From: Pedobacter yonginensis
GTDB lineage: Bacteria > Bacteroidota > Bacteroidia > Sphingobacteriales > Sphingobacteriaceae
Assembly (NCBI RefSeq): GCF_003173595.1
Contig: NZ_QGNZ01000004.1
Location: forward strand, 62,001-126,000
Direction: 5' to 3'
Length of the DNA: 64,000 nt
The translations under genes and the position numbers were made by a program. The notes below the pieces were generated by a model. That model had not been told where the DNA came from. It ran no database searches and saw only the letters and a list, made by a program, of their open reading frames with translations. Positions 1 to 64,000 of the stretch are shown one piece after another (the stretch's first letter is position 1; every line of letters begins with the position of its first letter).

Positions 1-1374
1 CGTGGAAGCTACGGCTATAAAGATCGGTATCTATTAAGTGCAACGTATAGAAAGGATAAAATATCATCTCTGCCTGTTGGCAACCAGGACGCAAATCTAC
101 CGGGGGCATCTTTGGCCTGGAGGGTTTCAAAGGAAAATTTCTTCACAGCCTCCGAAGGGCTAAAATTTATTAATGATTTCAAAATAAGAGGGGGTTATGC
201 AAAAGTCGGCAATACGGATATCGGGAACTATCCGTTTGCCGGAACTTTTGCAGCTGCAACTTATGGTGCTCAAAGTGGTTTGTTTTATTCGCAGGCAGGA
301 AATGCGTCTTTAAAATTCGAAACCAGTAAAAAGTATAATATAGGCTTTGATTTAACGATGATCAACAGTAGGATTACGGTTAGTGCCGACTATTTTAAGA
401 ACGATATCGATAATCTGATTCTTTTCTCTCCAACGGCACCATCGCTTGGTGTACCCGGAAATGGAATTAACCAAAATATTGGAAAAATGACCAATAAGGG
501 GTACGAATTCTCGGTAAGCTTCATGAATGTCAAAAACGATAACTTTAACTGGGACACCGATGTTAACCTAACCCTTGTTAAAAATAAAATTAACCAGTTG
601 GCCAATAACAATGCGGATGTAATTCAAGCTTCTGGTTATAATATCAATCGTGTTGGCGAATCAATCGGATCTATTTATGGGTACCAGTATGCAGGCGTAA
701 ATTCCGCCAATGGTAATCCGTTATATTACAAAGCCAACGGACAAATCATTCAGGGCAACATAGCAAACCAAGCGTATTATTTATACGATCCGGCTAACCC
801 CGGTACACTTGGTGCTGCCTCGACTTTATCTTCCAGCGACAAGCAAATTCTTGGAAATAGTAATCCAACTTATTTCGGGGGAATTAACAATTCGGTTACC
901 TATAAAAACTTTGATTTTTCTATTTATCTAGTTTTCTCTGGAGGCAATAAAGTAATGAATGTTACCCGCCAAGAAAGTTTATTAAATCAAAAATTTTTAA
1001 ATAACGGAATTGAGGTTTTAGATAGATGGACGCCATCCAACACTCAAACCAGCGTACCTAAACTATATTATGCCAGAGATGCCTTTACAAATGTAAATTC
1101 CAATGCGGTAAGCCGGTTTGTGGAAGATGGTAAATTTATTAGAGGGCAAAACATTATGCTGGGTTACGCATTGCCAACAAAATGGCTGACTCCAATATTT
1201 TTAAGCAGGGTAAGGTTGTACGGCCAAGTACAAAATGCATTTGTAATTACAAACTATTCAGGGCTTGATCCTGAACTGAATTCATCTAATACAACCAACA
1301 GCCAGGCAGGCGTAGATTACAATACGAATCCAAAATCGAGGAGTTATGTTTTAGGAATAAATGTTGGATTTTAA
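1..1374 (+). CDS. SusC/RagA-type TonB-linked outer-membrane protein, C-terminal part (5' end outside window)
   Basis: The frame is open from base 1 and ends in TAA at 1372-1374, giving the last 457 residues of a much longer protein. The part present is beta-barrel: alternating aromatic strands, an early segment resembling the conserved barrel start of SusC proteins (RYLLSATYRKD, then SLAWRVSKENFF), and a C-terminal Phe (GINVGF) typical of barrels inserted by the BAM complex. SusC proteins import oligosaccharides or peptides across the outer membrane using TonB energy. The plug and the TonB box are not in the window. A SusD partner follows 10 bases downstream, which confirms the assignment. 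The substrate cannot be deduced. A TTG codon at 112 lies in frame but is internal. Confidence 0.95.
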   Translation, partial: RGSYGYKDRYLLSATYRKDKISSLPVGNQDANLPGASLAWRVSKENFFTASEGLKFINDFKIRGGYAKVGNTDIGNYPFAGTFAAATYGAQSGLFYSQAGNASLKFETSKKYNIGFDLTMINSRITVSADYFKNDIDNLILFSPTAPSLGVPGNGINQNIGKMTNKGYEFSVSFMNVKNDNFNWDTDVNLTLVKNKINQLANNNADVIQASGYNINRVGESIGSIYGYQYAGVNSANGNPLYYKANGQIIQGNIANQAYYLYDPANPGTLGAASTLSSSDKQILGNSNPTYFGGINNSVTYKNFDFSIYLVFSGGNKVMNVTRQESLLNQKFLNNGIEVLDRWTPSNTQTSVPKLYYARDAFTNVNSNAVSRFVEDGKFIRGQNIMLGYALPTKWLTPIFLSRVRLYGQVQNAFVITNYSGLDPELNSSNTTNSQAGVDYNTNPKSRSYVLGINVGF

Positions 1375-1384
1375 AGCTACAGAT

Positions 1385-3016
1385 ATGAAAAAAGTATTAA
1401 AACAATTTAAGATAAAAGAAACGGTTTTTGCCCTCGGGCTTTTAACTTTGGTATGCGTTAGCTCATGTAAAAAATTTACGGATCTTAATCCAAAAAGCGC
1501 ACTCTCAGAATCATCGGCTTTCTCTACACCGGCTAATATCGAACTTGCAATGGTTGGTGTATACAACACTGCTACTGTTGGAAGCTATAATGGTGGGGCT
1601 GGCAGAGGCTACCCGTTTGGGGCCGCTTCTATCATTCAGGCGGAAATGCGGGGAGAAGATATGGTCAATCTGGCCAGTTTTTATCAGATCACCTATGAAA
1701 GTACCATTACTTCATCTACCGCAAACAATATTAACATGTGGAGCAATTTATATGCCCTTATCAATCAATGTAACGTTGTAATTGATGGCGTTACCGAAGC
1801 GGCCGCAAAAGGAACAATTCCGACCAGTGTGGCAAATAAGTATGCGGCAGAATCTAGATTTCTAAGAGCGCTTGCTTTTCATGAACTAGTCATCGATTTC
1901 TGCCGTCCATACGTTGATGGAAATGGAAATAAACCTGGTGTTCCCTACCGAACAGTTGGTGTAAACTCTGTTGACAAGGTTCAGGATCAATTGAAGGTTC
2001 CCAGAGGTACGGTGGCCGAAGATTATGCGCAAATATTGGCGGATTTGGATTTTGCCGAAGAAAACCTGCCTGCCAATACAGCGGGCGCTGGCTTTACCAG
2101 AGCGACTAAAGGCGCAGCAATCGCTTTTAAAACGAGAGTTAAGCTTCATATGAATGATTTTGCAGGTGTAATTACCGAAGGTGCAAAACTTGGAACCTCG
2201 GCACCTGCGGGTCCGTTTACAAGTCCGATAAGTAATTATACGTTAACTGCAAGTCCGGATGGACCATTTGTCTCTTATAAAAACAATTCGGAATCTATTT
2301 TTTCTATAGAAAACGGACCAGCATCGAATGGAGATGTTAACGGAGCGCTGCCAAATATGTTTGGTCCTGCAGCAAATGCATTAAACGGTCAGGTTGGACG
2401 AAATCTAGTAGCTACAAGCCCAAATTTATATAACGCGGCTTTTTGGATCAATAACGATTCTAGAAGAACATTACTCCAAATTCAGCAAACCACCGTTGGT
2501 GCCAAGTATTATTTCAATTATAAATATAGAGAGCCTGCAACAAGTTCAGATTATGCACCAATTATCCGCTATGCAGAGGTTTTACTCAATGTTGCAGAGG
2601 CCTATTCAAGGACAGCTGCACTAGATACAAGAGCATTAAATTTGTTAAATGCGGTTAGAAATCGGGCTGTGCCAGTGGCCAGTCAATATACCATAGCTAA
2701 TTTTACAAATCAAAACGCTTTAACCCAGGCAATTCTGAACGAGCGCAGAATTGAGTTTGCAGGCGAAGGCAGAAGATGGCCGGACATAACCAGACTTTCG
2801 CAAGACCCAACTTTCCAAGTTGCGGGTGGCGGTGTTCCGGCTAAAATTTTAGTTACCGCACTAAACGGGTCTGGCTCCAATTGGGATGTTATAAACCGAC
2901 CAGTTACCCTGGCAGCAAAGGGCGCACTTCCGTATTCTGATTTTCATTATATATGGCCAATTCCTCAAGATGAGTTGAACGCCAACCCGGTTATAGCCCA
3001 AAACCCTGGATATTAA
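1385..3016 (+). CDS. SusD/RagB-family nutrient-binding outer-membrane lipoprotein
   Basis: 543 residues from ATG 1385. This start puts a lipoprotein signal peptide at the N-terminus with the lipobox Cys at residue 28 (VCVSSC). An in-frame ATG at 1361 would overlap the susC stop and add eight residues before the signal, so it is less likely. The C-terminal signature PIPQDELNANPVIAQNPGY is diagnostic of SusD proteins. SusD is the surface lid that captures substrate for the SusC barrel encoded just upstream. A strong terminator follows, so this is the last gene of the operon. Confidence 0.95.
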   Translation: MKKVLKQFKIKETVFALGLLTLVCVSSCKKFTDLNPKSALSESSAFSTPANIELAMVGVYNTATVGSYNGGAGRGYPFGAASIIQAEMRGEDMVNLASFYQITYESTITSSTANNINMWSNLYALINQCNVVIDGVTEAAAKGTIPTSVANKYAAESRFLRALAFHELVIDFCRPYVDGNGNKPGVPYRTVGVNSVDKVQDQLKVPRGTVAEDYAQILADLDFAEENLPANTAGAGFTRATKGAAIAFKTRVKLHMNDFAGVITEGAKLGTSAPAGPFTSPISNYTLTASPDGPFVSYKNNSESIFSIENGPASNGDVNGALPNMFGPAANALNGQVGRNLVATSPNLYNAAFWINNDSRRTLLQIQQTTVGAKYYFNYKYREPATSSDYAPIIRYAEVLLNVAEAYSRTAALDTRALNLLNAVRNRAVPVASQYTIANFTNQNALTQAILNERRIEFAGEGRRWPDITRLSQDPTFQVAGGGVPAKILVTALNGSGSNWDVINRPVTLAAKGALPYSDFHYIWPIPQDELNANPVIAQNPGY

Positions 3017-3029
3017 TCCTTATTTTCTT

Positions 3030-3059
3030 AAAGCCGGTTCTTGTAGCCGGCTTTTTTTT
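3030..3059 (+). terminator. Rho-independent terminator of the susC-susD operon
   Basis: An 8-bp stem (AAAGCCGG at 3030-3037 with CCGGCTTT at 3047-3054), a 9-base loop and a run of T residues, 14 bases after the susD stop. Confidence 0.9.
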
Positions 3060-3268
3060 AAGCCAAATTAACACGAGAATCAAAGCCTTAAGTGTATGAA
3101 GGCAAGTTTCTATAGTAAGATCGACGTTCATCGCCACAGATAAAAATTTTATTTCAAGCCTTTATTCGGCTATTTTTAACAAAAGGATTTATCAACCCTT
3201 TTTTAATCGAAAATACTTTTTCGAAGCCAGCGGAATAAACGATTTAATGAATTTAATTTTTATATCTC

Positions 3269-4087
3269 ATGAATCATCAAATTATCCAACCACCTGAAAT
3301 CCTGAAAAGATATGTACGTTTTTTTTGGACAATCGATCAAAAATCTGTTTCCAATTTAGAATCGACCTTGAAGATTTTTGCCTGCCGTTATCCAAGAATG
3401 GTTTTTCAGCACGACAATGGGAATTCTGCCATTAAGAACAACGATTCAACAATGCCAAATGCCTTTTTAAGCGGGATAAATATTAAGCCGTATACCGCGA
3501 TTATGTCAAGTTCTTTTACCCTTACTGGTGTAAGTTTTTACCCTTATGCGATTAAGCCATTGTTTGGGATTGATATGCATGAGCTATGTGATGAATTTCC
3601 AGATCTTCAAAATTTTATGGAACCAGAACTTTGTATGCAGATTCTCGAAAAATCTACACACACTGAAAAGATTGACTTGCTGATTAATTTTCTGTGCAAA
3701 AGATTAATAAAGCTGTTTAAAGGCAATCCATTAGATCATAAAATTTTTGATTTGCCGGATATTCAGCATCAGGATACCAGTGTTTTCTACCTCAGAAAAT
3801 CATTAAAGATTTCGGAAAGACAGCTAGAAAGAAGGTTTAAGCATATGGTTGGTCTGAGTCCCAAACAATACCTGCGGGTTTCTAGGTTCGAGCAGGCATT
3901 TGCACTTATTCAGCAAAGGGTAGCCAGCAAACTCGGCCCACTCGCTTACGAGTTAAATTATGTTGATCAATCGCATTTTATAAAGGACTTTAAAGAACTA
4001 TCCGGTTTTACACCCAGCGAATTAATCAAGAAAAATAAGATTTTAGAGGACAGCTCCAGTATTGTTTTCAATTCTGAAAATTCATGA
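3269..4087 (+). CDS. AraC-family transcriptional regulator with DUF6597-like N-terminal domain
   Basis: 272 residues. The N-terminal ~150 residues (starting IIQPPEILKRYVRFFWTID) match the sensor domain commonly placed before AraC helix-turn-helix domains in Bacteroidota. The C-terminal ~100 residues hold two HTH motifs; the second reads LAYELNYVDQSHFIKDFKEL followed by SGFTPSEL, the family hallmark. It probably acts as a cytoplasmic activator. Its target is not evident: the neighbours are a SusCD operon (separated by a terminator) and a small lipoprotein. The 250 bases upstream are AT-rich and probably hold its promoter. Confidence 0.9.
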   Translation: MNHQIIQPPEILKRYVRFFWTIDQKSVSNLESTLKIFACRYPRMVFQHDNGNSAIKNNDSTMPNAFLSGINIKPYTAIMSSSFTLTGVSFYPYAIKPLFGIDMHELCDEFPDLQNFMEPELCMQILEKSTHTEKIDLLINFLCKRLIKLFKGNPLDHKIFDLPDIQHQDTSVFYLRKSLKISERQLERRFKHMVGLSPKQYLRVSRFEQAFALIQQRVASKLGPLAYELNYVDQSHFIKDFKELSGFTPSELIKKNKILEDSSSIVFNSENS

Positions 4088-4310
4088 GAAGAAATATTAT
4101 GGACATCAGCTTTCTCCAAATATTGTAAAATACAACGCGCTAAGTTCGTATTGGTTTCAAATAAAATTTAAGGATAAAGCTTTCAGTCCACAGTTGTCGG
4201 CTTTTTACAATGTGTTTAAAAACTATAAACTGATTTTTGAAGCGGAAAGCTAAGGCATTAACATGCCCAATGCTCCAAAAATAATTCAGAGGCTATCTAT
4301 TAAAAAACTT

Positions 4311-4727
4311 ATGAAAAAACAGATTTTTAAATTACTCTTATTTGGCATTTTAATTTCCACATTATTATTTGCCTGCAAAAAAGAAGATGTTACTCCGAAC
4401 AGAATTGCCGGAACTTACATTGCCAACGAGATTGAAGATTATAAGACAAACAAAATTGAGCCTTCTCCAAATGCGTCTGGCCAATCTGTAAAGATTACGG
4501 TAAATCTTACCAATTCAGAAAAGAACGCCGACCTAAAATTCTACATTATCGAGAATGGAAAGGAAACACTGGTAGCAAGCTTTAATTTTATAGTTTCAAA
4601 AGATGCCGATGGAGACTATTCCTTATTGGATCAAACCGATAACAATAAGCTGATGGCATTTTTTATTGATAATGAAGCCGATTTTTACTTTGCCACAGGT
4701 TATAGAATTAGTGCAAAAAAACAATAG
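4311..4727 (+). CDS. Small hypothetical lipoprotein
   Basis: 138 residues from ATG 4311. This start gives a clean lipoprotein signal peptide (charged MKK, hydrophobic core, lipobox LLFAC with Cys 22). The frame is open upstream to an ATG at 4263, but that would bury the signal. The mature part is short, beta-rich and starts with Lys-Lys-Glu after the Cys, as usual for Bacteroidota lipoproteins. The segment RIAGTYIANEIEDY recalls small lipocalin-like proteins, but this is a weak impression. A terminator follows. Function unknown. Confidence 0.75.
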   Translation: MKKQIFKLLLFGILISTLLFACKKEDVTPNRIAGTYIANEIEDYKTNKIEPSPNASGQSVKITVNLTNSEKNADLKFYIIENGKETLVASFNFIVSKDADGDYSLLDQTDNNKLMAFFIDNEADFYFATGYRISAKKQ

Positions 4728-4823
4728 GCACTCTTGATGGATTTTTATAATAACCTCAATCCCCATCCAATAACATTGACTTGCTTGAATTAGGAAAATT
4801 TCGGCTCAATCTTATTGATACAT

Positions 4824-4852
4824 AAGACCGGTTTTGGCTAATCGGTCTTTTT
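4824..4852 (+). terminator. Rho-independent terminator
   Basis: Stem AAGACCG (4824-4830) with CGGTCTT (4843-4849) and trailing T residues, about 100 bases after the small lipoprotein gene. Confidence 0.8.
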
Positions 4853-4956
4853 ATTGAACGGTAAGTCCTGAATAGCCATATATAAATGCTTAAGTTATTT
4901 TGTCGTTTTTGTTCTATTTAAGCCTTTGTAATTAACTGATTTTTGGATAAAAGAAC

Positions 4957-6018
4957 ATGAATAACTACAACATCCAAAATAAAAATAAGCAGACGCTTTT
5001 TTTTGCAGGAATACAATTTCAAAAAAAGTTTAACAGGGCTGGTTTAGTTTTGCCCAGAACGGTGAAAACAGTTTTAAACATTCTTGCTGTATATATAGTG
5101 ATCCTAATTTTTGCAGCCTTTAGCAAAAAATGGATAGGAGCTGTCGGCGATAGCTATATGTTGCCTAAACTTTCTGATTATCATATTTATCAGGGAAGTA
5201 TGTCTATTCTGAATCCTTCGTCAAGATTTATTCCCTATCAGATTTCTAGTCCACTTTTTAGCAATTATGCAGAAAAGCAACGCCTAATCTTTGTTCCTTC
5301 GGGCAAAAAATTAAGTGCCTTAAATAATGGATTGCCAGTGTTTCCCGATGGGACTATTTTGGTTAAAACTTTTTATTACGCATCCGATGAACACCAAAAT
5401 AAGCAGATTGTTGAAACCAGATTACTACATAAAATAAATGGAGTTTGGCGGGCCGGAACTTATTTATGGAACAAGGAGCAAAATGAAGCCACCCTTCAGA
5501 GTGGGGGCGCTTCCACAAAAATAGCTCGAATGAATAAAAACGGAGCGTTATTAAAATTCAATTATAAACTTCCAAGCCCATCAGAGTGCGGAAAATGCCA
5601 TGGTTCAGAAGAGGGGGCATTGCCATTGGGCTTCAAAATAAGTAATCTTAACATTAATATTCAAAATGGAGAATTAAACCAGCTTACGTATCTAAACCGT
5701 TTAAACATTTTAAATGACCTGGATCAAACTAAATTTTCTGTATTCCCAAATTGGAGAGATTCGGCTACCCCAATTAATCTAAAAGCCAGGGCTTATTTGG
5801 ATTTAAACTGTGCACACTGCCATAGTCCTAATGGGTACTGCGCGGGAGCAGGTCTTGATTTTCGCTTTACAACCCCCGATCATTTGACCGGGATCAAGGG
5901 AAAAGAAAACCGAATTATCCGCATGGTCGAAAATGGGGATATGCCGTACATCGGTGCTGCAACCGTTCACCAAGAAGGGCTCGACATCCTTAAGAAATAT
6001 TTAAGTAACATTAAGTAA
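4957..6018 (+). CDS. Di-haem c-type cytochrome-like protein (TIGR03806-like)
   Basis: 353 residues. One membrane segment lies at about residues 37-56, followed by a periplasmic domain with two haem-attachment motifs, CGKCH (211-215) and CAHCH (285-289). The segment SSPLFSNYAEKQRLIFVPSG and the nearby FPDGTILVKTFYY match the conserved core of the family known as TIGR03806, whose members bind two haems and have no settled role. The protein is probably an electron-transfer or oxidoreductase subunit anchored in the inner membrane. The DUF1772 gene follows 28 bases later on the same strand and may be co-transcribed. Confidence 0.85.
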   Translation: MNNYNIQNKNKQTLFFAGIQFQKKFNRAGLVLPRTVKTVLNILAVYIVILIFAAFSKKWIGAVGDSYMLPKLSDYHIYQGSMSILNPSSRFIPYQISSPLFSNYAEKQRLIFVPSGKKLSALNNGLPVFPDGTILVKTFYYASDEHQNKQIVETRLLHKINGVWRAGTYLWNKEQNEATLQSGGASTKIARMNKNGALLKFNYKLPSPSECGKCHGSEEGALPLGFKISNLNINIQNGELNQLTYLNRLNILNDLDQTKFSVFPNWRDSATPINLKARAYLDLNCAHCHSPNGYCAGAGLDFRFTTPDHLTGIKGKENRIIRMVENGDMPYIGAATVHQEGLDILKKYLSNIK

Positions 6019-6046
6019 ATAAAATATCAATTTAATAAAATCCGCT

Positions 6047-6547
6047 ATGACTTTTAGAACCCTAATTCTTTTCGCTACCATTGTTTCTACTGCCCTTATT
6101 GGTGGTTTATTTTATGCTTACTCCTGTTCGGTTTTGCCAGGATTAACTCGGTTATCTGATGCTTCTTTTCTTGCTGCCATGCAATCCATTAATAGAGCTA
6201 TTCTTAATCCGCTGTTTTTTACCACTTTTATGGGCACATTACTGTTATTGCCATTATGCACATGGCTCTTTTATGACCGCGGACAGGTACTCGCCTTTAC
6301 TTTGCTTCTTGTAGCCTTCCTCCTCTATTTTGGAGGCGTTTTCCTCATCACTATGGCCGGTAACGTACCGCTTAACAACATGTTGGATGTGGCAGATTTA
6401 ACTAAGCTCGATGCAAACGAATTGGCATCATTAAGATATAGATTTGAATCGTCGTGGAATATGTTCCATCAAATTAGGACCCTTGCAGGTGTTGTTTGTA
6501 TTGCCTTGGTTTCTTTTGCTGCGCTCAGCATCCGAACCATAAAATAG
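6047..6547 (+). CDS. DUF1772 / anthrone oxygenase-like membrane protein
   Basis: 166 residues with four predicted membrane helices. The pattern (N-terminal helix rich in small residues, then SIN, a central VPLNN motif and a final W-N-x-x-H-Q segment) is characteristic of DUF1772 proteins. These are small membrane proteins with an anthrone-oxygenase-like fold and largely unknown bacterial roles. Its 3' end meets a convergent gene across a long bidirectional terminator. Confidence 0.85.
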   Translation: MTFRTLILFATIVSTALIGGLFYAYSCSVLPGLTRLSDASFLAAMQSINRAILNPLFFTTFMGTLLLLPLCTWLFYDRGQVLAFTLLLVAFLLYFGGVFLITMAGNVPLNNMLDVADLTKLDANELASLRYRFESSWNMFHQIRTLAGVVCIALVSFAALSIRTIK

Positions 6548-6570
6548 AATTACGTCCTGACCAGTAATTC

Positions 6571-6605
6571 AAACAGAATGCCCTAAAATTTAGGGCATTC
6601 TGTTT
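6571..6605. terminator. Bidirectional terminator between convergent genes
   Basis: A perfect 17-bp inverted repeat (6571-6587 and 6589-6605) around a single central base, with A-rich and T-rich flanks. It lies between the plus-strand DUF1772 gene and the minus-strand NmrA-like gene and can serve both. Confidence 0.9.
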
Positions 6606-6627
6606 CTTAATAAAATAATAAAAGCGA

Positions 6628-7485
6628 TTAAATTGCACTATCCGGTACCTCAGTCCAAATCCCTGAATCGTTAAGCGATTGTGCAAATTCAGAAAAATCT
6701 TTTGCAGGTCTCCCCAAGGCTTCAAAAACGCCATCGGCGATAGAAGCGTTTCTTCCATCCAACACTTCAGAAAATAAATGACCGATCAAATCAATCTGAT
6801 CTTTTGGTATCTCGTATACTGCCAACATTTCCTTATAGGCCTCTAGTGACAATTTTTCATAATGAATCTTTCTATCAGTAGCTATGGCAATTTCATTTAC
6901 AGCTTCATTAAAGCTTAATAATCTGGGACCGGTAAGTTCATATAACCTATTTACGTGGCCACTTTCTGTTAGAGCGGCTACAGCTACATCGGCAATATCA
7001 TCTACATCAATAAACGGCTCCTTAACCTCACCTGCCGGAAGTGCGACATAACCTGCAAGAATTGGATCTAACAGATAACCCTCACTAAAATTCTGATTAA
7101 ACCAGCTGGCCCTAAGTATCGTCCATTCTAATCCAGAATTGACCACAACCTGCTCTGCCTGTTCGGCTTCTTTTTCGCCACGACCAGAAAGCAATACAAG
7201 TTTTTTAACGCCTGTTTTTTTTGCCATTTCTACAAAAGACTCAATATCCTTTATTGCTCTGGGAACTGCCAAATCTGGCTGGTAGGAAATGTAAATACTG
7301 ATAATGTTTTCAACTGCCCCAGGCCAGGTAGAATCATCAACCCAGTCAAACTTCGGTTCTGCATGGCGAGATCCTGATCTTACATCCATACCCTTACCCT
7401 TAAGCAGAGAGGAAATCCGACGCCCTGTTTTTCCATTTGCACCAAGAACAAGAATAGTTCCGGTTTCGTTTTTTGTGTTTTCCAT
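6628..7485 (-). CDS. NmrA-like NAD(P)-binding (atypical SDR) protein
   Basis: 285 residues. A Rossmann nucleotide-binding motif sits near the N-terminus (LVLGANGKTGRRI, GxxGxxGR type). An NmrA-like core follows: KKLVLLSGRGEK, then LEWTILRASWFNQNF and the PFIDVDDIADVAV segment. Family members are NAD(P)H-sensing regulators or quinone-oxidoreductase-like enzymes; the specific role is unknown. It is transcribed alone on the minus strand and is followed by the shared bidirectional terminator. Confidence 0.88.
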   Translation of the reverse strand: MENTKNETGTILVLGANGKTGRRISSLLKGKGMDVRSGSRHAEPKFDWVDDSTWPGAVENIISIYISYQPDLAVPRAIKDIESFVEMAKKTGVKKLVLLSGRGEKEAEQAEQVVVNSGLEWTILRASWFNQNFSEGYLLDPILAGYVALPAGEVKEPFIDVDDIADVAVAALTESGHVNRLYELTGPRLLSFNEAVNEIAIATDRKIHYEKLSLEAYKEMLAVYEIPKDQIDLIGHLFSEVLDGRNASIADGVFEALGRPAKDFSEFAQSLNDSGIWTEVPDSAI

Positions 7486-7697
7486 ATTGTTCTAATTTAA
7501 ATTTGATGGTCACTTTATAATTTATCGTCAAAATTAGCGCTGGTATCAGAAGAATAATAGAACAGAACCGACATTTCATGGGCTTGTTTAAACGGGAAAA
7601 CTACAAATAGGAATGGCATATTGTCGGTTTTATCCTATAAGGAATGGCGCTTCCTCAATAAATTTGATTTTCAAATCAACCGCTAAAACGCATAGAG

Positions 7698-8045
7698 ATG
7701 GAAATTATATTCAAAAATGTTGCTGTGGATTTTGGAGACTTAAAAATGATGCTCCATTTCAAGAGTGATACTGTTCTTGCAATTACCGTAACTGAAATAA
7801 ATACACAAAGTATAAACATTACCGAAATCATTGATATAAAAATCGTGGTACAACGGCCCATGTTGCTCTTGTTATTTTGGAACGATGCTATCGGGAATAT
7901 CATCACTCAAATTCACGATTATGAAAAAGGGGTTATTCATTCCAACTGGATATCTACAAGTGGAGTCCTAATTACCCTTACAGGGTCTTTAAAACCTATA
8001 GATTGTTGGAAAATTCCCATCTTATTAATGCCATGGGTGTGTTAA
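7698..8045 (+). CDS. Small MoaF-like beta-barrel protein (uncertain)
   Basis: 115 residues, beta-rich. The C-terminal half (THIHDYEKG-like pattern, written here as TQIHDYEKGVIHSNW, then LTGSLKPI) recalls the MoaF / lipocalin-like domain, where an acidic DxExG segment precedes a Y/H-x-N strand. The middle (residues about 50-65) and the last 15 residues fit less well, so the gene may carry small indels. No signal peptide is visible. The next gene on the same strand starts 155 bases later. The family call is from motif memory only. Confidence 0.5.
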   Translation: MEIIFKNVAVDFGDLKMMLHFKSDTVLAITVTEINTQSINITEIIDIKIVVQRPMLLLLFWNDAIGNIITQIHDYEKGVIHSNWISTSGVLITLTGSLKPIDCWKIPILLMPWVC

Positions 8046-8200
8046 TGCAGCATAGAATTATTTCCTAAAAATTTCTAACACTTGTAAATAGCTCAGATTC
8101 TTGGCTACGGAAGATAAAAATGACGGTTTTTTACAATCATCCACCATTCTGAATAAGCACCTTTGAAAAAAGATATATCCTAAAAATTAATCCTCTATTC

Positions 8201-9379
8201 ATGCAGAAACATTTTTTCATAGTTTTCACATTTTTTTCTTTATTATGTCTGGTAAGAGATGGTTTCGCTCAAAAAATCAATCCCGAAAAGCTCGCCGCCT
8301 ACATTGCAGAAAATTCAGCCCATCACTCAGAAGCGATAATTATTTATCAGGATAACCAACTGATCGCCGAAAAATATTATGGAGTTGGTTCTAAACGGAA
8401 GCGGATCGAGGCCATGTCGGCAACTAAGAGCATTATCGGCCTTACTGTGGCCTGCATGCTTACCGACAAAAAGATCGAAAACCTGGATATACCCATATGC
8501 AAATTTTATCCCGAGTGGAACCAAGGGCAAAAAAAACTCATTACTTTGCGTCATTTAGTCAACATGACTTCGGGTCTTCAAAATAATCCCAATGCAGGAG
8601 TGGAAATTTATCCAAGTAATGATTTTGTTCAGCTTGCGCTTTGTGCCGAGCTTTCAGACGAGCCAGGTACCACCTTTAAATACAACAACAAATCTCTTAA
8701 TCTGCTGGCTGGTGTAATTCAAAAAATCACCGGAAAAAGAATGGACGCATATATTGCCGAAAGACTTTTTAAACCCTTGGGCATTAAAAATTTCACCTGG
8801 ACAAAGGATAAAGCCGGTAATCCGCACGTTATGTCTGGTTGCCAAATTACACCACCAGATTTTGTAAAAATTGGGCTCTTGGTTTTAAATAATGGTAAAT
8901 ATGGGCAACAAACCATTGTAAATGAAAATGCAATGGCCGAATTGTTAAATCCAGCATCAGTCTTTATGGGCTATGGTATGCTCTGGTGGCTGGATTATGA
9001 AAACACAACTTCTGTTATTGATGATAGTGTAATCACCCGCCTCCGAAAACAAGGTGTAGATAAAAATTTTATCGCAAAAGTAGAGTTGATGAAAGGTAGC
9101 TATAAAAATGGCGAATATTTAACAGCACTAAAAAAAGTTTTTGGAGAGCAGGCAGTTGATACGCTAAATGCATATTTAATCCCTTATGGAGCCGAAATGA
9201 GGCGACGCGAATTTGGTGGGGCCATAAAATACAGGGCTGATGGGTATCTGGGCAATTATATTATTGTTGATCCCAAAACCAAAATAGTAGCCATAAGAAT
9301 GATTAGCTACGATAGTTATAAAGAACCCGAAGATGGTTTCCCTGATTTCAAAAATATTGTGAAAAAAATAGTAGACTAA
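8201..9379 (+). CDS. Secreted class C beta-lactamase-like serine hydrolase
   Basis: 392 residues. An N-terminal signal peptide ends near FAQ (residue 24). The catalytic S-x-x-K motif is SATK at 73-76, and the second motif is YNN at 161-163 (the Y-x-N of class C enzymes). The segment ITLRHLVNMTSGL is the usual conserved stretch between them. Such periplasmic or lipid-anchored hydrolases act on peptides, esters or D-amino-acid bonds and rarely on beta-lactams. Substrate unknown. It is transcribed alone; downstream lies decayed DNA. Confidence 0.9.
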   Translation: MQKHFFIVFTFFSLLCLVRDGFAQKINPEKLAAYIAENSAHHSEAIIIYQDNQLIAEKYYGVGSKRKRIEAMSATKSIIGLTVACMLTDKKIENLDIPICKFYPEWNQGQKKLITLRHLVNMTSGLQNNPNAGVEIYPSNDFVQLALCAELSDEPGTTFKYNNKSLNLLAGVIQKITGKRMDAYIAERLFKPLGIKNFTWTKDKAGNPHVMSGCQITPPDFVKIGLLVLNNGKYGQQTIVNENAMAELLNPASVFMGYGMLWWLDYENTTSVIDDSVITRLRKQGVDKNFIAKVELMKGSYKNGEYLTALKKVFGEQAVDTLNAYLIPYGAEMRRREFGGAIKYRADGYLGNYIIVDPKTKIVAIRMISYDSYKEPEDGFPDFKNIVKKIVD

Positions 9380-9429
9380 AATAGCTAGATTATAGACAGC
9401 TCAGAGGGAACGATTTAAAAAGACAATAA

Positions 9430-9558
9430 GTGATTCTGCAAAAGGCAGGGGTATATTTAAATTCCTGTACCAAAAAGGGCGAGAGGTATGTGGACTTTAT
9501 CAATATAGTTCATAAGAGGACAAGGGAAATATTGAATAAGCAGGGAATGGAGCCCTAA
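9430..9558 (+). pseudogene. Orphan coding remnant of unknown family
   Basis: A 42-codon stretch with protein-like composition (KKGERYVDFINIVHKRTRE) but no plausible start. It sits between an intact hydrolase and a clearly broken regulator. I do not recognise the family. Listed because its neighbourhood is full of gene fragments. Confidence 0.25.
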
Positions 9559-9609
9559 AATTATCATATCGTTGGAAATGAAAGATTTGTTTTATGGGAT
9601 AACGCTACA

Positions 9610-9950
9610 ATGAGATATATTGAAATCAGACCACATATTTCCCTACAAGCTTATATTGAGACGTACTGTTGGTAAAAACGGGTTCAGATCCAAATGAGGT
9701 CAAAAAGATACTGCCAGACGGCTGCATAGATATCATATTGAATTTAGGATCAGATTTGATTGCTGAAAATGGTATTTATAAGATAAGAACAGATAGTGCA
9801 ACCCTGTTCGGTACAATGACGATTTATAAAGATATCATCATGAATAGCAACACCTATTTGTTAGGTTTCAGGTTTAAGCCCTTGGGTTTTTTTGCTTTTT
9901 ATCGATATGATTCTTTAGATTTAATAGCAAATAAGAGTGTTGAATTTTAA
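9610..9950 (+). pseudogene. Broken AraC-type regulator, N-terminal domain only
   Basis: An ATG at 9610 opens a frame reading MRYIEIRPHISLQAYIETYCW, which stops at once. One base out of frame the homology continues as VKTGSDPNEVKKILPDGCID and then IILNLG, the hallmark of the N-terminal sensor domain of Bacteroidota AraC regulators (PDGCxDIIxNLG). The frame then runs to TAA at about 9950, where the DNA-binding half should follow but does not. So there is a frameshift near 9670 and the C-terminal half is lost. The same domain occurs intact in the regulator at 3269-4087. Confidence 0.65.
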
Positions 9951-10025
9951 AAAAAAACTGGTCCCTGAATTCATTTGTGCATTTGAAAACCCTACCTATT
10001 TTGAACAGTCATTTTCTTCCTATTA

Positions 10026-10337
10026 GACAAAGTGCTGCACAAAGAATTTAGACTATTTAATAACGGATTTATGGGAGGTTCTGGTGTTACAGATATAGAT
10101 TAGCAAAAATATTTAAAAAACATTAAAGAAGGCATTTTTGGCGGATTATCAAGAACATTGCAGATTGAAAGTATTGATGATAATAACACTATTGCCTTGA
10201 TTAAAATCCGTTTGGAAAATGCTGAAAATTATTTTGTGTCTTATAACTCTTTGGTTTTGGATGTTAATAATGAATGGATGATTATTAGCAACGTTGCCTT
10301 AGTAGCTGCTAAAAATTTGAGTCCAACAAATCGCTAA
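10026..10337 (+). pseudogene. Broken NTF2/SnoaL-like or lumazine-binding-like small protein
   Basis: A continuous reading frame is interrupted by one in-frame TAG at 10101. Before it: DKVLHKEFRLFNNGFMGG; after it: QKYLKNIKEGIFGGLSRT and then SLVLDVNNEWMIISNVALV, ending at TAA 10335. The order (LHxDF near the start, a W-x-I-x-S strand at the end) is that of the NTF2-like fold. There is no obvious start codon. It is most likely a dead gene of that superfamily. Confidence 0.55.
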
Positions 10338-10353
10338 TCACAATTTGTAAAAT

Positions 10354-10809
10354 ATGGAAGAACAGATAGCATATGATACATTTCAAATGGAAGATTCTGA
10401 ACCACTACTCAAAATGGGAATCAAACTTTGGAAGGACTACACAGAACCTGAATTAAAAAAACAGCTACAAAATGTTTTTTTATCAGATAATCAGAGAATT
10501 TTACTTGCAAAAAATCCTAAAGGAATAGCAGTCGGATTCTCAATCTTTTCTATCAGGCAGGACTATGTGGAAGGAGCGGAAAAAACGCCAACAGGATATT
10601 TAGAAGGAATATATGTTGAACCGGAATTTCGCAAGAAAGGGATTGCTAAAAAATTCCTACAAATAGGAGAGGAATGGTTGAAAGTCAACAATTGCACCCA
10701 AATTGGCTCCGACACCTGGCTAAATGATAAAGAATCTCGAAAATTTCATAAAAAAATAGGGTTTTTGGAAGAAGATGAGTTAGTGCATTTTTTGAAAAAA
10801 ATAACATAA
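10354..10809 (+). CDS. GNAT-family N-acetyltransferase, AAC(6')-like
   Basis: 151 residues covering a complete GNAT fold. The acetyl-CoA binding segment is at about residues 88-105 (YLEGIYVEPEFRKKGIAKKF, with the R/Q-x-x-G-x-A loop). It is followed by SDTWLNDKESRKFHKKIGF and a final VHFLKK strand. This layout, with LEGxxVEP and SDTxLxNxxSxxxH, resembles aminoglycoside 6'-N-acetyltransferases of the AAC(6')-I type, though many such relatives are not resistance genes. It is intact in an otherwise decayed region. It starts 16 bases after the broken NTF2-like gene. Confidence 0.8.
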   Translation: MEEQIAYDTFQMEDSEPLLKMGIKLWKDYTEPELKKQLQNVFLSDNQRILLAKNPKGIAVGFSIFSIRQDYVEGAEKTPTGYLEGIYVEPEFRKKGIAKKFLQIGEEWLKVNNCTQIGSDTWLNDKESRKFHKKIGFLEEDELVHFLKKIT

Positions 10810-10848
10810 AAACGAACAACATACCATTAGTATAAAAAATAGGTCTGG

Positions 10849-11150
10849 ATTGACAACTTCAAATCTAGGTTTAAAACTCAAGAAGTTCCAAAAATTACTT
10901 TTAGACATTTGTTGAGCCATAGGTCAGGTCTGCTTCAGTAAGCTCCGCTTGGAAACAATTATGATACGGCACAATATTCGTTTGAGAACATATCAAAAGC
11001 ATGAATGAAACATGGTTAAGGTTTCCGGTAGGTGGATTTTACAGTTACTCCAACATGGGTATGGATCTTGTTGGCTACGTGCTTTCTAGGCAATCCCACT
11101 TAACCTTTCCGGATTATATGAAAAAAAAACTGCTTCCAAATCTCCGGTAG
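10849..11150 (+). pseudogene. Broken class C beta-lactamase-like hydrolase fragment
   Basis: The first part reads ITFRHLLSHRSGL and stops. In another frame the homology resumes as NETWLRFPVGGFYSYSNMGM, then DLVGYVLSRQ and PDYMKKKLL, ending in TAG at 11148. The Y-S-N motif is that of serine beta-lactamase-like hydrolases. The S-x-x-K portion and the C-terminal half are missing. It is not a copy of the intact hydrolase at 8201 by eye. Confidence 0.7.
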
Positions 11151-11560
11151 GCAGGAAGTGTATAAATTGATCGATTCCGCAAATCATACATTAGTATTTG
11201 AATGTGACAACATCTATAACGATGGCAAAACCATCCGGTCACAAAGAATCTTAAACATCCGTGTGACCGAAATGACCTATCAATTGAATATGAGTACCCA
11301 TCAAGCCAAAGAATCCCAAAACCACTTATCAGCTCATCTGGTCAAGTTAAACATATACTGTTTTAGCCAAATCCGTATTTTTTTTAAGAGAGGCAAATGG
11401 GAAAGAAACTGAGCTGCTTGATCAGGTTTTCTTCAGGAACAAAAATAAGCATGTCTCTAATTTTTGCCAAACTGAATAAAAATGAATCTTAGCTTACAAT
11501 ATAAAGATCGCTGATTGGCATATATGACGATCTTGTTTTTAAGCTTCATCAGCCATATCA
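11151..11560 (+). other. Degenerate stretch with one short open frame
   Basis: An 84-codon frame from a GTG at 11158 reads protein-like in its first 45 codons (VYKLIDSANHTLVFECDN) and then becomes low quality. It could be the tail of another decayed gene. No family recognised and no regulatory signal seen. Confidence 0.25.
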
Positions 11561-11579
11561 AATCCCAGTGTGTCGAGAT

Positions 11580-11880
11580 AAACGCTGAAAATTGCACGAA
11601 ATGCATCATTTTGGCAGAGCAATCTGCCAATAGAATTGCAATTTTAGATTTGGAAAAAGAGCAATTGTATGGCAATGGTTTCCTGCTTGCAATTGAAGTA
11701 CATCACTTGAAATGATCCCGAAATCCAAACGAAATAAAATCTGTGTTTGGTGGTAAGTATATCTTAAACTGCATCAGGCGGAACGGTTACTTTAATTAGG
11801 ATTGCAGACAAAAATAGTAAGGTTTATGCTTTCGTAGAAGGTAAATGGAGAATCCAATTGATTTGACACCGTTATGCCAG
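11580..11880 (+). pseudogene. Decayed gene resembling DUF6528-type beta-propeller proteins
   Basis: Pieces of one protein appear in successive frames: KCIILAEQSANRIAILDLEK, then SRNPNEIKSVFGGKYIL, then ASGGTVTLIRIADKNSKVYAF. This order (EQxxNRIxVLD, NPxxxKxVxGGxxxL, TASGGxVALIRxxDKK) matches what I remember of the DUF6528 / six-bladed propeller proteins of Bacteroidota. At least two frameshifts and several stops separate the pieces. No start or end can be set. The family name is from memory. Confidence 0.45.
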
Positions 11881-12410
11881 ATTAATAATAGCAAAATAAA
11901 TAATGGTTTAATACAAATTTTAGTTCCGGCAAGATGGGGTCAACCTCCTGCGGTTTGTTCGCGAATCTGCTTAGTAGCTCTAGAACGCCATACAGGAACT
12001 TTTTAATTCCCCATGAACAGCGTAACGGTTCAAACTCAAAAGATGCTCTTGACAATAAAGGGGAGGTTATCAGGAGTTTAGAAACATGATTACGGTTATT
12101 TTCTTCGAACTTACTAATCATTGGGTATCACCATAGTGAGCACCTTTATATATAATCTGTGTTTGCCAATTTGGTCAAAAGACAAAGTACATATGAACTG
12201 CGAAAAAAAACCGAAAAGCAAAGACAGGCGAACCGATTTCCCCAACCCCCAAATCCTGAGGATGAACATTCGTGCGCTCCTCAATTCATTCAAAGATGTA
12301 ATGGCACAAAGTCGCACCGAAAAACGGTAACCCATTGTGACACAGATTTCCGCCGGTGACAGAATCAGCCTATGGATCAAATCAGTATTTTACGGCCACT
12401 CGGGTGTCCC
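11881..12410. other. Intergenic: no recognisable gene
   Basis: Short open frames occur on both strands but none has credible composition or homology that I recognise. This is the junction between the decayed chromosomal region and the mobilisation module, so an element end could lie here. I saw no convincing direct repeat or att core. Confidence 0.4.
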
Positions 12411-12418
12411 GCAAGATG

Positions 12419-12485
12419 TAGAATTGTCCACAATTCTATTCTTGCCGCCCTTGTGGTCGGGGTTTTCCTCGGAACTCGGAAAACC
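12419..12485 (+). other. Candidate origin of transfer (oriT): two adjacent hairpins
   Basis: First, a perfect inverted repeat TAGAATTGT / ACAATTCTA (12419-12427 and 12430-12438) with a 2-base spacer. Second, GGTTTTCC / GGAAAACC (12461-12468 and 12478-12485) with a 9-base loop. Both lie within 95 bases upstream of the relaxosome gene at 12513, which is where oriT sits in Bacteroidota mobilisation modules. The nic site is not identified. Confidence 0.5.
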
Positions 12486-12512
12486 TGAAAAACAGACAAA
12501 GGAGAAAATCAG

Positions 12513-12920
12513 ATGAGTAACAAAACCATAGAAAAACAGCCCCGCCTCACCCATCCGGTCAGGACAAGGGTAACCGAGAAAACACACGAAAAGCTACAGG
12601 AACTTAAAGCGACAAGCAATTGCAGATCCATCGGAGAAGTTGCCCGTAAAATACTTTCGCGGGAAAAAATCCTCTGCTTTTATACCGATACCACTATGAA
12701 CGCGCCGATGGAAGAACTTGCCTCGATCAGAAAAGAACTGAAATCAATCGGGGTAAACATCAACCAGCAGACCAGACATTTCCATACTGCTGAAAGCGAG
12801 CTTCAGCGGTCTTTCCATTTCATGAAAACCTCGGATCTTTATAAGAACGTCGGCGAAAAAGTAGACCGTCTTCTTTTTCTCATCGGTCAGCTTTCCCTGA
12901 AATGGTTGCAAGAATCTTGA
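12513..12920 (+). CDS. mobA: MobA/MobC-like relaxosome accessory protein
   Basis: 135 residues. The N-terminal half (VRTRVTEKTHEKLQELKA, then IGEVARKILSRE) is a ribbon-helix-helix-type DNA-binding region as in relaxosome auxiliary proteins. The C-terminal half (IRKELKSIGVNINQQTRHFH) is the helical segment typical of the Bacteroidota family. It should bind oriT and help load the relaxase. The gene overlaps the relaxase start by 19 bases, implying translational coupling. Nomenclature follows CTnDOT, where mobA, mobB and mobC form one module. Confidence 0.85.
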   Translation: MSNKTIEKQPRLTHPVRTRVTEKTHEKLQELKATSNCRSIGEVARKILSREKILCFYTDTTMNAPMEELASIRKELKSIGVNINQQTRHFHTAESELQRSFHFMKTSDLYKNVGEKVDRLLFLIGQLSLKWLQES

Positions 12921-14188
12921 GCGGTTATAGCATGCGCGGCCTTTTGAATTACAATGAGACGAAGGTAGAATCCGGTGATGCACGCCTGATCATGGCAAAC
13001 CGCTTTGCAGTGGATATAGAACAGCTTGACCCTAGAGCGAAGCTTAAAAGGTTTGAGCGGCTAACGGTATTAAACGGCAGGGCAAAAAGAAATGCATTAC
13101 ACATCATGCTTAACTTTGACAGATCGGATAAGCTCAAAGACGAAAAGCTCACCCAAATCGCAATCAGGTATATGGAGGGAATCGGATTTGGGGAGCAGCC
13201 GTTTCTTGTCTATCGCCACCATGACGTGAGCCATCCGCACATTCATATTGTGACCACAAATATCAGGGAAGACGGTTCAAGGATTGATTTTCATAATCTG
13301 GGAAGGACGCTTTCCGAAGAAAACCGGATGTTGATAGAAAAGGAATTCCAGCTTACCGAATCCAAAGGCCGCGGGCAAAGCTTTGAACCCGGGATAGAAT
13401 CCGCAAAAATTAAAAAGGCTATTTACGGCAAAAGGCCAACCAAACAGTCCATTTATAATATCGTTACGCCGGTTTTGAGAAGTTATGCGTTTACCTCTCT
13501 TGCGGAGTTCAACGCCGTTCTGGCCCAGTTCAATGTTGTGGCCGATAGGGGTGCAGAGGATTCGCTCATGTTTCAGCGTAAAGGTTTGGTTTATTCCATT
13601 ATTGATGAAAAGGGAAAAAGGATCGGCGTACCCATAAAAGCAAGCATGCTGGCAGGAAAACCAATACTCACCGAAATCGAAAAGAAATTCCCGAAAAATA
13701 CCCTGAAAAGAAAAATGTTCAGGGAGCCTTTGAAAAAATCCATTGATGGGATTTTTGGTAAATATCAGCAGTTAAGCAGGGCAACCTTTGAAAAAGAACT
13801 TGCGGATAAGGGAATTGCCACTGTCTTTAAGAAAAACACGCAGGGGCTTATTTACGGAATAACTTTCATTGATCACAAAAGCCGCTGCGTATTCAACGGC
13901 AGTGACCTTGGAAAACCCTATAGCGCCAAGATGCTTTCTGAGCGGCTTTCCCAAAGCGACAGGCAGTTTATTTTGGAGCAGCCAACAGATAGATCAAGAT
14001 ACAATCAAGGCAAATCCGGAACAAATAGCCCTTTCTTGGATGCCCGCAATGAAAGCAGTAAAGAAAGCCTTCCTGGAATTTTATTTGAAAAACCGGTTTT
14101 TGAGCCGGATCCTTTATCGCCCGGTAAAAGAAGGAAAAAGAAAAAACAAAGACGGGGGCAGTCAAATGACAACTCAAGACAAATTTAA
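12902..14188 (+). CDS. mobB: Relaxase / mobilisation nuclease
   Basis: 428 residues. The relaxase core is at residues 1 to ~170. The metal-binding three-His motif is seen as HHDVSHPHIHIV (106-117, His 111, 113 and 115), followed by a downstream N120. The N-terminal segment with Tyr 9 and Tyr 17 probably carries the nicking tyrosine. It would cut one strand at oriT and pilot it through the type IV secretion channel. The C-terminal third is Lys-rich and poorly conserved. It is followed 5 bases later by the coupling protein, completing a three-gene mobilisation operon. Confidence 0.92.
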   Translation: MVARILSGYSMRGLLNYNETKVESGDARLIMANRFAVDIEQLDPRAKLKRFERLTVLNGRAKRNALHIMLNFDRSDKLKDEKLTQIAIRYMEGIGFGEQPFLVYRHHDVSHPHIHIVTTNIREDGSRIDFHNLGRTLSEENRMLIEKEFQLTESKGRGQSFEPGIESAKIKKAIYGKRPTKQSIYNIVTPVLRSYAFTSLAEFNAVLAQFNVVADRGAEDSLMFQRKGLVYSIIDEKGKRIGVPIKASMLAGKPILTEIEKKFPKNTLKRKMFREPLKKSIDGIFGKYQQLSRATFEKELADKGIATVFKKNTQGLIYGITFIDHKSRCVFNGSDLGKPYSAKMLSERLSQSDRQFILEQPTDRSRYNQGKSGTNSPFLDARNESSKESLPGILFEKPVFEPDPLSPGKRRKKKKQRRGQSNDNSRQI

Positions 14189-14193
14189 ATATT

Positions 14194-16242
14194 ATGAATA
14201 CAGGAGAAGACTCGACCGGGCTTAGAAAGATTCTGGACTTAAGCCGGATGATCAGTGTTTTTTTACTCGGGCTGCATTTTTACATCAGCTTCTATACCGT
14301 GTTCTGTATGCTCGGCTGGCGCGCACCCATTACCGATAGGGTCATAGGCCACTTATATGTTATGCCTGTATTTAAAGGCTGGTTCTTGCCAAAGGTGGCC
14401 TCCTTGGTCTTTCTTTTAATATCGCTTCTCGGAGTGAAGGGAAGAAAGGACGAAAAAATAACTGGCAGGAAAATATCCCTTGTAATGTTCGCCGGTTTCC
14501 TATTGTATTTCGGGGCATTGTTGCTTCTTTATATCCCTATTAATACTTTTTTGATCGCCTCTGTGTATATCTTTTGTTCACTCGCTGGCTTCCTTGCCAT
14601 TCTTGCAAGCGGGACCTGGGTTTCCCGCAGGATAAAGAACAGCCTGAAAAAAGACATCTTCAATAGCGAAAACGAAACATTCCCACAGGAAGAAAGACAG
14701 CTGGAAAACGAGTACTCGGTCAATCTTCCTGCAAAATACAGATACAATGGAGAAAATAGAAATAGCTGGATCAATTTTATAAACCTTTTCCGTGGCCTGC
14801 TCGTATCCGGAACGCCCGGCGCCGGTAAATCTTACTTTGTAATTCGCCACGTTATCGAACAGTTGATGAAAAAGGGTTTCTGCATGTTTATATATGATTT
14901 TAAATATGACGACCTTTCCAGGATCGCTTATAATGCGCTTTTGAAAAACTATGATAGGTTTCCCGTTAAGCCAAAGTTTTATGTCATAAATTTTGACGAC
15001 CTGAACCGTACACACAGGTGCAATCCACTGGACCCGGCCGCAATGGAAGATATTACGGATGCTACAGAGGCGAGCAGGACGATAATGATGGGTCTGAACA
15101 GGGACTGGATCAAAAAACAGGGTGATTTTTTTGTCGAAAGCCCGATCAATTTTCTTACCGCCATCATCTGGTATCTAAAAAAGTATAAGGACGGCCGATA
15201 CTGTACTTTGCCCCATGTAATAGAACTTATGCAGGCGGATTATGACCAGTTGTTTAAAGTGCTGCAGACACAGGAAGAAATAAAGGTGCTGATCAATCCG
15301 TTTATCAGCGCCTACCAGAATAAAGCCATGGCCCAGCTGGAGGGACAGATTGCCTCAGCCAAAATCGGACTGGCCAGGCTTTCCTCACCACAGCTTTATT
15401 ATGTTCTTAGCGGCAATGATTTTACGCTGGACGTAAACAATCCGGATGAGCCAAAGATTATTTGCATTGGAAACAATCCACAAAAGCTTCAGGTTTACGG
15501 TGCGGTTCTTTCGCTCTACATTTCGAGAATGATCAAGCTCGTGAACAGGAAAGGCCAGCAAAAAAGCGCCCTAATATTCGATGAATTTCCGACCATATAT
15601 TTTAACAACATGGACAGCGTAATCGCAACCGCCAGATCAAACAAGGTGGCCAACATACTTTCGGTTCAGGACTTCAGCCAGTTAAAGAAGGACTACGGCT
15701 CCGAGCAGGCCGATGTAATTACCGGGATTATCGGCAATATCATATCGGGTCAGGTAACCGGTGCAACGGCAAAAAACCTGTCAGAAACATTTGGCAAGAT
15801 CATGCAGGACAGGCAGAGCAAAAGCATCAACAGCAATGATATTTCTATTTCGCAAAGCACACAGCTCGACTATGCCATTCCAGCATCCAAGATATCCACG
15901 TTATCCTCCGGCGAATTTGTTGGGCTGGTTGCCGACAATCCTGAAGAGCAGATTAGACTGAAAATGTTTCATGCCGAAATACAGAATGACCATTCCAAGA
16001 TGGCAGAGGAGGAAAAAGCATTCAAACAGATTCCCTTGGTGAAACAGGTATCCCTTGAAGAAGTTAAGGCAAATTATGATCAGATCAAGATGCAGGTCTC
16101 CCAGCTTATTGAAGATGAACTTGGGAAAATAAATGCAATGTCCGAATCAAGGGAAAATTCGGACACAAATAGATCGGGAAAAAAACACAAAGAAAAAAAA
16201 GGAAATAGAAATGCAGACTCTGTAAAGTCTGTTTCCATGTAG
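14194..16242 (+). CDS. mobC: VirD4/TraG-type coupling protein (T4CP)
   Basis: 682 residues. About four membrane helices in the first 140 residues anchor it. The ATPase domain has the Walker A motif GTPGAGKS at 206-213 and a Walker B at ALIFDEFPT (Asp 463, Glu 464). The segment STARSNKV-like (here IATARSNKVANILSVQDFSQ) is conserved in coupling proteins. The tail is charged and low in complexity. It delivers the relaxase-DNA complex to the mating channel. The tra genes it should work with are 32 kb away at 48.7-61.3 kb. Confidence 0.93.
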   Translation: MNTGEDSTGLRKILDLSRMISVFLLGLHFYISFYTVFCMLGWRAPITDRVIGHLYVMPVFKGWFLPKVASLVFLLISLLGVKGRKDEKITGRKISLVMFAGFLLYFGALLLLYIPINTFLIASVYIFCSLAGFLAILASGTWVSRRIKNSLKKDIFNSENETFPQEERQLENEYSVNLPAKYRYNGENRNSWINFINLFRGLLVSGTPGAGKSYFVIRHVIEQLMKKGFCMFIYDFKYDDLSRIAYNALLKNYDRFPVKPKFYVINFDDLNRTHRCNPLDPAAMEDITDATEASRTIMMGLNRDWIKKQGDFFVESPINFLTAIIWYLKKYKDGRYCTLPHVIELMQADYDQLFKVLQTQEEIKVLINPFISAYQNKAMAQLEGQIASAKIGLARLSSPQLYYVLSGNDFTLDVNNPDEPKIICIGNNPQKLQVYGAVLSLYISRMIKLVNRKGQQKSALIFDEFPTIYFNNMDSVIATARSNKVANILSVQDFSQLKKDYGSEQADVITGIIGNIISGQVTGATAKNLSETFGKIMQDRQSKSINSNDISISQSTQLDYAIPASKISTLSSGEFVGLVADNPEEQIRLKMFHAEIQNDHSKMAEEEKAFKQIPLVKQVSLEEVKANYDQIKMQVSQLIEDELGKINAMSESRENSDTNRSGKKHKEKKGNRNADSVKSVSM

Positions 16243-16783
16243 AGATCAAAACTCTATTCCTGCTTTTGAAATTACCTTATAATTTCCCTTCAAAGATTTA
16301 TCGGACTACAATAGTAAAAAGTAGAGAGATTTTCTAGACCTGACATCCGATATCGAATGCACTGGTCTTTATGTTTACATTCGCCTGTAGCAAGAGTGAG
16401 GTCAGTGTTATGCCGGGGAATCCGGTGATTGGAATTGTCATCGGGTTTTCCCTAAATGTCGGAACATCTTAATAGGCTAATGATCGGATTTTTGAAAAGA
16501 TTTTTTTGTTTTTTTATAAGGTCTGATAGGTTTGATCTCTTTTTTTAAAGTGGATATACAAAGAAATTTATCAGCATTTAGTTGTTTAACTACAGCTAAA
16601 AATCTTTCGTCACGGCTGGAGTTCCTTTTGACAAGGATAATGTGGTTTATGACCCTTTTGACAAAGTCATAACCTGTTAATGCTATTTTCGCCCAAAGAT
16701 TTCCGGAAAATATCTTTAAAAACTATTTGACGTACAATTGCTTTCATAGCATATTGTCGCCCTTATCAATAACAAACTAAAAA
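16243..16783. other. Intergenic, 541 bases, with a small lipoprotein-like remnant
   Basis: A 33-codon frame from ATG 16371 to TAA 16472 starts with MFTFACSKSEVSV, which resembles the lipobox region of a lipoprotein, but it is too short to be a full gene. The rest is AT-rich. TTTGAC-like elements near 16628, 16650 and 16728 could include the promoter of the lipoprotein gene at 16784, but no box pair is clear. Confidence 0.35.
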
Positions 16784-18223
16784 ATGACATTAAACAATCT
16801 AAAAACACAACTCTCTTTCTCTTTATTTATTTTACTGACATTAGGCTCGATACTTACCGGATGTAAAAAGGAAATAAAAAATAAACTTGAGATTCCCGTA
16901 ACCAAATCAAAGATATTTGCGGACAAAAAAGAAGCAATGGCATACGTCAATGCGCAGCTAAAAATATATGCCATTGCTTTTGCAGAAATTTCCAAAAACC
17001 CGGAAATAAAGGCTCTTGTACATGATGAGGTCGCAAAAAGATTTGACGGCGACGATAATGTGCTGATCAAAACCCTGTTCGCACGGGCAGAAAGCAAAGG
17101 GATAGACCTAAAAGGCATGTTTAGGTCTTCCCTCAAAAAAAATAAAATAAATTCTTCGGTTGAAGATTTGCTGACATCATTGAACAACCTGCAATTGATA
17201 TCCGACAAAAGCAAAAAGAAAACAAATATCTATCCCCAGATTTATATTCCCAATTTTGAACGGATTTTGGTCAGGCCTGATGTCACCTCCAAAGTACAAA
17301 ATAAGAATCTGGGAGAAGTTACATCTTCCGCTCTAAAGGACAAGGTTGTAGCGACACTTCCTATGGATCCGATAGACCCTAATGCCCCTGTCTATGACAA
17401 TCCGATAATGGTGCCCTATGATGGTGATGAAAGTTATATTCCTCCCTATTATTATGGCTACACTTTCCAAAACAATGGGCTATTTATCGATAATATCGAA
17501 GTGACCGAAACAATGGCCGATAACCACGAGGTTTGGGCAATTACGCCGAACGAAAGCGGGCTGGAAGGAGTGCCTGGAGAAGTAATGGGCGTAACCCCTC
17601 CCACTCCAAATGAAGCTACTCAGCTAGCCTACATTCAATACATGGCGATCCGGGACCATAAAGAATCCTGGATCAAAGGCGCCAGCGATGTTTTCATGTC
17701 TTGGACAATGAGCTGGGAAGACGGCCTCAGGCCAGCTACTGGAACATACTCTGCAACTCAGCTTGAACTCAAATGGACAGAATTCGATGGGGGTTATCCC
17801 TATACCTATTCAACCGATGAAATGTCTATGGGTAAATTTACAAGAAGAGAGGTTAGACGTGGTAAGGAATTAGAGATCAATATGCCATACCTGGTCATTG
17901 GCCATCCCCAGGCCTGGGTTACAGATGCCTGGGTTTATAATAACATCAGGGAATGGTTTCCGAGCAAGGGGACACACATTTATTACGTGATCTATGAACG
18001 GGATGCGTGGGTGGATTATTTTGAGGACGTGCCTCTCCACCAGCCGCTGAATGTCACCAAAAAAATTGTTTCAGTTCCCGTATATTCGAATAATTCAATA
18101 TATTGCTCCGGTAATATAAGGATTGCCGCAATCGGTACGATGATGCCGCAAAATAACAATATAACGCATAGAACCTACGTGAACATTCCCGAAATCGCAT
18201 TTACCGCCTACAGTAAACCCTAA
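16784..18223 (+). CDS. Large hypothetical surface lipoprotein
   Basis: 479 residues. The lipoprotein signal has lipobox LTGC with Cys 27, followed by Lys-Lys-Glu, so export to the outer membrane is likely. Residues ~40-150 are helical and charged. From residue ~190 the sequence is Pro- and aromatic-rich (PYDGDESYIPPYYYGY) with several Trp pairs. I do not recognise a domain. The next gene, a small outer-membrane barrel, starts one base after the stop, so the pair is certainly co-expressed and may form a surface complex. It lies just downstream of the mob operon on the same strand. Confidence 0.85.
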   Translation: MTLNNLKTQLSFSLFILLTLGSILTGCKKEIKNKLEIPVTKSKIFADKKEAMAYVNAQLKIYAIAFAEISKNPEIKALVHDEVAKRFDGDDNVLIKTLFARAESKGIDLKGMFRSSLKKNKINSSVEDLLTSLNNLQLISDKSKKKTNIYPQIYIPNFERILVRPDVTSKVQNKNLGEVTSSALKDKVVATLPMDPIDPNAPVYDNPIMVPYDGDESYIPPYYYGYTFQNNGLFIDNIEVTETMADNHEVWAITPNESGLEGVPGEVMGVTPPTPNEATQLAYIQYMAIRDHKESWIKGASDVFMSWTMSWEDGLRPATGTYSATQLELKWTEFDGGYPYTYSTDEMSMGKFTRREVRRGKELEINMPYLVIGHPQAWVTDAWVYNNIREWFPSKGTHIYYVIYERDAWVDYFEDVPLHQPLNVTKKIVSVPVYSNNSIYCSGNIRIAAIGTMMPQNNNITHRTYVNIPEIAFTAYSKP

Positions 18224-18224
18224 T

Positions 18225-18776
18225 ATGAAAATTCTAAAATCTATCTTTTTCCTTTTATTTGTTCTTGTCCATATTTCCAGCGCTCAGAAAAAAAACTCCG
18301 TTTATGTTGAGCTTGGAGGAAATGCAGTATTCTATTCCTTCAACTATGACAGGATTATCCAATTGTCAGAGAAGCTTAAGATTGCCCCAAGGGTAGGCCT
18401 CATGTATCTGCCGTTGTCGGATATTAAAAGCAACAAAACATATGGCGATTTCAATATTCCGTTAGAACTCAACCTACTTTATGCAAAAAACAGTGAAAGT
18501 AAAAATTTTGGGGAATTTGGTGTTGGGTTAAATCTGATCAGTATGAAAAATGGTTATACAATAGGCCCCGCTGACGAGGTTGTAAGAAACAATTCTAAGC
18601 TGGCTAGAGTTACTACGTTTAGAGCGGGATTCAGACATCAAAAACCCCAAGGCGGTCTTATGTACAGGATAGGATTGCTTGTACCCATATTGCAGGATGA
18701 GTTTTCCGAAAAGAGGGTAGGTGATGATATTTTTTACCGTCTTTATGGCGGTCTTAGTCTCGGGTGGACATTTTAA
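18225..18776 (+). CDS. Small outer-membrane beta-barrel-like protein
   Basis: 183 residues. A signal peptide ends at SSAQ (about residue 20). The mature part is a series of amphipathic strands ending in LYGGLSLGWTF, where the terminal aromatic is the usual barrel signal. The size fits an eight-stranded barrel. It is co-transcribed with the upstream lipoprotein (one-base gap) and followed by a very strong terminator. Specific function unknown. Confidence 0.8.
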   Translation: MKILKSIFFLLFVLVHISSAQKKNSVYVELGGNAVFYSFNYDRIIQLSEKLKIAPRVGLMYLPLSDIKSNKTYGDFNIPLELNLLYAKNSESKNFGEFGVGLNLISMKNGYTIGPADEVVRNNSKLARVTTFRAGFRHQKPQGGLMYRIGLLVPILQDEFSEKRVGDDIFYRLYGGLSLGWTF

Positions 18777-18792
18777 ATCCAGAAAACCACAG

Positions 18793-18826
18793 TGCCCGAA
18801 CGAATAAAACGTTCGGGCATTTTTTT
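18793..18826 (+). terminator. Strong Rho-independent terminator
   Basis: Perfect 10-bp stem (TGCCCGAACG with CGTTCGGGCA), 7-base loop and seven T residues. It ends the lipoprotein/outer-membrane protein operon. Confidence 0.95.
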
Positions 18827-18955
18827 GAACATTGAAATCGTGGAATAATTTTGTATCAGCCAGATTGATCAACATTTTAATGTGCATGTCAGATACCCGA
18901 TAACCTGCATATATCCTGAATCAAAGTTTCGTCAGAATCCTTATTGCGATCTTGA

Positions 18956-19225
18956 TTATTCCGTAGGCTCAAAGTACATCATATTGTTTTCCTTGTACCA
19001 GAAATTTAATGCACCGTACTGTTCGTGCTCAAAACAGATCTTCTTTAATCTGGGGTAACCGGCTTCTTTTAATATTCCAACAAGAGTATTTCTGCGTTTC
19101 ATTAGGCTGCGGGTAGATCTGGAGATTTCCTTTTCCAGTTGTTTAATAGCTAAGTGTTCATCTATTTTGGCCTGTAACTGAACAGAAGTGATTTCGTCCG
19201 TTTTTTTTAGTTTGCGATAAACCAA
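18956..19225 (-). CDS. Small hypothetical protein, possibly 5'-truncated
   Basis: 89 residues if it starts at a TTG (19225). The frame stays open with protein-like sequence (ALRFKSITELKTRK) for about 57 bases further upstream to a stop near 19283, with no ATG. So the true start is unclear and the gene may have lost its 5' end. The protein is charged and helical at the N-terminus, with a short C-terminal region containing GALNFWYKENN. No family recognised. It lies downstream of the histidine kinase on the same strand, separated by 107 bases. Confidence 0.5.
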   Translation of the reverse strand: MVYRKLKKTDEITSVQLQAKIDEHLAIKQLEKEISRSTRSLMKRRNTLVGILKEAGYPRLKKICFEHEQYGALNFWYKENNMMYFEPTE

Positions 19226-19331
19226 TTTTCTGGTTTTGAGTTCAGTTATACTTTTGAAGCGCAGTGCTTTTGATGTAAAATTTCAGTAGCTGTTTTTGTA
19301 AATTCATGAGAGGGCATTGAGGAGGTTAATA

Positions 19332-20384
19332 TTAATTATAGATCTTTAGTTTTGTGATAAAAAGATTGTCCGTGAATCCATAAGAGAAGCTGTGCTTGTC
19401 AGAGTAGTGATGAAGCAGCCTCAGGGTAATATTTTTCAGACCTATACTTTTTCCCGGTTTCGAAGCCAGATCGGGAACATTTGCAGTTGTCAGTTCGAGT
19501 TTATTTTCGGTACACAGAATGCTGATCGATACGGGAAAGTCAACATTGCATAAGTCACCATGTTTAAAAACGTTCTCGATTAGTGTAAGCATGATAAACG
19601 GGACAACAGGAAAAGATTCGCTGTAAATTTCTCTTTTGTACTTCATAGAAAGCGCATTCCCAAAACGCAGACGGATCAGGTTTATCATATTATCAACCTG
19701 CTCCATTTCACGGCTTATCGGCACAGTTTCTCCATTGGTTTCGCTCAGCGCATAATCCATTATCTCTGATAAGCTCTGGATCGCTGCCACCGCAGTCGAG
19801 CTGTTTTTCTTCGCGGCGAATTTTATGAAACTTAAGGTGTTGAAAAGCAGATGCGGGTTGATCTGTGAGCGCAAGAACTCTTTTTCTACTGTCAGCAACT
19901 GGCTTTTTAACTGCTCCAATTCAAGAGCTTTATTCATCTGCTCCTGCTTGCGATAAAGATTGCGCTTGAAATAGTAATAACCGGTGGCGTAAAAAATAAA
20001 AAAGCTGCCTCGCCAGATCATGCCTGTGAAAAACTGCAGATTAAGATTTAAGGGCTGTTTTTTTACGTGGATATATTCAAGAAAAAAACCGATTACAAGA
20101 AAGCACAAAACATAAACCCCAACCTCTGCGATAATAAAAAGCGGCGTCAGCCAAAAAGATGCTTTGGCTTTGCCGAATGACCTCGGAAGGATCAGGAGCG
20201 CATGCGAGTAGAATAGTGAGATATTCAAAAGATACGAAAGCAGGTAATAATAAAAGCTGCTCCAGTGGTTCGTTAAGATCCTGGTAACGAGAACTTCAAA
20301 AACAATATAAAAGCCCCAGCAGATGAGGTGGACTTTTACTTCTTTTTTGTGACGTTCAAGAAAGTCATATAATATTTTCTTCAT
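19332..20384 (-). CDS. LytS/YehU-type sensor histidine kinase
   Basis: 350 residues. Four membrane helices span roughly residues 17-140, followed by a short coiled linker. The phosphoacceptor motif QINPHLLFN has His 178, and the ATP-binding N-box is LIENVFKHGD (Glu 270, Asn 271). This is the His_kinase/HATPase arrangement of LytS-like kinases, which pair with LytTR response regulators. Such a regulator lies on the same strand just upstream (20598-21319) but is frameshifted. A small plus-strand peptide gene separates the two. The signal sensed is unknown. Confidence 0.93.
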   Translation of the reverse strand: MKKILYDFLERHKKEVKVHLICWGFYIVFEVLVTRILTNHWSSFYYYLLSYLLNISLFYSHALLILPRSFGKAKASFWLTPLFIIAEVGVYVLCFLVIGFFLEYIHVKKQPLNLNLQFFTGMIWRGSFFIFYATGYYYFKRNLYRKQEQMNKALELEQLKSQLLTVEKEFLRSQINPHLLFNTLSFIKFAAKKNSSTAVAAIQSLSEIMDYALSETNGETVPISREMEQVDNMINLIRLRFGNALSMKYKREIYSESFPVVPFIMLTLIENVFKHGDLCNVDFPVSISILCTENKLELTTANVPDLASKPGKSIGLKNITLRLLHHYSDKHSFSYGFTDNLFITKLKIYN

Positions 20385-20453
20385 AATCTATAATAAAAAT
20401 GTCCAGCCTTTTCACGCAACCTAAAATTGGCCATTCACTAAAGAATGACCATT

Positions 20454-20597
20454 ATGAAAAACTACAAAACACTTCGCCTAAACAAAAAAACAGTTTTTAT
20501 CTATTCCCGTAGAAAGCAAAATGCCCTTGGACTGCAGACTGATCCGACAACAAGCCTGACCGTAACAGCAACCGTTACCGACACCCATACAAGATAA
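20454..20597 (+). CDS. Candidate RiPP (lanthipeptide-like) precursor peptide
   Basis: 47 residues from ATG 20454 (50 from ATG 20445). The N-terminus has a Lys/Leu-rich leader (KTLRLNKKTVFIYSRRKQN) like the L-x-L-x-K-x-T-I leaders of Bacteroidota class I lanthipeptide-type precursors. The C-terminus is a Thr-rich core (TDPTTSLTVTATVTDTHTR) with nine Thr, one Ser and no Cys. The absence of Cys argues against classical lanthionine rings, but dehydration or another modification is possible. No modification enzyme is in the window. It sits head-on between a LytS kinase and its LytTR regulator, and its stop abuts the restored regulator stop. Prediction from pattern only. Confidence 0.45.
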   Translation: MKNYKTLRLNKKTVFIYSRRKQNALGLQTDPTTSLTVTATVTDTHTR

Positions 20598-21319
20598 TCA
20601 TGGATTAAGTGTTCGGCGCTGCATAAAGTCAAGGAAAGCATCTCGGTATCCGGCACCAATATCGAAATGCTGTCCGTCAGTCAGATAGGCCTGATTGCCA
20701 TCGATATGGTCTAAATAGTCCAGGGATATAATTTTGTTTTCGAGATCCTGAAAAATTTATTTTTGTTTGCCAGCTTCTTTTCAATGCTTTTAAGTCCCAT
20801 ATACGTCACTTTCATCCCATGAATCGTACTTATGTTTACATAATTGAGCATGCTCGATATGTAAATGATATTGTTGTATTCAATCCTTATAAAGCTGTTT
20901 TTATGGCTTCCCTTCACGAAAAGAATATTGTCTTTTTCGTCAAGCCGTATAATCTTATTCTTCTTTGCAAAAACCTGATCGATTTCCTTAATGAATTTTG
21001 ATCTGCTCAGCGGCTTTAAAAGATAACCTGATGCCCACACCCCGAAGGCATCTTCAGTATAATGCCGGTGTGCTGTAATATAAATCAGAAAGCTGCAATA
21101 AGCATTCAGAATTTTGCCCGCTTCGATCCCGTCAATGTTGGGCATGCTGATATCCGAAAAAATTATGTCCACTTCGCCAAATTCGCGCAGAAAGTTTATG
21201 GCGTCAGTTACGTTTCTAAAGCTCCTTGTCAGTTTGAGGCCAGGCGTGATCTCTATAAGATCCTGTGCCTCTGAGATGGCATGTTCTTCGTCATCGATAA
21301 TAATACAACTGAGTTCCAT
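20598..21319 (-). pseudogene. LytTR-type response regulator with a C-terminal frameshift
   Basis: The N-terminus is a receiver domain (acidic pair in IIIDDEEHA, phosphoacceptor Asp 56 in FSDISMP, conserved Lys in YLLKPLS). A LytTR DNA-binding domain follows from about residue 135. The unshifted frame ends early at 20711 after FFRISKTKLYPWTI. One base out of frame the homology continues as SLDYLDHIDGNQAYLTDGQ and then IGAGYRDAFLDFMQRR, the normal LytTR C-terminus, ending at TGA 20598-20600. So a single-base indel lies near 20729-20741, in an A/T-rich run. Either the regulator is inactivated or this is a sequencing error. Its partner kinase is downstream. Confidence 0.8.
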
Positions 21320-21653
21320 ATAAGTATGATTTCGCTAAAATTAGATTATATAAATGTAAGATAAATTAGATTTTATTCATCTTAAAAAATCTTCAATTTG
21401 TATTTCTGTTCAAAATAAATTTGATATACCCGAACGTTCATTTGATATAATATTTGCACAACAATATATAATAAAGTTTAAAACAGATTATCCGTAGGCT
21501 ACATTGACGTCAGAAATTATTGTTTAACCGATCATTTTGGTCATCGTTCTTTATGTAGACGACATGTCTATGGATACAACAAAAGGGAGCCTTACGGTTC
21601 CCTTTTTTTATATCCCACAATGAACAGGACTGCAGTGATCATAGTCATTTATT
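21320..21653 (+). other. Intergenic, 334 bases: possible short transcript
   Basis: This stretch separates the minus-strand regulator from a plus-strand Crp-type gene. Around 21420-21470 are TTTG elements and an ATATTTG sequence that could be a Bacteroidota promoter, and a terminator lies at 21580-21609. No credible open frame lies between them. A short non-coding RNA of 100-140 bases is possible but unproven. Confidence 0.3.
21580..21609 (+). terminator. Rho-independent terminator with no gene upstream on this strand
   Basis: Stem AAAGGGAGCC / GGTTCCCTTT (one G-U pair), 4-base loop, T run. The nearest upstream plus-strand gene is the small peptide at 20454, about 1 kb away. Confidence 0.8.
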
Positions 21654-22229
21654 ATGGTACAAGATTTATTGTTTAGATCCCTTAAAGAAAAATTGGACAG
21701 TTTTCACGCGCCCTCAAAACCTTTTTTGGATGCGGTTTATCCTATATTGGAAGAAGTGCATATGCCCAAAGGCAGCATGCTGATCAAATCGGGTCATAGG
21801 CCTAAAAAAATATGGTATTTATATCAGGGCTATGCCAGAGAGATAGGCCATGATGAAGACAAAGAGCGGACAACCTGGTTTTTTTCTCCAGGCGATTTTG
21901 TATATGCCTATCCATCTTTTTTCAGCCAGCTCCCCGCTTTCCGGGATGTTGAAATTATCAGCGATAGCATTCTTCTTGAAGTCAGCTTTCAAAACCTGAT
22001 CCTTTTGCGCCATCAGTTTGAGGAGCTCGTTGACTTGATTGATATCGCCCGCGATTTCTGTGACATGGAAAGGGCCAGCCTTGTTTCTATGCGGGAAACC
22101 TTGAGCGCTAAGGAAAGATATGGTCGGTACTTCAATGACCACAAGCAGTTGTTTAATTTTGCCAGGCACAAGGATATTGCCAGTCTTTTGGGAATTAAAT
22201 CGGATGGATTTCGTCGTTACAACGCCTGA
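21654..22229 (+). CDS. Crp/Fnr-type transcriptional regulator
   Basis: 191 residues. A cyclic-nucleotide-binding-type beta barrel (PKGSMLIKSGHRPKKIWYLY, then RTTWFFSPGDFVYAYPSFF) is followed by a long helix. The C-terminal helix-turn-helix (HKDIASLLGIKSDGFRRYNA) is shorter than usual. The TTWFFSPGDF segment is typical of Bacteroidota Crp-like proteins that lack the cAMP-binding Arg/Ser pair. The gene lies 74 bases upstream of the MauE-like gene on the same strand and may control it and the neighbouring TlpA-SusCD operon. Confidence 0.85.
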   Translation: MVQDLLFRSLKEKLDSFHAPSKPFLDAVYPILEEVHMPKGSMLIKSGHRPKKIWYLYQGYAREIGHDEDKERTTWFFSPGDFVYAYPSFFSQLPAFRDVEIISDSILLEVSFQNLILLRHQFEELVDLIDIARDFCDMERASLVSMRETLSAKERYGRYFNDHKQLFNFARHKDIASLLGIKSDGFRRYNA

Positions 22230-22303
22230 TCATACGAGAAAATAAATTATTAATCGCGTACATATGTACGGAATTCTAATTTTTTACCCATGTAGCTTTG
22301 GGT

Positions 22304-22729
22304 ATGAAAACAAATGTTTTTACATACTTATTTGCTTCGCTGCTGATTCTACTTTTTGTACTGACCGGCGTTGAAAAAGTTGTGAAATTTCAGGAGTTTA
22401 AAGCACAGATGTCACTGCAGGTTTTTGACAAAAGCATTTTACCTGTTGTTACCTATTTCATTCCCATCGCCGAAATAGTTTGTGCAGGAATGCTTCTGTT
22501 CGCAAAATCCAGATTTGCCGGGTTTTACCTTTCCGCCTTGCTGATGTTGGCATTCATGGTGTATGCTGCACTGATAGTCCTTCATCTATTCGAAAACCAT
22601 CCGTGTCCCTGTGGAGGACCGATAAAACATATGAACTGGCGCTTCCATCTGGTCTTCAACTCTATCTTTCTTTTGTTTGCGGTCTTGGGTATAATATTCA
22701 CTATCAAAGAAAGGAGGCTGGAAAATTAA
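22304..22729 (+). CDS. MauE/DoxX-type redox-associated membrane protein
   Basis: 141 residues from ATG 22304; a TTG two codons upstream is possible but unneeded. Four membrane helices. Between helices 3 and 4 is the motif HPCPCGGPIKHMNW with Cys 101 and Cys 103, the conserved feature of MauE-like proteins in Bacteroidota. MauE relatives handle electron transfer for disulfide formation or cofactor maturation. The gene precedes a DUF6520-like Cys-pair protein and faces a TlpA thioredoxin-SusC-SusD operon, a recurring redox context. Exact role unknown. Confidence 0.85.
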   Translation: MKTNVFTYLFASLLILLFVLTGVEKVVKFQEFKAQMSLQVFDKSILPVVTYFIPIAEIVCAGMLLFAKSRFAGFYLSALLMLAFMVYAALIVLHLFENHPCPCGGPIKHMNWRFHLVFNSIFLLFAVLGIIFTIKERRLEN

Positions 22730-22841
22730 CGATTTATGCACAATCAGGAGGTCAGAGTGGCCTGCCGGAATTAATTATTAAAATAAATTTTTACCTAAAC
22801 TTTTTCGCTTGCTTTTTCAAGGTAACAAAGCATCCTTAAAT

Positions 22842-23189
22842 ATGAAAAATTTAAAAATAAAATTGCCATTTTTAGCCCTTTTACTTGGATTGGGTATTGT
22901 ATTTGTTCAAAGTGCTTTTACGTCCGTAACAGATAAAAGGGCCAATACCTACTGGCGTTATAATCCTACGGATCCCGCTTTGAGCTACTCGGGAAGTAAC
23001 TATTCGCAGATAACCGTTCCAATTGATCAGGTAGAATGTCCAACTGGCCTGGATGCCATTTGCGTTTTCGAGGCACCCGAAACCGTAACCAGTACTACAC
23101 TTTTGGATTCCTATTTACACACAAATTTTGCAGATGCAAACGCAGTGAACAACAGCAGCAATGTAATCCGCAAAAAAGAAGGTGACTAG
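22842..23189 (+). CDS. DUF6520-like small exported protein
   Basis: 115 residues from ATG 22842 (MKNLKIKLPFLALLLGLGIV). A signal peptide ends near residue 26 (SAFTS). The mature part is short, contains an N-terminal YWRYNPTDP segment and exactly two Cys (66 and 74), which could form one disulfide. This matches the DUF6520 family often found beside MauE-like proteins in Sphingobacteriaceae. It could be the substrate of the MauE-like redox protein encoded 112 bases upstream; that is inference. A bidirectional terminator follows. Confidence 0.75.
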   Translation: MKNLKIKLPFLALLLGLGIVFVQSAFTSVTDKRANTYWRYNPTDPALSYSGSNYSQITVPIDQVECPTGLDAICVFEAPETVTSTTLLDSYLHTNFADANAVNNSSNVIRKKEGD

Positions 23190-23200
23190 CATTTCTCCTT

Positions 23201-23237
23201 AAAAATGCCCTTCAGAACCTGAAGGGCATTTTTTTTT
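23201..23237. terminator. Bidirectional terminator between convergent operons
   Basis: Stem of at least 13 bp (AAATGCCCTTCAG with CTGAAGGGCATTT), 3-base loop, A run before and T run after. It ends both the MauE-DUF6520 genes and the minus-strand TlpA-SusC-SusD operon. Confidence 0.95.
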
Positions 23238-24600
23238 ATCTTGGATTTTGGGCTATCCCGGAAAGTTGTATAATGTCTTCTGGTATGGCTATGGCGTAAC
23301 GCAAGGAGTTTGGTTCCAGAGTATAGGTGGCCTGGTTAAGTTTACGGGTGAGGGTAATCCCGTCCCCTTCAGCATTCCACCGCTTAATATCCATCCAGCG
23401 CAAACCGCGAAAGGGTAATTCCATCCTTCGCTCTTTTTTAACCAGCAGTAAAGCTTCAAGGATGCTGTTTGCCTGCAAGGCGGTATAAGCAGATGCCTTC
23501 AGCCTGCTTTTTCGAAGTAGGTTCAGATCCGAAAGTGCTGCGCCAATATTTCCAGCCCTGGCCAGGCATTCTGCCCGGATCAGCAGGATTTCATCGGTTG
23601 CGAGGCCACTGAAAAATCCATTCGCCCCGTCATAACTGCCCTTAAAAACCCAGTCCAGGGTTCCTCGCTTGTATAATACCGTTTTCCTCAAGTCGTTATC
23701 GGCATAAAGCGCGTAAAGTTCGGGATTTATATAAGCCCTGCTTTGGAGGATCTGCCCGGAAGGGATGAGCTTGCTTTCAAAAATGACTTCGCTGTTGAGT
23801 CTTGGGATAGGAAAGTCGCTTGCCGGATTTAACAGATTGTAGTCCATGAGCGCTGAGCTGAGCTGAAGGCATGAGTCTGCATATTTCAATGCTCCGGCGA
23901 AATCATCCTTATAAAGAAGGGCACGGGCAAGCATTCCGTAGGCCGCACACTTTGAGGGTTTGTAAGGGGTCTGCGTTTTGGCAGGAAGCAAGGGGATAGA
24001 TGATTTGAGGTCTTCAACAATCCGGAGAAAGGTTTGTTCCAGGTTTGGACGTACAGTGGGGATATTAAAATCCGGGGACTGCGGTGTGGGTATGCCGAGG
24101 GTGCCCGAAGCTTTCGCGGCATCATAATCCAATGCCCATGCATTCGCGGCATTCAGAAATTCCCGTCCCCTGTGGAACAGTGCTTCGCCCCGGATTGAAT
24201 TCAGGCTGGCGGCTTCGCTGCCATTTTTTTTCAGTGTCTCCGCATGGTCCAGGGCCAGGTTGGCGATGTACACAATTGAATAGGTATCTGTCCAGGAATT
24301 GAAGGTGGGGTCAAAGGTGTTGGATGGCGCCCAGATGTAGAGGTTTCTTTCGGTTTCTTTTCGGGCATTGAACACCGCATCGGTCAAATAGGAATCATCC
24401 GCGCAGACCTGCGTCACGGACTGATCGTTTTCATTTATCTTAAGGTAATTGTCGAGCAACGCCTGTATGTCCTGGGCGCTGGTAATGGTCGCGAGCTTGC
24501 TGTCCGGCTTTTCCTCCAGAAATTTTTTGCATCCGCACAGTGCGCTAAGCAGGCAAAAGATGAGTAGCAGTCTTCGTTTTGATTGATGTTTATTTTTCAT
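23236..24600 (-). CDS. SusD/RagB-family lipoprotein
   Basis: 454 residues, a little shorter than typical SusD. The lipoprotein signal has lipobox ALCGC (Cys 24), then KKFLEEKP, the common start of mature SusD proteins. The SusD fold is supported by GEALFHRGREFL and KKERRMELPFRGLRWMDIKR near the C-terminus, and by the terminal QLSGIAQNPR. It is the last gene of a three-gene operon, 17 bases after susC. It is probably specific for a peptide or redox-linked ligand rather than a glycan, because no glycan enzyme is near and a TlpA protein leads the operon; that is inference. Confidence 0.93.
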   Translation of the reverse strand: MKNKHQSKRRLLLIFCLLSALCGCKKFLEEKPDSKLATITSAQDIQALLDNYLKINENDQSVTQVCADDSYLTDAVFNARKETERNLYIWAPSNTFDPTFNSWTDTYSIVYIANLALDHAETLKKNGSEAASLNSIRGEALFHRGREFLNAANAWALDYDAAKASGTLGIPTPQSPDFNIPTVRPNLEQTFLRIVEDLKSSIPLLPAKTQTPYKPSKCAAYGMLARALLYKDDFAGALKYADSCLQLSSALMDYNLLNPASDFPIPRLNSEVIFESKLIPSGQILQSRAYINPELYALYADNDLRKTVLYKRGTLDWVFKGSYDGANGFFSGLATDEILLIRAECLARAGNIGAALSDLNLLRKSRLKASAYTALQANSILEALLLVKKERRMELPFRGLRWMDIKRWNAEGDGITLTRKLNQATYTLEPNSLRYAIAIPEDIIQLSGIAQNPR

Positions 24601-24617
24601 AAATTTTCTAAATAAGG

Positions 24618-27600
24618 TTAAAAACTTAATCGTCCCCCCAGGGATAAGGTTTTGGAGGGAAGGATGCTGTTTGTGTTTGCATAGTCCGGATCGATCTTTT
24701 CTTTATTGTCACGCCACAAAATCCCAAGGTTTGCCGCATTGCCGTAAATTTCCAGGGATTTGATCCGTTTGCTGTGACCCTGTTTTATCAAGGGATAACT
24801 CAAGGTAATGTACTGCAAACGGATATGGTCACCCCTGGAAACCAGTACTTCAGACCCCAAATAAAAATTATCCCTGGCATTTACGCTTGGATAGACATAG
24901 GCCGGCACATTGGTTGTTGCCTCATCGCCCGGTATTTGCCACCTGAGCGCATAATCCGAATGGCCACCGGCACCGGAATTCAGACTGCTATAGTTAATGG
25001 AATTTCGCCTGAAATAGTATCCGAATTTATAGACCAGCTGTACAGTCAGGGATATGTCCTTATAGGAAAAAGTATTTCCCAGGTTTCCATATAACGTTGG
25101 TACGGCAGAACCATGATAGACCAGATCTTCCTGTTTCGAGCCGGTGCCGGTGATGAGTATGTAGTTTTTGCTCGGTTGACCCTCCAGAATACCCACGGGG
25201 TCACCCTGGTTATCAAGGCCATTCCATTTATAAGAGAAAATGGAATAGACCGGCATCCCCACAATGGCGCTGACCATACCTGGGGTAGCACCCACATAAT
25301 CACTTCCCCTGGTTTTCTGGGTATAATAGTCCGTGATCTTATCGCGATAGGTACTCAAGTTCAGTGCCGTTGTCCACTCCAGCCTACCTTTCAGGTTTAC
25401 CGAATTCAGCCTGATGTCCATACCCGTTCCTTTCATCGATGCAACATTTTTGGTGATTATGGCACCCACACCTGTGGTATAGTCTACAGGATAGGGTCCG
25501 AAAAGATCAGTGCCCCTTTTAAAAAACAGCTCTATGCTGCCACTCAGCCTTTGCCTCCCCGCACTGAAATCCAGTCCAAAATTGATCATCCGCACAGTTT
25601 CCCACTTCAGCTCGGGATTCAGGTACCGGTCAATAACCGCCGTCTCACTTAAGGTATAAGGGGATATCACCGAATATCGGATAGTAGTTACCGCTGTCTG
25701 TGATGGACTGATGTTTCCGCTGAAGCCATAACTGCCCCTGAGTTTAAGAAAATTTATATAATCCTGGTTTTTAAAGAAAGCTTCTTCGGACAGCAGCCAG
25801 GAAGCGCCGGCCGACCAAAGCGGCTTCCACCGGTCATTGGTCTTAACGCCGAATAAATTCGATGCATCCCGGCGGATGCTCCCGTAGACGGAATATTTTT
25901 GCCTATAGGTATAATTCCCGTTGCCAAGCAGGGAGACGTAGCGGTTGTTGGTTCCCGATCCGGTTACTCCGTTGGGAATGAAGCCCTGCGTTGAGCTTAT
26001 CAAGGAAGGATAGGAATTTGCATAGTCAACATTGCTACTATTGAGTGTTTCGGGATTGTATCCATACATCCTGAAACCATAACTTTCACGCCTGGCTTCC
26101 CGCACTTCCGCGCCACCCAGAAAACTTACCTCACTTTGCCCGAAAATACGGTTATAGGATAGCTGGCCCCGAAGCCCATAAGAGGACAGCACCGCATTTG
26201 ACTTATCGTCAATCGCACCCTTTGGCACCTTGTAGACCAGTGCCGAAGGAGTGATCTGTGTATAAGTGTTTATCAGGTTCCGGGTGCCGTAACTGCCCAG
26301 ACTCTGCAAAGTTTGAGTTGAAGTGTTTTGTCTTTCGAACTGGCCTTTGAGATCAACGGCGAAACCCTTCCACTTATATTGCAGGCCTGTATTGATGGTT
26401 ACATCCTGCGCTTCATTTTCTGTCTGGCTGTTTCCCCAGTCTGTCAAGGGATAATACTTCCAGTCCAGCAACCGCTTATCCAGGGTGGACAGGTAGCTTA
26501 GCCTATAATCCCTTGCCAAGGGGAGCGCATTTCCCGATTCATCAGCGAGCTGCAAATAGGGGTAGGCCCTTCCGCCAGGTCCAATGAGGTCGAAGAAGCC
26601 CGGTTTTCCGCTTTTCTGGTTCGAGCTGGTGTAACCTAATGAAGTGTTGATGGTCAAGTTTTTTAGCGGGGAATATTCTAAATCGAAACGAAGGTTCAGC
26701 CGGTCACTTTTTTCTTCCAGATTGCCTTTGGCTCGGTCATAACCAGCGCTTCCTATCCAGCGGTAATTACTGCCCCCTGCATTTAGCGATAACGCATATT
26801 GCTGGGCGATGGCCTTGTTGTATATATATTTTGAAAACTGCTCCCTGATGTCCTGCTGCCGAAAACCATCAAGCAAAGCAGTTTTTTGTTGCGCCGTCAA
26901 CGCAGTGTTGTATAGGGTTTCAACGACCGGACTTAGTGCCGGACGGCTGCTGGAGTTATATTCTGAGTCATATTTTCCGGCAGTAAACAGTCGCTGCTCG
27001 ACATCTATGAAATCAGAAGCGGACATCAGTTTTAGCATTTTTAAATCTGGCTCGCCAGTTAGCGTCGTATTGAGGTTAAGGTTTGCTGAAAGCGGGCTGT
27101 TCAGCCTGCCTTTTTTTGAGGTGATCACGATGACCCCGTTTCCTGCCCTGACGCCCCATATCGATGCCGCCGCGGCATCTTTGAGAATGGTTATACTCTC
27201 AACATCATTCGGGTTGATGTTTTCGAAATTTCCTTCATAGGGGAAATTGTCCAAAATAACCAGTACATCCCTCGGCCCGTTAATCGTGCTCAATCCTCGG
27301 ATGCTCAGCCGGCCCTCTGAATTGATGGTCCTGTCCACGCTTACCCCGTTGCCGATGGCTTCAATTCTGGAAAGCAGATTAGGCCCTACCTGCTCGTTGA
27401 GTTTTGCCCGGGAAATCTGATCGAATGAGCCTACAGACCTCTCTTTAGTGATGGTTTGATAGCCGGTGTTGATGGTCACTTCATCAAGCTGATTGTTTGC
27501 AGGGCTCATTTTCAGAAAGATACCAACTGGGTTATTCAGTTCGATAAGGGTGTCAAGACTTTGATAACCAACTTTTGAGGCGAACATTCTTATCGTTCTT

Positions 27601-27809
27601 TCTGCAAGGGTAAAGCTAAAATGACCGGACTTATCGGAGACCAGGGTTTGGACTGGACTGGTAAGTAATCTGATGTTTACTTCAGCCAACGGTAACCCGC
27701 TCTCACGGTCGACGCATTTGATATTGTTTGTGGTTTTTTCCTGCCCGGATACTTTCAGAGATGATAAAAAACAAACAATAACCAGAATTGGGATGATTAT
27801 CTTTCTCAT
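24618..27809 (-). CDS. SusC/RagA-type TonB-linked outer-membrane transporter
   Basis: 1063 residues, full length. A signal peptide spans residues 1-22. A carboxypeptidase-regulatory-like domain follows (about 28-110), then the conserved plug start ITKERSVGSFDQISRAKL, the plug with SIRGLSTINGPRDVLVILDN and GVRAGNGVIVITSKKG, and a large barrel ending in LGGRLSF. It forms the transport pair with the SusD protein encoded downstream. Its ATG overlaps the upstream TlpA-like gene by 4 bases (ATGA), so translation is coupled. The substrate is not predictable. Confidence 0.96.
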   Translation of the reverse strand: MRKIIIPILVIVCFLSSLKVSGQEKTTNNIKCVDRESGLPLAEVNIRLLTSPVQTLVSDKSGHFSFTLAERTIRMFASKVGYQSLDTLIELNNPVGIFLKMSPANNQLDEVTINTGYQTITKERSVGSFDQISRAKLNEQVGPNLLSRIEAIGNGVSVDRTINSEGRLSIRGLSTINGPRDVLVILDNFPYEGNFENINPNDVESITILKDAAAASIWGVRAGNGVIVITSKKGRLNSPLSANLNLNTTLTGEPDLKMLKLMSASDFIDVEQRLFTAGKYDSEYNSSSRPALSPVVETLYNTALTAQQKTALLDGFRQQDIREQFSKYIYNKAIAQQYALSLNAGGSNYRWIGSAGYDRAKGNLEEKSDRLNLRFDLEYSPLKNLTINTSLGYTSSNQKSGKPGFFDLIGPGGRAYPYLQLADESGNALPLARDYRLSYLSTLDKRLLDWKYYPLTDWGNSQTENEAQDVTINTGLQYKWKGFAVDLKGQFERQNTSTQTLQSLGSYGTRNLINTYTQITPSALVYKVPKGAIDDKSNAVLSSYGLRGQLSYNRIFGQSEVSFLGGAEVREARRESYGFRMYGYNPETLNSSNVDYANSYPSLISSTQGFIPNGVTGSGTNNRYVSLLGNGNYTYRQKYSVYGSIRRDASNLFGVKTNDRWKPLWSAGASWLLSEEAFFKNQDYINFLKLRGSYGFSGNISPSQTAVTTIRYSVISPYTLSETAVIDRYLNPELKWETVRMINFGLDFSAGRQRLSGSIELFFKRGTDLFGPYPVDYTTGVGAIITKNVASMKGTGMDIRLNSVNLKGRLEWTTALNLSTYRDKITDYYTQKTRGSDYVGATPGMVSAIVGMPVYSIFSYKWNGLDNQGDPVGILEGQPSKNYILITGTGSKQEDLVYHGSAVPTLYGNLGNTFSYKDISLTVQLVYKFGYYFRRNSINYSSLNSGAGGHSDYALRWQIPGDEATTNVPAYVYPSVNARDNFYLGSEVLVSRGDHIRLQYITLSYPLIKQGHSKRIKSLEIYGNAANLGILWRDNKEKIDPDYANTNSILPSKTLSLGGRLSF

Positions 27810-28417
27810 TTGATTTGCTTTTTAGCTTTTTCAAGTTTCTGTCTGTACTCCCTGTTTTCCAGGATTATTTTTTCAATGGCCTTCGCTTCAAGAAAGTCAC
27901 TTCCGGTGATGGCAAGGATTCGTCCATCCTGAATCCAGATGTCGTGGGAGAGTTGGGCGTAGGGGAACATTTTTGTTAGCGATTCGTCCTTGATAATTGT
28001 TGCTAAATTATAGGCAATGAAGGGTTTGAATTTTCCATTAAGTACATTCGCTATCTGGTCCAACCGGTCTTCGGATTTTACGGAATTGATGGGAATTACG
28101 GCTAGTTCATCCGGGTAAGCACGTTGCATACTATCGAGCATTGGGAGTTTTTTTCTGCATACCGTACACCAGGTGGCCCAGAAATCCAGGATAACCAGTT
28201 TATTTTGGTGTGCCTTGAGGTTTTGAGTAACAGTCTGGCCCTTGCTGTAAAAACTATATTGCCCTTCCCAAAAAGTTTCCGGGAGTTTCGCGCCAAGGAT
28301 AAACTGCTCGGCGGTACCTTTTCCGGTTTGGGCATGCTCCGTTACCGGATTTTGACTATTCGCGTTAAATTTTAGGCATAGCAATGCCATTACAATAAAT
28401 ATTGTTGATTTTTTCAT
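27806..28417 (-). CDS. TlpA-like periplasmic thioredoxin-fold protein
   Basis: 203 residues. A signal peptide ends near SQ (residue 22). The thioredoxin-like fold has the active site WATWCTVCRK (Cys 84 and Cys 87), preceded by LVILDFW. The WCxxC motif marks a redox-active TlpA/ResA-type protein that reduces or oxidises periplasmic disulfides. It is the first gene of the operon with susC and susD, a known arrangement in Sphingobacteriaceae. The MauE-like and DUF6520 genes converge on this operon from the other side, suggesting one redox theme. Confidence 0.9.
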   Translation of the reverse strand: MKKSTIFIVMALLCLKFNANSQNPVTEHAQTGKGTAEQFILGAKLPETFWEGQYSFYSKGQTVTQNLKAHQNKLVILDFWATWCTVCRKKLPMLDSMQRAYPDELAVIPINSVKSEDRLDQIANVLNGKFKPFIAYNLATIIKDESLTKMFPYAQLSHDIWIQDGRILAITGSDFLEAKAIEKIILENREYRQKLEKAKKQIK

Positions 28418-28542
28418 GTTATAAGTTTTAGTTAGTTGAGAAGATACCGCTGGTTAACGGCTTGAAAAAACCAGGTCGGGAGCCATGTAGAAATTATTGA
28501 TCATTAACCGAATAACATAGTGATCCCGCCTGGTAAATGATG

Positions 28543-28608
28543 TTACTCCGGAGCGCAGATTACAAGAGTAATGAGAAGCATAAGTAAATTCTGTCGTATA
28601 TTTTTCAT
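28543..28608 (-). CDS. Possible leader peptide upstream of tlpA
   Basis: A 21-residue hydrophobic frame, MKNIRQNLLMLLITLVICAP plus Glu, lies between the structured leader and the TlpA-like gene on the same strand. It resembles a signal peptide. It could be a small membrane peptide, a leader peptide, or chance. Confidence 0.25.
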   Translation of the reverse strand: MKNIRQNLLMLLITLVICAPE

Positions 28609-28658
28609 TGCATAATCATTTGATGACATAATGCAATGAAACTTGAAAGATGGTAATA

Positions 28659-28764
28659 GGCCACCCTCCGTACGCTACAATACCCCCTAGGAAGGGCTTG
28701 AACTAAGTTCAAGAGCACGCAATACGGAGAGTGGCCCATTTCTACAAATATATAGAAAATGGGC
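28659..28764 (-). ncRNA. Candidate structured 5' leader RNA of the TlpA-SusC-SusD operon
   Basis: A 14-bp closing stem (28659-28672 with 28723-28736) encloses a perfect 7-bp hairpin, CTTGAAC / GTTCAAG (28697-28703 and 28707-28713). On the minus strand all 14 pairs form, because the one imperfect position is a G-U pair; on the plus strand it would be a C-A mismatch. This favours function in the minus-strand transcript. A second hairpin, GCCCATTT / AAATGGGC (28734-28741 and 28757-28764), shares bases with the closing stem, so the two could be mutually exclusive. It is located about 240-350 bases upstream of the tlpA start. No known riboswitch class recognised. Confidence 0.4.
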
Positions 28765-28919
28765 ATATCACTCACCTATTGCCTTACGTGCTTTAAGATT
28801 TCCTAGGTCTATTGTAGCAAGGCTTCGTTGAAATAAATGCCAAAATAAAATTAACTAATTTCCAGTTTAAAGGAAGCCACTGTTAATCAATTATATAAAG
28901 GTAAAAAAAAAATCTATAT

Positions 28920-28935
28920 GTGTCAATATTGACAC
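28920..28935. promoter_or_regulatory. Perfect 16-bp palindromic operator
   Basis: GTGTCAATATTGACAC is an exact palindrome 34 bases before the start of the small XRE regulator. The position and symmetry fit an autoregulatory operator for a dimeric HTH protein, as with restriction-modification controller proteins. Confidence 0.75.
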
Positions 28936-28969
28936 GATATATTTTTTTATATTATTTCAAATTCAGATC

Positions 28970-29209
28970 ATGAAATCGGAATTTGAAAAGACATATAGTA
29001 GGATTGGTAAAAACGTCAAGTTTTTAAGAAATCAATTAGGTTGGTCTCAAGATGAACTAGCGAGTTATTGTAGCGTAAATAGAGCGAAAATAAGTAGAAT
29101 CGAAAATGCTCGTGCTGATTATATGCTATCCACGCTTTTAGAAGTTTGCAACGCACTAAAAACTAATCTAGAAGAAATAATAAAATTACAGCCAACTGCG
29201 GAATATTAA
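28970..29209 (+). CDS. Small XRE-family regulator, C-protein-like
   Basis: 79 residues, essentially a single helix-turn-helix domain (VKFLRNQLGWSQDELASYCS, then VNRAKISRIENARADY). The size matches controller (C) proteins of restriction-modification systems. A perfect palindrome lies just upstream. The next intact gene (29929) is a PD-(D/E)XK nuclease-like protein, and the 720 bases between contain coding remnants. The pair may be what is left of a controlled restriction module. Confidence 0.85.
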   Translation: MKSEFEKTYSRIGKNVKFLRNQLGWSQDELASYCSVNRAKISRIENARADYMLSTLLEVCNALKTNLEEIIKLQPTAEY

Positions 29210-29928
29210 GAATTATACTTGAAGGGCTGGCTAAAAAATTTCAAGATTAAAATTTAAGATGATACACAAAATTTCTTTGCAATAAATTATAATACTTGGT
29301 TTGGCATACGTTATGGAGAAACATCTGAGTCTTTGACGAATACAAAATCATTCTGCAATGCTTTGGATAGATTATTAGCGAGGTTTAATTAAGATTGCTT
29401 TGGGCCTTTAAAAATGTTTTATTAAAATTATCGAATTTATAATGAAGGACCTTTGGATTATAAAACGGTAATAAGAAAGTAACGGATCCAGAATATTCTT
29501 TTCATAATTGTTGGAAATGGCTTTCAAAATAAATTAGAATACTTTGCCTAATAATAAAATGTTAGGCTAAAAGACTTAGAATCTTTTACTCCAGTCCTTC
29601 ATCTAAATAGCTAAACCTTTTTCCAAGACTAAAGGAATAAAACTTATCACCGTCTTACCAAATTTAGGGCGTATCGAAGAAAATAATCTTATATGTCTTA
29701 AATAAAAGTAGAGACTATGAAGCTAGTTAATACTTTGTTGCAGCAAACCATAGCTTATAACTATAGTATTTCCTATGGGTAATAATATAGCAGCTTTACG
29801 AGGAGCCACTGAGCAAAGCTCTACTGAAATTATTTGCGAGCAGATCGAGGCGCGCTACGACTGATAGCGCAACACTCTTCTCAAAATATAGTAACTTTAT
29901 GTTTTTCAATTTTCTTTCCTAACCACTC
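29210..29928. other. Intergenic, 719 bases, with coding remnants and a repeat copy
   Basis: A 44-codon remnant at 29258-29392 reads DDTQNFFAINYNTWFGIRYG and continues to LDRLLARFN before a stop; it is protein-like but I do not recognise it. A second scrap (about 29470-29533) contains VTDPEYSFHNCWKWLSK. Both suggest a decayed gene between the XRE regulator and the nuclease. A partial copy of the island repeat lies at 29541-29590. Confidence 0.4.
29541..29590 (+). repeat. Partial, diverged third copy of the island repeat
   Basis: About 50 bases resemble the last part of the repeats at 31142 and 45846, with the shared core GTTAGGCTA and a similar tail. Here the tail forms the short inverted repeat TAAAAGA / TCTTTTA. 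Similarity is clearly lower than between the other two copies. Confidence 0.45.
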
Positions 29929-30924
29929 ATGAACTTCAAAAACCGAACTCTTACTCAAATAGCGGACATGATCTGCGGTAATTTTTTACAGACTGAAAGC
30001 TATTTTCGATATAGGAGCAGTAAGTTTTTAACTGATTTTTTTTACGATTGTGACACTGATTATGACCATGATGGATCTACACGAGGCATTTGGGTAACCG
30101 AAACGCTAAAAAAAATATTACAGGGACCCAACAGCGAACCGAACATGCCGGCAGATGGTTTCCTGAAGGTGATCCAGGTATTAATGGATCGGTCCGATGC
30201 CACCAATGAGGACAGCAGTAGGAAGAACGCATTGGAGATGTTGAACGTGGAATTATCCAGAGAAGGATTCGAGGCCTTTTATGCCGAAGACCGCAAATGT
30301 TACTTAAAGCACATTGCATCGCAAAAGGTGCTTAAACCTTTTGCCAACCCACATCGCCCATTTTCAAACGTAGAGGCAAAAAAGAAAGAGACATTGGTTG
30401 CTTACCTGAATGGTTGTTCAGAGGACGAACTGATCGAAGATATTCTGCTACCTTTATTGCGACAATTAGGCTTTTACCGGATTACTGCCGCCGGTCACAA
30501 AGACAAGGCACTGGAGTATGGGAAGGATATCTGGATGAAATACATGTTACCAACCCAGCACATGTTGTATTTTGGTATACAGGTTAAAAAAGGAAAACTG
30601 GATGCGGCAGGTATGTCTAAGAGCGATAATGCTAATATCGGCGAAATTCATAATCAGGTTACAATGATGCTGGGTCATGAAATTTTTGATCCAGAGATCG
30701 GAAAAAAAGTACTTGTAGACCATGCTTTTATCGTGGCCGGTGGTGATATAACCAAGGCTGCGCGCAATTGGCTTGGAGGGAAACTGGATGCTTCCAAGCG
30801 GAGCCAGATCATGTTCATGGACCGTGAAGATATTCTGAACTTGTTTATCGTCAACAATTTACCTCTACCGGAAGCGGCGCTGCCCGAGCCAGCAGTTAGC
30901 GACGATGACGATCTGCCATTCTGA
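29929..30924 (+). CDS. Putative PD-(D/E)XK restriction-endonuclease-like protein
   Basis: 331 residues. The N-terminal ~130 residues are helical (LTQIADMICGNFLQTESYFR). The second half has the order of a PD-(D/E)XK nuclease: Glu 170 in DELIEDILLPLL, Asp 200 in LEYGKDIWMKY, then FGIQVKKGKLD with Gln 218 and Lys 220. The text EDILLPLLRQLGFYRI followed by a DI...QVK pair is typical of Mrr-like restriction nucleases. The acidic C-terminus ends DDDDLPF. No methyltransferase is visible nearby, so it could be an Abi-type or type IV restriction-like effector. Specific family not identified. Confidence 0.6.
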   Translation: MNFKNRTLTQIADMICGNFLQTESYFRYRSSKFLTDFFYDCDTDYDHDGSTRGIWVTETLKKILQGPNSEPNMPADGFLKVIQVLMDRSDATNEDSSRKNALEMLNVELSREGFEAFYAEDRKCYLKHIASQKVLKPFANPHRPFSNVEAKKKETLVAYLNGCSEDELIEDILLPLLRQLGFYRITAAGHKDKALEYGKDIWMKYMLPTQHMLYFGIQVKKGKLDAAGMSKSDNANIGEIHNQVTMMLGHEIFDPEIGKKVLVDHAFIVAGGDITKAARNWLGGKLDASKRSQIMFMDREDILNLFIVNNLPLPEAALPEPAVSDDDDLPF

Positions 30925-31573
30925 TCATTTTAATATCTTGATATTCATCTCATCCATGACACTGTTTGCGTTAATAATCAATACAGACAAGGTGTTTGAA
31001 AAAATACCTGAATAATTCTTACACGGGGAAAAAGATAAAGCGATCCTACGAATTCATTTCGAAGTCATTGAATAATTACACCTGCTTGTGCTTATACCAT
31101 GATAGTCAAATGCAATGATGCTATTTCATTTCTTCTGTAATACCGTAACAAATACTTAACGGAGCAAAATTTCGAGTTTTCAAAAGTAGCCCGTAAATTG
31201 CTTCTGTAAGTCAGAAAAGCATATTTTGCCTCATGTAAGGACGTTAGGCTAGAAGATATTAGAATGTTTTACTTGTTAAAATCTTTTCATACACATCATT
31301 CACCCGTAATATCAATCCTCGTTATGCCTCTCAACTTGAGACTGCCGAAAGCGGGGTGCATATCATTCTGGTACATGAAAGTTGATTGACTAAGGCCGTT
31401 GAAAAGATCATAGCAGTGCCAACCTATACGGTGCTGGCAGTGGAATTTGGCAGGGTAACGGAGAAAGAGGTGAGCCCTATGTTCGTAAAATTCTTAGCAA
31501 TGCACTGTCTGGTTTAGCTGTTTGCAAAGAAGCCAATTTTATTATAACTAATTTGCATGGAAAATAATCAGAT
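30925..31573. other. Intergenic, 649 bases: repeat copy plus a coding remnant
   Basis: It contains repeat copy A (31142-31255). After it, a frame from 31320 to 31517, interrupted by one TGA at 31383, reads RYASQLETAESGVHIILVHE and then AVEKIIAVPTYTVLAVEFG; it is probably the remnant of a protein I cannot identify. Nothing else stands out. Confidence 0.4.
31142..31255 (+). repeat. Direct repeat copy A, left boundary of the defence island
   Basis: About 115 bases align to 45846-45961 in the same orientation with only about 15 differences by eye. They share long exact blocks such as CCGTAAATTGCTTCTGTAAG and GTTAGGCTAGAAGA. The copies are about 14.7 kb apart and enclose the genes from 31574 to 45649. 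Confidence 0.85.
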
Positions 31574-32329
31574 ATGAACTATAACGTCTACATTCAATCT
31601 AACAATGGGGAAACCAGTTTTCTGGATATAACTTTACAACAGGCAGAGAAAATAGCAAATGTCTATAAGCAGGAAGAAACTACTTTTACTTTGAATTATG
31701 TCGAATATGGGTTTAAAAGGATTCACAGAATCGCATTTTTTGAAAATCGGGATGGCCATTCTGCTGAAAAATTGGAAAGCTGGATAGAATCCAATACCAG
31801 CTTTGGACTTGAACCGCAAATGGATCCGGAAACCATGAAAACCTTTGGAGCCGAGGTTACTTCTGAATTCGTCGAAGATCAGAGCTTTGGCTACGAAAAA
31901 AACGTGGCCTTAAAAAGAAAGCAAGAACGGGATGATTTTTACGTCAACCCATCAAGGATCGAAGAGTTGTCGACAATAAAGTCTTCCTCGTTCGACCTTG
32001 GAAAATTAATCCGGTTGTGTGAAGAGCTGAACGATAACTGGAAAAAGGAAAATTTTTATTCTGTCGGTCTTATAGGACGAAGCATAATCAACCACGTCCC
32101 GCCGATATTTGGCACATTTACAAAGTTTGAACAGGTCGTTGCCAACGGATCAAATTCTTCCTTTCGTAAAAACGTGAATAGTCTTCATGAGTCTTTGCGT
32201 AGCATTGCGGACAGCTATACCCATCATACCATCAGACGAAAGGAATCGCTTCCAAATGAACAACAGGTAGACTTTCGAGCGAATCTCGATATATTACTTG
32301 TAGAAATCATCAGAATTTTACATGTTTAG
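31574..32329 (+). CDS. Hypothetical protein, first gene of an HNH-type pair
   Basis: 251 residues with no signal peptide or membrane segment. Two parts are visible: a beta-rich N-terminal region (~1-120) and a helical C-terminal region (~140-251) containing LIRLCEELNDNWKKENFYS, GRSIINHVPP and a final helix NLDILLVEIIRIL. Similar C-terminal helical domains are appended to several bacterial defence proteins, but I cannot name the family. The stop is 2 bases from the next start, so it is an obligate partner of the zinc-finger/HNH-like protein. Confidence 0.7.
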   Translation: MNYNVYIQSNNGETSFLDITLQQAEKIANVYKQEETTFTLNYVEYGFKRIHRIAFFENRDGHSAEKLESWIESNTSFGLEPQMDPETMKTFGAEVTSEFVEDQSFGYEKNVALKRKQERDDFYVNPSRIEELSTIKSSSFDLGKLIRLCEELNDNWKKENFYSVGLIGRSIINHVPPIFGTFTKFEQVVANGSNSSFRKNVNSLHESLRSIADSYTHHTIRRKESLPNEQQVDFRANLDILLVEIIRILHV

Positions 32330-32331
32330 AG

Positions 32332-33354
32332 ATGAAAAATTGTGCACTCTGTCTTGAAAAAGAAGCTAACGATACTGGCTCTCACATTGTACCCCATTTT
32401 CTTCTTAAACGTATTTTCAATGTAGCAAATGCAAAGGGCCGGGATCAGGAGCTCAGTTTCAAACTAACAGCATACGATGTCGAAACACATTTTGGCAGGG
32501 GCGTAAATCCCGACAAGCTGGATGAGGTTTTCGGAGAGTTGACCGACGAAGAGCTTGAAGAGAAAGCCATTGCACAGATGGTTGTCGACAATGAGTGGTG
32601 TACACTCTGTGAAAAAAAATTCGCTATTCTCGAAAGTGCATATGCAGAGACATTGAAAACAAATTCCGAAGAAATTTATCAGAGTACCGACCATGCGTCA
32701 ATGGCGTTTATGTTTTGGCTCTCTATATTTTGGCGGGCATCGATAACTGCCAATGCCGGCTTTTCCCTTAAGTCCAATGATCAAAAAACTGCACGTATTC
32801 TATTGCACGATTATGACCCCACTAGTGCTAATGAGGGATTTGCCGGCAAGCATGAACATGCGCTGTCCAATGTGAGCTACAAAGTTTACCGATGCCCTGA
32901 ATACTCTAAGAAGAGGGGTACTTTCTTGTATATGGCGCACCAAACCCAGCCCTATTCATTTCTCGTGGACGAATTTGTTATACAGATGTACTTCCAAGCG
33001 AAGCACATGAAAAATAGCAGCCAGTTGTTCTTCGGTTTTGAAAAGATTAATGATGCCCCTTTCAATAGCTTTAGCCAGGGCGAATCGGTACGGGGGCTAT
33101 CTGAGGGAGCCTTTGGCTCCACCATGGTTAACTTCGTTGAATTTTACAGGACCATCAGATTAAAGGTGTATGACAACCTGCTAAATAAAGTTCACAATAA
33201 ATTTGGTCTAAGGGGAACTATAGTTAGTGCGATCAAAGACGAAATCCTTGGACAGGTTACTGCGGATACCACAAAGCTCGGCAGAAAATATACGATGGAG
33301 GATTTTGTGAAGTGTACAATTACCGTCTTGAAGAAATATGGACTCAACCCTTAA
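32332..33354 (+). CDS. HNH-type nuclease-like protein with two Cys pairs
   Basis: 340 residues. The N-terminus has CALC (Cys 4, Cys 7), then TGSHIVPHFLLKR with His 18, and CTLC at Cys 90 and Cys 93. The order C-x2-C, S-H-I-V-P, C-x2-C is that of a degenerate HNH/treble-clef endonuclease family in which SHI(I/V)P carries the catalytic His. The rest (about 100-340) is mostly helical with no recognised domain. It is coupled to the upstream gene (2-base gap). The pair is plausibly a nuclease and its regulator or immunity partner within the defence island. Confidence 0.65.
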   Translation: MKNCALCLEKEANDTGSHIVPHFLLKRIFNVANAKGRDQELSFKLTAYDVETHFGRGVNPDKLDEVFGELTDEELEEKAIAQMVVDNEWCTLCEKKFAILESAYAETLKTNSEEIYQSTDHASMAFMFWLSIFWRASITANAGFSLKSNDQKTARILLHDYDPTSANEGFAGKHEHALSNVSYKVYRCPEYSKKRGTFLYMAHQTQPYSFLVDEFVIQMYFQAKHMKNSSQLFFGFEKINDAPFNSFSQGESVRGLSEGAFGSTMVNFVEFYRTIRLKVYDNLLNKVHNKFGLRGTIVSAIKDEILGQVTADTTKLGRKYTMEDFVKCTITVLKKYGLNP

Positions 33355-33367
33355 TCGTACCATGTAT

Positions 33368-33820
33368 TCATTGTTCAACCTTGTAGCTCGATGTGCAGGT
33401 TGATCGGTAGATCTTGAAATCATTGAAATACGGGATTAGATTATCAAACTCTAGTAGCCTTTTTTGGGCTTTGTCCCATGCATCAATCTCACGGAGGTAT
33501 TTAGCATTTGTTCCTTCTATCAATTCTTCTCCGGTAGGTCTATCCTGTATCAGATGCCCGTATTCATGGAAGATTGACCACAGGATATTTAGCCCAGTTT
33601 TCCGATCTCGAACTCCTATGAATAGTTCAAAGTTCCTTGTTCGTGAATTAAATGGTGTCTGTGCCAGATAGGAAGAAATTCTGCGCGAATCTATTATTAT
33701 GCTTGCCCCACCATCGTAGAATTCCGATAATAGTTGATCGATAACCTGCTCGAAAGGTAAAAGATCAGGAGCAGCTGCAATCAGTTCCCGTATGGTACTG
33801 CTTTTCTTTGATTTCAACAT
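33368..33820 (-). CDS. ImmA/IrrE-like zinc peptidase
   Basis: 150 residues. The zincin motif HEYGH is at 85-89 and the third ligand region is LREIDAWDKA (Glu 111), as in ImmA/IrrE peptidases where HExxH is followed by E-x-x-A-x-x. These usually cleave repressors or anti-toxins. Here it follows a DNA/RNA nuclease gene on the same strand (33 bases apart), so it could control that nuclease or be the effector itself. Its 3' end converges on the HNH-type pair with only 13 bases between stops and no terminator visible. Confidence 0.75.
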   Translation of the reverse strand: MLKSKKSSTIRELIAAAPDLLPFEQVIDQLLSEFYDGGASIIIDSRRISSYLAQTPFNSRTRNFELFIGVRDRKTGLNILWSIFHEYGHLIQDRPTGEELIEGTNAKYLREIDAWDKAQKRLLEFDNLIPYFNDFKIYRSTCTSSYKVEQ

Positions 33821-33853
33821 CTCTAATGGTTCAGGATAATGCGCTTGTCTTTC

Positions 33854-34903
33854 TTACAGTGCGGCTAGAAATGGGCTCCATTCAAATGTATTCATTAGCT
33901 TCCTGAATTCATGCATCTTAATGTTTTTTGAAGCGTTGGTTACAAGGGGCCTAGCAGTCAGTTGAGGCTTATCCTTGAATTCATCCACTTCGTTAAGGCC
34001 AAAGCTGATCCCGGTTTTTTCTTCGATAAGGCTGATTTTTATTTGGGCAGCCAGGAGTTCCTTCTTCTGAAAAAGCCTTTCGATGTCTTCCTTCCTCAGT
34101 GTAGGCTGGATATCTTTTACCATCGCTTCCAATGTAAGTGGTTTTTGTTTTTCGAGCTTTACCAGGTAGGGTTCCTGGCTCATGATAAAACCTAGCGCGC
34201 TCAACTTTCCTTCTTTTTCATAGACAAGGATTTTCCAAAAATTCATGGGTGTCAATAGGCCGTTGATAATCTTAGCTTTATTAAAGATTGGGCCTGCAAA
34301 TAAGGTGAGATTGTTGTCTTGAAAAATACTTCTGGCAATACAATAATCTTCAAGGTAGTTCCATACCACACCATTGAAGTAAGGTATTTGAGGGCAACAG
34401 TTGGTGTAATGAAATGTATCTCCAATGGCAATTTTGGAAATTTCTTTTGTATCCCAGGCCGGGTCAAAATAACGCACCATATGGCCCTTTGCTAACCCAG
34501 TTTTGAGATAGTCTTTGCTGCCATATTGGAAATCCTCCTTATCCGCCTTAATTCGATCATCTTTGTCCCAGGAATCGCTTCCCCTTTCTTCATGGATCAT
34601 TCCAAGGACATTGGTTTTACCATAGATGTTTACCGCTGTGTAAAACGGTAGCTTTTTTGCTTTATTGAATGCGATACTGAAATGCGTATAATCAAGGATT
34701 CGGGAACCATTTAACCCAATATTTGATAACACTTCGGCTACATCTTGCTCTTGGCTACTGCTCAATACTGGTAAATTAAGTTTGATACCCAGAAAACTTG
34801 GGTCATATCCATTCCTCTTATCTAGCTTATCAGTATGGATCGCCTGCTCATATATTAGATTCGTTTTTGCCTTTTGGTTGAGCGCGATTTTAAAGGTTGT
34901 CAT
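33854..34903 (-). CDS. DNA/RNA non-specific endonuclease (NUC family)
   Basis: 349 residues, no signal peptide, so intracellular unlike most secreted NUC enzymes. The nuclease core is at about residues 85-260, with the active-site His in LAKGHMVRYFDPAWD (His 141), the metal-binding Asn in DTFHYTNCCPQ (Asn 168) and the helix Glu in WNYLEDY (Glu 185). The usual DRGH is AKGH here; Asp to Ala at that position occurs in Bacteroidota members. The C-terminal ~90 residues are an extra helical tail. It is first in a two-gene operon with a zinc peptidase. Confidence 0.85.
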   Translation of the reverse strand: MTTFKIALNQKAKTNLIYEQAIHTDKLDKRNGYDPSFLGIKLNLPVLSSSQEQDVAEVLSNIGLNGSRILDYTHFSIAFNKAKKLPFYTAVNIYGKTNVLGMIHEERGSDSWDKDDRIKADKEDFQYGSKDYLKTGLAKGHMVRYFDPAWDTKEISKIAIGDTFHYTNCCPQIPYFNGVVWNYLEDYCIARSIFQDNNLTLFAGPIFNKAKIINGLLTPMNFWKILVYEKEGKLSALGFIMSQEPYLVKLEKQKPLTLEAMVKDIQPTLRKEDIERLFQKKELLAAQIKISLIEEKTGISFGLNEVDEFKDKPQLTARPLVTNASKNIKMHEFRKLMNTFEWSPFLAAL

Positions 34904-35089
34904 AACGTTAATTTTAAAGCAAGATACTAAAAAATTGAAAGACGTATACTAGATCTGTTTATGCTTTAAAGCGTCGAAACTTTGACAATAGTATCCTGGT
35001 TATAAAATAGCCAACAATGATGTTGGATGGCTTGGCAAAGCTGTTGAAAGAAAAGTAGCATGAAAAGTTCAACAAATTAAAGTAATTAT

Positions 35090-35133
35090 ATATTTACTTT
35101 ATTTCAACTATAGTAAATATATGATTACCTTTG
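35090..35133 (+). promoter_or_regulatory. Promoter with overlapping inverted repeat for the HTH-DUF3800 pair
   Basis: The -7 box TACCTTTG (35126-35133) matches the Bacteroidota TAnnTTTG consensus; a TTTC 20 bases upstream serves as the -33 box. An inverted repeat ATATTTACT / AGTAAATAT (35090-35098 and 35112-35120) overlaps the -33 region. This fits an operator bound by the HTH protein encoded at 35153. Confidence 0.65.
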
Positions 35134-35152
35134 TAAGGTAAAATTTTTTTAT

Positions 35153-35740
35153 ATGAATTGGCACACAAGATTTAAGGCAATGAAAACAGCATTGGGTTAC
35201 ACCAATGCTGACATAGCAGAAATTACAGGTAATACTCCAGACAGTATCAAGACCGCTACTCAGCCTAACAATGAGATTCCCAGATGGTTGAGGTTAGCGA
35301 TCGTCGTCTACGAGTCAACATTGAATTCCGATAAAACTTTAGAGGTCTTGAAAAAGCAGGACAAAGAGGGAATAGAGGCATTCATCCGGAGGAGGCTGGC
35401 TTTCGATGATTCGCTGATTGCCCAACTTAGGTATACCGATAAATCTGATATCGGCAAAGAACACAGGAGGTTTGAGATGTCGGGATACGAGAACAAAAGA
35501 GGTCAGTGTGTCACTTCTAACCAAGCTATTTTGAACGAGTTTGCAGACCTTGGTATATATGACTATACCGATTACCTGTTCTTAGATTTTTATAAGGGCC
35601 ATGGAACTTTATATTTTAGATATTTCAGTAGCCATGAAAACGAGCAGATCGAACTTGGGGGTTATGGAACGGTAGATATTATTTACTACATTTTTGAAAA
35701 GACGATATTTAGCGACAAGGGCGAACGAAGAAGGATTTAA
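35153..35740 (+). CDS. HTH protein of a two-gene HTH/DUF3800 module
   Basis: 195 residues. The N-terminal ~60 residues form an XRE-like helix-turn-helix (FKAMKTALGYTNADIAEITG, then TPDSIKTATQ). The rest is a mixed domain of unknown family, ending in an IIYYIFEKTIF strand/helix. It starts 19 bases after a consensus -7 box overlapped by an inverted repeat, so autoregulation is likely. The next gene starts 11 bases later and encodes a DUF3800 protein, so the two are a unit. Confidence 0.7.
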   Translation: MNWHTRFKAMKTALGYTNADIAEITGNTPDSIKTATQPNNEIPRWLRLAIVVYESTLNSDKTLEVLKKQDKEGIEAFIRRRLAFDDSLIAQLRYTDKSDIGKEHRRFEMSGYENKRGQCVTSNQAILNEFADLGIYDYTDYLFLDFYKGHGTLYFRYFSSHENEQIELGGYGTVDIIYYIFEKTIFSDKGERRRI

Positions 35741-35751
35741 ACATATCAAAT

Positions 35752-36858
35752 ATGCCAATATATTGCGACGAAGCTGGAAGTAATGGGAATGACCTACTTG
35801 AAAAGATCCAGCCCTACTTTACATATGCAGCATTAGATATCTCAGAAGATGATGCGGCAGAAATGGCAAATTACCTGAAGACTAAATACAGGCTTCAGGG
35901 TAATGAGCCGAAAGGGATAAACATGGTTAAAACCCAAAATGGCCGTTTGGCCCTTTTGGAATTGTTTGAACGCTATTCCGGAAAGGTTAAGATTCTTTAT
36001 CACCATAAAAAATTTGCATTGAGCTGTAAGTTTTTTGAATATATTTTCGAGCCTGTAATCGCTGAGGTAAATTCATTCTTTTACAGATATGAATTCAATA
36101 AGTTCATTGCCAACTTTCTCTTTGATATCATCGAACGCAAGGGAGAATCTGCGGAAATCATCTACATTAAATTTCAACATTTAGTTAGAGGGTCTGATTT
36201 CAGGGGATTGTTTGATGTCCTTAGCTCTTCTATTGATGACAATAAATTGGTTAGGCAAATATTTGGATTTGCATGCATTCACAAGGACAAAATTCGTGAT
36301 GAGCTATTGATCACTGAAAAGGTTCAGCCTTGGGTATTGGATCTTGCCCAGTCGGCATTCTATGATTTGATGGTAAAGTGGCAGATTGACATTCCCGAGC
36401 TGACCGTAATATGTGATGATTCCAAGCCTCTTAGGTATCTCGTGGAAGATGGGAACTCTCTTTTTCGGCCCAATCAAGAGGTGAAAATGTGGGATCCATT
36501 GGGAAAGGGAGAAATCCCCCTTAATTTTAAGCTTACAGAACCCATCAAATTTTTGAAGTCAAATAAAAGTAAAGGTCTCCAACTTGCCGATATGTTCGCA
36601 AGTTCCGCATATTTCTTTTTGAAACACTCGGATGATGAGTTTTCCACCAAACTATCACCTTACTTAGAAAACATCTTTTCACATACAAGTGATAGAACCA
36701 TTATGCCACAACCCACAAAATATCTTTCTAGTGGATCACCATTCTATAAATTTGGAAAGGATACGGTTAAACAACTTTATGACTTTTCATTAAAGGGCAG
36801 GAAAGACGTCGGCTCATCGGTCATGTATGCTTTTTTAAAAAAAGCAACGATTAAATAG
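35752..36858 (+). CDS. DUF3800-family protein (RNase H-like fold predicted)
   Basis: 368 residues. The N-terminus reads MPIYCDEAGS, where Asp 6 is the first acidic residue of the DUF3800 family. A second acidic pair is in TVICDDSKPL (Asp 222, Asp 223), and the signature GLQLADMFAS has Asp 280. These acidic residues are spaced like an RNase H-type active site. DUF3800 proteins occur in phage and defence loci and are mostly uncharacterised. Here the gene is coupled to an HTH protein and lies between a nuclease pair and a helicase in the repeat-bounded island. Confidence 0.8.
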   Translation: MPIYCDEAGSNGNDLLEKIQPYFTYAALDISEDDAAEMANYLKTKYRLQGNEPKGINMVKTQNGRLALLELFERYSGKVKILYHHKKFALSCKFFEYIFEPVIAEVNSFFYRYEFNKFIANFLFDIIERKGESAEIIYIKFQHLVRGSDFRGLFDVLSSSIDDNKLVRQIFGFACIHKDKIRDELLITEKVQPWVLDLAQSAFYDLMVKWQIDIPELTVICDDSKPLRYLVEDGNSLFRPNQEVKMWDPLGKGEIPLNFKLTEPIKFLKSNKSKGLQLADMFASSAYFFLKHSDDEFSTKLSPYLENIFSHTSDRTIMPQPTKYLSSGSPFYKFGKDTVKQLYDFSLKGRKDVGSSVMYAFLKKATIK

Positions 36859-37012
36859 CATTTTTAGCTAGTTTGAATGATGGGATGTATTACATACAAA
36901 TGTTAACAAAGGTGTCCCATTTAAGTTACTATTATGTGTTAGGCTATCCAAATCGTATCTTTACTTTGCATAACATTAAACATTCTTTTAGATTACTTTA
37001 TAACGCTAACCA

Positions 37013-39124
37013 ATGGACTTTGATAGAGACAATGCCGTTTTCCTTCAGGCATTCGAATTGATAAATTCGACGGACAAAGATATATTTATTAGCGGTAAAG
37101 CGGGGACAGGTAAGACCACTTTTCTTAAGGCGCTCAGGACAAATACCTTCAAAAGAACCTTGGTGGCTGCGCCAACTGGGGTGGCGGCAATAAATGCCGC
37201 CGGAGTTACAATACATTCACTGTTCAATTTGCCGCGCAACCCCTTTGTTCCCGAGAACATGGAGATTTTCCATGCCAGAAACTTGGACAATACCACCAGG
37301 GAGATCATAAGAAATCTTGAATTACTGGTAATAGATGAAGTTTCAATGTTACGCTGCGATACCTTAGATGGGATTGATTATGTGTTGAGAAGAGTAAGGA
37401 ACAATCAGGCAGAGCCATTTGGAGGTATACAGGTCGTTTACATAGGAGATCTTTTTCAGCTTTCTCCCATAGCTAGTGACACAGATGCCGCAATATTGAA
37501 GAAATATTACTCGGGACGTTTTTTTGTGGACTCGAATGTTTATCAGCTTACCAATCCCATATATCTTGAGCTTATCAAGGTTTATCGGCAATCCGACCCT
37601 GAATTTTTGGACATTTTAAATGCTGTACGGGAAAATAAATGTTCAGCTTCCCATTTTGAACTACTTAACGGCTACTGTAAGCAAGAAGCAAACAACAATG
37701 CCATTACTTTGACCACGCATAACAGAAAGGCGGACCTGATCAATGAATCAAACCTGTCGAACATTGGTTCGCCAGAAAAGGTTCTAAGCGCAAAAATTGT
37801 CGGGACTTACCCTCCTGAATTATATCCCACATCAAAGGAATTAAAGCTTAAGCTTGGCGCCGTTGTCATGTTGTTGAAGAATGACAGAAGCAAGGTCAAA
37901 AGGTATTATAATGGCAAAACAGGGATAGTAGTCAAAATCGAGCCGCACAAGCTGACAGTTGATTTGGGCGATAATGACCTGTTGGAACTTGAAGAGGAAG
38001 TATGGGCCAATACAAGGCAGAGGGTAGATCTGGAAACTCAGACCGTGAGTGACGAACAAGTAGGTAGCTTCCAGCAATTTCCCGTTAAATTGGCTTGGGC
38101 CATAACGATACACAAAAGTCAAGGCCTGACTTTTGATAATCTTATCATTGATGCAGGCGAGACATTTGCCGAAGGACAGATCTATGTTGCCCTAAGCCGA
38201 TTGCGTTCCCTAGCAGGCTTAACCCTGAAGGAGCAGTTAAGTCCGGCATTGGTAAAAATTAATCCAAGGATCAAGCTTTTCACCGATAACAATCCCGGAT
38301 CCATGCTTAGCAAAGATATTCTGCAGAACTTACAATGGGGGTTCGCTGGAAGAATTTTAGCCAAGCTATTTGATATGAGCGATCTAGAGCATTATATTGG
38401 AGCCGCCCAAAATCATCCCCTATCGATTGTCAGTTCATCCTACCGCTCTTTGTCCGATCTATCCGATACTTTTAAAAAGTTTTGCGTGGAACTCTCCGAT
38501 ACATTCAAATCTGATGAAAAAGATTTCCATAAGGTTTTTGAAAGAGCATCTGCAGCTGCGGGCTATTTCAGTCCCCAACTAAATTCATTACTGGATCAAT
38601 TAAGGGCATTTGATAAGGCCCACGCAGATGATATCAATTACAAAAATCAACTTCCTGCATTAAGGAATGTAAAACGTTACGCCCAGGGTAAGTTGACGGG
38701 ACTGACAACCGCAAAAACTTTTACGGCCAGCTTGCAAACCGGTAAAAATCCGGGAGAAGCAATGGCGATGTTGAGAAAGGTAGGTAAGTCCATGATCGGG
38801 ACAAGTCAAGCAAACCTCATGGGCGTTTCAGCCCAAGCTAAAAACAGTCTGGAAAGAGAAAGCCTTGATCTATTTAGATCAGGTAAAAGCATACAGGAAA
38901 TCAGCCATTTGACCAAACTTGGAATTCCGACAATTGAATTCCACTTGACAACTTTTCTAGGCACCGGGGAACTGGATGTTCTTGAGCTTATGGACAGCTC
39001 GCAGTTCGAAAGGATAAAGTCTGTTATTGAACAGGGGAACACTTCGCTATCAGAAATCAGGAGGCAGCTTGGGGGCACCGTTTCATTCGGGCAGATCAAT
39101 GCAGTCATTGCCCATCTCTCCTGA
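37013..39124 (+). CDS. Pif1/RecD-like superfamily 1 DNA helicase with C-terminal HTH
   Basis: 703 residues. Motif I GKAGTGKT is at 28-35, motif Ia is in AAPTGVAAINAAG, Walker B is LLVIDEVSML (Asp 108, Glu 109), and motif III is VVYIGDLFQLSP. Motifs V/VI appear in AWAITIHKSQGLTFD and YVALSRLRSLAGL. These are Pif1-type 5'-3' helicase motifs. The C-terminal ~120 residues include an HRDC-like region and an HTH similar to the RecQ C-terminal HTH (GKSIQEISHLTKLGIPTIEF). Chromosomal Bacteroidota carry such helicases too, but this one sits 93 bases before the Argonaute operon on the same strand, so it may supply unwinding for that system. Confidence 0.88.
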   Translation: MDFDRDNAVFLQAFELINSTDKDIFISGKAGTGKTTFLKALRTNTFKRTLVAAPTGVAAINAAGVTIHSLFNLPRNPFVPENMEIFHARNLDNTTREIIRNLELLVIDEVSMLRCDTLDGIDYVLRRVRNNQAEPFGGIQVVYIGDLFQLSPIASDTDAAILKKYYSGRFFVDSNVYQLTNPIYLELIKVYRQSDPEFLDILNAVRENKCSASHFELLNGYCKQEANNNAITLTTHNRKADLINESNLSNIGSPEKVLSAKIVGTYPPELYPTSKELKLKLGAVVMLLKNDRSKVKRYYNGKTGIVVKIEPHKLTVDLGDNDLLELEEEVWANTRQRVDLETQTVSDEQVGSFQQFPVKLAWAITIHKSQGLTFDNLIIDAGETFAEGQIYVALSRLRSLAGLTLKEQLSPALVKINPRIKLFTDNNPGSMLSKDILQNLQWGFAGRILAKLFDMSDLEHYIGAAQNHPLSIVSSSYRSLSDLSDTFKKFCVELSDTFKSDEKDFHKVFERASAAAGYFSPQLNSLLDQLRAFDKAHADDINYKNQLPALRNVKRYAQGKLTGLTTAKTFTASLQTGKNPGEAMAMLRKVGKSMIGTSQANLMGVSAQAKNSLERESLDLFRSGKSIQEISHLTKLGIPTIEFHLTTFLGTGELDVLELMDSSQFERIKSVIEQGNTSLSEIRRQLGGTVSFGQINAVIAHLS

Positions 39125-39156
39125 AACTATACTTTTAAAAAGTTTTTTGTATTTTG

Positions 39157-39206
39157 CTTGCGAAACTTAGCAAGACTTCTTATCTTTGCTTGTGAAACTT
39201 AGCAAG
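39157..39206 (+). promoter_or_regulatory. Promoter and twin operators of the Argonaute operon
   Basis: Two almost identical 18-base elements, CTTGCGAAACTTAGCAAG (39157-39174) and CTTGTGAAACTTAGCAAG (39189-39206), each with inverted ends CTTGC / GCAAG. Their centres are 32 bases apart, about three helical turns. The sequence between and next to them contains TATCTTTG (39181-39188), a perfect Bacteroidota -7 box, so the operators bracket it and cover the -33 region. This is the layout expected for repression by the XRE protein whose ATG is at 39218. Confidence 0.8.
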
Positions 39207-39217
39207 GTTTATTGATT

Positions 39218-39559
39218 ATGGAAAATTACGGAGGTTATTTTAAGGCGCTTAGAGAATCAAAAGGCATGACATTACGGGAAGTCGAAAAAAGAACGGATGT
39301 GTCAAACGCTTATTTGAGCCAATTGGAGTCGGGAAAGATTAAGCAGCCGTCACCATTGACATTGCACAAGCTTTCTGAAACGTATGAAGTCGGTTATGAA
39401 ACCTTGATGGAAAAAGTCGGGTACCCGGTTCCGGAAAGATTGTCAAGGAAACAGGAAGAAGATAAGGGTTCAATTGCTTACAGGGTGGGCAGTATTACAA
39501 ATGATGAAGAAGTAGAATTGCTGAACTACCTTAAATTTATGAGAAGTCGAAAAAAATGA
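39218..39559 (+). CDS. XRE-family repressor heading the Argonaute operon
   Basis: 113 residues from ATG 39218; a TTG six bases upstream is less likely. The N-terminal HTH is clear (LRESKGMTLREVEKRTDVSN, then AYLSQLESGKIKQPS). The C-terminal half is a short helical tail ending LLNYLKFMRSRKK. It probably binds the twin operators at 39157-39206 and represses the operon until a trigger releases it. The stop overlaps the next start by 4 bases (ATGA), so it is translationally coupled to the Fe-S nuclease gene. Confidence 0.88.
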   Translation: MENYGGYFKALRESKGMTLREVEKRTDVSNAYLSQLESGKIKQPSPLTLHKLSETYEVGYETLMEKVGYPVPERLSRKQEEDKGSIAYRVGSITNDEEVELLNYLKFMRSRKK

Positions 39560-40533
39560 TTTGGTCAATATCTGGATATAAGCAGTTTAATAGGTGTGAG
39601 CGACAATGGTACTACAGTAACATCGTCGCCCATGCAATGGTAAAGAATGATGCTTTCCGGAAGGAAGTCACCATCCTTTCCAAACTGCAGACTATTGAGG
39701 CATGGCGGGGAACTATTGTCGATGAAGTCATCAGCAGGGTGCTTGTCAATGCGATCAACAGAAAAATTCCGATAAGAAAAGAGTATTTCATTGATCAGGC
39801 CATGCAGGCCTTTGATCGCCAGCTAGAATATGCGGTATTTCAAAAATATAGACTTCCAGAAAGTAAATTAAATACTGATCCCGATTTCGCGGCTCTGCTG
39901 GATTGTGAGTATGGAGTTGATTTGTCGGATGATGCCTTGGAAAGTGCGAAAATGGACATCAGATCGGCATTGACCAATTTGCTGGATAATATGGACTTTA
40001 TAGCTTATTTGCAGACTTCGAAACATTTGATCAGTCAGAGAACCCTTGTATATCCGGTAGATCGGTTCAATGTAAGGGCCATACCCGATATGATCGCCTT
40101 TTTTGAGAACGAACCTCCGCATATTTTTGATTGGAAGGTACATACTTTCGGGACGGTATCATATGATGAGCAATTGATTTCCTATGCGGTAGCACTGTAT
40201 AAGGTTGCAACCACCAGGCCCCATTCGGATTTCCCTTCAAACATTGGGTCTTATAAACTAACTGACTATAAACTAACTGAATACCAACTTCTGCATAACG
40301 ACAGAATTAAAAGAGACTATGAGGTTACCAATGCCAATCTAGAAGAATTAGGGGACAAAATTTCAAGCAGTATCATGGAGATGTATATTACTGGTTGTCA
40401 TAAAAAATACAGTCAACTCGATTCTGGAAAGTTTGCAACCACATCATATTTTGAAAATTGCCAAAATTGTCCATTTAAACGAATCTGTAAATCGAATGAT
40501 CATGAACTACGAAACAGTTATCTTTCCACTTAA
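39556..40533 (+). CDS. Cas4/AddB-like PD-(D/E)XK nuclease with Fe-S cluster motif
   Basis: 325 residues. Cys 14 near the N-terminus (GYKQFNRCERQWYY) and a C-terminal cluster CQNCPFKRIC (Cys 302, 305, 311) give the four Cys that hold a 4Fe-4S cluster in Cas4 and AddB nucleases. The active site is AIPDMI (Asp 178), FDWKV (Asp 192, Lys 194) and QLISYA (Gln 206, Tyr 210). The His usually found in the first motif is Asp 56 here (WRGTIVDEVI). The family cuts or resects DNA ends. It overlaps the XRE gene by 4 bases and the Argonaute gene by 32 bases. A role in generating guide or target DNA ends is plausible but inferred. Confidence 0.85.
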   Translation: MIWSISGYKQFNRCERQWYYSNIVAHAMVKNDAFRKEVTILSKLQTIEAWRGTIVDEVISRVLVNAINRKIPIRKEYFIDQAMQAFDRQLEYAVFQKYRLPESKLNTDPDFAALLDCEYGVDLSDDALESAKMDIRSALTNLLDNMDFIAYLQTSKHLISQRTLVYPVDRFNVRAIPDMIAFFENEPPHIFDWKVHTFGTVSYDEQLISYAVALYKVATTRPHSDFPSNIGSYKLTDYKLTEYQLLHNDRIKRDYEVTNANLEELGDKISSSIMEMYITGCHKKYSQLDSGKFATTSYFENCQNCPFKRICKSNDHELRNSYLST

Positions 40534-42910
40534 CAATCTGGATCAGTTATCCGCGGACTACGTACTTTATGAGATCGTAGGATTGACTGATTCTGATGAA
40601 GATTTTGATAGCAACATTCAGTATATTGTTAAAAATCTTTCCTATAAACTGAAGCATCCGGTAACTTCTATCGAAAGGGATGGAAAACCTTTACTTGTTG
40701 TCAGGAATGATTCCGAGATCATAGAGAACTTACCAGCAGACATTATGGTCAAGCGAGGTATTATGGCCTGTTTTCGCAGGATTGGTGATCCGATTATTCT
40801 GGATTTTGTTAATTACGATGAGTCAAGTAAATCAATAATCTTAAGATTTCTTCAATTTGACCTGCAGACCGAGCTGAATAAAAATCCAGCTTTATGGCAG
40901 CCGAGTTCGGGTGATGCCTTCTTTAATGATGAGGCTCGCGAAACAATCGGTAACGTTTCGGTTTTTAATGGGTTTTTTGTTCGTGTTGTAGAACTGCCAG
41001 ATGGTGGATTCGGACTTGCAATCGATGTGACAAAGAAATACATCTCACGTGATCCCTTAAACGTAAAGCTCACACGTCAACAGTTTAAATCCGAGGGTGT
41101 AAAAAGCTCACATCTGGTCTATCAATATGGGCAACATAAATATGAAATCAGGGCCGATCATTTTAGTGATCTTAATGCTTCCGAATATAGGTTTAACAGA
41201 CCTTCGGATGGTAAATCGGTTTCCCTATTACAAGATACATTGGAGAGATTTGGTAATCCAATGCCTCCTTTTGTCGCAAACCTGCCTGATGACGCATCTG
41301 CGATTATTTACAAGACTAATGATAATCAAGAAAGACGCGTGATAGCAGGCCTATGTTATCGAGTGTTTGACACAGAAGACCCTCAGATACGAAAGATCCA
41401 CAAGAAGTCGATCATTATACCTTTTTACCGCAGAATGTTGATAAAGGCCGTAAGAAATCGTTATTTGAAAAGTTTGCGTTACGGAAATGTCCAGCTTAAT
41501 ATTTCCCCAACACCAGTTTTGGTCGAAAAGACAAAGTTTCCTTCACCTGACCTATTATTTGGAAAAGGTACTGTGTTAACAACAAATAATAGTGATGGGG
41601 CAATTAGGACAAGCATTGATAATTTAGGGAGAAAGCGAAAAAACCTGCTGTTGGATAAAAATGTCGGATTTTACACCACTGCAACTTTTCAGACACAGTA
41701 TTTTGTTGTACCCCAAACTATCTTTAATATGTATGGCAATCGGAAATTCTTTTTAGAGCATTTGATTTCCCAGGTCGACATCATGCACCCGACAGAATCC
41801 GGCTGGAATCCAAACGTTATCACCTATGACGATCGGGGTAAAAAGAACGCTATAGAGATTGGTTTTGAGATCTTACAGAAAATCAAGGAGGGTATTACAA
41901 AGACAGGGGGATATGCGCTGGTTATGCTTCCCTCAAATGTAGAAAGGGTGAAAAGACAGCACGATGATCTTGCCGCTTTAGTCGTTTCTGGATGTCACGA
42001 AGATCATTCGATTACTGCAAGTATTATGCATAGTGATACTTTGGAAGAATGTTATATCCACAAGTCAGTACAAGGTGCATCAACATACGAAGTACGTAAT
42101 GATTTAAAGGGTAAGTATTCCGGGTATATCTTGGGTGTTGCTATAAATCAAGTATTGCTAAATAATGAGAGATGGCCCTATATATTAAATATGCCATTAA
42201 ATGCTGATCTCACGATTGGTATTGACGTAAAAAAGAAGCTTGCTGGTTTTACCTTTGTCGATAAGTTTTCGAAAAATATCCTAACAAAATTCGATAAATC
42301 TGATAATAAAGAGCGATTGTCATCAGGACAAGTGGTAAAAATGCTTGTAAAAAATATTGCATTATTATGCAATCATTCAAGTTCACCAGTAGAAAAAATT
42401 GTCATTCATCGGGATGGACGACTTTTTACCTCTGAAAGAGATGGAATATTGATGGCGATAAAAATATTGAAGGAAAAGGATATTATACCACAAACAGCTT
42501 CAGTCAGCTTCGTTGAAATTCCTAAACATTCAATTTCGCCATTTCGGTTATTTGATGTGACAAAAGAATATGATATCAAACAGCAAAGAGTGGACAACGG
42601 GCTAGTTTTGAACCCAGAAATTGGTTCCTATGTAAAGATAAATCCTAAGGAAGCTTTTCTGTGCACAACCGGGAGAGAATTTAGTCATGGAGGTAGTTCT
42701 AATCCATTATACGTGAAATACAGTTCTGGAACATTGAGTTTGGACAATATATTGCAGGATATTTATTTTCTTTCTTGCTTAGCGTACACAAAGCCTGATG
42801 ATTGCTCTCGATACCCTGTTACAATCAAGATTACAGATAGACGGATCAATACACTGGGTAGTCCATATGACGAAGAATACCTGGATATTTTAAAGTCAGT
42901 AAACATTTAA
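40502..42910 (+). CDS. ago: Long prokaryotic Argonaute (pAgo) with apparently complete PIWI tetrad
   Basis: 802 residues from ATG 40502 (804 from ATG 40496). The N-terminal ~400 residues would hold the N and PAZ-like regions. The MID region carries YIHKSVQG, where Lys 521 and Gln 524 fit the guide 5'-phosphate pocket. The PIWI domain shows Asp 575 in LTIGIDVKKK, Glu 604 in SDNKERLSSG as the likely glutamate finger, Asp 638 in IVIHRDGR and Asp 779 in IKITDRRIN: a DEDD tetrad, so target cleavage is predicted. Such proteins use small guides to recognise foreign nucleic acid. Guide and target type (DNA or RNA) cannot be read from sequence. It is the third gene of a six-gene operon. Confidence 0.9.
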   Translation: MNYETVIFPLNNLDQLSADYVLYEIVGLTDSDEDFDSNIQYIVKNLSYKLKHPVTSIERDGKPLLVVRNDSEIIENLPADIMVKRGIMACFRRIGDPIILDFVNYDESSKSIILRFLQFDLQTELNKNPALWQPSSGDAFFNDEARETIGNVSVFNGFFVRVVELPDGGFGLAIDVTKKYISRDPLNVKLTRQQFKSEGVKSSHLVYQYGQHKYEIRADHFSDLNASEYRFNRPSDGKSVSLLQDTLERFGNPMPPFVANLPDDASAIIYKTNDNQERRVIAGLCYRVFDTEDPQIRKIHKKSIIIPFYRRMLIKAVRNRYLKSLRYGNVQLNISPTPVLVEKTKFPSPDLLFGKGTVLTTNNSDGAIRTSIDNLGRKRKNLLLDKNVGFYTTATFQTQYFVVPQTIFNMYGNRKFFLEHLISQVDIMHPTESGWNPNVITYDDRGKKNAIEIGFEILQKIKEGITKTGGYALVMLPSNVERVKRQHDDLAALVVSGCHEDHSITASIMHSDTLEECYIHKSVQGASTYEVRNDLKGKYSGYILGVAINQVLLNNERWPYILNMPLNADLTIGIDVKKKLAGFTFVDKFSKNILTKFDKSDNKERLSSGQVVKMLVKNIALLCNHSSSPVEKIVIHRDGRLFTSERDGILMAIKILKEKDIIPQTASVSFVEIPKHSISPFRLFDVTKEYDIKQQRVDNGLVLNPEIGSYVKINPKEAFLCTTGREFSHGGSSNPLYVKYSSGTLSLDNILQDIYFLSCLAYTKPDDCSRYPVTIKITDRRINTLGSPYDEEYLDILKSVNI

Positions 42911-42921
42911 TATTATCAACC

Positions 42922-43287
42922 ATGAGTAACATAGGATTAAATACAAACGTTTTTCGCATCACTGGAAAGTACTTGGATATTTTAAACGACTTTATCGTTA
43001 GGGCGAAAATACATTCAGAAATAAGCGAATCTAAAAAAAAGGAATTAATCGAGTTCCTTACTAAAATTAATGATACTGAAAATGCGCAGCCGCAATTTCA
43101 ACTCCTGTCTAGCATTATAGAACGAGAGTTGCGAAATTCCCATAAAAGGCCTGTGCTTTATTTAAATTCATTGATGGAAGAAATCAGAGACGGTGCCCTA
43201 GAAAGCGTTGTTCCAAAAATAGAGTTTATTGTTGAAGCTTTGGATACTGAAAATAGTGAAGCTTTATCTAAAATAAAAGGGGATTAA
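42922..43287 (+). CDS. Small helical protein in the Argonaute operon
   Basis: 121 residues, charged and almost entirely helical (SKKKELIEFLTKINDTEN, then LLSSIIERELRNSHKRPV). No signal peptide, membrane segment, Cys or known motif. It starts 11 bases after the Argonaute stop and ends 5 bases before the metallopeptidase-like gene, so it is firmly inside the operon. It could be an adaptor, an inhibitor of the adjacent peptidases or an Argonaute partner; nothing in the sequence decides. Unknown family. Confidence 0.75.
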   Translation: MSNIGLNTNVFRITGKYLDILNDFIVRAKIHSEISESKKKELIEFLTKINDTENAQPQFQLLSSIIERELRNSHKRPVLYLNSLMEEIRDGALESVVPKIEFIVEALDTENSEALSKIKGD

Positions 43288-43292
43288 CCAGC

Positions 43293-44432
43293 ATGTATAC
43301 TTATATCAATGGAGCCATCAAGGAATCGATAGGTAAAGGAAAAGCTTTGATGGAGAAAATACCTGGAGCCCGAGATTTAGGTATATATTTTTCTCCATTA
43401 GCAACTACAGCGAATCGTGAGATTGATGGTATAGTTGGGGAGCTTGATCACCTATACAATGATGTCGTGTACAATAATCCAGTAAATATTCGTCAGAAAT
43501 TTTACCAGTTTAAACGTTTAGCTGGTAAAATGGCGGATATTGAAAATGTTGTAATTGCTGCTATGAGCAGAAAGGATAAGGATGACGAGTTTATTAATAA
43601 GCTGGTTCATCAAATCTGTACAGAAATTGACTATCCTTTGCCAACACCAGTTGCATCTTGTCTATCTCAAAAGTATTATCACATCTATCCTTTTTATAAT
43701 CTAATTTGCATACCGTTATTGGAATCGGAGTTTCTGTTACACCTTCCAGATATTTATCATGAACTTGGGCACCCACTTCTTTCTTTGGATAATCCTAAAG
43801 TTGAGCCTTTTCAGAGCAGCCTTGGGTATTTCAACATCGAGATTAAAAAGCATTTCGAGGCGGAGATACAACGTCGAACATTAAACCAAACAGCCGAAAC
43901 GGAATTTGATCCGATTTATATATACAAAGACTCGTGGTTGGAAAATTGGTCTGCTGAGTTATTTTGTGATTTGTACGCTACGTACACACTTGGCCCCGCT
44001 TACGTATGGTCTAATTTACATATGTGTACAAAGATGTCTTGGGATGTTTACAAGATTCCCACCTACCAGAAAACCTCCCATCCACCTGATGAAGCAAGAA
44101 TGAAGGCTATCCTATTCGCTCTTGAATTAATAGGGTTTAAAGATGATGCTGACCAGATTAAACAAAAATGGGAGGAATTCAAAAAGATCATTGTGGCAGT
44201 GAAATCAGATGAAAGCGAATTTGCAATTGCTGTACCTGAGATTCTATTAAAAAGTGCGGCAGAACATTGTCTTATCGGAACTAAAAACATCGGTTCAGAT
44301 ATCCCCACAGTTGGAGCGACCCACAAAGTGTATACGCTTTTGAACGAAGCCTGGAAGCAATTTTGGTCTAACCCTGAAGACTTTTACAATTGGGAACACA
44401 AAGCATACGGAGAATTTAAAGCCAACCTATAG
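43293..44432 (+). CDS. HELGH metallopeptidase-like protein in the Argonaute operon
   Basis: 379 residues, no signal peptide. The zinc-binding motif HELGH is at 156-160 in LPDIYHELGHPLLS, and a candidate third ligand lies in NWSAELFCDLYATY (Glu 222, Asp 226), the E-x-x-x-D pattern of gluzincins. Downstream, SHPPDEARMKAILFALEL is a helix often seen in intracellular metallopeptidases that carry HPP-x-x-x-R. The N-terminal ~110 residues are helical. It lies between a small helical protein and a subtilisin, 5 and 20 bases away. A protease cascade triggered by Argonaute is the simplest reading, but this is inference. Confidence 0.78.
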   Translation: MYTYINGAIKESIGKGKALMEKIPGARDLGIYFSPLATTANREIDGIVGELDHLYNDVVYNNPVNIRQKFYQFKRLAGKMADIENVVIAAMSRKDKDDEFINKLVHQICTEIDYPLPTPVASCLSQKYYHIYPFYNLICIPLLESEFLLHLPDIYHELGHPLLSLDNPKVEPFQSSLGYFNIEIKKHFEAEIQRRTLNQTAETEFDPIYIYKDSWLENWSAELFCDLYATYTLGPAYVWSNLHMCTKMSWDVYKIPTYQKTSHPPDEARMKAILFALELIGFKDDADQIKQKWEEFKKIIVAVKSDESEFAIAVPEILLKSAAEHCLIGTKNIGSDIPTVGATHKVYTLLNEAWKQFWSNPEDFYNWEHKAYGEFKANL

Positions 44433-44452
44433 ACTCTGCTCTTAAATAATAT

Positions 44453-45649
44453 ATGAAAAAAAAATATATAGTATTGTATTCTACGGAAACGGTGGAGAAG
44501 CAATCTCTGGATAATGGAAAAACTTTGAGTCCGTCATTTAAAGCTCTAAGTAAGGAAGTATTAAAAGCAAAATTCGATATCTCAGTACAATCTTTAGACG
44601 ATCAGAACGAACAGGAATTTTTGAAAAGCAATCAAAACGTTATTGCCATTGCTCCAACTATTCCACTAAAACTTATCAAACCTAAAAAGATAGCAGCAGG
44701 ATCAAAAAAGCCTTCAGACGAGTATCTCTGGAATATTGGTGCGGTCGGTGTCACATCATCTTCGTATAGTGGCAAAGGGATCAAGATAGCGATCTTGGAC
44801 ACTGGAATTGATAATTCGCATCCAGCTTTCAATGGTGTAAACATTATAGAGAAAGACTTTACCGGCGAGGGAAATGGTGACACAAACGGCCATGGGACAC
44901 ATTGCGCTGGCGTTGCCTTCGGCAGAGACGTTGATGGACATCGCATCGGTATAGCGACTGGAGTAGAAGAGGTTCTGATTGGAAAGGTACTGGGTCAGGA
45001 CGGTGGAAGTACCGATATTTTGATAGATGCAATCCATTGGGCGGTCAAGAACGGGGCCCATGTTATATCCATGTCCCTGGGAATAGATTTTCCTGGTTAT
45101 GTTGCGGAGCTAGAGAAGGAAGGTATGCAGACCGAGGCAGCGGTATCCCATGCATTGGAAGGATACCGGAAAAATATATTGTTGTTCGAACGGCTGGCGA
45201 ACCTGATAAGGACACAGGCCAGTAACAAATCTACCCAACCTGTGCTAATTCTAGGTGCAGCTGGGAACGAAAGTTCAAGGCCAGACTACAAAATTGCGGT
45301 AAGTCCGCCTGCGATATCGGACGGCATCGTTTCAGTCGGTGCACTAGGCGCTAAGGGGAGCGGATATTATGTTGCAGAATTTTCAAATACCGGAGCTACG
45401 CTTTCCGCACCTGGTGTCGATATTATATCTGCTGAAATTGGCGGTGGCTTGGTGTCTATGGACGGTACAAGTATGGCTACCCCTCATGTTGCGGGGATCG
45501 CAGCGCTATGGGCAGAAAAATTAATAACTAAACGCCAGTTCAACCTTAATAATCTCCTTGCCCATCTGACTGCTTCCTGCGATGATTTAAAATTGTCGAA
45601 AGAGCAACCTGAAGATTTTGGAGCAGGCATGGTACAGGCCCCTAATTAA
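44453..45649 (+). CDS. Subtilisin-like (S8) serine protease without signal peptide
   Basis: 398 residues. The catalytic triad is clear: Asp 116 in IAILDTGIDNSHP, His 147 in NGHGTHCAG and Ser 340 in GTSMATPHVAG; the oxyanion Asn is in GAAGNESS (Asn 272). Residues 1 to ~95 could be an inhibitory propeptide or a sensor region. There is no signal peptide or membrane anchor, so it should act in the cytoplasm, which is unusual for a subtilisin. It is the last gene of the Argonaute operon, and repeat copy B starts 200 bases downstream. The pairing with Argonaute suggests an effector that kills or is activated on infection. Confidence 0.92.
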   Translation: MKKKYIVLYSTETVEKQSLDNGKTLSPSFKALSKEVLKAKFDISVQSLDDQNEQEFLKSNQNVIAIAPTIPLKLIKPKKIAAGSKKPSDEYLWNIGAVGVTSSSYSGKGIKIAILDTGIDNSHPAFNGVNIIEKDFTGEGNGDTNGHGTHCAGVAFGRDVDGHRIGIATGVEEVLIGKVLGQDGGSTDILIDAIHWAVKNGAHVISMSLGIDFPGYVAELEKEGMQTEAAVSHALEGYRKNILLFERLANLIRTQASNKSTQPVLILGAAGNESSRPDYKIAVSPPAISDGIVSVGALGAKGSGYYVAEFSNTGATLSAPGVDIISAEIGGGLVSMDGTSMATPHVAGIAALWAEKLITKRQFNLNNLLAHLTASCDDLKLSKEQPEDFGAGMVQAPN

Positions 45650-46120
45650 TTTCGGTTCAGTAGGTTAATAGTATGACCGTTAAAGCATGGTATAATTAAG
45701 TCTGGAGGCATGAAGACCACAAAACAACCAATGCCACCGGATGACGTAATTGCATCTTTCGATTTCAGAAAAAAAAGATTATTGAACTGAATGGCTGCCA
45801 AGCATAGTGTGATACATTCTTTGCTATCTAATAATCCCAGAAGAAAACCGTAACAAATACGTAACAGAGCAAAATTTTGCGATTTCAAAAATAGTCCGTA
45901 AATTGCTTCTGTAAGTCAGAGAAGCACATTTTGCCTCATATAAGGGCGGTTAGGCTAGAAGACTCATAATCCTCTAGCCAACTCGAAGTGCATATCAAGC
46001 TATCAACAACCTAGCTTAAGTAACTTTCTTGACCAATATAATAATAGGATTAAATATTTAATTGATATATCCCAATGTTATCGTTTGTTGGAACGTAATT
46101 CTTTTAATATATCCTGCTAA
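45650..46120. other. Intergenic, 471 bases: right boundary of the island
   Basis: It contains repeat copy B at 45846-45961, which continues into an inverted repeat GGCTAGA / TCTAGCC (about 45952-45978), a possible terminator without a T run. A short plus-strand scrap at about 45710-45790 (MKTTKQPMPPDDVIASFDF) could be a gene remnant. No other gene is evident. Confidence 0.5.
45846..45961 (+). repeat. Direct repeat copy B, right boundary of the defence island
   Basis: The partner of copy A (31142-31255), same orientation, about 87 percent identical by eye over its whole length. It lies just after the Argonaute operon. Confidence 0.85.
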
Positions 46121-46456
46121 TTATTCACCGTGATTCCTAAAATTTAAATATTGGCATTTGAATCTTTTGCCTTTACTAATCATGCTCCACCATTCCCAGA
46201 ATTTCCAAGGTTTTATTGTAAATGTTCGATAAAGTGTTTGATTAATATTATTAGGATTCCGTTCTTTAAAACTTTCGAATCTTCTTGAAGCCATATAAAA
46301 ATTCTGCGTTGTACCTGGTTGTTCAGTAAATTCAAAACTTGCATCAAAATTTTGATAATGATATTCCTCCCCGAGAAAATAATAAACAGGGGGTAGGTTA
46401 CTAATAAATATAATCCCTATAATTATAAGTAAAATTTTATTTCTGATTTTTTTCAT
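46121..46456 (-). CDS. Small membrane-anchored protein, possible immunity partner
   Basis: 111 residues with one N-terminal membrane segment (KILLIIIGIIFISNLPPVYY) and a short exported domain rich in aromatics (KPWKFWEWW). It starts 5 bases after the stop of the large lipoprotein on the same strand. The size, topology and position after a putative effector fit a dedicated immunity protein, but no family is recognised. Confidence 0.65.
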   Translation of the reverse strand: MKKIRNKILLIIIGIIFISNLPPVYYFLGEEYHYQNFDASFEFTEQPGTTQNFYMASRRFESFKERNPNNINQTLYRTFTIKPWKFWEWWSMISKGKRFKCQYLNFRNHGE

Positions 46457-46461
46457 AATTT

Positions 46462-47868
46462 TTAGTTACATGGCCCTTTACTTTCAGGCATTATACCACC
46501 ACCTTCATTTATATCTGAGTTTGGATTATTGATTTTTTGCTCCCGCAAAGCGCTTGCCATTCCTGCTGGTGTTTTTGCAAAACCAGTGCCTCCAGGTCCA
46601 GAAAGTCCAATTGCGGTTGTAGGATCAGGAATCGGAATGTTTCCGGCTTGCCCTGCGGCGTAAACAAAAGCTGAACAATTAAAATCTGTGAAGTGATAAC
46701 TTGTCGGTGGATCACTAATATAATCAACCAGTTTTTGGAAGCTGTCTCTATTTACAAAATATGTGGCACTGATATCATATTCTGAAAAACCGTTATCCAA
46801 AATTCTCGATTTTGAATCAAGTTTTTCAAGTCCTGAACCAGTTGGATAAAATCCCACAGTTTGTGTTATCGTGGTATTGCCACTTGTCTTGCTTAGTGAA
46901 ATAGCAACGTGCCCAAAACTGTTTTGGCCAACATTGAATGACGTTCCGGGCTGTGGTTCGATGACATATACCCTGACAACAAAAGCTGCATTTGGATTCG
47001 TGATTTGAGAAAAGCACTCCATCATCTTTTTTGGATCAACCTGGTTGTTGTTTTCCCCTGGGAGATTGGATGGGGCAGGAGGGGGAGGTGAAGGCTCAGA
47101 ACCTGAACTTCTTCCACCACCATCTCCGCCAGTAGAAACTTCCTGGTTAATGGTATTGTTGCCACCTCCGCCCCAGTTCATGCCGTCATCATAACCGTAA
47201 TAACTGCATATCCTTTCCGAATGAACCGTAAACTCTCCGTTTGCATCAACATAGCTGTCCTGATACCAGGCGCAGCTTTCCATAAACTGCATCATCATCA
47301 CCTTTCCCTGTATTCCCTTTAACGGATTTATTTCTTTCAGTCCCTGGACTGGCTGTTTTTCAAACTGCTCTTTTGTTCCGATCTCACCGATCTGTTTGCC
47401 ACCGCTAAAAAGCTGGCCGCCCTTTAACTTGTAGGCAAGGTCATACTGGAAAACCCTTCCGGTGAAGGTCTTTTGGGATGCGTATTTTTCTTTTTGAAGG
47501 TAGATGGCATCCGGAATAACTTCGAGGATACGTGCATCGATTTCATTGTTTTTTAAGTTTCGCCTTATCGCCAGCTGGCGGTAGCCCTGTTTTACATTCT
47601 GGAAAGTTGGCTGTCCAGCTAGATTTATTTTCCAGATGTTTCCGTTTTTGGTATCTATAATTCTGGCCTCATTCCAGTTTAGGTTTTCTAAGGCAGAATT
47701 GCTATCGGCGTAAATTGTTTTTTGGCTATCTATGAAGGCCCTCGCATCCGCTTTCGTCAGGTTTATTTTTCCGGTTGGCGGGTTTATCGGTAATTCGGTT
47801 ATGATCTCTTTCTGGCAGGCCGAAAAAGTGAAAAGCAATAGGGCGATTATTTTAAATTTCGTTTTCAT
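46462..47868 (-). CDS. Lipoprotein with C-terminal permuted papain-like domain (putative effector)
   Basis: 468 residues. The lipoprotein signal has lipobox FSAC (Cys 18). Residues ~35-225 form a beta-rich N-terminal domain. A Gly- and Pro-rich linker spans about 231-272. The C-terminal domain has a His in NSFGHVAISL (His 320) and a Cys in FTDFNCSAFVYAAG (Cys 398). The His-before-Cys order is that of permuted NlpC/P60-type papain folds, which include amidases and polymorphic toxins. With a small membrane protein encoded right after it, an antibacterial effector-immunity pair is plausible; a cell-wall maintenance enzyme is the alternative. The catalytic assignment is by pattern only. Confidence 0.65.
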   Translation of the reverse strand: MKTKFKIIALLLFTFSACQKEIITELPINPPTGKINLTKADARAFIDSQKTIYADSNSALENLNWNEARIIDTKNGNIWKINLAGQPTFQNVKQGYRQLAIRRNLKNNEIDARILEVIPDAIYLQKEKYASQKTFTGRVFQYDLAYKLKGGQLFSGGKQIGEIGTKEQFEKQPVQGLKEINPLKGIQGKVMMMQFMESCAWYQDSYVDANGEFTVHSERICSYYGYDDGMNWGGGGNNTINQEVSTGGDGGGRSSGSEPSPPPPAPSNLPGENNNQVDPKKMMECFSQITNPNAAFVVRVYVIEPQPGTSFNVGQNSFGHVAISLSKTSGNTTITQTVGFYPTGSGLEKLDSKSRILDNGFSEYDISATYFVNRDSFQKLVDYISDPPTSYHFTDFNCSAFVYAAGQAGNIPIPDPTTAIGLSGPGGTGFAKTPAGMASALREQKINNPNSDINEGGGIMPESKGPCN

Positions 47869-47879
47869 ATCGCGTTTTT

Positions 47880-48521
47880 TTAGTTAAAATGAGAGATAGA
47901 ATTTTCGCCATTTTGTGACTGGTGACACATCTTGAGTTTTTTTGCCCTTAATCTGCTCAGCGTTTCCCGGCTGATTCCAAGGTAACTTGCGATATTGGTT
48001 AGGGTGGTCTGCTGCTCAATTTCGGGATATCTTCCGAGCAGGATTTTATACCTGGTTTCAGGGGTATGGGTGCGCAGAAAAATTGCTCTTTCCTCGCTTA
48101 AAATGTAGTACTTCTGGGTGACCACACGGCCAAGCAGATTGCCTTCCCTAAAGTCTGCATAAAAGGCATTGAGCTCATTCCAAGTTAGCGACTGAAGCTT
48201 ACAGTCCTGAAGGACTTCGATGTACTCATGGGCAGGCTGCTGGGTAAAAAAGCTGTACACGGAGATCATCAGGTCTCCTTTTCCCATAAACCAGGTAGTG
48301 CATTCCCGCCCGTTCTCATCAATGAAATAGGCACGGAGAAAACCACTGCGGATAAAATAAAGTCTCCGTGCTATTTCGCCGGGCTTTAATAAAAGTTTTT
48401 TTCGGTTGAATGTCTGGGTGATGACCTGCTCATTTACCCGCTGCTGCATAGGTGCAGAAATGGGCATAATAAATCCGAGGGTTTCGAGTAAATCGGCCTC
48501 CCTAAAAAAAGAATTTTTCAT
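47880..48521 (-). CDS. Crp/Fnr-type transcriptional regulator
   Basis: 213 residues from ATG 48521 (a TTG at 48548 is also in frame). A cNMP-binding-like barrel (LKPGEIARRLYFIRSGFLRA, ECTTWFMGKGDLM) is followed by an HTH at the C-terminus (TLTNIASYLGISRETLSRLR). It is located between the lipoprotein pair, 11 bases downstream on the same strand, and the divergent rteC-tra operon. It could regulate either. The first gene downstream is so close that co-transcription is certain. Confidence 0.88.
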   Translation of the reverse strand: MKNSFFREADLLETLGFIMPISAPMQQRVNEQVITQTFNRKKLLLKPGEIARRLYFIRSGFLRAYFIDENGRECTTWFMGKGDLMISVYSFFTQQPAHEYIEVLQDCKLQSLTWNELNAFYADFREGNLLGRVVTQKYYILSEERAIFLRTHTPETRYKILLGRYPEIEQQTTLTNIASYLGISRETLSRLRAKKLKMCHQSQNGENSISHFN

Positions 48522-48589
48522 GCGTTCTTCGATTGTGATCGAAATCAAATCTTCGCGCCTTTATGTGGACTAATATTGTCCTGTCGGAT

Positions 48590-48658
48590 GGATACAAAAT
48601 TTTGAACGGAAATTTTGGGCTTTTATTGTAACTGCTTCTCAATTAGTTTTCTGTATCC
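48590..48658. promoter_or_regulatory. Inverted repeat in the divergent crp-rteC intergenic region
   Basis: GGATACA (48590-48596) and TGTATCC (48652-48658) form a widely spaced inverted repeat, 55 bases apart, between the divergent Crp-type gene and rteC. It could be two half-sites for a looping regulator. Weak evidence. Confidence 0.3.
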
Positions 48659-48707
48659 ACACTGATTGATTTTTTCGCTCTCTTTTTTTAACCTAAAGCA
48701 TCATCCC

Positions 48708-49580
48708 ATGAAAAAGAAACTAGCAGAACAGCTATACCTCAAGCTGCAAGGAGAAATGGAAAAAGCAGACCAGATCGAGCTGCCACTGGAAAAATTAAAA
48801 ACAGGCCTGGCCAGCGTTCAACAGATACTCGTGGCATTAAGGGTCGGCACCCTGGAGACAGAATTTTCGACTCCGGAAGAAGAAGTCCGTTTTTTTAAGT
48901 ACGAAAAGCCTCCGATCTATGCCTGGCTGATCTTTATAACCGAGCGCTATGCGATTGAAATCAATTTTCCCCGCGGGAAAAAAGAGGAACAGATCACATA
49001 CCTTAACCACCAGATTTTATACATCAACCGTTTTTTTCGTCAGAATGAATTTCTCTATCAGTATTACAGGCTTGATGCCAACGAGCTTGACGGGCAATAT
49101 TTTATCCGTGGCAAAAATGCCGTGGTACTGGGCTTTTCCGAAGTGCCCGAAATAGACCGGGAATTCGGTACGCCCGCAGATTATCTTTTTTCCAAGTTCA
49201 TCGCCTATGAAAAAATACTGGACTATCTGCTGCGGGAAATCGAGATTTTAAACGCCGCAGGCGGTGAACAGCCGTTCAGAAACAAAATTGCGCTAAAGTG
49301 GACCGGGGATTCGGTCAATCTGATCGAGCTTATTTATGGAATCTACGAAACCGGTCAGATCAATTCGGGAGAGGCAAGCCTTGCCGAACTCATGAACTTT
49401 TTTGGTCAGCTTTTCGAGATCAACCTGACGCGCTATTTTAAAAAATTTACGGACATCAAAATGCGCAAGTCCATGAGCAAGACCCGGTTTCTGGATGAAA
49501 TGCAGAAGCTGGTCAATAAACGCATCGAGGACGGCGACGCATTTATCCCCACTGACCAGAAGAGCCGCTATGGCTATTAA
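48708..49580 (+). CDS. rteC: RteC-family regulator of element excision and transfer
   Basis: 290 residues from ATG 48708. It matches RteC of CTnDOT-type elements in order and motifs: an N-terminal helical region (LYLKLQGEMEKADQIELPLE), a central FKYEKPPIYAWLIFITERYA, and the C-terminal LIELIYGIYETGQINSGEAS followed by KIRKS-like (here DIKMRKSMSKTRFLDE). RteC activates excision genes in CTnDOT. It lies directly upstream of the tra genes, separated by a small membrane gene. No rteA or rteB homologue is in the window. Confidence 0.92.
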   Translation: MKKKLAEQLYLKLQGEMEKADQIELPLEKLKTGLASVQQILVALRVGTLETEFSTPEEEVRFFKYEKPPIYAWLIFITERYAIEINFPRGKKEEQITYLNHQILYINRFFRQNEFLYQYYRLDANELDGQYFIRGKNAVVLGFSEVPEIDREFGTPADYLFSKFIAYEKILDYLLREIEILNAAGGEQPFRNKIALKWTGDSVNLIELIYGIYETGQINSGEASLAELMNFFGQLFEINLTRYFKKFTDIKMRKSMSKTRFLDEMQKLVNKRIEDGDAFIPTDQKSRYGY

Positions 49581-49615
49581 AAAATCAATCCATTATTTTT
49601 CTTAGAACCACATTT

Positions 49616-49885
49616 ATGGAAACCCTGAAAATTATTGCACTAACCATTCTTTCAGAACTCTTCATTTACTACCTGATCACCGTTTACCTGAAATGGAATA
49701 TGGGTTTTGAATACAGGCCTACGAGGATTTTTAATCCGCTTGTTCCCTGGATTGATGCCATCTACTTTGAGAAATTCTCGGAAGGCTGTGACTGCTGCCG
49801 AAAAAAAATGGAAGAAATGATGCTTGAGGTTACTAAGGAAAACCCATCTGATCATGAAAAGAACAAGCAAAAATCAGAATCCTGA
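49616..49885 (+). CDS. Small membrane protein of the tra operon
   Basis: 89 residues. One N-terminal membrane helix (IIALTILSELFIYYLITVYL), then a short soluble tail with a Cys-x-Cys-Cys cluster (GCDCCRKKMEEMM) and a Lys/Glu-rich end. It lies between rteC and the early tra genes on the same strand, 35 bases from rteC. I do not recognise the family. Confidence 0.65.
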   Translation: METLKIIALTILSELFIYYLITVYLKWNMGFEYRPTRIFNPLVPWIDAIYFEKFSEGCDCCRKKMEEMMLEVTKENPSDHEKNKQKSES

Positions 49886-49997
49886 ATAATTCGTTGGGGC
49901 TCGCTTACGTGATACCGTTTTCAAGCCTTGTAGTTTTTGAAATTTTGTTCCTGACAACGGGCCAGCGCAATGGGGCGCACCGAAAAAAAAACCGCTT

Positions 49998-50516
49998 ATG
50001 TTACAACAATTCTCCTGGACACAGTTCCTGCTTACTTCTTCGGTTCTATCTCTTGCATGGTATTCCGGAGTTCTGCTGACCGCTTACCGCACAGAGTTCT
50101 TTTCATTTTTTCAGGGCAGGCCTTCGGTGATCACAGAAAAGCCCTTGACCAGTTATCCCGATAAAGAACTCGATAGTGAAACAGAACATGATCTGATGGG
50201 CCCGTCAAAACTTCCCGATGGAATGGAAAAAGTTAGTATAAGTACAATCGCTTTCGGGGCAGATCATTCAACGGACAGGCTGCATGATGATCAGCTTGGC
50301 CTTATACCGGACGTGATCTGGGAGCTCAGACAGATTTTTGAGCTTCTTGCAAAGCAGGACGGAAACAAATCCGATTTTTTTAGGATGGTTGAAATCCTGG
50401 GCGATAAATATGGCAGGATAGGCTCCAATCCCAATATCTCGCAGGTCAATCTTTTTATCCGTGAACATGCGCCTTTCTCGCTCAGCGCTGCTGAACTCGA
50501 AAACCTGTGGGACTAA
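49998..50516 (+). CDS. Hypothetical protein of the tra operon (TraD-position)
   Basis: 172 residues. A single N-terminal membrane segment (SVLSLAWYSGVLLTAYRTEF) is followed by a soluble region ending in FSLSAAELENLWD. It holds the place of TraC/TraD-like genes upstream of traE, and similar proteins occur there in other Bacteroidota elements. No enzymatic motif is visible. It is followed 30 bases later by traE. Confidence 0.7.
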   Translation: MLQQFSWTQFLLTSSVLSLAWYSGVLLTAYRTEFFSFFQGRPSVITEKPLTSYPDKELDSETEHDLMGPSKLPDGMEKVSISTIAFGADHSTDRLHDDQLGLIPDVIWELRQIFELLAKQDGNKSDFFRMVEILGDKYGRIGSNPNISQVNLFIREHAPFSLSAAELENLWD

Positions 50517-50546
50517 ACAGCTGATTTTTTACTTAAAGAATTTATT

Positions 50547-50894
50547 ATGGAAAATAACTCATTTAAAGAAGCCAGGAGGCAAGCCCTTTTAAAAACTGCA
50601 ATGTTCTGCATGGCATGGCTAACACTCAACTATATCTTCCCAGGATTATGTTTTGCCCAGGACGGCAACGCGGGAATCCAGGAAGCCACAAACAAGGTAA
50701 AGGGCTATTTCGATACCGGCTGCGATCTGATGTACGCCATCGGAGCAGTGGTCGGGATCATTGGGGCGATCAAGGTCTTCAACAAATGGAATGCCGGTGA
50801 GCCAGATACCAATAAAGTGGCCGCGGCGTGGTTCGGCAGCTGTATTTTTCTGGTCGTGGTCGCTACTGTTCTAAAATCTTTTTTCGGTATCTAA
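50547..50894 (+). CDS. traE: TraE (DUF4134), VirB2/3-like conjugation protein
   Basis: 115 residues. The DUF4134 layout is clear: a signal/membrane segment, GIQEATNKVKGYFDTGCDLM, a membrane helix YAIGAVVGIIGAIKVFNKWN and a second helix CIFLVVVATVLKSFF. In CTnDOT this is TraE, a small membrane component likely to form the pilus or channel. The next gene, traF, starts 2 bases after its stop. Confidence 0.93.
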   Translation: MENNSFKEARRQALLKTAMFCMAWLTLNYIFPGLCFAQDGNAGIQEATNKVKGYFDTGCDLMYAIGAVVGIIGAIKVFNKWNAGEPDTNKVAAAWFGSCIFLVVVATVLKSFFGI

Positions 50895-50896
50895 CC

Positions 50897-51235
50897 ATGG
50901 CAAGCCTATATTCCATAAACAAGGGCGTGTCCAAGCCGATAGTCTTTAAGGGCTTAAAGGCTCAGTACATAGCCTACCTCGCCATCGGCCTGGTGCTTTT
51001 GCTGGTATCCTTTGCCGTGCTCTATATATCCGGGCTTTCCTTATTTCTGGTCCTTCCGCTGATCCTGCTGCTTGGAACTGCGCTCTTCATGGTCACCTTC
51101 CGCCTGAGCCACAGGTTCGGTGAATTCGGGCTGATGAAGTTCCTGGCAAAAAGAAGTCTGCCCGTTAGCATCCGTTTCCGATCCAGAAGACTCTTTACTA
51201 CCCTAAAGCATCCAAAAACTTATTCCCAAAACTAA
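50897..51235 (+). CDS. traF: TraF (DUF4133), VirB3-like conjugation protein
   Basis: 112 residues from ATG 50897. DUF4133 motif near the N-terminus (INKGVSKPIVFKGLKAQYIA), two membrane helices, then MVTFRLSHRFGEFGLMKFLA. It sits between traE and the traG ATPase, the standard order. Confidence 0.92.
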   Translation: MASLYSINKGVSKPIVFKGLKAQYIAYLAIGLVLLLVSFAVLYISGLSLFLVLPLILLLGTALFMVTFRLSHRFGEFGLMKFLAKRSLPVSIRFRSRRLFTTLKHPKTYSQN

Positions 51236-51241
51236 TCTGCC

Positions 51242-53710
51242 ATGACCGAAGCGATCAACATCTTACCAATATACAAAATAGAGCACAGCTGTATTCTTTC
51301 TCATCAGGGTGACATCACTATTGGCTACCGGGCGACATTGCCCGAGATATTTTCCCTTTCGGACCGCGACTATGAAAGCTATCACCAGGCCTGGGTGAAA
51401 TCTATAAAGGTTTTGCCGCAGGGCAGCGTTTTTCATAAACAGGACTGGTTCCTTCAGGAAAATTTCAGGGCCGATTTTGGAAAAGAGGGCATTGGTTTTC
51501 TATCCCGTTCCAGTGAGCGGTTTTTTAACCACCGCCCATCGGTTGAGCACAGCTGTTATATCTTTCTGACCCGCAAGCCCGCTGGTCGCAAAGCTTCGAG
51601 CTCGGCCTACAGCAATATCCTCCGGAAATCTATTGTTCCGCCCCAGACCATCAACCCTGTTTTGTTTTCGGAGTTTCTGGAAAGTGCCGGACAGTTCGAA
51701 AGGATTCTTTCCGATTCGGGTTTTGTCCGACTGGAGCGCATGAACGATGATGCGCTGTCGGGGACAGCCAATGAGGCGGGCATCATGGAACGTTACTGTT
51801 TTTTGCTTGGTGAAAAGGAATCGCCGATCATCAGGGATATCCACCTGCGCGAGGAGATCAGGATCGGCGACAAGCGGTGCGAGCTTTATACGCTCTCGGA
51901 TGTGGAGGATCTTCCCGCATTTTGCGGAAGCCGGATCAATTACGAGGCATATTCAACAGACCGTTCCAAGTTCAGCATCGGTTTTGCTGGACCATTGGGT
52001 TCGCTTCTGGACTGCAACCATATTTTAAACCAGTATGTGTTTATCGGCGATACGCAGAAAACCATCAAAAGGCTGGAAGCCAAAAAGCTTCGCCTACAGT
52101 CCCTATCTGCTTATTCGAGGGAAAATGCGGTCTCGCGGGACGGAGTGAACGATTTCCTGAATGAAGCGGTTGCCTTTTCAAGGCTTCCGGTCAAGGCGCA
52201 TTTCAACGTGCTGGCCTGGTCGGACGAGGCGGCTTTGGGTAAGGATCTCCGTAACAAGGTAAGCTCTGCCATGGCCTCTATGGATGCGACCGCAAAAAGA
52301 GAGACCGACGGGCAGGCGCAGATATGGTTTGCGGGACTTCCCGGAAACCAGGCAGATTTCCCCATGAATGATACCTTTGATATCTTTCTCGAACAGGCCA
52401 CCTGCTTTTTCAATATGGAAAGCCATTACCGCGATTCGCGCTCTGGCTTTGGTATGCGCCTGGGCGACCGCATTTCCGGAAGGCCCGTCCATGTGGATAT
52501 TTCCGATGAGCCGATGAGCTTTGGCTATACCACCAACCGGAACAAGTTTATCCTTGGCCCCTCGGGATCCGGTAAGTCCTTTTTTACCAACCACATGGTC
52601 CGAAGCTACTATGAGCAGGGTACCCATGTGCTGCTGGTCGATGTCGGTCATAGTTACAAGGGCCTTTGCGATCTGGTCGGCGGCTATTACTTTACCTACA
52701 GCGAAAACGATCCGATTGCCTTTAACCCTTTTTTCCTGAGTGAGGGTGAAGTCCTCGATACCGAGAAGAAGGAAAGTATCAAAACGCTATTGCTGGCGCT
52801 TTCCAAAAGAGAGGGAGAGACTTTTACCAGAGCAGAATATGTGGGCATTTCCAATGGGCTGACCCTTTACTTTCAGCACCTGGCTGCCCATGCGGATATC
52901 TTTCCATGTTTTAATTCCTTTTATGAATTTCTTTCGAGCGAATACCTTTTGATGCTCGAGGAAACCAAGGTAAGGGAAGCCTATTTTGACATCAACAGTT
53001 TTCTTTATGTGCTGAAGCCATTTTACCGAGGAGGCGAATTTGATTACCTGCTCAATGCCACCGGGCAGCTCGATCTATTGAACAAACCCTTTATAGTCTT
53101 TGAGCTCGATGAGATCAAGGACCATCCGATTCTTTTTCCCGCAGTAACCCTCATCATCATGGAAGTCTTTATCTCCAAAATGAGAAAGCTCAAAGGGGTC
53201 CGCAAGATGATCCTGATCGAGGAATGCTGGAAAGCCATTGCCAAGGAAGGCATGGCCGAATATATCCGCTACCTGTTCAAGACCGTGCGCAAGTTCTTTG
53301 GCGAGGCGGTCGTGGTTACCCAAGAGGTAGAGGATATTATTTCCTCGCCCATCGTTAAGCAGGCGATCATCAACAACTCCGACTGCAAGATCCTGCTCGA
53401 TCAGAGCAAGTACCAGAACAAGTTCGATGCGATCCAGGAATTGCTCGGCCTGACCGAAAAAGAAAAAGCCCAGATCCTTTCCATGAACAGAGCGAATGAT
53501 CCCAAGAGGAAGTACAAGGAGGTATTTGTCTCGCTCGGCGGCCAATATAGCCAGGTCTATAGAACAGAAGTATCGCTTGAAGAATACCTCGCCTATACCA
53601 CTGAGGAATCCGAAAAGATCCAGGTACAGCGTTACGCCCGGCAGTACGGGAGTATTCAAAAAGGCATCGAAATGTTAGCAGGTGAAATCAGAAACAGTAA
53701 ACTCTTATAA
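51242..53710 (+). CDS. traG: TraG, VirB4-like conjugation ATPase
   Basis: 822 residues, full length for the Bacteroidota VirB4-type TraG. An N-terminal domain with YSVNK-like start (here ILPIYKIEHSCILSHQGD) is followed by the ATPase with Walker A GPSGSGKS at 439-446 and Walker B MILIEECWKA (Glu 660, Glu 661). The segment TVRKFFGEAVVVTQEVEDII is conserved in the family. It powers assembly of the mating channel at the inner membrane. Start 6 bases after traF. Confidence 0.95.
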   Translation: MTEAINILPIYKIEHSCILSHQGDITIGYRATLPEIFSLSDRDYESYHQAWVKSIKVLPQGSVFHKQDWFLQENFRADFGKEGIGFLSRSSERFFNHRPSVEHSCYIFLTRKPAGRKASSSAYSNILRKSIVPPQTINPVLFSEFLESAGQFERILSDSGFVRLERMNDDALSGTANEAGIMERYCFLLGEKESPIIRDIHLREEIRIGDKRCELYTLSDVEDLPAFCGSRINYEAYSTDRSKFSIGFAGPLGSLLDCNHILNQYVFIGDTQKTIKRLEAKKLRLQSLSAYSRENAVSRDGVNDFLNEAVAFSRLPVKAHFNVLAWSDEAALGKDLRNKVSSAMASMDATAKRETDGQAQIWFAGLPGNQADFPMNDTFDIFLEQATCFFNMESHYRDSRSGFGMRLGDRISGRPVHVDISDEPMSFGYTTNRNKFILGPSGSGKSFFTNHMVRSYYEQGTHVLLVDVGHSYKGLCDLVGGYYFTYSENDPIAFNPFFLSEGEVLDTEKKESIKTLLLALSKREGETFTRAEYVGISNGLTLYFQHLAAHADIFPCFNSFYEFLSSEYLLMLEETKVREAYFDINSFLYVLKPFYRGGEFDYLLNATGQLDLLNKPFIVFELDEIKDHPILFPAVTLIIMEVFISKMRKLKGVRKMILIEECWKAIAKEGMAEYIRYLFKTVRKFFGEAVVVTQEVEDIISSPIVKQAIINNSDCKILLDQSKYQNKFDAIQELLGLTEKEKAQILSMNRANDPKRKYKEVFVSLGGQYSQVYRTEVSLEEYLAYTTEESEKIQVQRYARQYGSIQKGIEMLAGEIRNSKLL

Positions 53711-53712
53711 CT

Positions 53713-54081
53713 ATGAAAACACTAAAGACAATGTTTATGGCCTTAACGGTAGCAGGTCTTGCTGCCTGCCATGCAGACCAGTCCCGGGATTTTATTTCCG
53801 GCACATTTGTAAGTTCCGCTATCGGAGAATTCAGCAAAGCGGATGATACCCTGATCATTGAATCCGCTGCATCCAATAATTTTCTGCTGCACAGAAGGAC
53901 AGGCTATAACCTGATCCGTGAAGGAGTCACAGGCAAGAGACAATATGAACGGGAGGAATGGCAGGCGGTTTACGATGAAAGTACCAAAACCCTTAGCGAA
54001 ATAAAAAAGGGAAAGCTTATCACGGTCTACCCCGATTCGGGATACATCCGGATAGGGAAAAGAAAGTACATCAAAAAATAA
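53713..54081 (+). CDS. Small lipoprotein of the tra operon
   Basis: 122 residues. The lipoprotein signal has lipobox GLAAC (Cys 19) followed by HADQ. The mature domain is short and beta-rich (FISGTFVSSAIGEFSKADDT). It starts 2 bases after traG, so it is part of the operon. Possible roles are anchoring or entry exclusion; no direct evidence. Confidence 0.8.
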   Translation: MKTLKTMFMALTVAGLAACHADQSRDFISGTFVSSAIGEFSKADDTLIIESAASNNFLLHRRTGYNLIREGVTGKRQYEREEWQAVYDESTKTLSEIKKGKLITVYPDSGYIRIGKRKYIKK

Positions 54082-54199
54082 AAAAATAGATATGAGAGCG
54101 CTTCAAACTGGTGCATGGCCACGCACCGCCAAATTGAGAAACAGCCTGCCGAACCCGTCAAAAATAATGGGATTTATCGGGCACAAAATCAGACGAATC

Positions 54200-54880
54200 A
54201 TGAGAAACTATATGGTAATCCTGCCGGTCAGCGCAATGACCATCTGTGTGAGTATCCCAAAAGGGGCAACCGCGCAGATCGCTGTTCTTGAAGTGATCAA
54301 GGCCGGCGTAAAAAAAGTAATCAAAGCCGTTGACCTCAAAGTTCAGCGCCTTCAGAACGAGACCATCTGGCTTCAGAATGCGCAGAAGGTGCTGGAAAAC
54401 CAGCTTTCCAAGCTAAAACTGACCGAAATCGCCGACTGGACCGAAAGACAGAAGGATCTTTATTCCGAATACTATACATCGCTATGGAAAGTGAAATCCG
54501 CAATTGCCTATTATAAGCGGGTAAAAGAACTGACGGCCAAGCAGCTAGCAATCGTTGATGAATACAAGTGGGCATGGGGAATGTTCCAAAAGGACAGGCA
54601 CTTTAATGCCGAAGAGCTTCAGACAATGGAGAAAACCTATCTCGGTATCCTTGAGGAAAGCGTGAAAAACCTCGATCAGGTCCTGCTGGTCGTAAATTCC
54701 TTTAAGACACAGATGAGCGATGCGAAGAGGCTCGAGATTATAGTGGCCGCTGCGGACAAGATGGACGAAAACTACCGTGACCTCAAACAGTTCAATGCAG
54801 GAAACATTTCGGTCAGTATTCAGCGCTCCGCCTCGCTGGACGAGGCCGCTAAACTAAGGGAGCTTTATGGGATCAATTAA
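54200..54880 (+). CDS. TraI-like conjugation protein
   Basis: 226 residues from ATG 54200; an ATG at 54092 is also in frame, but only the later start gives a signal peptide (VILPVSAMTICVSIPKG). The mature part is a long helical region (IKAGVKKVIKAVDLKVQRLQ) with QKDLYSEYYTSLWKVKSAIA, as in proteins annotated TraI in CTnDOT-type elements. It is periplasmic and probably a VirB5-like helical component. The 3' end overlaps the next gene by 14 bases. Confidence 0.82.
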   Translation: MRNYMVILPVSAMTICVSIPKGATAQIAVLEVIKAGVKKVIKAVDLKVQRLQNETIWLQNAQKVLENQLSKLKLTEIADWTERQKDLYSEYYTSLWKVKSAIAYYKRVKELTAKQLAIVDEYKWAWGMFQKDRHFNAEELQTMEKTYLGILEESVKNLDQVLLVVNSFKTQMSDAKRLEIIVAAADKMDENYRDLKQFNAGNISVSIQRSASLDEAAKLRELYGIN

Positions 54881-55508
54881 AAAAGTTAAAGCCGGGATGC
54901 TGGGCATCCTGATGCTTATCTCCCTTGGCGCATCGGCGCAGACCTGGTCCGAATGGTTTTCCCAAAAGAAGACCCAGCAGAAATATCTTTTGGAACAGCT
55001 CGCCGCACTGAAACTTTATGCAGGCTACCTGAAAAAAGGATATGAGATCTCAAAATCAGGGCTATCCTTTATAAAGGATGCCTCAAAAGGGGAATTCAGT
55101 CTTCACGAGGGTTTTTTCGCTTCGCTCAAAAAGGTAAGCCCCGAAATTCTTGGCAGCAGCGCAGCCAGGCAAATTTTGGAAAAACAGTTATCGGTGCGGC
55201 GTGTAATCAGGGGAATCAATGTGCAGATTGAAAGCTTTCCTATTCATAGTGACTATCTGGTTAGGGTGAAAAATAATCTTCAGCAGAGCTGTCTTTATGA
55301 TCTCGAAGAACTGTTGCTTGTGCTGAGCTCGGGAAAACTGGAAATGGGAGATGAGGAACGGCTTGCCAGAATAGATAAAATAAACATTGCCATGGAAGAG
55401 AAAGAAGCCTTTGCACAGCGCTTTCTTTCAGGCTTAATCAGTCTGCAGAATTCTAAAAGCAGGGAAATTAAAGATTTATTGGAAATGGAGGAATGGTATG
55501 AAAAATAG
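54867..55508 (+). CDS. Periplasmic helical tra-operon protein, paralogue 1
   Basis: 213 residues. A signal peptide ends at GASAQT (about residue 25). The rest is helical. It shares a layout with the next gene: a K-K-G-Y segment (LKKGYEISKSGLSFIKDASK), then GEFSLHEGFFASLKKVSPE, and a late LEMGDEERLARIDKI. It overlaps traI by 14 bases and its successor by 11 bases. Members are often annotated as TerB-like or TraI-like in Bacteroidota elements. Function unknown; probably a periplasmic channel or pilus component. Confidence 0.8.
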   Translation: MGSIKKVKAGMLGILMLISLGASAQTWSEWFSQKKTQQKYLLEQLAALKLYAGYLKKGYEISKSGLSFIKDASKGEFSLHEGFFASLKKVSPEILGSSAARQILEKQLSVRRVIRGINVQIESFPIHSDYLVRVKNNLQQSCLYDLEELLLVLSSGKLEMGDEERLARIDKINIAMEEKEAFAQRFLSGLISLQNSKSREIKDLLEMEEWYEK

Positions 55509-56130
55509 ATGTTTCATTTTGGTATTGCTTTCACTTCTGTCTTTCTGCAAGATTGCAGATGCGCAGTCGACCGAAGCCCAGCAGCTGTTACTGAATGTTG
55601 AAAAACTGAGCCAGCTCAAGAACATTCTTTCGGATATGAAAAAAGGATATATGGTGGTCTCCAATGGATATCAAGGGGTGCAGCATATTGCCGAGGGTAA
55701 TTTTTCCATCCATGAGGTTTTTCTGGACGGCCTGATGGCGGTCAGTCCCGAGGTGAGAAAATATAGACGCGTGGCCGATATTATTGCTGCCCAAAAGGAT
55801 CTGGTTATAGAATACAAAAGCGCCCTGAAAAGATTTAGTGGTTCTGATCTCTTCGATGCTGGGGAAATGGACTACCTGTCCAGTGTATACGGCAGCTTGG
55901 CCAAAGGGTCGCTCGACAATCTGGATGAGCTGACCATGGTGATCACTTCTTCCAAACTCCGCATGAACGATGAGGAAAGGCTTCACAGCATTGACCGCAT
56001 TTTCGAGGATACTTTAGGTAAGCTCGATTTCCTGCGAAGCTTTAACCAGCAGGCCGGTCTTTTGCTTCTTCAGCGAAAACGGGCAAAGGCAGACTTGGAG
56101 ACTACAAAAACGCTTGTTCGGAAACAATAA
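55498..56130 (+). CDS. Periplasmic helical tra-operon protein, paralogue 2
   Basis: 210 residues. A signal peptide ends at IADAQS (about residue 23). The protein is clearly related to the preceding one: MKKGYMVVSNGYQGVQHIAE aligns with LKKGYEISKSGLSFIKDASK, GNFSIHEVFLDGLMAVSPE with GEFSLHEGFFASLKKVSPE, and MNDEERLHSIDRI with MGDEERLARIDKI. A tandem duplication is the likely origin. It overlaps its neighbour by 11 bases and is followed 12 bases later by traJ. Confidence 0.82.
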   Translation: MKNRCFILVLLSLLSFCKIADAQSTEAQQLLLNVEKLSQLKNILSDMKKGYMVVSNGYQGVQHIAEGNFSIHEVFLDGLMAVSPEVRKYRRVADIIAAQKDLVIEYKSALKRFSGSDLFDAGEMDYLSSVYGSLAKGSLDNLDELTMVITSSKLRMNDEERLHSIDRIFEDTLGKLDFLRSFNQQAGLLLLQRKRAKADLETTKTLVRKQ

Positions 56131-56142
56131 AAAACGACCATC

Positions 56143-57354
56143 ATGAAAAATATTTTAAGCCTTTTTTTTAAGGGTTCAGGCGCAGCCCTTGCTTTTGTTT
56201 TGCTCCCCTGGATCGCATCCGCGCAGGGAATCGCCAGCGAGCTCAATGGCATGCAGCCGGTACTGGACAGGGTATATAACGATATGCTTCCGCTATGCTC
56301 CAGGCTGATCGATGTTGCAAGGGGCATCGCAGGTTTTGGAGCCCTCTGGTTCATTGCCAACAAGGTATGGAGGCAGATCGCCTCGGCAGAACCCATTGAT
56401 TTTTATCCCCTGCTCAGGCCTTTTGCCCTTGGCCTTTGCATTATGATGTTTCCTGCAGTGATCGGAATCATGAACGGGATTCTCAGTCCGACCGTGACCG
56501 CGACGGGTGCCATGGTATCTGACAGCAACAAAGCCATCGAACGGCTGTTAAAGGCGAAGGAAGAGGCAATCAAAAAGTCCAAAAACTGGCAGATGTATGT
56601 CGGCGAATCCGGTCAGGGGGACAGTGACAAATGGTATAAATATACCCACCCCAAGGATCCGGGACGGGATGATGAGACTTTTCTCGACGGGCTTGGAAAC
56701 GATATGCAGTTCTGGATGGAAAAACAGAGCTACAACTTCCGCAATTCCATCAAGTCCTGGCTCAAGGAAGTGCTCGAGGTACTCTATGCCTCAGCTGCCC
56801 TCTGCATCAATACCATCAGGACATTTTTCCTGATCGTACTGGCTATACTAGGCCCGCTTGTTTTCGGCTTTGCAGTGTTCGACGGATTTCAGCAGACCCT
56901 TACCGTCTGGCTGGCGAGATACGTGAACATTTTTTTGTGGCTGCCCATCGCCAACATATTCGGTAGCATCCTTGGAAAAATCCAAGAAAACATGATCAAA
57001 GTAGATCTCTCGCAGATCGAGGCGCAAGGCGATACTTTTTTTTCTTCCACGGATACCGCTTACCTGATCTTTCTCATCATTGGGATCGTCGGCTATTTCT
57101 CGGTGCCCAACGTCGCAAATTATGTCGTGCACGCAGGCGGGGGAAATGCAATACTGACCAAGGTCAACTCGCTTTTCGTAGGTACGCCCGGCAGGGCGGC
57201 CGGAATGGCCATGGGTGGGGGCGGAATGGTTGCCGATGCCTTGGGCGATAGTGCCAGAAAACAGGCGCAGGGTTATGCAAGCGCTGCACAGGGGGATTAT
57301 TTCCCGGACCAGTCCAGTCACCAGAAATCTCGAATAACAGGAAAATCATCTTAA
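56143..57354 (+). CDS. traJ: TraJ, VirB6-like polytopic membrane protein
   Basis: 403 residues. A signal peptide is followed by several membrane segments at about residues 60-85, 85-110, 215-260 and 300-330. The motif DVARGIAGFGALWFIANKVW and the later ILGPLVFGFAVFDGFQQTLT match TraJ of CTnDOT-type systems. It probably forms part of the inner-membrane channel. The C-terminal end is Gly- and Gln-rich. Located 12 bases after the helical paralogue and 10 before traK. Confidence 0.93.
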   Translation: MKNILSLFFKGSGAALAFVLLPWIASAQGIASELNGMQPVLDRVYNDMLPLCSRLIDVARGIAGFGALWFIANKVWRQIASAEPIDFYPLLRPFALGLCIMMFPAVIGIMNGILSPTVTATGAMVSDSNKAIERLLKAKEEAIKKSKNWQMYVGESGQGDSDKWYKYTHPKDPGRDDETFLDGLGNDMQFWMEKQSYNFRNSIKSWLKEVLEVLYASAALCINTIRTFFLIVLAILGPLVFGFAVFDGFQQTLTVWLARYVNIFLWLPIANIFGSILGKIQENMIKVDLSQIEAQGDTFFSSTDTAYLIFLIIGIVGYFSVPNVANYVVHAGGGNAILTKVNSLFVGTPGRAAGMAMGGGGMVADALGDSARKQAQGYASAAQGDYFPDQSSHQKSRITGKSS

Positions 57355-57364
57355 AACAGATCTT

Positions 57365-57985
57365 ATGTTCACACAGTTCAAAAATATCGACACCGCCTTC
57401 CGGCACATCAAACGCTTCAGCATCTTCCTGATCCTGGCCTGCTTGCTGATATCCGGTTTTGCGATCTACAAGGGATTTGATATTGCCTCTCGGGCGCAAG
57501 ACCGGGTTTATATCCTGGCAAACGGAAAGGCGCTGGAAGCAGCCGGCGCAGCGCGCAGGGACAACATTTCAGTTGAGATCAGGGACCATGTAAAAATGTT
57601 CCACCACTATTTCTTTTCCATGGATCCCGATGAAAAGGTGATCCGGGCAAACATCTTGATGGCGCTGAACCTTGCAGATGAAAGCGCCAAAAAAGCTTAT
57701 GACAACCTGCGGGAAAAGGGCTATTTCAATAACCTGATCTCGGCCAATATCTCCCAGGAAATTACCGTGGACAGCACAGAGCTTGATCTCGATCAGTATC
57801 CTTACAGGTTCAGGTGCTATGCTACCCAGCGCCTGATCCGGTCCAGTTCGACACTGGTCAGAAAACTCATCACCGCAGGTGAGATTCGCAACGTCAGCCG
57901 TTCGGATGACAATCCGCACGGGTTTTTGATCCAGAACTGGGAAACCCTGGACAACCACGATGAACCTCAAAAGCCCCAACCATGA
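57365..57985 (+). CDS. traK: TraK, VirB8-like membrane protein
   Basis: 206 residues. One N-terminal membrane helix (FSIFLILACLLISGFAIYKG), then a periplasmic domain with RDNISVEIRDHVKMFHHYFF and RFRCYATQRLIRSSSTLVRK, as in TraK. VirB8-like proteins form the assembly platform of the channel. The stop overlaps the next start by 4 bases. Confidence 0.93.
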   Translation: MFTQFKNIDTAFRHIKRFSIFLILACLLISGFAIYKGFDIASRAQDRVYILANGKALEAAGAARRDNISVEIRDHVKMFHHYFFSMDPDEKVIRANILMALNLADESAKKAYDNLREKGYFNNLISANISQEITVDSTELDLDQYPYRFRCYATQRLIRSSSTLVRKLITAGEIRNVSRSDDNPHGFLIQNWETLDNHDEPQKPQP

Positions 57986-58182
57986 AACAAGAAGAAAAAG
58001 TACAGACCGCTTTTGGGTCCGTGTCACAGAGAAACATCGGGCTGTTCCATCGCAAAATAGCAGACTGGCTCAACCAGCATTGCAGAAAGCTTTCGGCTCA
58101 GACACTGATGGCAATTTTTATCCTTTTCTGCACGATGACAGGGCTGTACTGCATGTCGCTAATATTCGGATTAATCAACTAA
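57982..58182 (+). CDS. traL: TraL-like small membrane protein
   Basis: 66 residues. A short cytoplasmic start, the segment WLNQHCRKLSAQTLMAIFIL and a single membrane helix. Size, order (between traK and traM) and the 4-base overlap with traK fit TraL of CTnDOT-type elements. Confidence 0.8.
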   Translation: MKQEEKVQTAFGSVSQRNIGLFHRKIADWLNQHCRKLSAQTLMAIFILFCTMTGLYCMSLIFGLIN

Positions 58183-58194
58183 TAAAACAAAAAC

Positions 58195-59238
58195 ATGGAA
58201 AATCAAAAAAAGAAAGACCCGAGAAAAATCCTCCTGGTCTTGCCGCTGCTGCTCATGCCATTTCTGGCGCTTGCATTTTATGCTCTCGGCTGGGGACAGG
58301 GCAGTCCGTCCGGTCCGGCACCAAGAAAGGAAATCAGTACTTCGCTTCCCAATGCGACCTTTAAAAAAGAAGTGCCCCGGGACAAGATGGATATTTATCA
58401 GCTCGGCGCAAAAGATTCAGCTTCTAAGGGCAGCCTGGACCAGATTTCTGAGCGGCTGGGATTTCGTCCCACTGAAAAGGATCCCGCAGACCAGATCAAT
58501 GAGAAACTTGAACTGCTGGGTAAGCAGATCTCCTCCACCGATAATTCCGGTCCTGTTAAACCGGTCAGACGGGAAATCCGGGTTCCGGGTATGAAGTCCG
58601 ACGTGGACAGGCTTGAGTCTCTCATGTCGAACATGCAGTCCTCAAAGGGCGAGGATGCAGAAATGAAACAGCTCAGCGGCATGCTCGAAAAGGTTCTTGA
58701 TATCCAGCATCCCGAACGCGTCCGCGATGCCTATATCAGACAGGTAAATGATTCCCCGGACAGCCTTTTTGCTGCGATACCTGCGGTAATCAACAGGAAG
58801 CAGACCGTTAGCCAGGGTTCGGCCCTTGAGCTTCGCCTGACCGATAGCCTGGTGATCAACGGGATCTACCTTTCAAAAGGACAGCTCCTTTTCGGGATCT
58901 GCAACCTGACCAACCAGCGGTTGTTGCTGGACATCAAAACCATCAGGACGGGCAACCGCATCATTCCGGTAGATCTTTCGGTTTATGGCCTTGATGGGAT
59001 CAGGGGAATTTCGGCCCCCGATGCGGTGGTCGGGCAGGCCATTTCCGGTGGCGCAGATGATGCGGTAAGAAGCCTTCAGTTTATGACGATGGACCAGTCG
59101 ATGGGCGCGCAGGTTGCAGGGGCTGGGATTGATGCCGCCAAAAGCCTTTTCTCCAAGAAAGTGAAGCGTGTCAAAATAAAATTCAAGCCAGGTTATTCCG
59201 TTCTGCTCCGCAACAACCAGCCTGTTAAAAAATATTAA
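58195..59238 (+). CDS. traM: TraM, VirB10-like protein
   Basis: 347 residues. A charged N-terminus precedes one membrane helix (ILLVLPLLLMPFLALAFYAL). A Pro/Gly-rich disordered stretch follows (to about residue 180), then the VirB10-type C-terminal domain with ALELRLTDSLVINGIYLSKG, LLFGICNLTNQRLLL and VKIKFKPGYSVLLRN. TraM bridges inner and outer membranes in the channel. A VirB9-like partner (TraN, DUF4138) normally follows but is not present. Confidence 0.93.
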   Translation: MENQKKKDPRKILLVLPLLLMPFLALAFYALGWGQGSPSGPAPRKEISTSLPNATFKKEVPRDKMDIYQLGAKDSASKGSLDQISERLGFRPTEKDPADQINEKLELLGKQISSTDNSGPVKPVRREIRVPGMKSDVDRLESLMSNMQSSKGEDAEMKQLSGMLEKVLDIQHPERVRDAYIRQVNDSPDSLFAAIPAVINRKQTVSQGSALELRLTDSLVINGIYLSKGQLLFGICNLTNQRLLLDIKTIRTGNRIIPVDLSVYGLDGIRGISAPDAVVGQAISGGADDAVRSLQFMTMDQSMGAQVAGAGIDAAKSLFSKKVKRVKIKFKPGYSVLLRNNQPVKKY

Positions 59239-59247
59239 TCAGAGCCT

Positions 59248-60249
59248 ATGAGCTGGATGGAACCATATGCCAAACTGCCCTGGAGCCGGGAACTCATGCT
59301 GAGCGGGATGCCCAAAGCGATATCCATGCTGGAACTCTGCGGGCTCAATGAACCGGGTATCGGCAAGCGGATCAAGGCCATTATAGATTATCCGGAAGGC
59401 CCGGATCTTATGGTCGAAAGAATCCATAATGGAAAAACGGTCGATTTCTATCCCATGACCGATCTCCAGTATGGCCCGGTCCGGATCGATGACTATGCGG
59501 TAGAAATCCCGAACGGGGATGCGCTCGACCGGATCTACTTTCCGGTAAGCGTGCATATTTCACAGGTACTAAGACTGATCGACCGCCCGCAAAAGCTAAG
59601 GGATCTGAGCCGGCAGGCATCCTCCGTTAACCCTTTTCAAAAGCAGATCGACACTGTTCGGGCTGAGCTTCATAAGATCGGGCTGGACGGAACGGATTCG
59701 GAGAAACAGATCAGGGAGTTTTTTTATGACCCGCAGAATGCGGAACCGATTTTAATCTCACGCGCGTTTCAGGGAAAACAGCGGGAGTTCGAAATCTTTA
59801 TTGAAGCCGATGCCGAAATGAACTTTCATCTTTTCGGCTACGCCCTGATCCTAAACCCGGATTACGGCAAACTGGTGCACACTAAGATCAACGGGGTAGA
59901 TAGCCGGAAGATTGAAGAACGCATGAAAAAGGTCGATTGGTCCCTGCATTCGGGGCATTTTTTTTCGCGTGATTACATGAGGCCTGATCCCCTCAGGGAG
60001 GAGATGGACAAAATCATGAAGGAACTGTACCGGTTCACCAATATTGATCCGTTAAAAGACGAAAAAACCTGGGCCCGGGCAAACGAGATCGTCGATCAGC
60101 TCATGTACAGGTACTTAAAGGGGATGCCACTGGAAAAATCCATTCTCAGGGATATTCCCTTTCGCAGGGAAACTTTTTACCGTTCGGTTTATTTTCCCCC
60201 CGGACATCCACTCGGGCGTATCCGGAAACCGCGCGGACGATCGTGCTGA
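59248..60249 (+). CDS. Hypothetical protein in the usual traN position
   Basis: 333 residues, no signal peptide and no membrane segment. The N-terminal half has MLELCGLNEPGIGKRIKAII and a segment YAVEIPNGDALDRIYFPVSV; the C-terminal half is helical and charged. It is not recognisably DUF4138 (TraN), although traN normally sits here. The frame next to it continues into the DUF3945 gene, so an ATG at 60269 or 60305 follows closely. Position in the operon is 9 bases after traM. Probably a cytoplasmic accessory. Confidence 0.7.
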   Translation: MSWMEPYAKLPWSRELMLSGMPKAISMLELCGLNEPGIGKRIKAIIDYPEGPDLMVERIHNGKTVDFYPMTDLQYGPVRIDDYAVEIPNGDALDRIYFPVSVHISQVLRLIDRPQKLRDLSRQASSVNPFQKQIDTVRAELHKIGLDGTDSEKQIREFFYDPQNAEPILISRAFQGKQREFEIFIEADAEMNFHLFGYALILNPDYGKLVHTKINGVDSRKIEERMKKVDWSLHSGHFFSRDYMRPDPLREEMDKIMKELYRFTNIDPLKDEKTWARANEIVDQLMYRYLKGMPLEKSILRDIPFRRETFYRSVYFPPGHPLGRIRKPRGRSC

Positions 60250-60304
60250 AATCGAGAAACTAAGCGCAATGGCGCAGAATATTAACCATAAAAACCAATA
60301 TCTT

Positions 60305-61288
60305 ATGAATCTGAACAATCTGGAAAATCTCAAAGCGGAGATGAAAACTTTGGGCTTCAAAGCGGAGCTTATAGAAAAGATGGAAGAGCAGGTCAAAGCC
60401 GGCCTTCCCGAGTTTGTCCTAAAGGACCAGGTTAACGGCCACAAAGGACAGGTGGATCTGAACGTATACTTTAAACAGTCCGGGCAGAGCGAGAACTATT
60501 ATCTCAACAAGTTTGACGTTTCGCTGAACGAGGGCAAAGCCCTGGAAGCGGGGCAGCAGTATCTGGTTATCTCCCCTTCCGATACGCCGGGAAAAAACAA
60601 TGTCTGGAAAAGAGAAAATGTTGCCGAAGCCATTGAGCTTTTCAAAAAACACACCGGTAATGCCGAACTTGCCGTAGGAAAGGATGCTGCGCATAAAACA
60701 CAGCTGGCATCTATGGAAAACGGAAAGATCAATTATGTCGAAAAAGATTTCGGCAGGATTTTCCGCAACCCGCCATTGCCGCAGACCATCTGGGTAGACA
60801 GGGGCAAGGGCTTTACCGCACCTCAGGCGATTAACCTGATCGAGGGACGTGCTGTTTACCGCGAGGATATGCTCACCCAGGGCGGTATGCCGTATAAGGC
60901 ATGGATGAAACTAGATCTTGACGGTCCGCGGGACAGGCATATGAACTATAATATGAACCAGTACCACGATCCTTCTTACGGTTTTAACCTGAAAGAAGTG
61001 CTGGACAAGTTCAATATCAAGGAACTTGAAACGCCAAAAGAAAGGGAAAAACTGGAGTCCCAGCTGAAAAACGGCGACCGCCCGGCGGTAACCGTTGAAA
61101 AGAACGGCGAACCGCTTAAAGTCTTTGTAGAAGCTGTTCCCCGCTACTCGCAGCTGAACATGTATACTTCAAGCGGTAGGACCGAAAAAAGGGAGCAGTT
61201 TTTAAAACAGCCCTCGGTAAACAGGGAAGTGTCTAAAGCTAAATCGAAAGAAAAAGGCGTTTCTGAAGCCCAGGGCTTGGGCGTTTAG
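60305..61288 (+). CDS. DUF3945-containing conjugation-associated protein
   Basis: 327 residues from ATG 60305; an in-frame ATG lies at 60269. The DUF3945-type core is visible: FYLNKFDVSLN-like text (here NYYLNKFDVSLNEGKALEAG), then FKKHTGNAELAVGKDA, IWVDRGKGFTAPQAINLIEG and PYKAWMKLDLDGPRDRH. Related proteins accompany Bacteroidota conjugative elements and are thought to be soluble accessories. The Lys-rich tail is low in complexity. It is the last tra-operon gene before the histone-like gene. Confidence 0.85.
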   Translation: MNLNNLENLKAEMKTLGFKAELIEKMEEQVKAGLPEFVLKDQVNGHKGQVDLNVYFKQSGQSENYYLNKFDVSLNEGKALEAGQQYLVISPSDTPGKNNVWKRENVAEAIELFKKHTGNAELAVGKDAAHKTQLASMENGKINYVEKDFGRIFRNPPLPQTIWVDRGKGFTAPQAINLIEGRAVYREDMLTQGGMPYKAWMKLDLDGPRDRHMNYNMNQYHDPSYGFNLKEVLDKFNIKELETPKEREKLESQLKNGDRPAVTVEKNGEPLKVFVEAVPRYSQLNMYTSSGRTEKREQFLKQPSVNREVSKAKSKEKGVSEAQGLGV

Positions 61289-61346
61289 AAAAAGTGGCCT
61301 ACTTTAGTGGCTCGTTTTTTGTAAAAACAAATTAATCAATTAAAGC

Positions 61347-61367
61347 GCCTGCCCGTAATGGGCAGGC
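61347..61367. other. Hairpin upstream of the histone-like gene
   Basis: A perfect 8-bp stem GCCTGCCC / GGGCAGGC with a 5-base loop. There is no T run on the plus strand; an A-rich run follows, so it would terminate minus-strand transcripts. It could instead stabilise or attenuate the mRNA of the small gene at 61383. Confidence 0.55.
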
Positions 61368-61382
61368 AAATAAAAAACAATT

Positions 61383-61562
61383 ATGGACAAATTCAAAAAA
61401 GTACAGGACCTGATTACTTCGGCTGAAGCAGATGTAACAAAATTTTATGATGGCAGAAACGCTGCAGCGGGAACCCGTGTCCGCAAAGCAATGCAGGAAC
61501 TGAAAAACCTGGCTCAGGAAATCAGATCAGAAGTAACAGAAAAGAAAAACAGCGCGAAGTAA
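61383..61562 (+). CDS. Histone H1-like (Hc1-type) small basic protein
   Basis: 59 residues, almost all helix: KFKKVQDLITSAEADVTKFY, then AAAGTRVRKAMQELKNLAQE and IRSEVTEKKN. This is the typical short Bacteroidota histone H1-like protein, which binds DNA non-specifically. The AAAGTRVRKAMQ motif is the family signature. It lies about 95 bases after the tra operon and may help package transferred DNA or compete with host nucleoid proteins; that is inference. No promoter was identified, although a hairpin precedes it. Confidence 0.85.
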   Translation: MDKFKKVQDLITSAEADVTKFYDGRNAAAGTRVRKAMQELKNLAQEIRSEVTEKKNSAK

Positions 61563-61585
61563 GTCAAAGTGTTTTGGGAAATTAG

Positions 61586-61614
61586 AAGGCCTAGTCAAAT
61601 TATGTCTAGGCCTT
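61586..61614. terminator. Terminator-like inverted repeat between convergent genes
   Basis: AAGGCCTAG / CTAGGCCTT, a perfect 9-bp inverted repeat with an 11-base loop, placed between the histone-like gene and the minus-strand RES gene. No strong T run, so efficiency is uncertain. Confidence 0.6.
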
Positions 61615-61675
61615 ATGTTTAAAAATCGCAGCAATCAAATCTAAATTTCCTGTGTTTATAAACATTCATTGACTC

Positions 61676-62760
61676 TCAAATGCTTTCAGAATTTTCGTCA
61701 AGATAGAACTCCATTTTACCAAGTACCGATCGGCTATAGTTTGTTTCCCGACCACTGTATATTCTTAAATCTGGTAATTTTTCGTCAATATATCTGGACT
61801 TGCTCATTGGCAGTTTATAATCACCGCCAGTGGTAACCTGGATTGATTGCCAAGATACGGGATCAGATATGCTGAACATGCTAGAAAGCTCAGGGCATAA
61901 CCCTTTGGAGGCATTTTTTTTAACAGGAAAACAAGGTTATGAAATTCCCCATCAGACCTTATTGTTTTAGCTGGGATATTTGTTGAGTTATATTTAATTC
62001 CATCCACTTCATTTTCATTTCTCACCCATTGTAACAGCAATTGCGGGATGATATATTCAGGCTTAAAATGGCTATTTGGATTAGAAACTTTTAACGAACA
62101 GGCGGCAATTAACGGCCATGCCATCAGGTATCCAAAAACTTTTGTGTTATATAAACCACTCGTAAAATCCGGAGGAGTAAGGTCGATGTAGGTCACTACA
62201 TCAGTGTTCTCTAATTTTGAAACTTGAAAGATATTCAAATCAGGTCTTTTTAATTCCTCCCAGCAAACGTAGATAGTCTTGCCCAAATAAAGAGATGGAA
62301 ATCCAGGGATACTATAGCGCTGAGTGGCCACATTTCCCCTCAATTCAAAAGGAATGTGGAACATTTGGTTTTTTTTATAAAGGAAGTTGTCCGTTCCAAT
62401 TCTACTTCTGTAAAAAGATTCCCCGATTTCGTATTCTCCTATACGGATCATAGATTTGTTTTTCGCAACTCGATTGGAGATTGTGTCTGCAAGAGCAAGA
62501 TAGGCCTCTGAAGGTTTTCCGGCATAATAAAGATCTATGGCGTCAGTTATACCGTTTAAAAATTCTTCCTGTCGTTCCATCGTGCGACTGATTGTAACAC
62601 TAGACAATAAACCTTTAACATTTTTCAAATCTGTTACCTCAGAAAGCAGATTCAAATATTGCTCAAAAATTTTCTTAATGTACTTTGCGTAATTACTTAT
62701 TTTAGGAATTTCCTTCGGAAGAACGAATAACGGATCATTGAAAAGCTCCTCAAATGTCAT
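61676..62760 (-). pseudogene. RES-domain protein gene with a frameshift in a poly-A run
   Basis: From ATG 62760 the frame runs to 61804 and ends abnormally (AVIINCQ). One base out of frame, sequence continues as KNASKGLCPELSSMFSISD, then PVSWQSIQV and onward to a stop at 61676; this is the expected end of RES proteins. The shift falls in eight A residues (T8 at 61914-61921 on the plus strand); a ninth would restore a 361-residue protein. RES core features: SFYRSRIGTDNF (Arg/Ser region), FPSLYLGKTIYVCWEE and the later PAKTIRSDGEFHNLVF. RES enzymes degrade NAD+. The N-terminal ~120 residues are helical. It lies 8 bases after an ATPase gene, so it is probably its effector. Confidence 0.7.
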
Positions 62761-62768
62761 AATAGTTT

Positions 62769-64000
62769 CTATTTAATTGCATATTTCCTTTCTCTTTGTT
62801 TGAAAGCCTCTCCCCCTCCCTCCAAAATATCGGTTACATGCTCCTTTACACCTTGCCGATGTAAAATGTTCGTACCATTATTAGTGAAGCTATGTTCTAA
62901 AGAACCATTCACATATTCAAACCTCATTTGATTGGTCTCTACCGTATTACTTTGCCCTGCTTGATTTGCAATAATAATATTTTCGCTGTCTGTAGCAACA
63001 ACTAGATTTGCGTTATGTGAAACGATAATAATTTGTCGTTCCTTTTTTTTGTTTTTAATCATTTGACACAGCAGATCATATATGGTTCTATTATCGAGAT
63101 TATCTTCAGGCTGATCTATCAAAATTGGATATTCTGCAGAACTAATCTGTAAGAACAAGATTAATAGAACAGTACCTTTTTTGCCCGGAGACATTGTTAA
63201 TAGATTATCGAGTTTATACGTTACTGTATAATCTATTTCAAACTCATCTTTGATCAGGCCGCGAAGTATACTTTCAAAATCAATATTTAATTTGAGTGGG
63301 ATCTGTATTTCTGAGCTTATAATTAATTTGTCATCCACTACCCGTATAGGTAGTGCCGTTATCTTTAATAGCTCCCCATAGTCTAAGAACCCATTTTTAA
63401 ACAGGGAATTGAAAAAATGATCCCTCGATATCGCTGATTTGTTTGCAAAATCAAATAACGGTTGTTGCTGATCTTTATATATTAGTTCCGCACTTAATTT
63501 AATCTCTGATCCAATTTCACTCTTTGTCGAATTGATAGTAGAGACAAGGCTTTTATACTCTTCGAATCTTTCGCTCAAAAACCTCACAAGTTGAGCTCTT
63601 GTACTTTCGTAATCTTTTGATAATTCTTTAAGCTGTTTTTCAAGATTCTCGGAGAATTCCTTTTTCTTTGTTTCTGCTTGTAATTGTAGCGTAAGCTTTT
63701 TGAGCTCTTCCTGCCCTGCAATTTTTCCGAGGTAGGGGCCGAGCGAGATATTTAAAGCGGCGATTTCTAAAATAAGATCAGACTTTTGTTTTGCAGTATT
63801 AATCTTTTCGACCTCTTCTTTGAAATTCTTAATTAAAGTTTTATAATCTACCATTAATCTCTGTTTGATCTTCTTTAGTCCAACAGGTATTTCAGTGACT
63901 TCGTCAAGTAAACGGTCTATTTGTCCTTTCATAAAAGTGGTTTCCTCTTCCTGTTTACCAAGGAGATTGACCATATTTGCCAAAAGTTCAGCCTCAATTT
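62769..64000 (-). CDS. SMC-like/TrlF-type ATPase, C-terminal part (5' end outside window)
   Basis: At least 410 residues; the frame is open to the window edge, so the N-terminal P-loop part lies beyond it. A long coiled coil spans about two thirds of what is seen. The C-terminal ATPase half has SPGKKGTVLLILFLQIS (signature-type motif), then PILIDQPEDNLDN as Walker B and D-loop, and RQIIIVSHNANLVVATDSE as the switch His region. This is the pattern of large SMC/ABC-type ATPases such as the TrlF-like family. The last ~60 residues have a Lys/Arg-rich end. It forms an operon with the RES gene (8-base gap). Confidence 0.85.
   Translation of the reverse strand, partial: IEAELLANMVNLLGKQEEETTFMKGQIDRLLDEVTEIPVGLKKIKQRLMVDYKTLIKNFKEEVEKINTAKQKSDLILEIAALNISLGPYLGKIAGQEELKKLTLQLQAETKKKEFSENLEKQLKELSKDYESTRAQLVRFLSERFEEYKSLVSTINSTKSEIGSEIKLSAELIYKDQQQPLFDFANKSAISRDHFFNSLFKNGFLDYGELLKITALPIRVVDDKLIISSEIQIPLKLNIDFESILRGLIKDEFEIDYTVTYKLDNLLTMSPGKKGTVLLILFLQISSAEYPILIDQPEDNLDNRTIYDLLCQMIKNKKKERQIIIVSHNANLVVATDSENIIIANQAGQSNTVETNQMRFEYVNGSLEHSFTNNGTNILHRQGVKEHVTDILEGGGEAFKQRERKYAIK

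Follow-up and report, generated by a model that had tools for sequence, protein, structure and literature searches.

Conserved small-protein and HExxH genes behind D-R Argonautes: a proposed nuclease-protease system

We analysed a 64,000-nucleotide stretch of Pedobacter yonginensis DNA (the window) in which an Argonaute gene lies among the features listed in Table 1. Conjugation genes flank this cargo on both sides, with a relaxase (12902) and a T4CP (14194) on one and RteC (48666), TraG (51242), TraJ (56143) and TraM (58195) on the other, bearing out the preliminary description of the locus as part of a mobile element. Rfam and tRNA scans of the 64-kb window were empty. The operator-like palindromes (2 matches against 0.09 expected) overlap a promoter-like TATCTTTG (39181-39188); TAnnTTTG is a promoter motif of the Bacteroidota. 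Similar palindrome pairs, as judged by eye, lie 5' of the same regulator at L011, L002, L003 and L007, and partially at L008. In the nuclease, D178, D192-W-K194, Q206 and cysteines 14, 302, 305 and 311 are invariant in 10/10 sequences, and we infer that these cysteines form a candidate Fe-S site.

Table 1. Features of the Argonaute locus, in window coordinates.
Feature	Position	Strand	Evidence
Pif1-like helicase with C-terminal HTH_40; accessory	37013..39124	+	PF05970 2e-27, PF14493 1.9e-15
Two operator-like imperfect palindromes CTTGYGAAACTTAGCAAG, 32 nt apart	39153..39213		exact copies at 39157 and 39189
XRE-family HTH regulator	39218..39559	+	PF01381 4.4e-13; start from MENY start conserved in relatives
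Cas4-like PD-(D/E)XK nuclease	39556..40533	+	PADLOC Aga_Cas4-like_Nuc 1e-124
Long Argonaute, expected PliAgo group of D-R pAgos	40502..42910	+	802 codons; PADLOC pAgo_II, E 0; PDB 7r8f alignment; tree
Small all-helical protein, 121 aa	42922..43287	+	between Argonaute and HExxH in 17/17 bacterial loci (window counted)
HExxH protein, 379 aa, putative gluzincin-type zinc protease	43293..44432	+	H156, E157, H160, E222, D226, H263-P264, R269
S8 subtilase; lineage-specific accessory	44453..45649	+	PF00082 4.3e-39; D116/H147/S340 triad motifs present

The Argonaute reading frame is open over 40433-42910 (+), and we preferred the ATG at 40502 as the start because residue 1 of the protein then pairs with residue 1 of PliAgo. 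The two proteins are colinear (PDB 7r8f; E 1.7e-122, residues 1-791 against PliAgo 1-774), in agreement with the earlier claim of a full-length Argonaute, and a search of the host genome with the window protein returned only itself. D575, E604, D638 and D779, previously picked out as an intact tetrad, align with the published catalytic DEDD residues of PliAgo, D563, E592, D626 and D762 (PMC9360449), and are invariant in 10/10 rows (window counted) of an alignment of six PliAgo-group rows and four others. This alignment to a known pAgo thus revealed no misassigned tetrad position, and the active site is intact by prediction. The proposed MID pocket of K521 and Q524 was wrong, since Q524 occurs in the window alone and K521 in 4/6 PliAgo-group and 0/4 other rows. 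We rejected a canonical (Y/H/R)KQK pocket at the guide 5' end because these two residues are unconserved and the PliAgo group is without the motif; PliAgo uses R467, H498, S501 and Y530, of which H498 and Y530 are described as absolutely conserved in the group and R467 as less so (PMC9360449). Counted along the alignment, with the columns checked, their window equivalents are N479, H510, T513 and Y542. H510 is kept in 6/6 PliAgo-group rows and Y542 in 10/10 rows, and the predicted MID pocket consists of H510, T513 and Y542.

For phylogenetic placement we built an Argonaute tree that left out PliAgo itself and included RslAgo (our locus L007; WP_013921749.1, named in the Methods of PMC9360449). 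The window, L011, L002, L003, L030 and RslAgo formed one six-row group with support of 100/100, which puts the window Argonaute with a published D-R Argonaute. K577 (equivalent to PliAgo K565, the group lysine beside the first Asp) is kept in 6/6 PliAgo-group rows and K776 (equivalent to PliAgo K759, the D-R lysine) in 10/10 rows, and an operon with an HTH regulator and a PD-(D/E)XK nuclease is present, as in the PliAgo group. Judged by its sequence, the window Argonaute is expected to be a D-R pAgo of this group with predicted catalysis, and RNA rather than DNA is therefore its expected target. The intact tetrad bears out the suggestion that it looks active; it would be a D-R rather than a generic active pAgo. 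The D-R group (DNA guide, RNA cut) is rare among bacterial Argonautes; its hallmark is DNA-guided RNA cleavage at site 9'/10', and RslAgo and PliAgo alone cut RNA in vitro (PMC9360449). Four studied D-R pAgos had their best activity at 30-44 C (PMC9360449), supporting the mesophilic expectation, and Bacteroidota relatives support the Bacteroidota origin. The locus resembles those of the PliAgo/RslAgo group (Lisitskaya et al. 2022, PMC9360449) in its colinear Argonaute, DEDD tetrad, unusual MID pocket and XRE plus PD-(D/E)XK operon, and differs in its additional subtilase and upstream helicase. By itself the Argonaute belongs to an already described type; the unusual part is the conserved small/HExxH pair downstream.

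The AlphaFold2 model of the small protein has five helices (pLDDT 92). Foldseek returned no match to it at E<=0.001, and VIA-align gave a top Z of 8.5, inside the range expected for helical bundles and no clear fold match; rows at Z 6.3-6.8 were not accepted as kinship with Cmr5/Csm complexes. In the HExxH protein, the HExxH motif, E222, D226, P264 and R269 are kept in 22/22 aligned homologues and H263 in 21/22 (alignment without L026 and L089-L091). As in M48 metallopeptidases (HtpX/Ste24), HExxH, E-x3-D and HP-x4-R occur in the same order, and all three align by hhalign with a probability of 57%; unlike them, the protein has no Pfam M48 match, and its N-terminal helical region lies outside the aligned part. 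No Pfam family reached its cut-off. A scan of ten HExxH members listed 16 families with E values up to 10, and neither M48 (PF01435) nor M78 (PF06114) was among them. The comparison profiles came from the 7/9 M48 and 4/8 M78 loci with a usable ORF. Among PDB sequences the HExxH profile found nine weak matches, none a named protease; the top one (E 0.0034), a synaptonemal complex protein, involved the helical N-terminal part. Since the protein lies outside all Pfam models and its AlphaFold2 model, from a 3-row alignment, has a pLDDT of 45, its fold remains putative; its conserved residues indicate that it is probably a metal-dependent protease. The ImmA/ImmR and IrrE/DdrO switches likewise combine an XRE repressor and an HExxH protein in one operon, but ImmA/IrrE identity (M78, PF06114) was rejected, given the missing Pfam listing and a profile match of only 14 columns at 15% probability. 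Of the 16 further bacterial Argonaute loci and L035, L011 alone has the subtilase. For a 136-aa gene in L035, the name GIY-YIG, a by-eye likeness, was dropped because neither Pfam nor PADLOC bore it out.

The small and HExxH genes lie directly behind the Argonaute in 17/17 mapped bacterial loci of the clade, RslAgo's own included, across Bacteroidota, Alphaproteobacteria and Cyanobacteria, with gaps of -17 to +20 nt behind the Argonaute and -4 to +9 nt at the small/HExxH junction. The pair occurs in both XRE-type operons (eight of the 17) and those with a sigma factor and partner (eight); at L009 neither was seen. The sigma-factor operons of the PnyAgo/HpeAgo group (L010, L012, L013, L024 and L031-L034) have the same order of Cas4-like nuclease, Argonaute, small and HExxH genes, with sigma factor and partner replacing XRE; published members of this group carry an HKQK MID pocket (PMC9360449). 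A helicase homologue lies near the operon in 8/17 loci (window counted; 33-42% identity in five relatives measured), and on these grounds was considered less tightly linked and not counted as core. The main text of PMC9360449 names the regulator or sigma factor and the nuclease but contains no term for either the small or the HExxH gene, although both follow RslAgo. The pair is likewise unmentioned in the text checked in PMC2743648 and PMC6299218; this statement covers text as distinct from supplements and figures, and a prior mention is possible.

Searches with the Argonaute and the HExxH protein matched the same 4/148 relatives, and in 395 Bacteroidota genomes 7/7 with a strong Argonaute match also matched HExxH; weak Argonaute matches in G123 and G446 (E 7e-5 and 4e-8) and weak HExxH matches in G161 and G529 were not counted as clade members. 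A flank scan of 20 other Bacteroidota Piwi loci, which allowed genes cut by the locus end, found the pair in 0/20; one D-R locus in the same list (L071), scanned identically, has it. In the Argonaute tree, which lacked L066 and L068 from the set of 20 non-D-R Piwi loci (no usable ORF), a 100/99 branch split 22 module-bearing Argonautes from 18 others, and the Argonaute and HExxH distance matrices correlate with r 0.965. Co-inheritance at one locus alone is no proof of joint function. G531 keeps sigma factor, partner, small and HExxH genes with no Argonaute match, and its HExxH clusters among sigma-type Argonaute-linked HExxH proteins (93/94, not starred) in a tree without the divergent L025 (462 aa). 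HExxH relatives also lie close to related Argonautes on six haloarchaeal plasmids, where the two genes run convergently to the Argonaute and do not share one operon with it; there the small gene was matched through place and size (hhalign 16%), its profile search giving no match. The pair was found on plasmids and an ICE; viral contigs contained no match for HExxH or Argonaute, and phage records gave no matches.

What is observed here is the set of genes and its order, their tight coupling and joint inheritance, and predicted active sites that are intact. Our proposal is a nuclease-protease system formed by D-R Argonautes; its conservation is as described, and Argonaute-triggered proteolysis we infer. 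The locus would be a transmissible D-R Argonaute immune operon of XRE regulator, Cas4-like nuclease, Argonaute, small protein, HExxH protein and, here, subtilase, and we give this full proposal, including the protease switch, a probability of about one half. The nuclease would supply short DNA guides from invader DNA, with which the Argonaute would locate transcripts of the invader and cleave them one nucleotide away from the usual position. Less certainly, the HExxH protein may be a zinc protease restrained by the small protein and activated once the Argonaute system has engaged RNA. The substrate we consider most likely is the operon's dedicated transcription factor, either XRE or, in the sister group, the sigma partner, which would create an on-switch that amplifies, though regulator type varies (XRE, sigma factor with partner, none seen at L009) while HExxH is constant, which counts against a single fixed regulator substrate; host proteins, leading to dormancy, would be the second choice. 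The wider claim, that D-R Argonautes do not cut RNA as stand-alone enzymes but are the sensing half of a nucleic-acid-guided protease system in bacteria and, rearranged, in haloarchaea, with DNA-guided recognition of invader RNA activating a dedicated zinc protease via a small helical partner, is tentative and falls a little short of even odds.

A Craspase-like alternative, in which the target-bound Argonaute frees HExxH from the small protein to cleave essential host or phage proteins and cause dormancy, the regulator being an autorepressor only, seems rather unlikely: the invariable position immediately 3' of the Argonaute, the constancy of the pair under changing regulators and the extra S8 protease added to the operon in two relatives fit it, but G531 has the pair without an Argonaute match, and an Argonaute itself predicted to be catalytic does not strictly require an additional effector. 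We regard as distinctly improbable a toxin-antitoxin stabiliser (small antitoxin, HExxH toxin) retaining the mobile element independently of the Argonaute. The overlapping or nearly touching ends of this two-gene unit, its presence on plasmids and an ICE, and the one pair without Argonaute agree with it; however, an ordinary pair of this kind should accompany many cargos, and this one is almost confined to one Argonaute clade among the genomes searched, its distances closely following those of the Argonaute. That the downstream genes are passengers of a regulator-nuclease-Argonaute unit, as the published description and the unaided RNA cutting by RslAgo and PliAgo (PMC9360449) would allow, is least probable of all given the 17/17 retention over three bacterial lineages, the haloarchaeal relatives and HExxH catalytic residues intact in 22/22.

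The proposed nuclease-protease system has parallels in type III CRISPR, where Craspase (gRAMP/TPR-CHAT) and CalpL/CalpT/CalpS also tie RNA recognition to a protease, in the latter with a transcriptional response. CalpL/CalpT/CalpS act through sigma-factor release. The present locus differs in combining a DNA-guided Argonaute with an HExxH protein, and is likened to them by concept. The same two genes, one a probable metal-dependent protease, follow every mapped bacterial relative, suggesting that a guided nuclease is coupled to proteolysis. What D-R Argonautes do in nature was left open by their discoverers, whose published assays used purified Argonautes (PMC9360449), and a conserved putative protease partner offers a direct, testable answer. 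In vivo assays of D-R Argonautes without the small/HExxH pair may overlook activity. If the proposal is true, Argonautes would join the guided systems that act through proteolysis, as a counterpart of the CRISPR-linked proteases.

The Argonaute had been described as full length with an intact DEDD tetrad, and both statements held. Its reading frame is open and the protein is colinear over residues 1-791 (E 1.7e-122) with PliAgo (PDB 7r8f), a published DNA-guided, RNA-cutting (D-R) Argonaute. Alignment to this known pAgo placed all four tetrad positions in register (D575/E604/D638/D779 for PliAgo D563/E592/D626/D762), and they are unchanged in the 10 aligned Argonaute rows, the window's among them. 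PADLOC called the protein pAgo_II (E 0); its Pfam Piwi score, 22.6 bits, lies under the 28.9-bit cut-off, and a scan at that cut-off would therefore overlook it. The host genome holds no second copy, the sole match being the window gene itself. The proposed phylogenetic placement was run on a 40-row tree of 17 D-R-type, 5 haloarchaeal and 18 other Bacteroidota Argonautes, PliAgo not included. The window falls with L011, L002, L003, L030 and the characterised RslAgo (L007) with support of 100/100, and a 100/99 branch parts the D-R-type and haloarchaeal rows from the 18 others. The accession of L007, WP_013921749.1, agrees with that given for RslAgo in the Methods of PMC9360449. The window Argonaute is thus a further member of an already known group.

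The suggested MID pocket of K521 and Q524 did not survive alignment: Q524 occurs in the window alone, K521 in 4/6 PliAgo-group rows and 0/4 others, and the group uses a different pocket. In the published text, PliAgo grips the guide 5'-phosphate through R467, H498, S501 and Y530, and its group is described as having no canonical (Y/H/R)KQK residue (PMC9360449). Counted along the PliAgo alignment, the window counterparts are N479, H510 (6/6 PliAgo-group rows), T513 and Y542 (10/10 rows); K577 and K776, counterparts of PliAgo K565 and K759, are likewise retained. Because these PliAgo-type residues are kept, our expectation would be RNA cleavage displaced by one nucleotide in the direction of the guide's 5' end, not a generic 5'-phosphate pocket.

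Behind the window Argonaute lie, after 11 nt, a gene for a 121-aa protein (the small protein) and, after a further 5 nt, one for a 379-aa HExxH protein. We mapped each bacterial locus that gave a strong Argonaute match (E below 1e-24), 17 distinct ones altogether: four from 148 relatives and seven from 395 Bacteroidota (each count including the window's own), five bacterial plasmids among eight plasmid records, and two others. The small gene and then the HExxH gene follow in the same order in every one, with gaps of -17 to +20 nt and -4 to +9 nt, respectively. Argonaute and HExxH queries matched the identical 4 genomes among the 148 relatives; among the 395 Bacteroidota, all 7 genomes with a strong Argonaute match had a strong HExxH match and one extra genome (G531) had an HExxH match only, though these samples share genomes and highly diverged HExxH genes could have escaped detection. 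Of the 395 genomes, 19 carry Piwi (PF02171) matches, at 21 places in all. One place is a D-R locus (L071), where the flank scan detected both genes; neither was present in the 1.5-kb flanks of the remaining 20. Just two of the 19 genomes (G287 and G511) had an HExxH match, in each case beside a D-R Argonaute and on a contig different from that of the non-D-R Piwi gene. The small protein of L035, the G531 locus, matched 5/395 genomes: in four of them, counting its own, the match lies at an HExxH locus, and in the fifth, G331, it is weak and falls within a 580-aa frame on another contig. Distance matrices correlate strongly (Mantel r 0.965 for Argonaute-HExxH, 0.910 for Argonaute-small; n=17), which shows joint inheritance, not contact between the proteins.

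No Pfam family reached its cut-off on the window HExxH protein and no PADLOC model matched it; across 10 members Pfam gave no common family (16 families, one member each, best E 0.0042). HExxH, E222, D226, P264 and R269 are unchanged in 22/22 aligned homologues and H263 in 21/22. Comparison with the M48 profile aligned HExxH, E-x3-D and HP-x4-R (probability 57%, P 1.1e-4), three unrelated control profiles staying under 1%. These motif residues and the M48 alignment make a putative gluzincin-like protease a well-motivated reading. Kinship with M78 was rejected (15%, 14 columns only), and AlphaFold2 modelling was unsuccessful (pLDDT 45). A divergent relative on a Sinorhizobium terangae plasmid (L025) had no Argonaute profile match in the surroundings fetched.

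Six haloarchaeal plasmid records pair a wider-clade Argonaute with an HExxH profile match (E 1.5e-12 to 2e-7). The Halosimplex, Haloplanus and Natrinema records were found by Argonaute search; those of Halobacterium, Halorussus and Halorientalis were found through HExxH, so in these three the presence of Argonaute is the finding. The two genes are convergent with touching ends in Halosimplex, Haloplanus, Halobacterium and Halorientalis, broken in Halorussus, and about 2.9 kb apart with an IS5 transposase between them in Natrinema; in a second Halosimplex copy (L026) the Argonaute is split. A gene of 113-150 codons precedes each HExxH gene. The bacterial small-protein profile did not match these genes, and hhalign gave a weak 16% against 0.1% for two decoys. 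TFB genes lie close by in Halosimplex, Natrinema and Halorientalis and may correspond, in archaea, to the sigma factor of the bacterial loci.

An XRE gene lies at the front in 8/17 loci (window, L002, L003, L007, L008, L011, L030, L036) and a sigma factor with a partner in another 8/17 (L010, L012, L013, L024, L031-L034); no regulator was seen at the cyanobacterial plasmid locus L009. Two copies of CTTGYGAAACTTAGCAAG (0.09 expected), 32 nt apart on either side of TATCTTTG, stand immediately ahead of the window XRE gene, and comparable repeat pairs were seen by eye ahead of the XRE gene in L011, L002, L003 and L007. On this evidence the operon probably controls its own expression from this region, with the helicase, far less conserved than the Argonaute, outside it.

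Features of the window and of related loci
Locus	Positions	Feature	Remarks
Window	37013-39124	Pif1-like helicase	near operon in 8/17 loci, either side or strand
Window	39157; 39189	CTTGYGAAACTTAGCAAG	
Window	40433-42910	Argonaute open frame	start ATG 40502, agreeing with PliAgo N-terminus
Window	42922-43287 (+)	small	
Window	43293-44432 (+)	HExxH	
Window	44453-45649	S8 subtilase after HExxH	signal peptide not obvious by eye
L011	7876-9087	S8 subtilase after HExxH	one congener; 58% identity
L002	13531-14109	90-aa and 100-108-aa (membrane-like) genes	downstream of HExxH, in place of window subtilase
L003	13923-14525	as L002	as L002
L007	13223-15402	multiubiquitin, ThiF, DUF6527	annotated, beside operon
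L010	3279-5692	multiubiquitin, ThiF, DUF6527	annotated, beside operon
L035	6429-8431	ORFs resembling multiubiquitin, ThiF, DUF6527	beside operon
L035	8576-11833	sigma factor, partner, 136-aa gene, small, HExxH	G531
L025	1503-11330	HExxH relative, 462 aa; large ATP-binding protein, CHAT protein, C25 peptidase adjoining	PADLOC peptidase_U41, 4.4e-11
L027	4864-5853	TFB	near haloarchaeal Argonaute/HExxH
L028	17028-17771	TFB	near haloarchaeal Argonaute/HExxH
L089	2795-3736	TFB	near haloarchaeal Argonaute/HExxH
Window	61804-63983	RES-domain-like (E 0.0033) and SMC/AbiEii-like ATPase genes	behind tra genes; both below cut-off

MobA relaxase, T4CP, RteC, TraG, TraJ and TraM genes confirmed the mobile setting first proposed and identify the window as a conjugative element of the Bacteroidota type. 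Its RES-like and SMC/AbiEii-like genes are possibly another defence or toxin pair, and the multiubiquitin, ThiF and DUF6527 neighbours perhaps mark a common defence island. The window and L011 operons set two different putative proteases beside one Argonaute.

Guide production by the Cas4-like nuclease, also put forward by the discoverers of the D-R Argonautes in the published text (PMC9360449), is plausible because in 10/10 the nuclease retains its D, DxK and Q residues as well as four cysteines. We favour the putative protease as a switch that would act on the operon's dedicated transcription factor, since XRE or sigma accompanies the pair in 16/17 loci and since G531 keeps sigma, partner, small and HExxH genes without an Argonaute match. 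L035 also has no Cas4-like nuclease match; its HExxH sits among sigma-type Argonaute-linked HExxH proteins (93/94, not starred), and the arrangement is possibly a core swap. The putative protease might instead be an effector that kills the cell, as favoured by the constancy of the small/HExxH pair while the regulator type changes. A toxin-antitoxin pair is the least favoured reading, the two genes being tied almost exclusively to one Argonaute clade.

The words 'protease' and 'peptidase' are absent from the main texts of Makarova 2009 (PMC2743648) and Ryazansky 2018 (PMC6299218), as are these, 'metalloprotease', 'HExxH' and 'hypothetical protein' from that of Lisitskaya 2022 (PMC9360449); among the listings of a literature search, no paper linked such a protease-like gene to Argonaute. 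The strongly conserved putative protease arm of the system goes unmentioned in the main texts checked.
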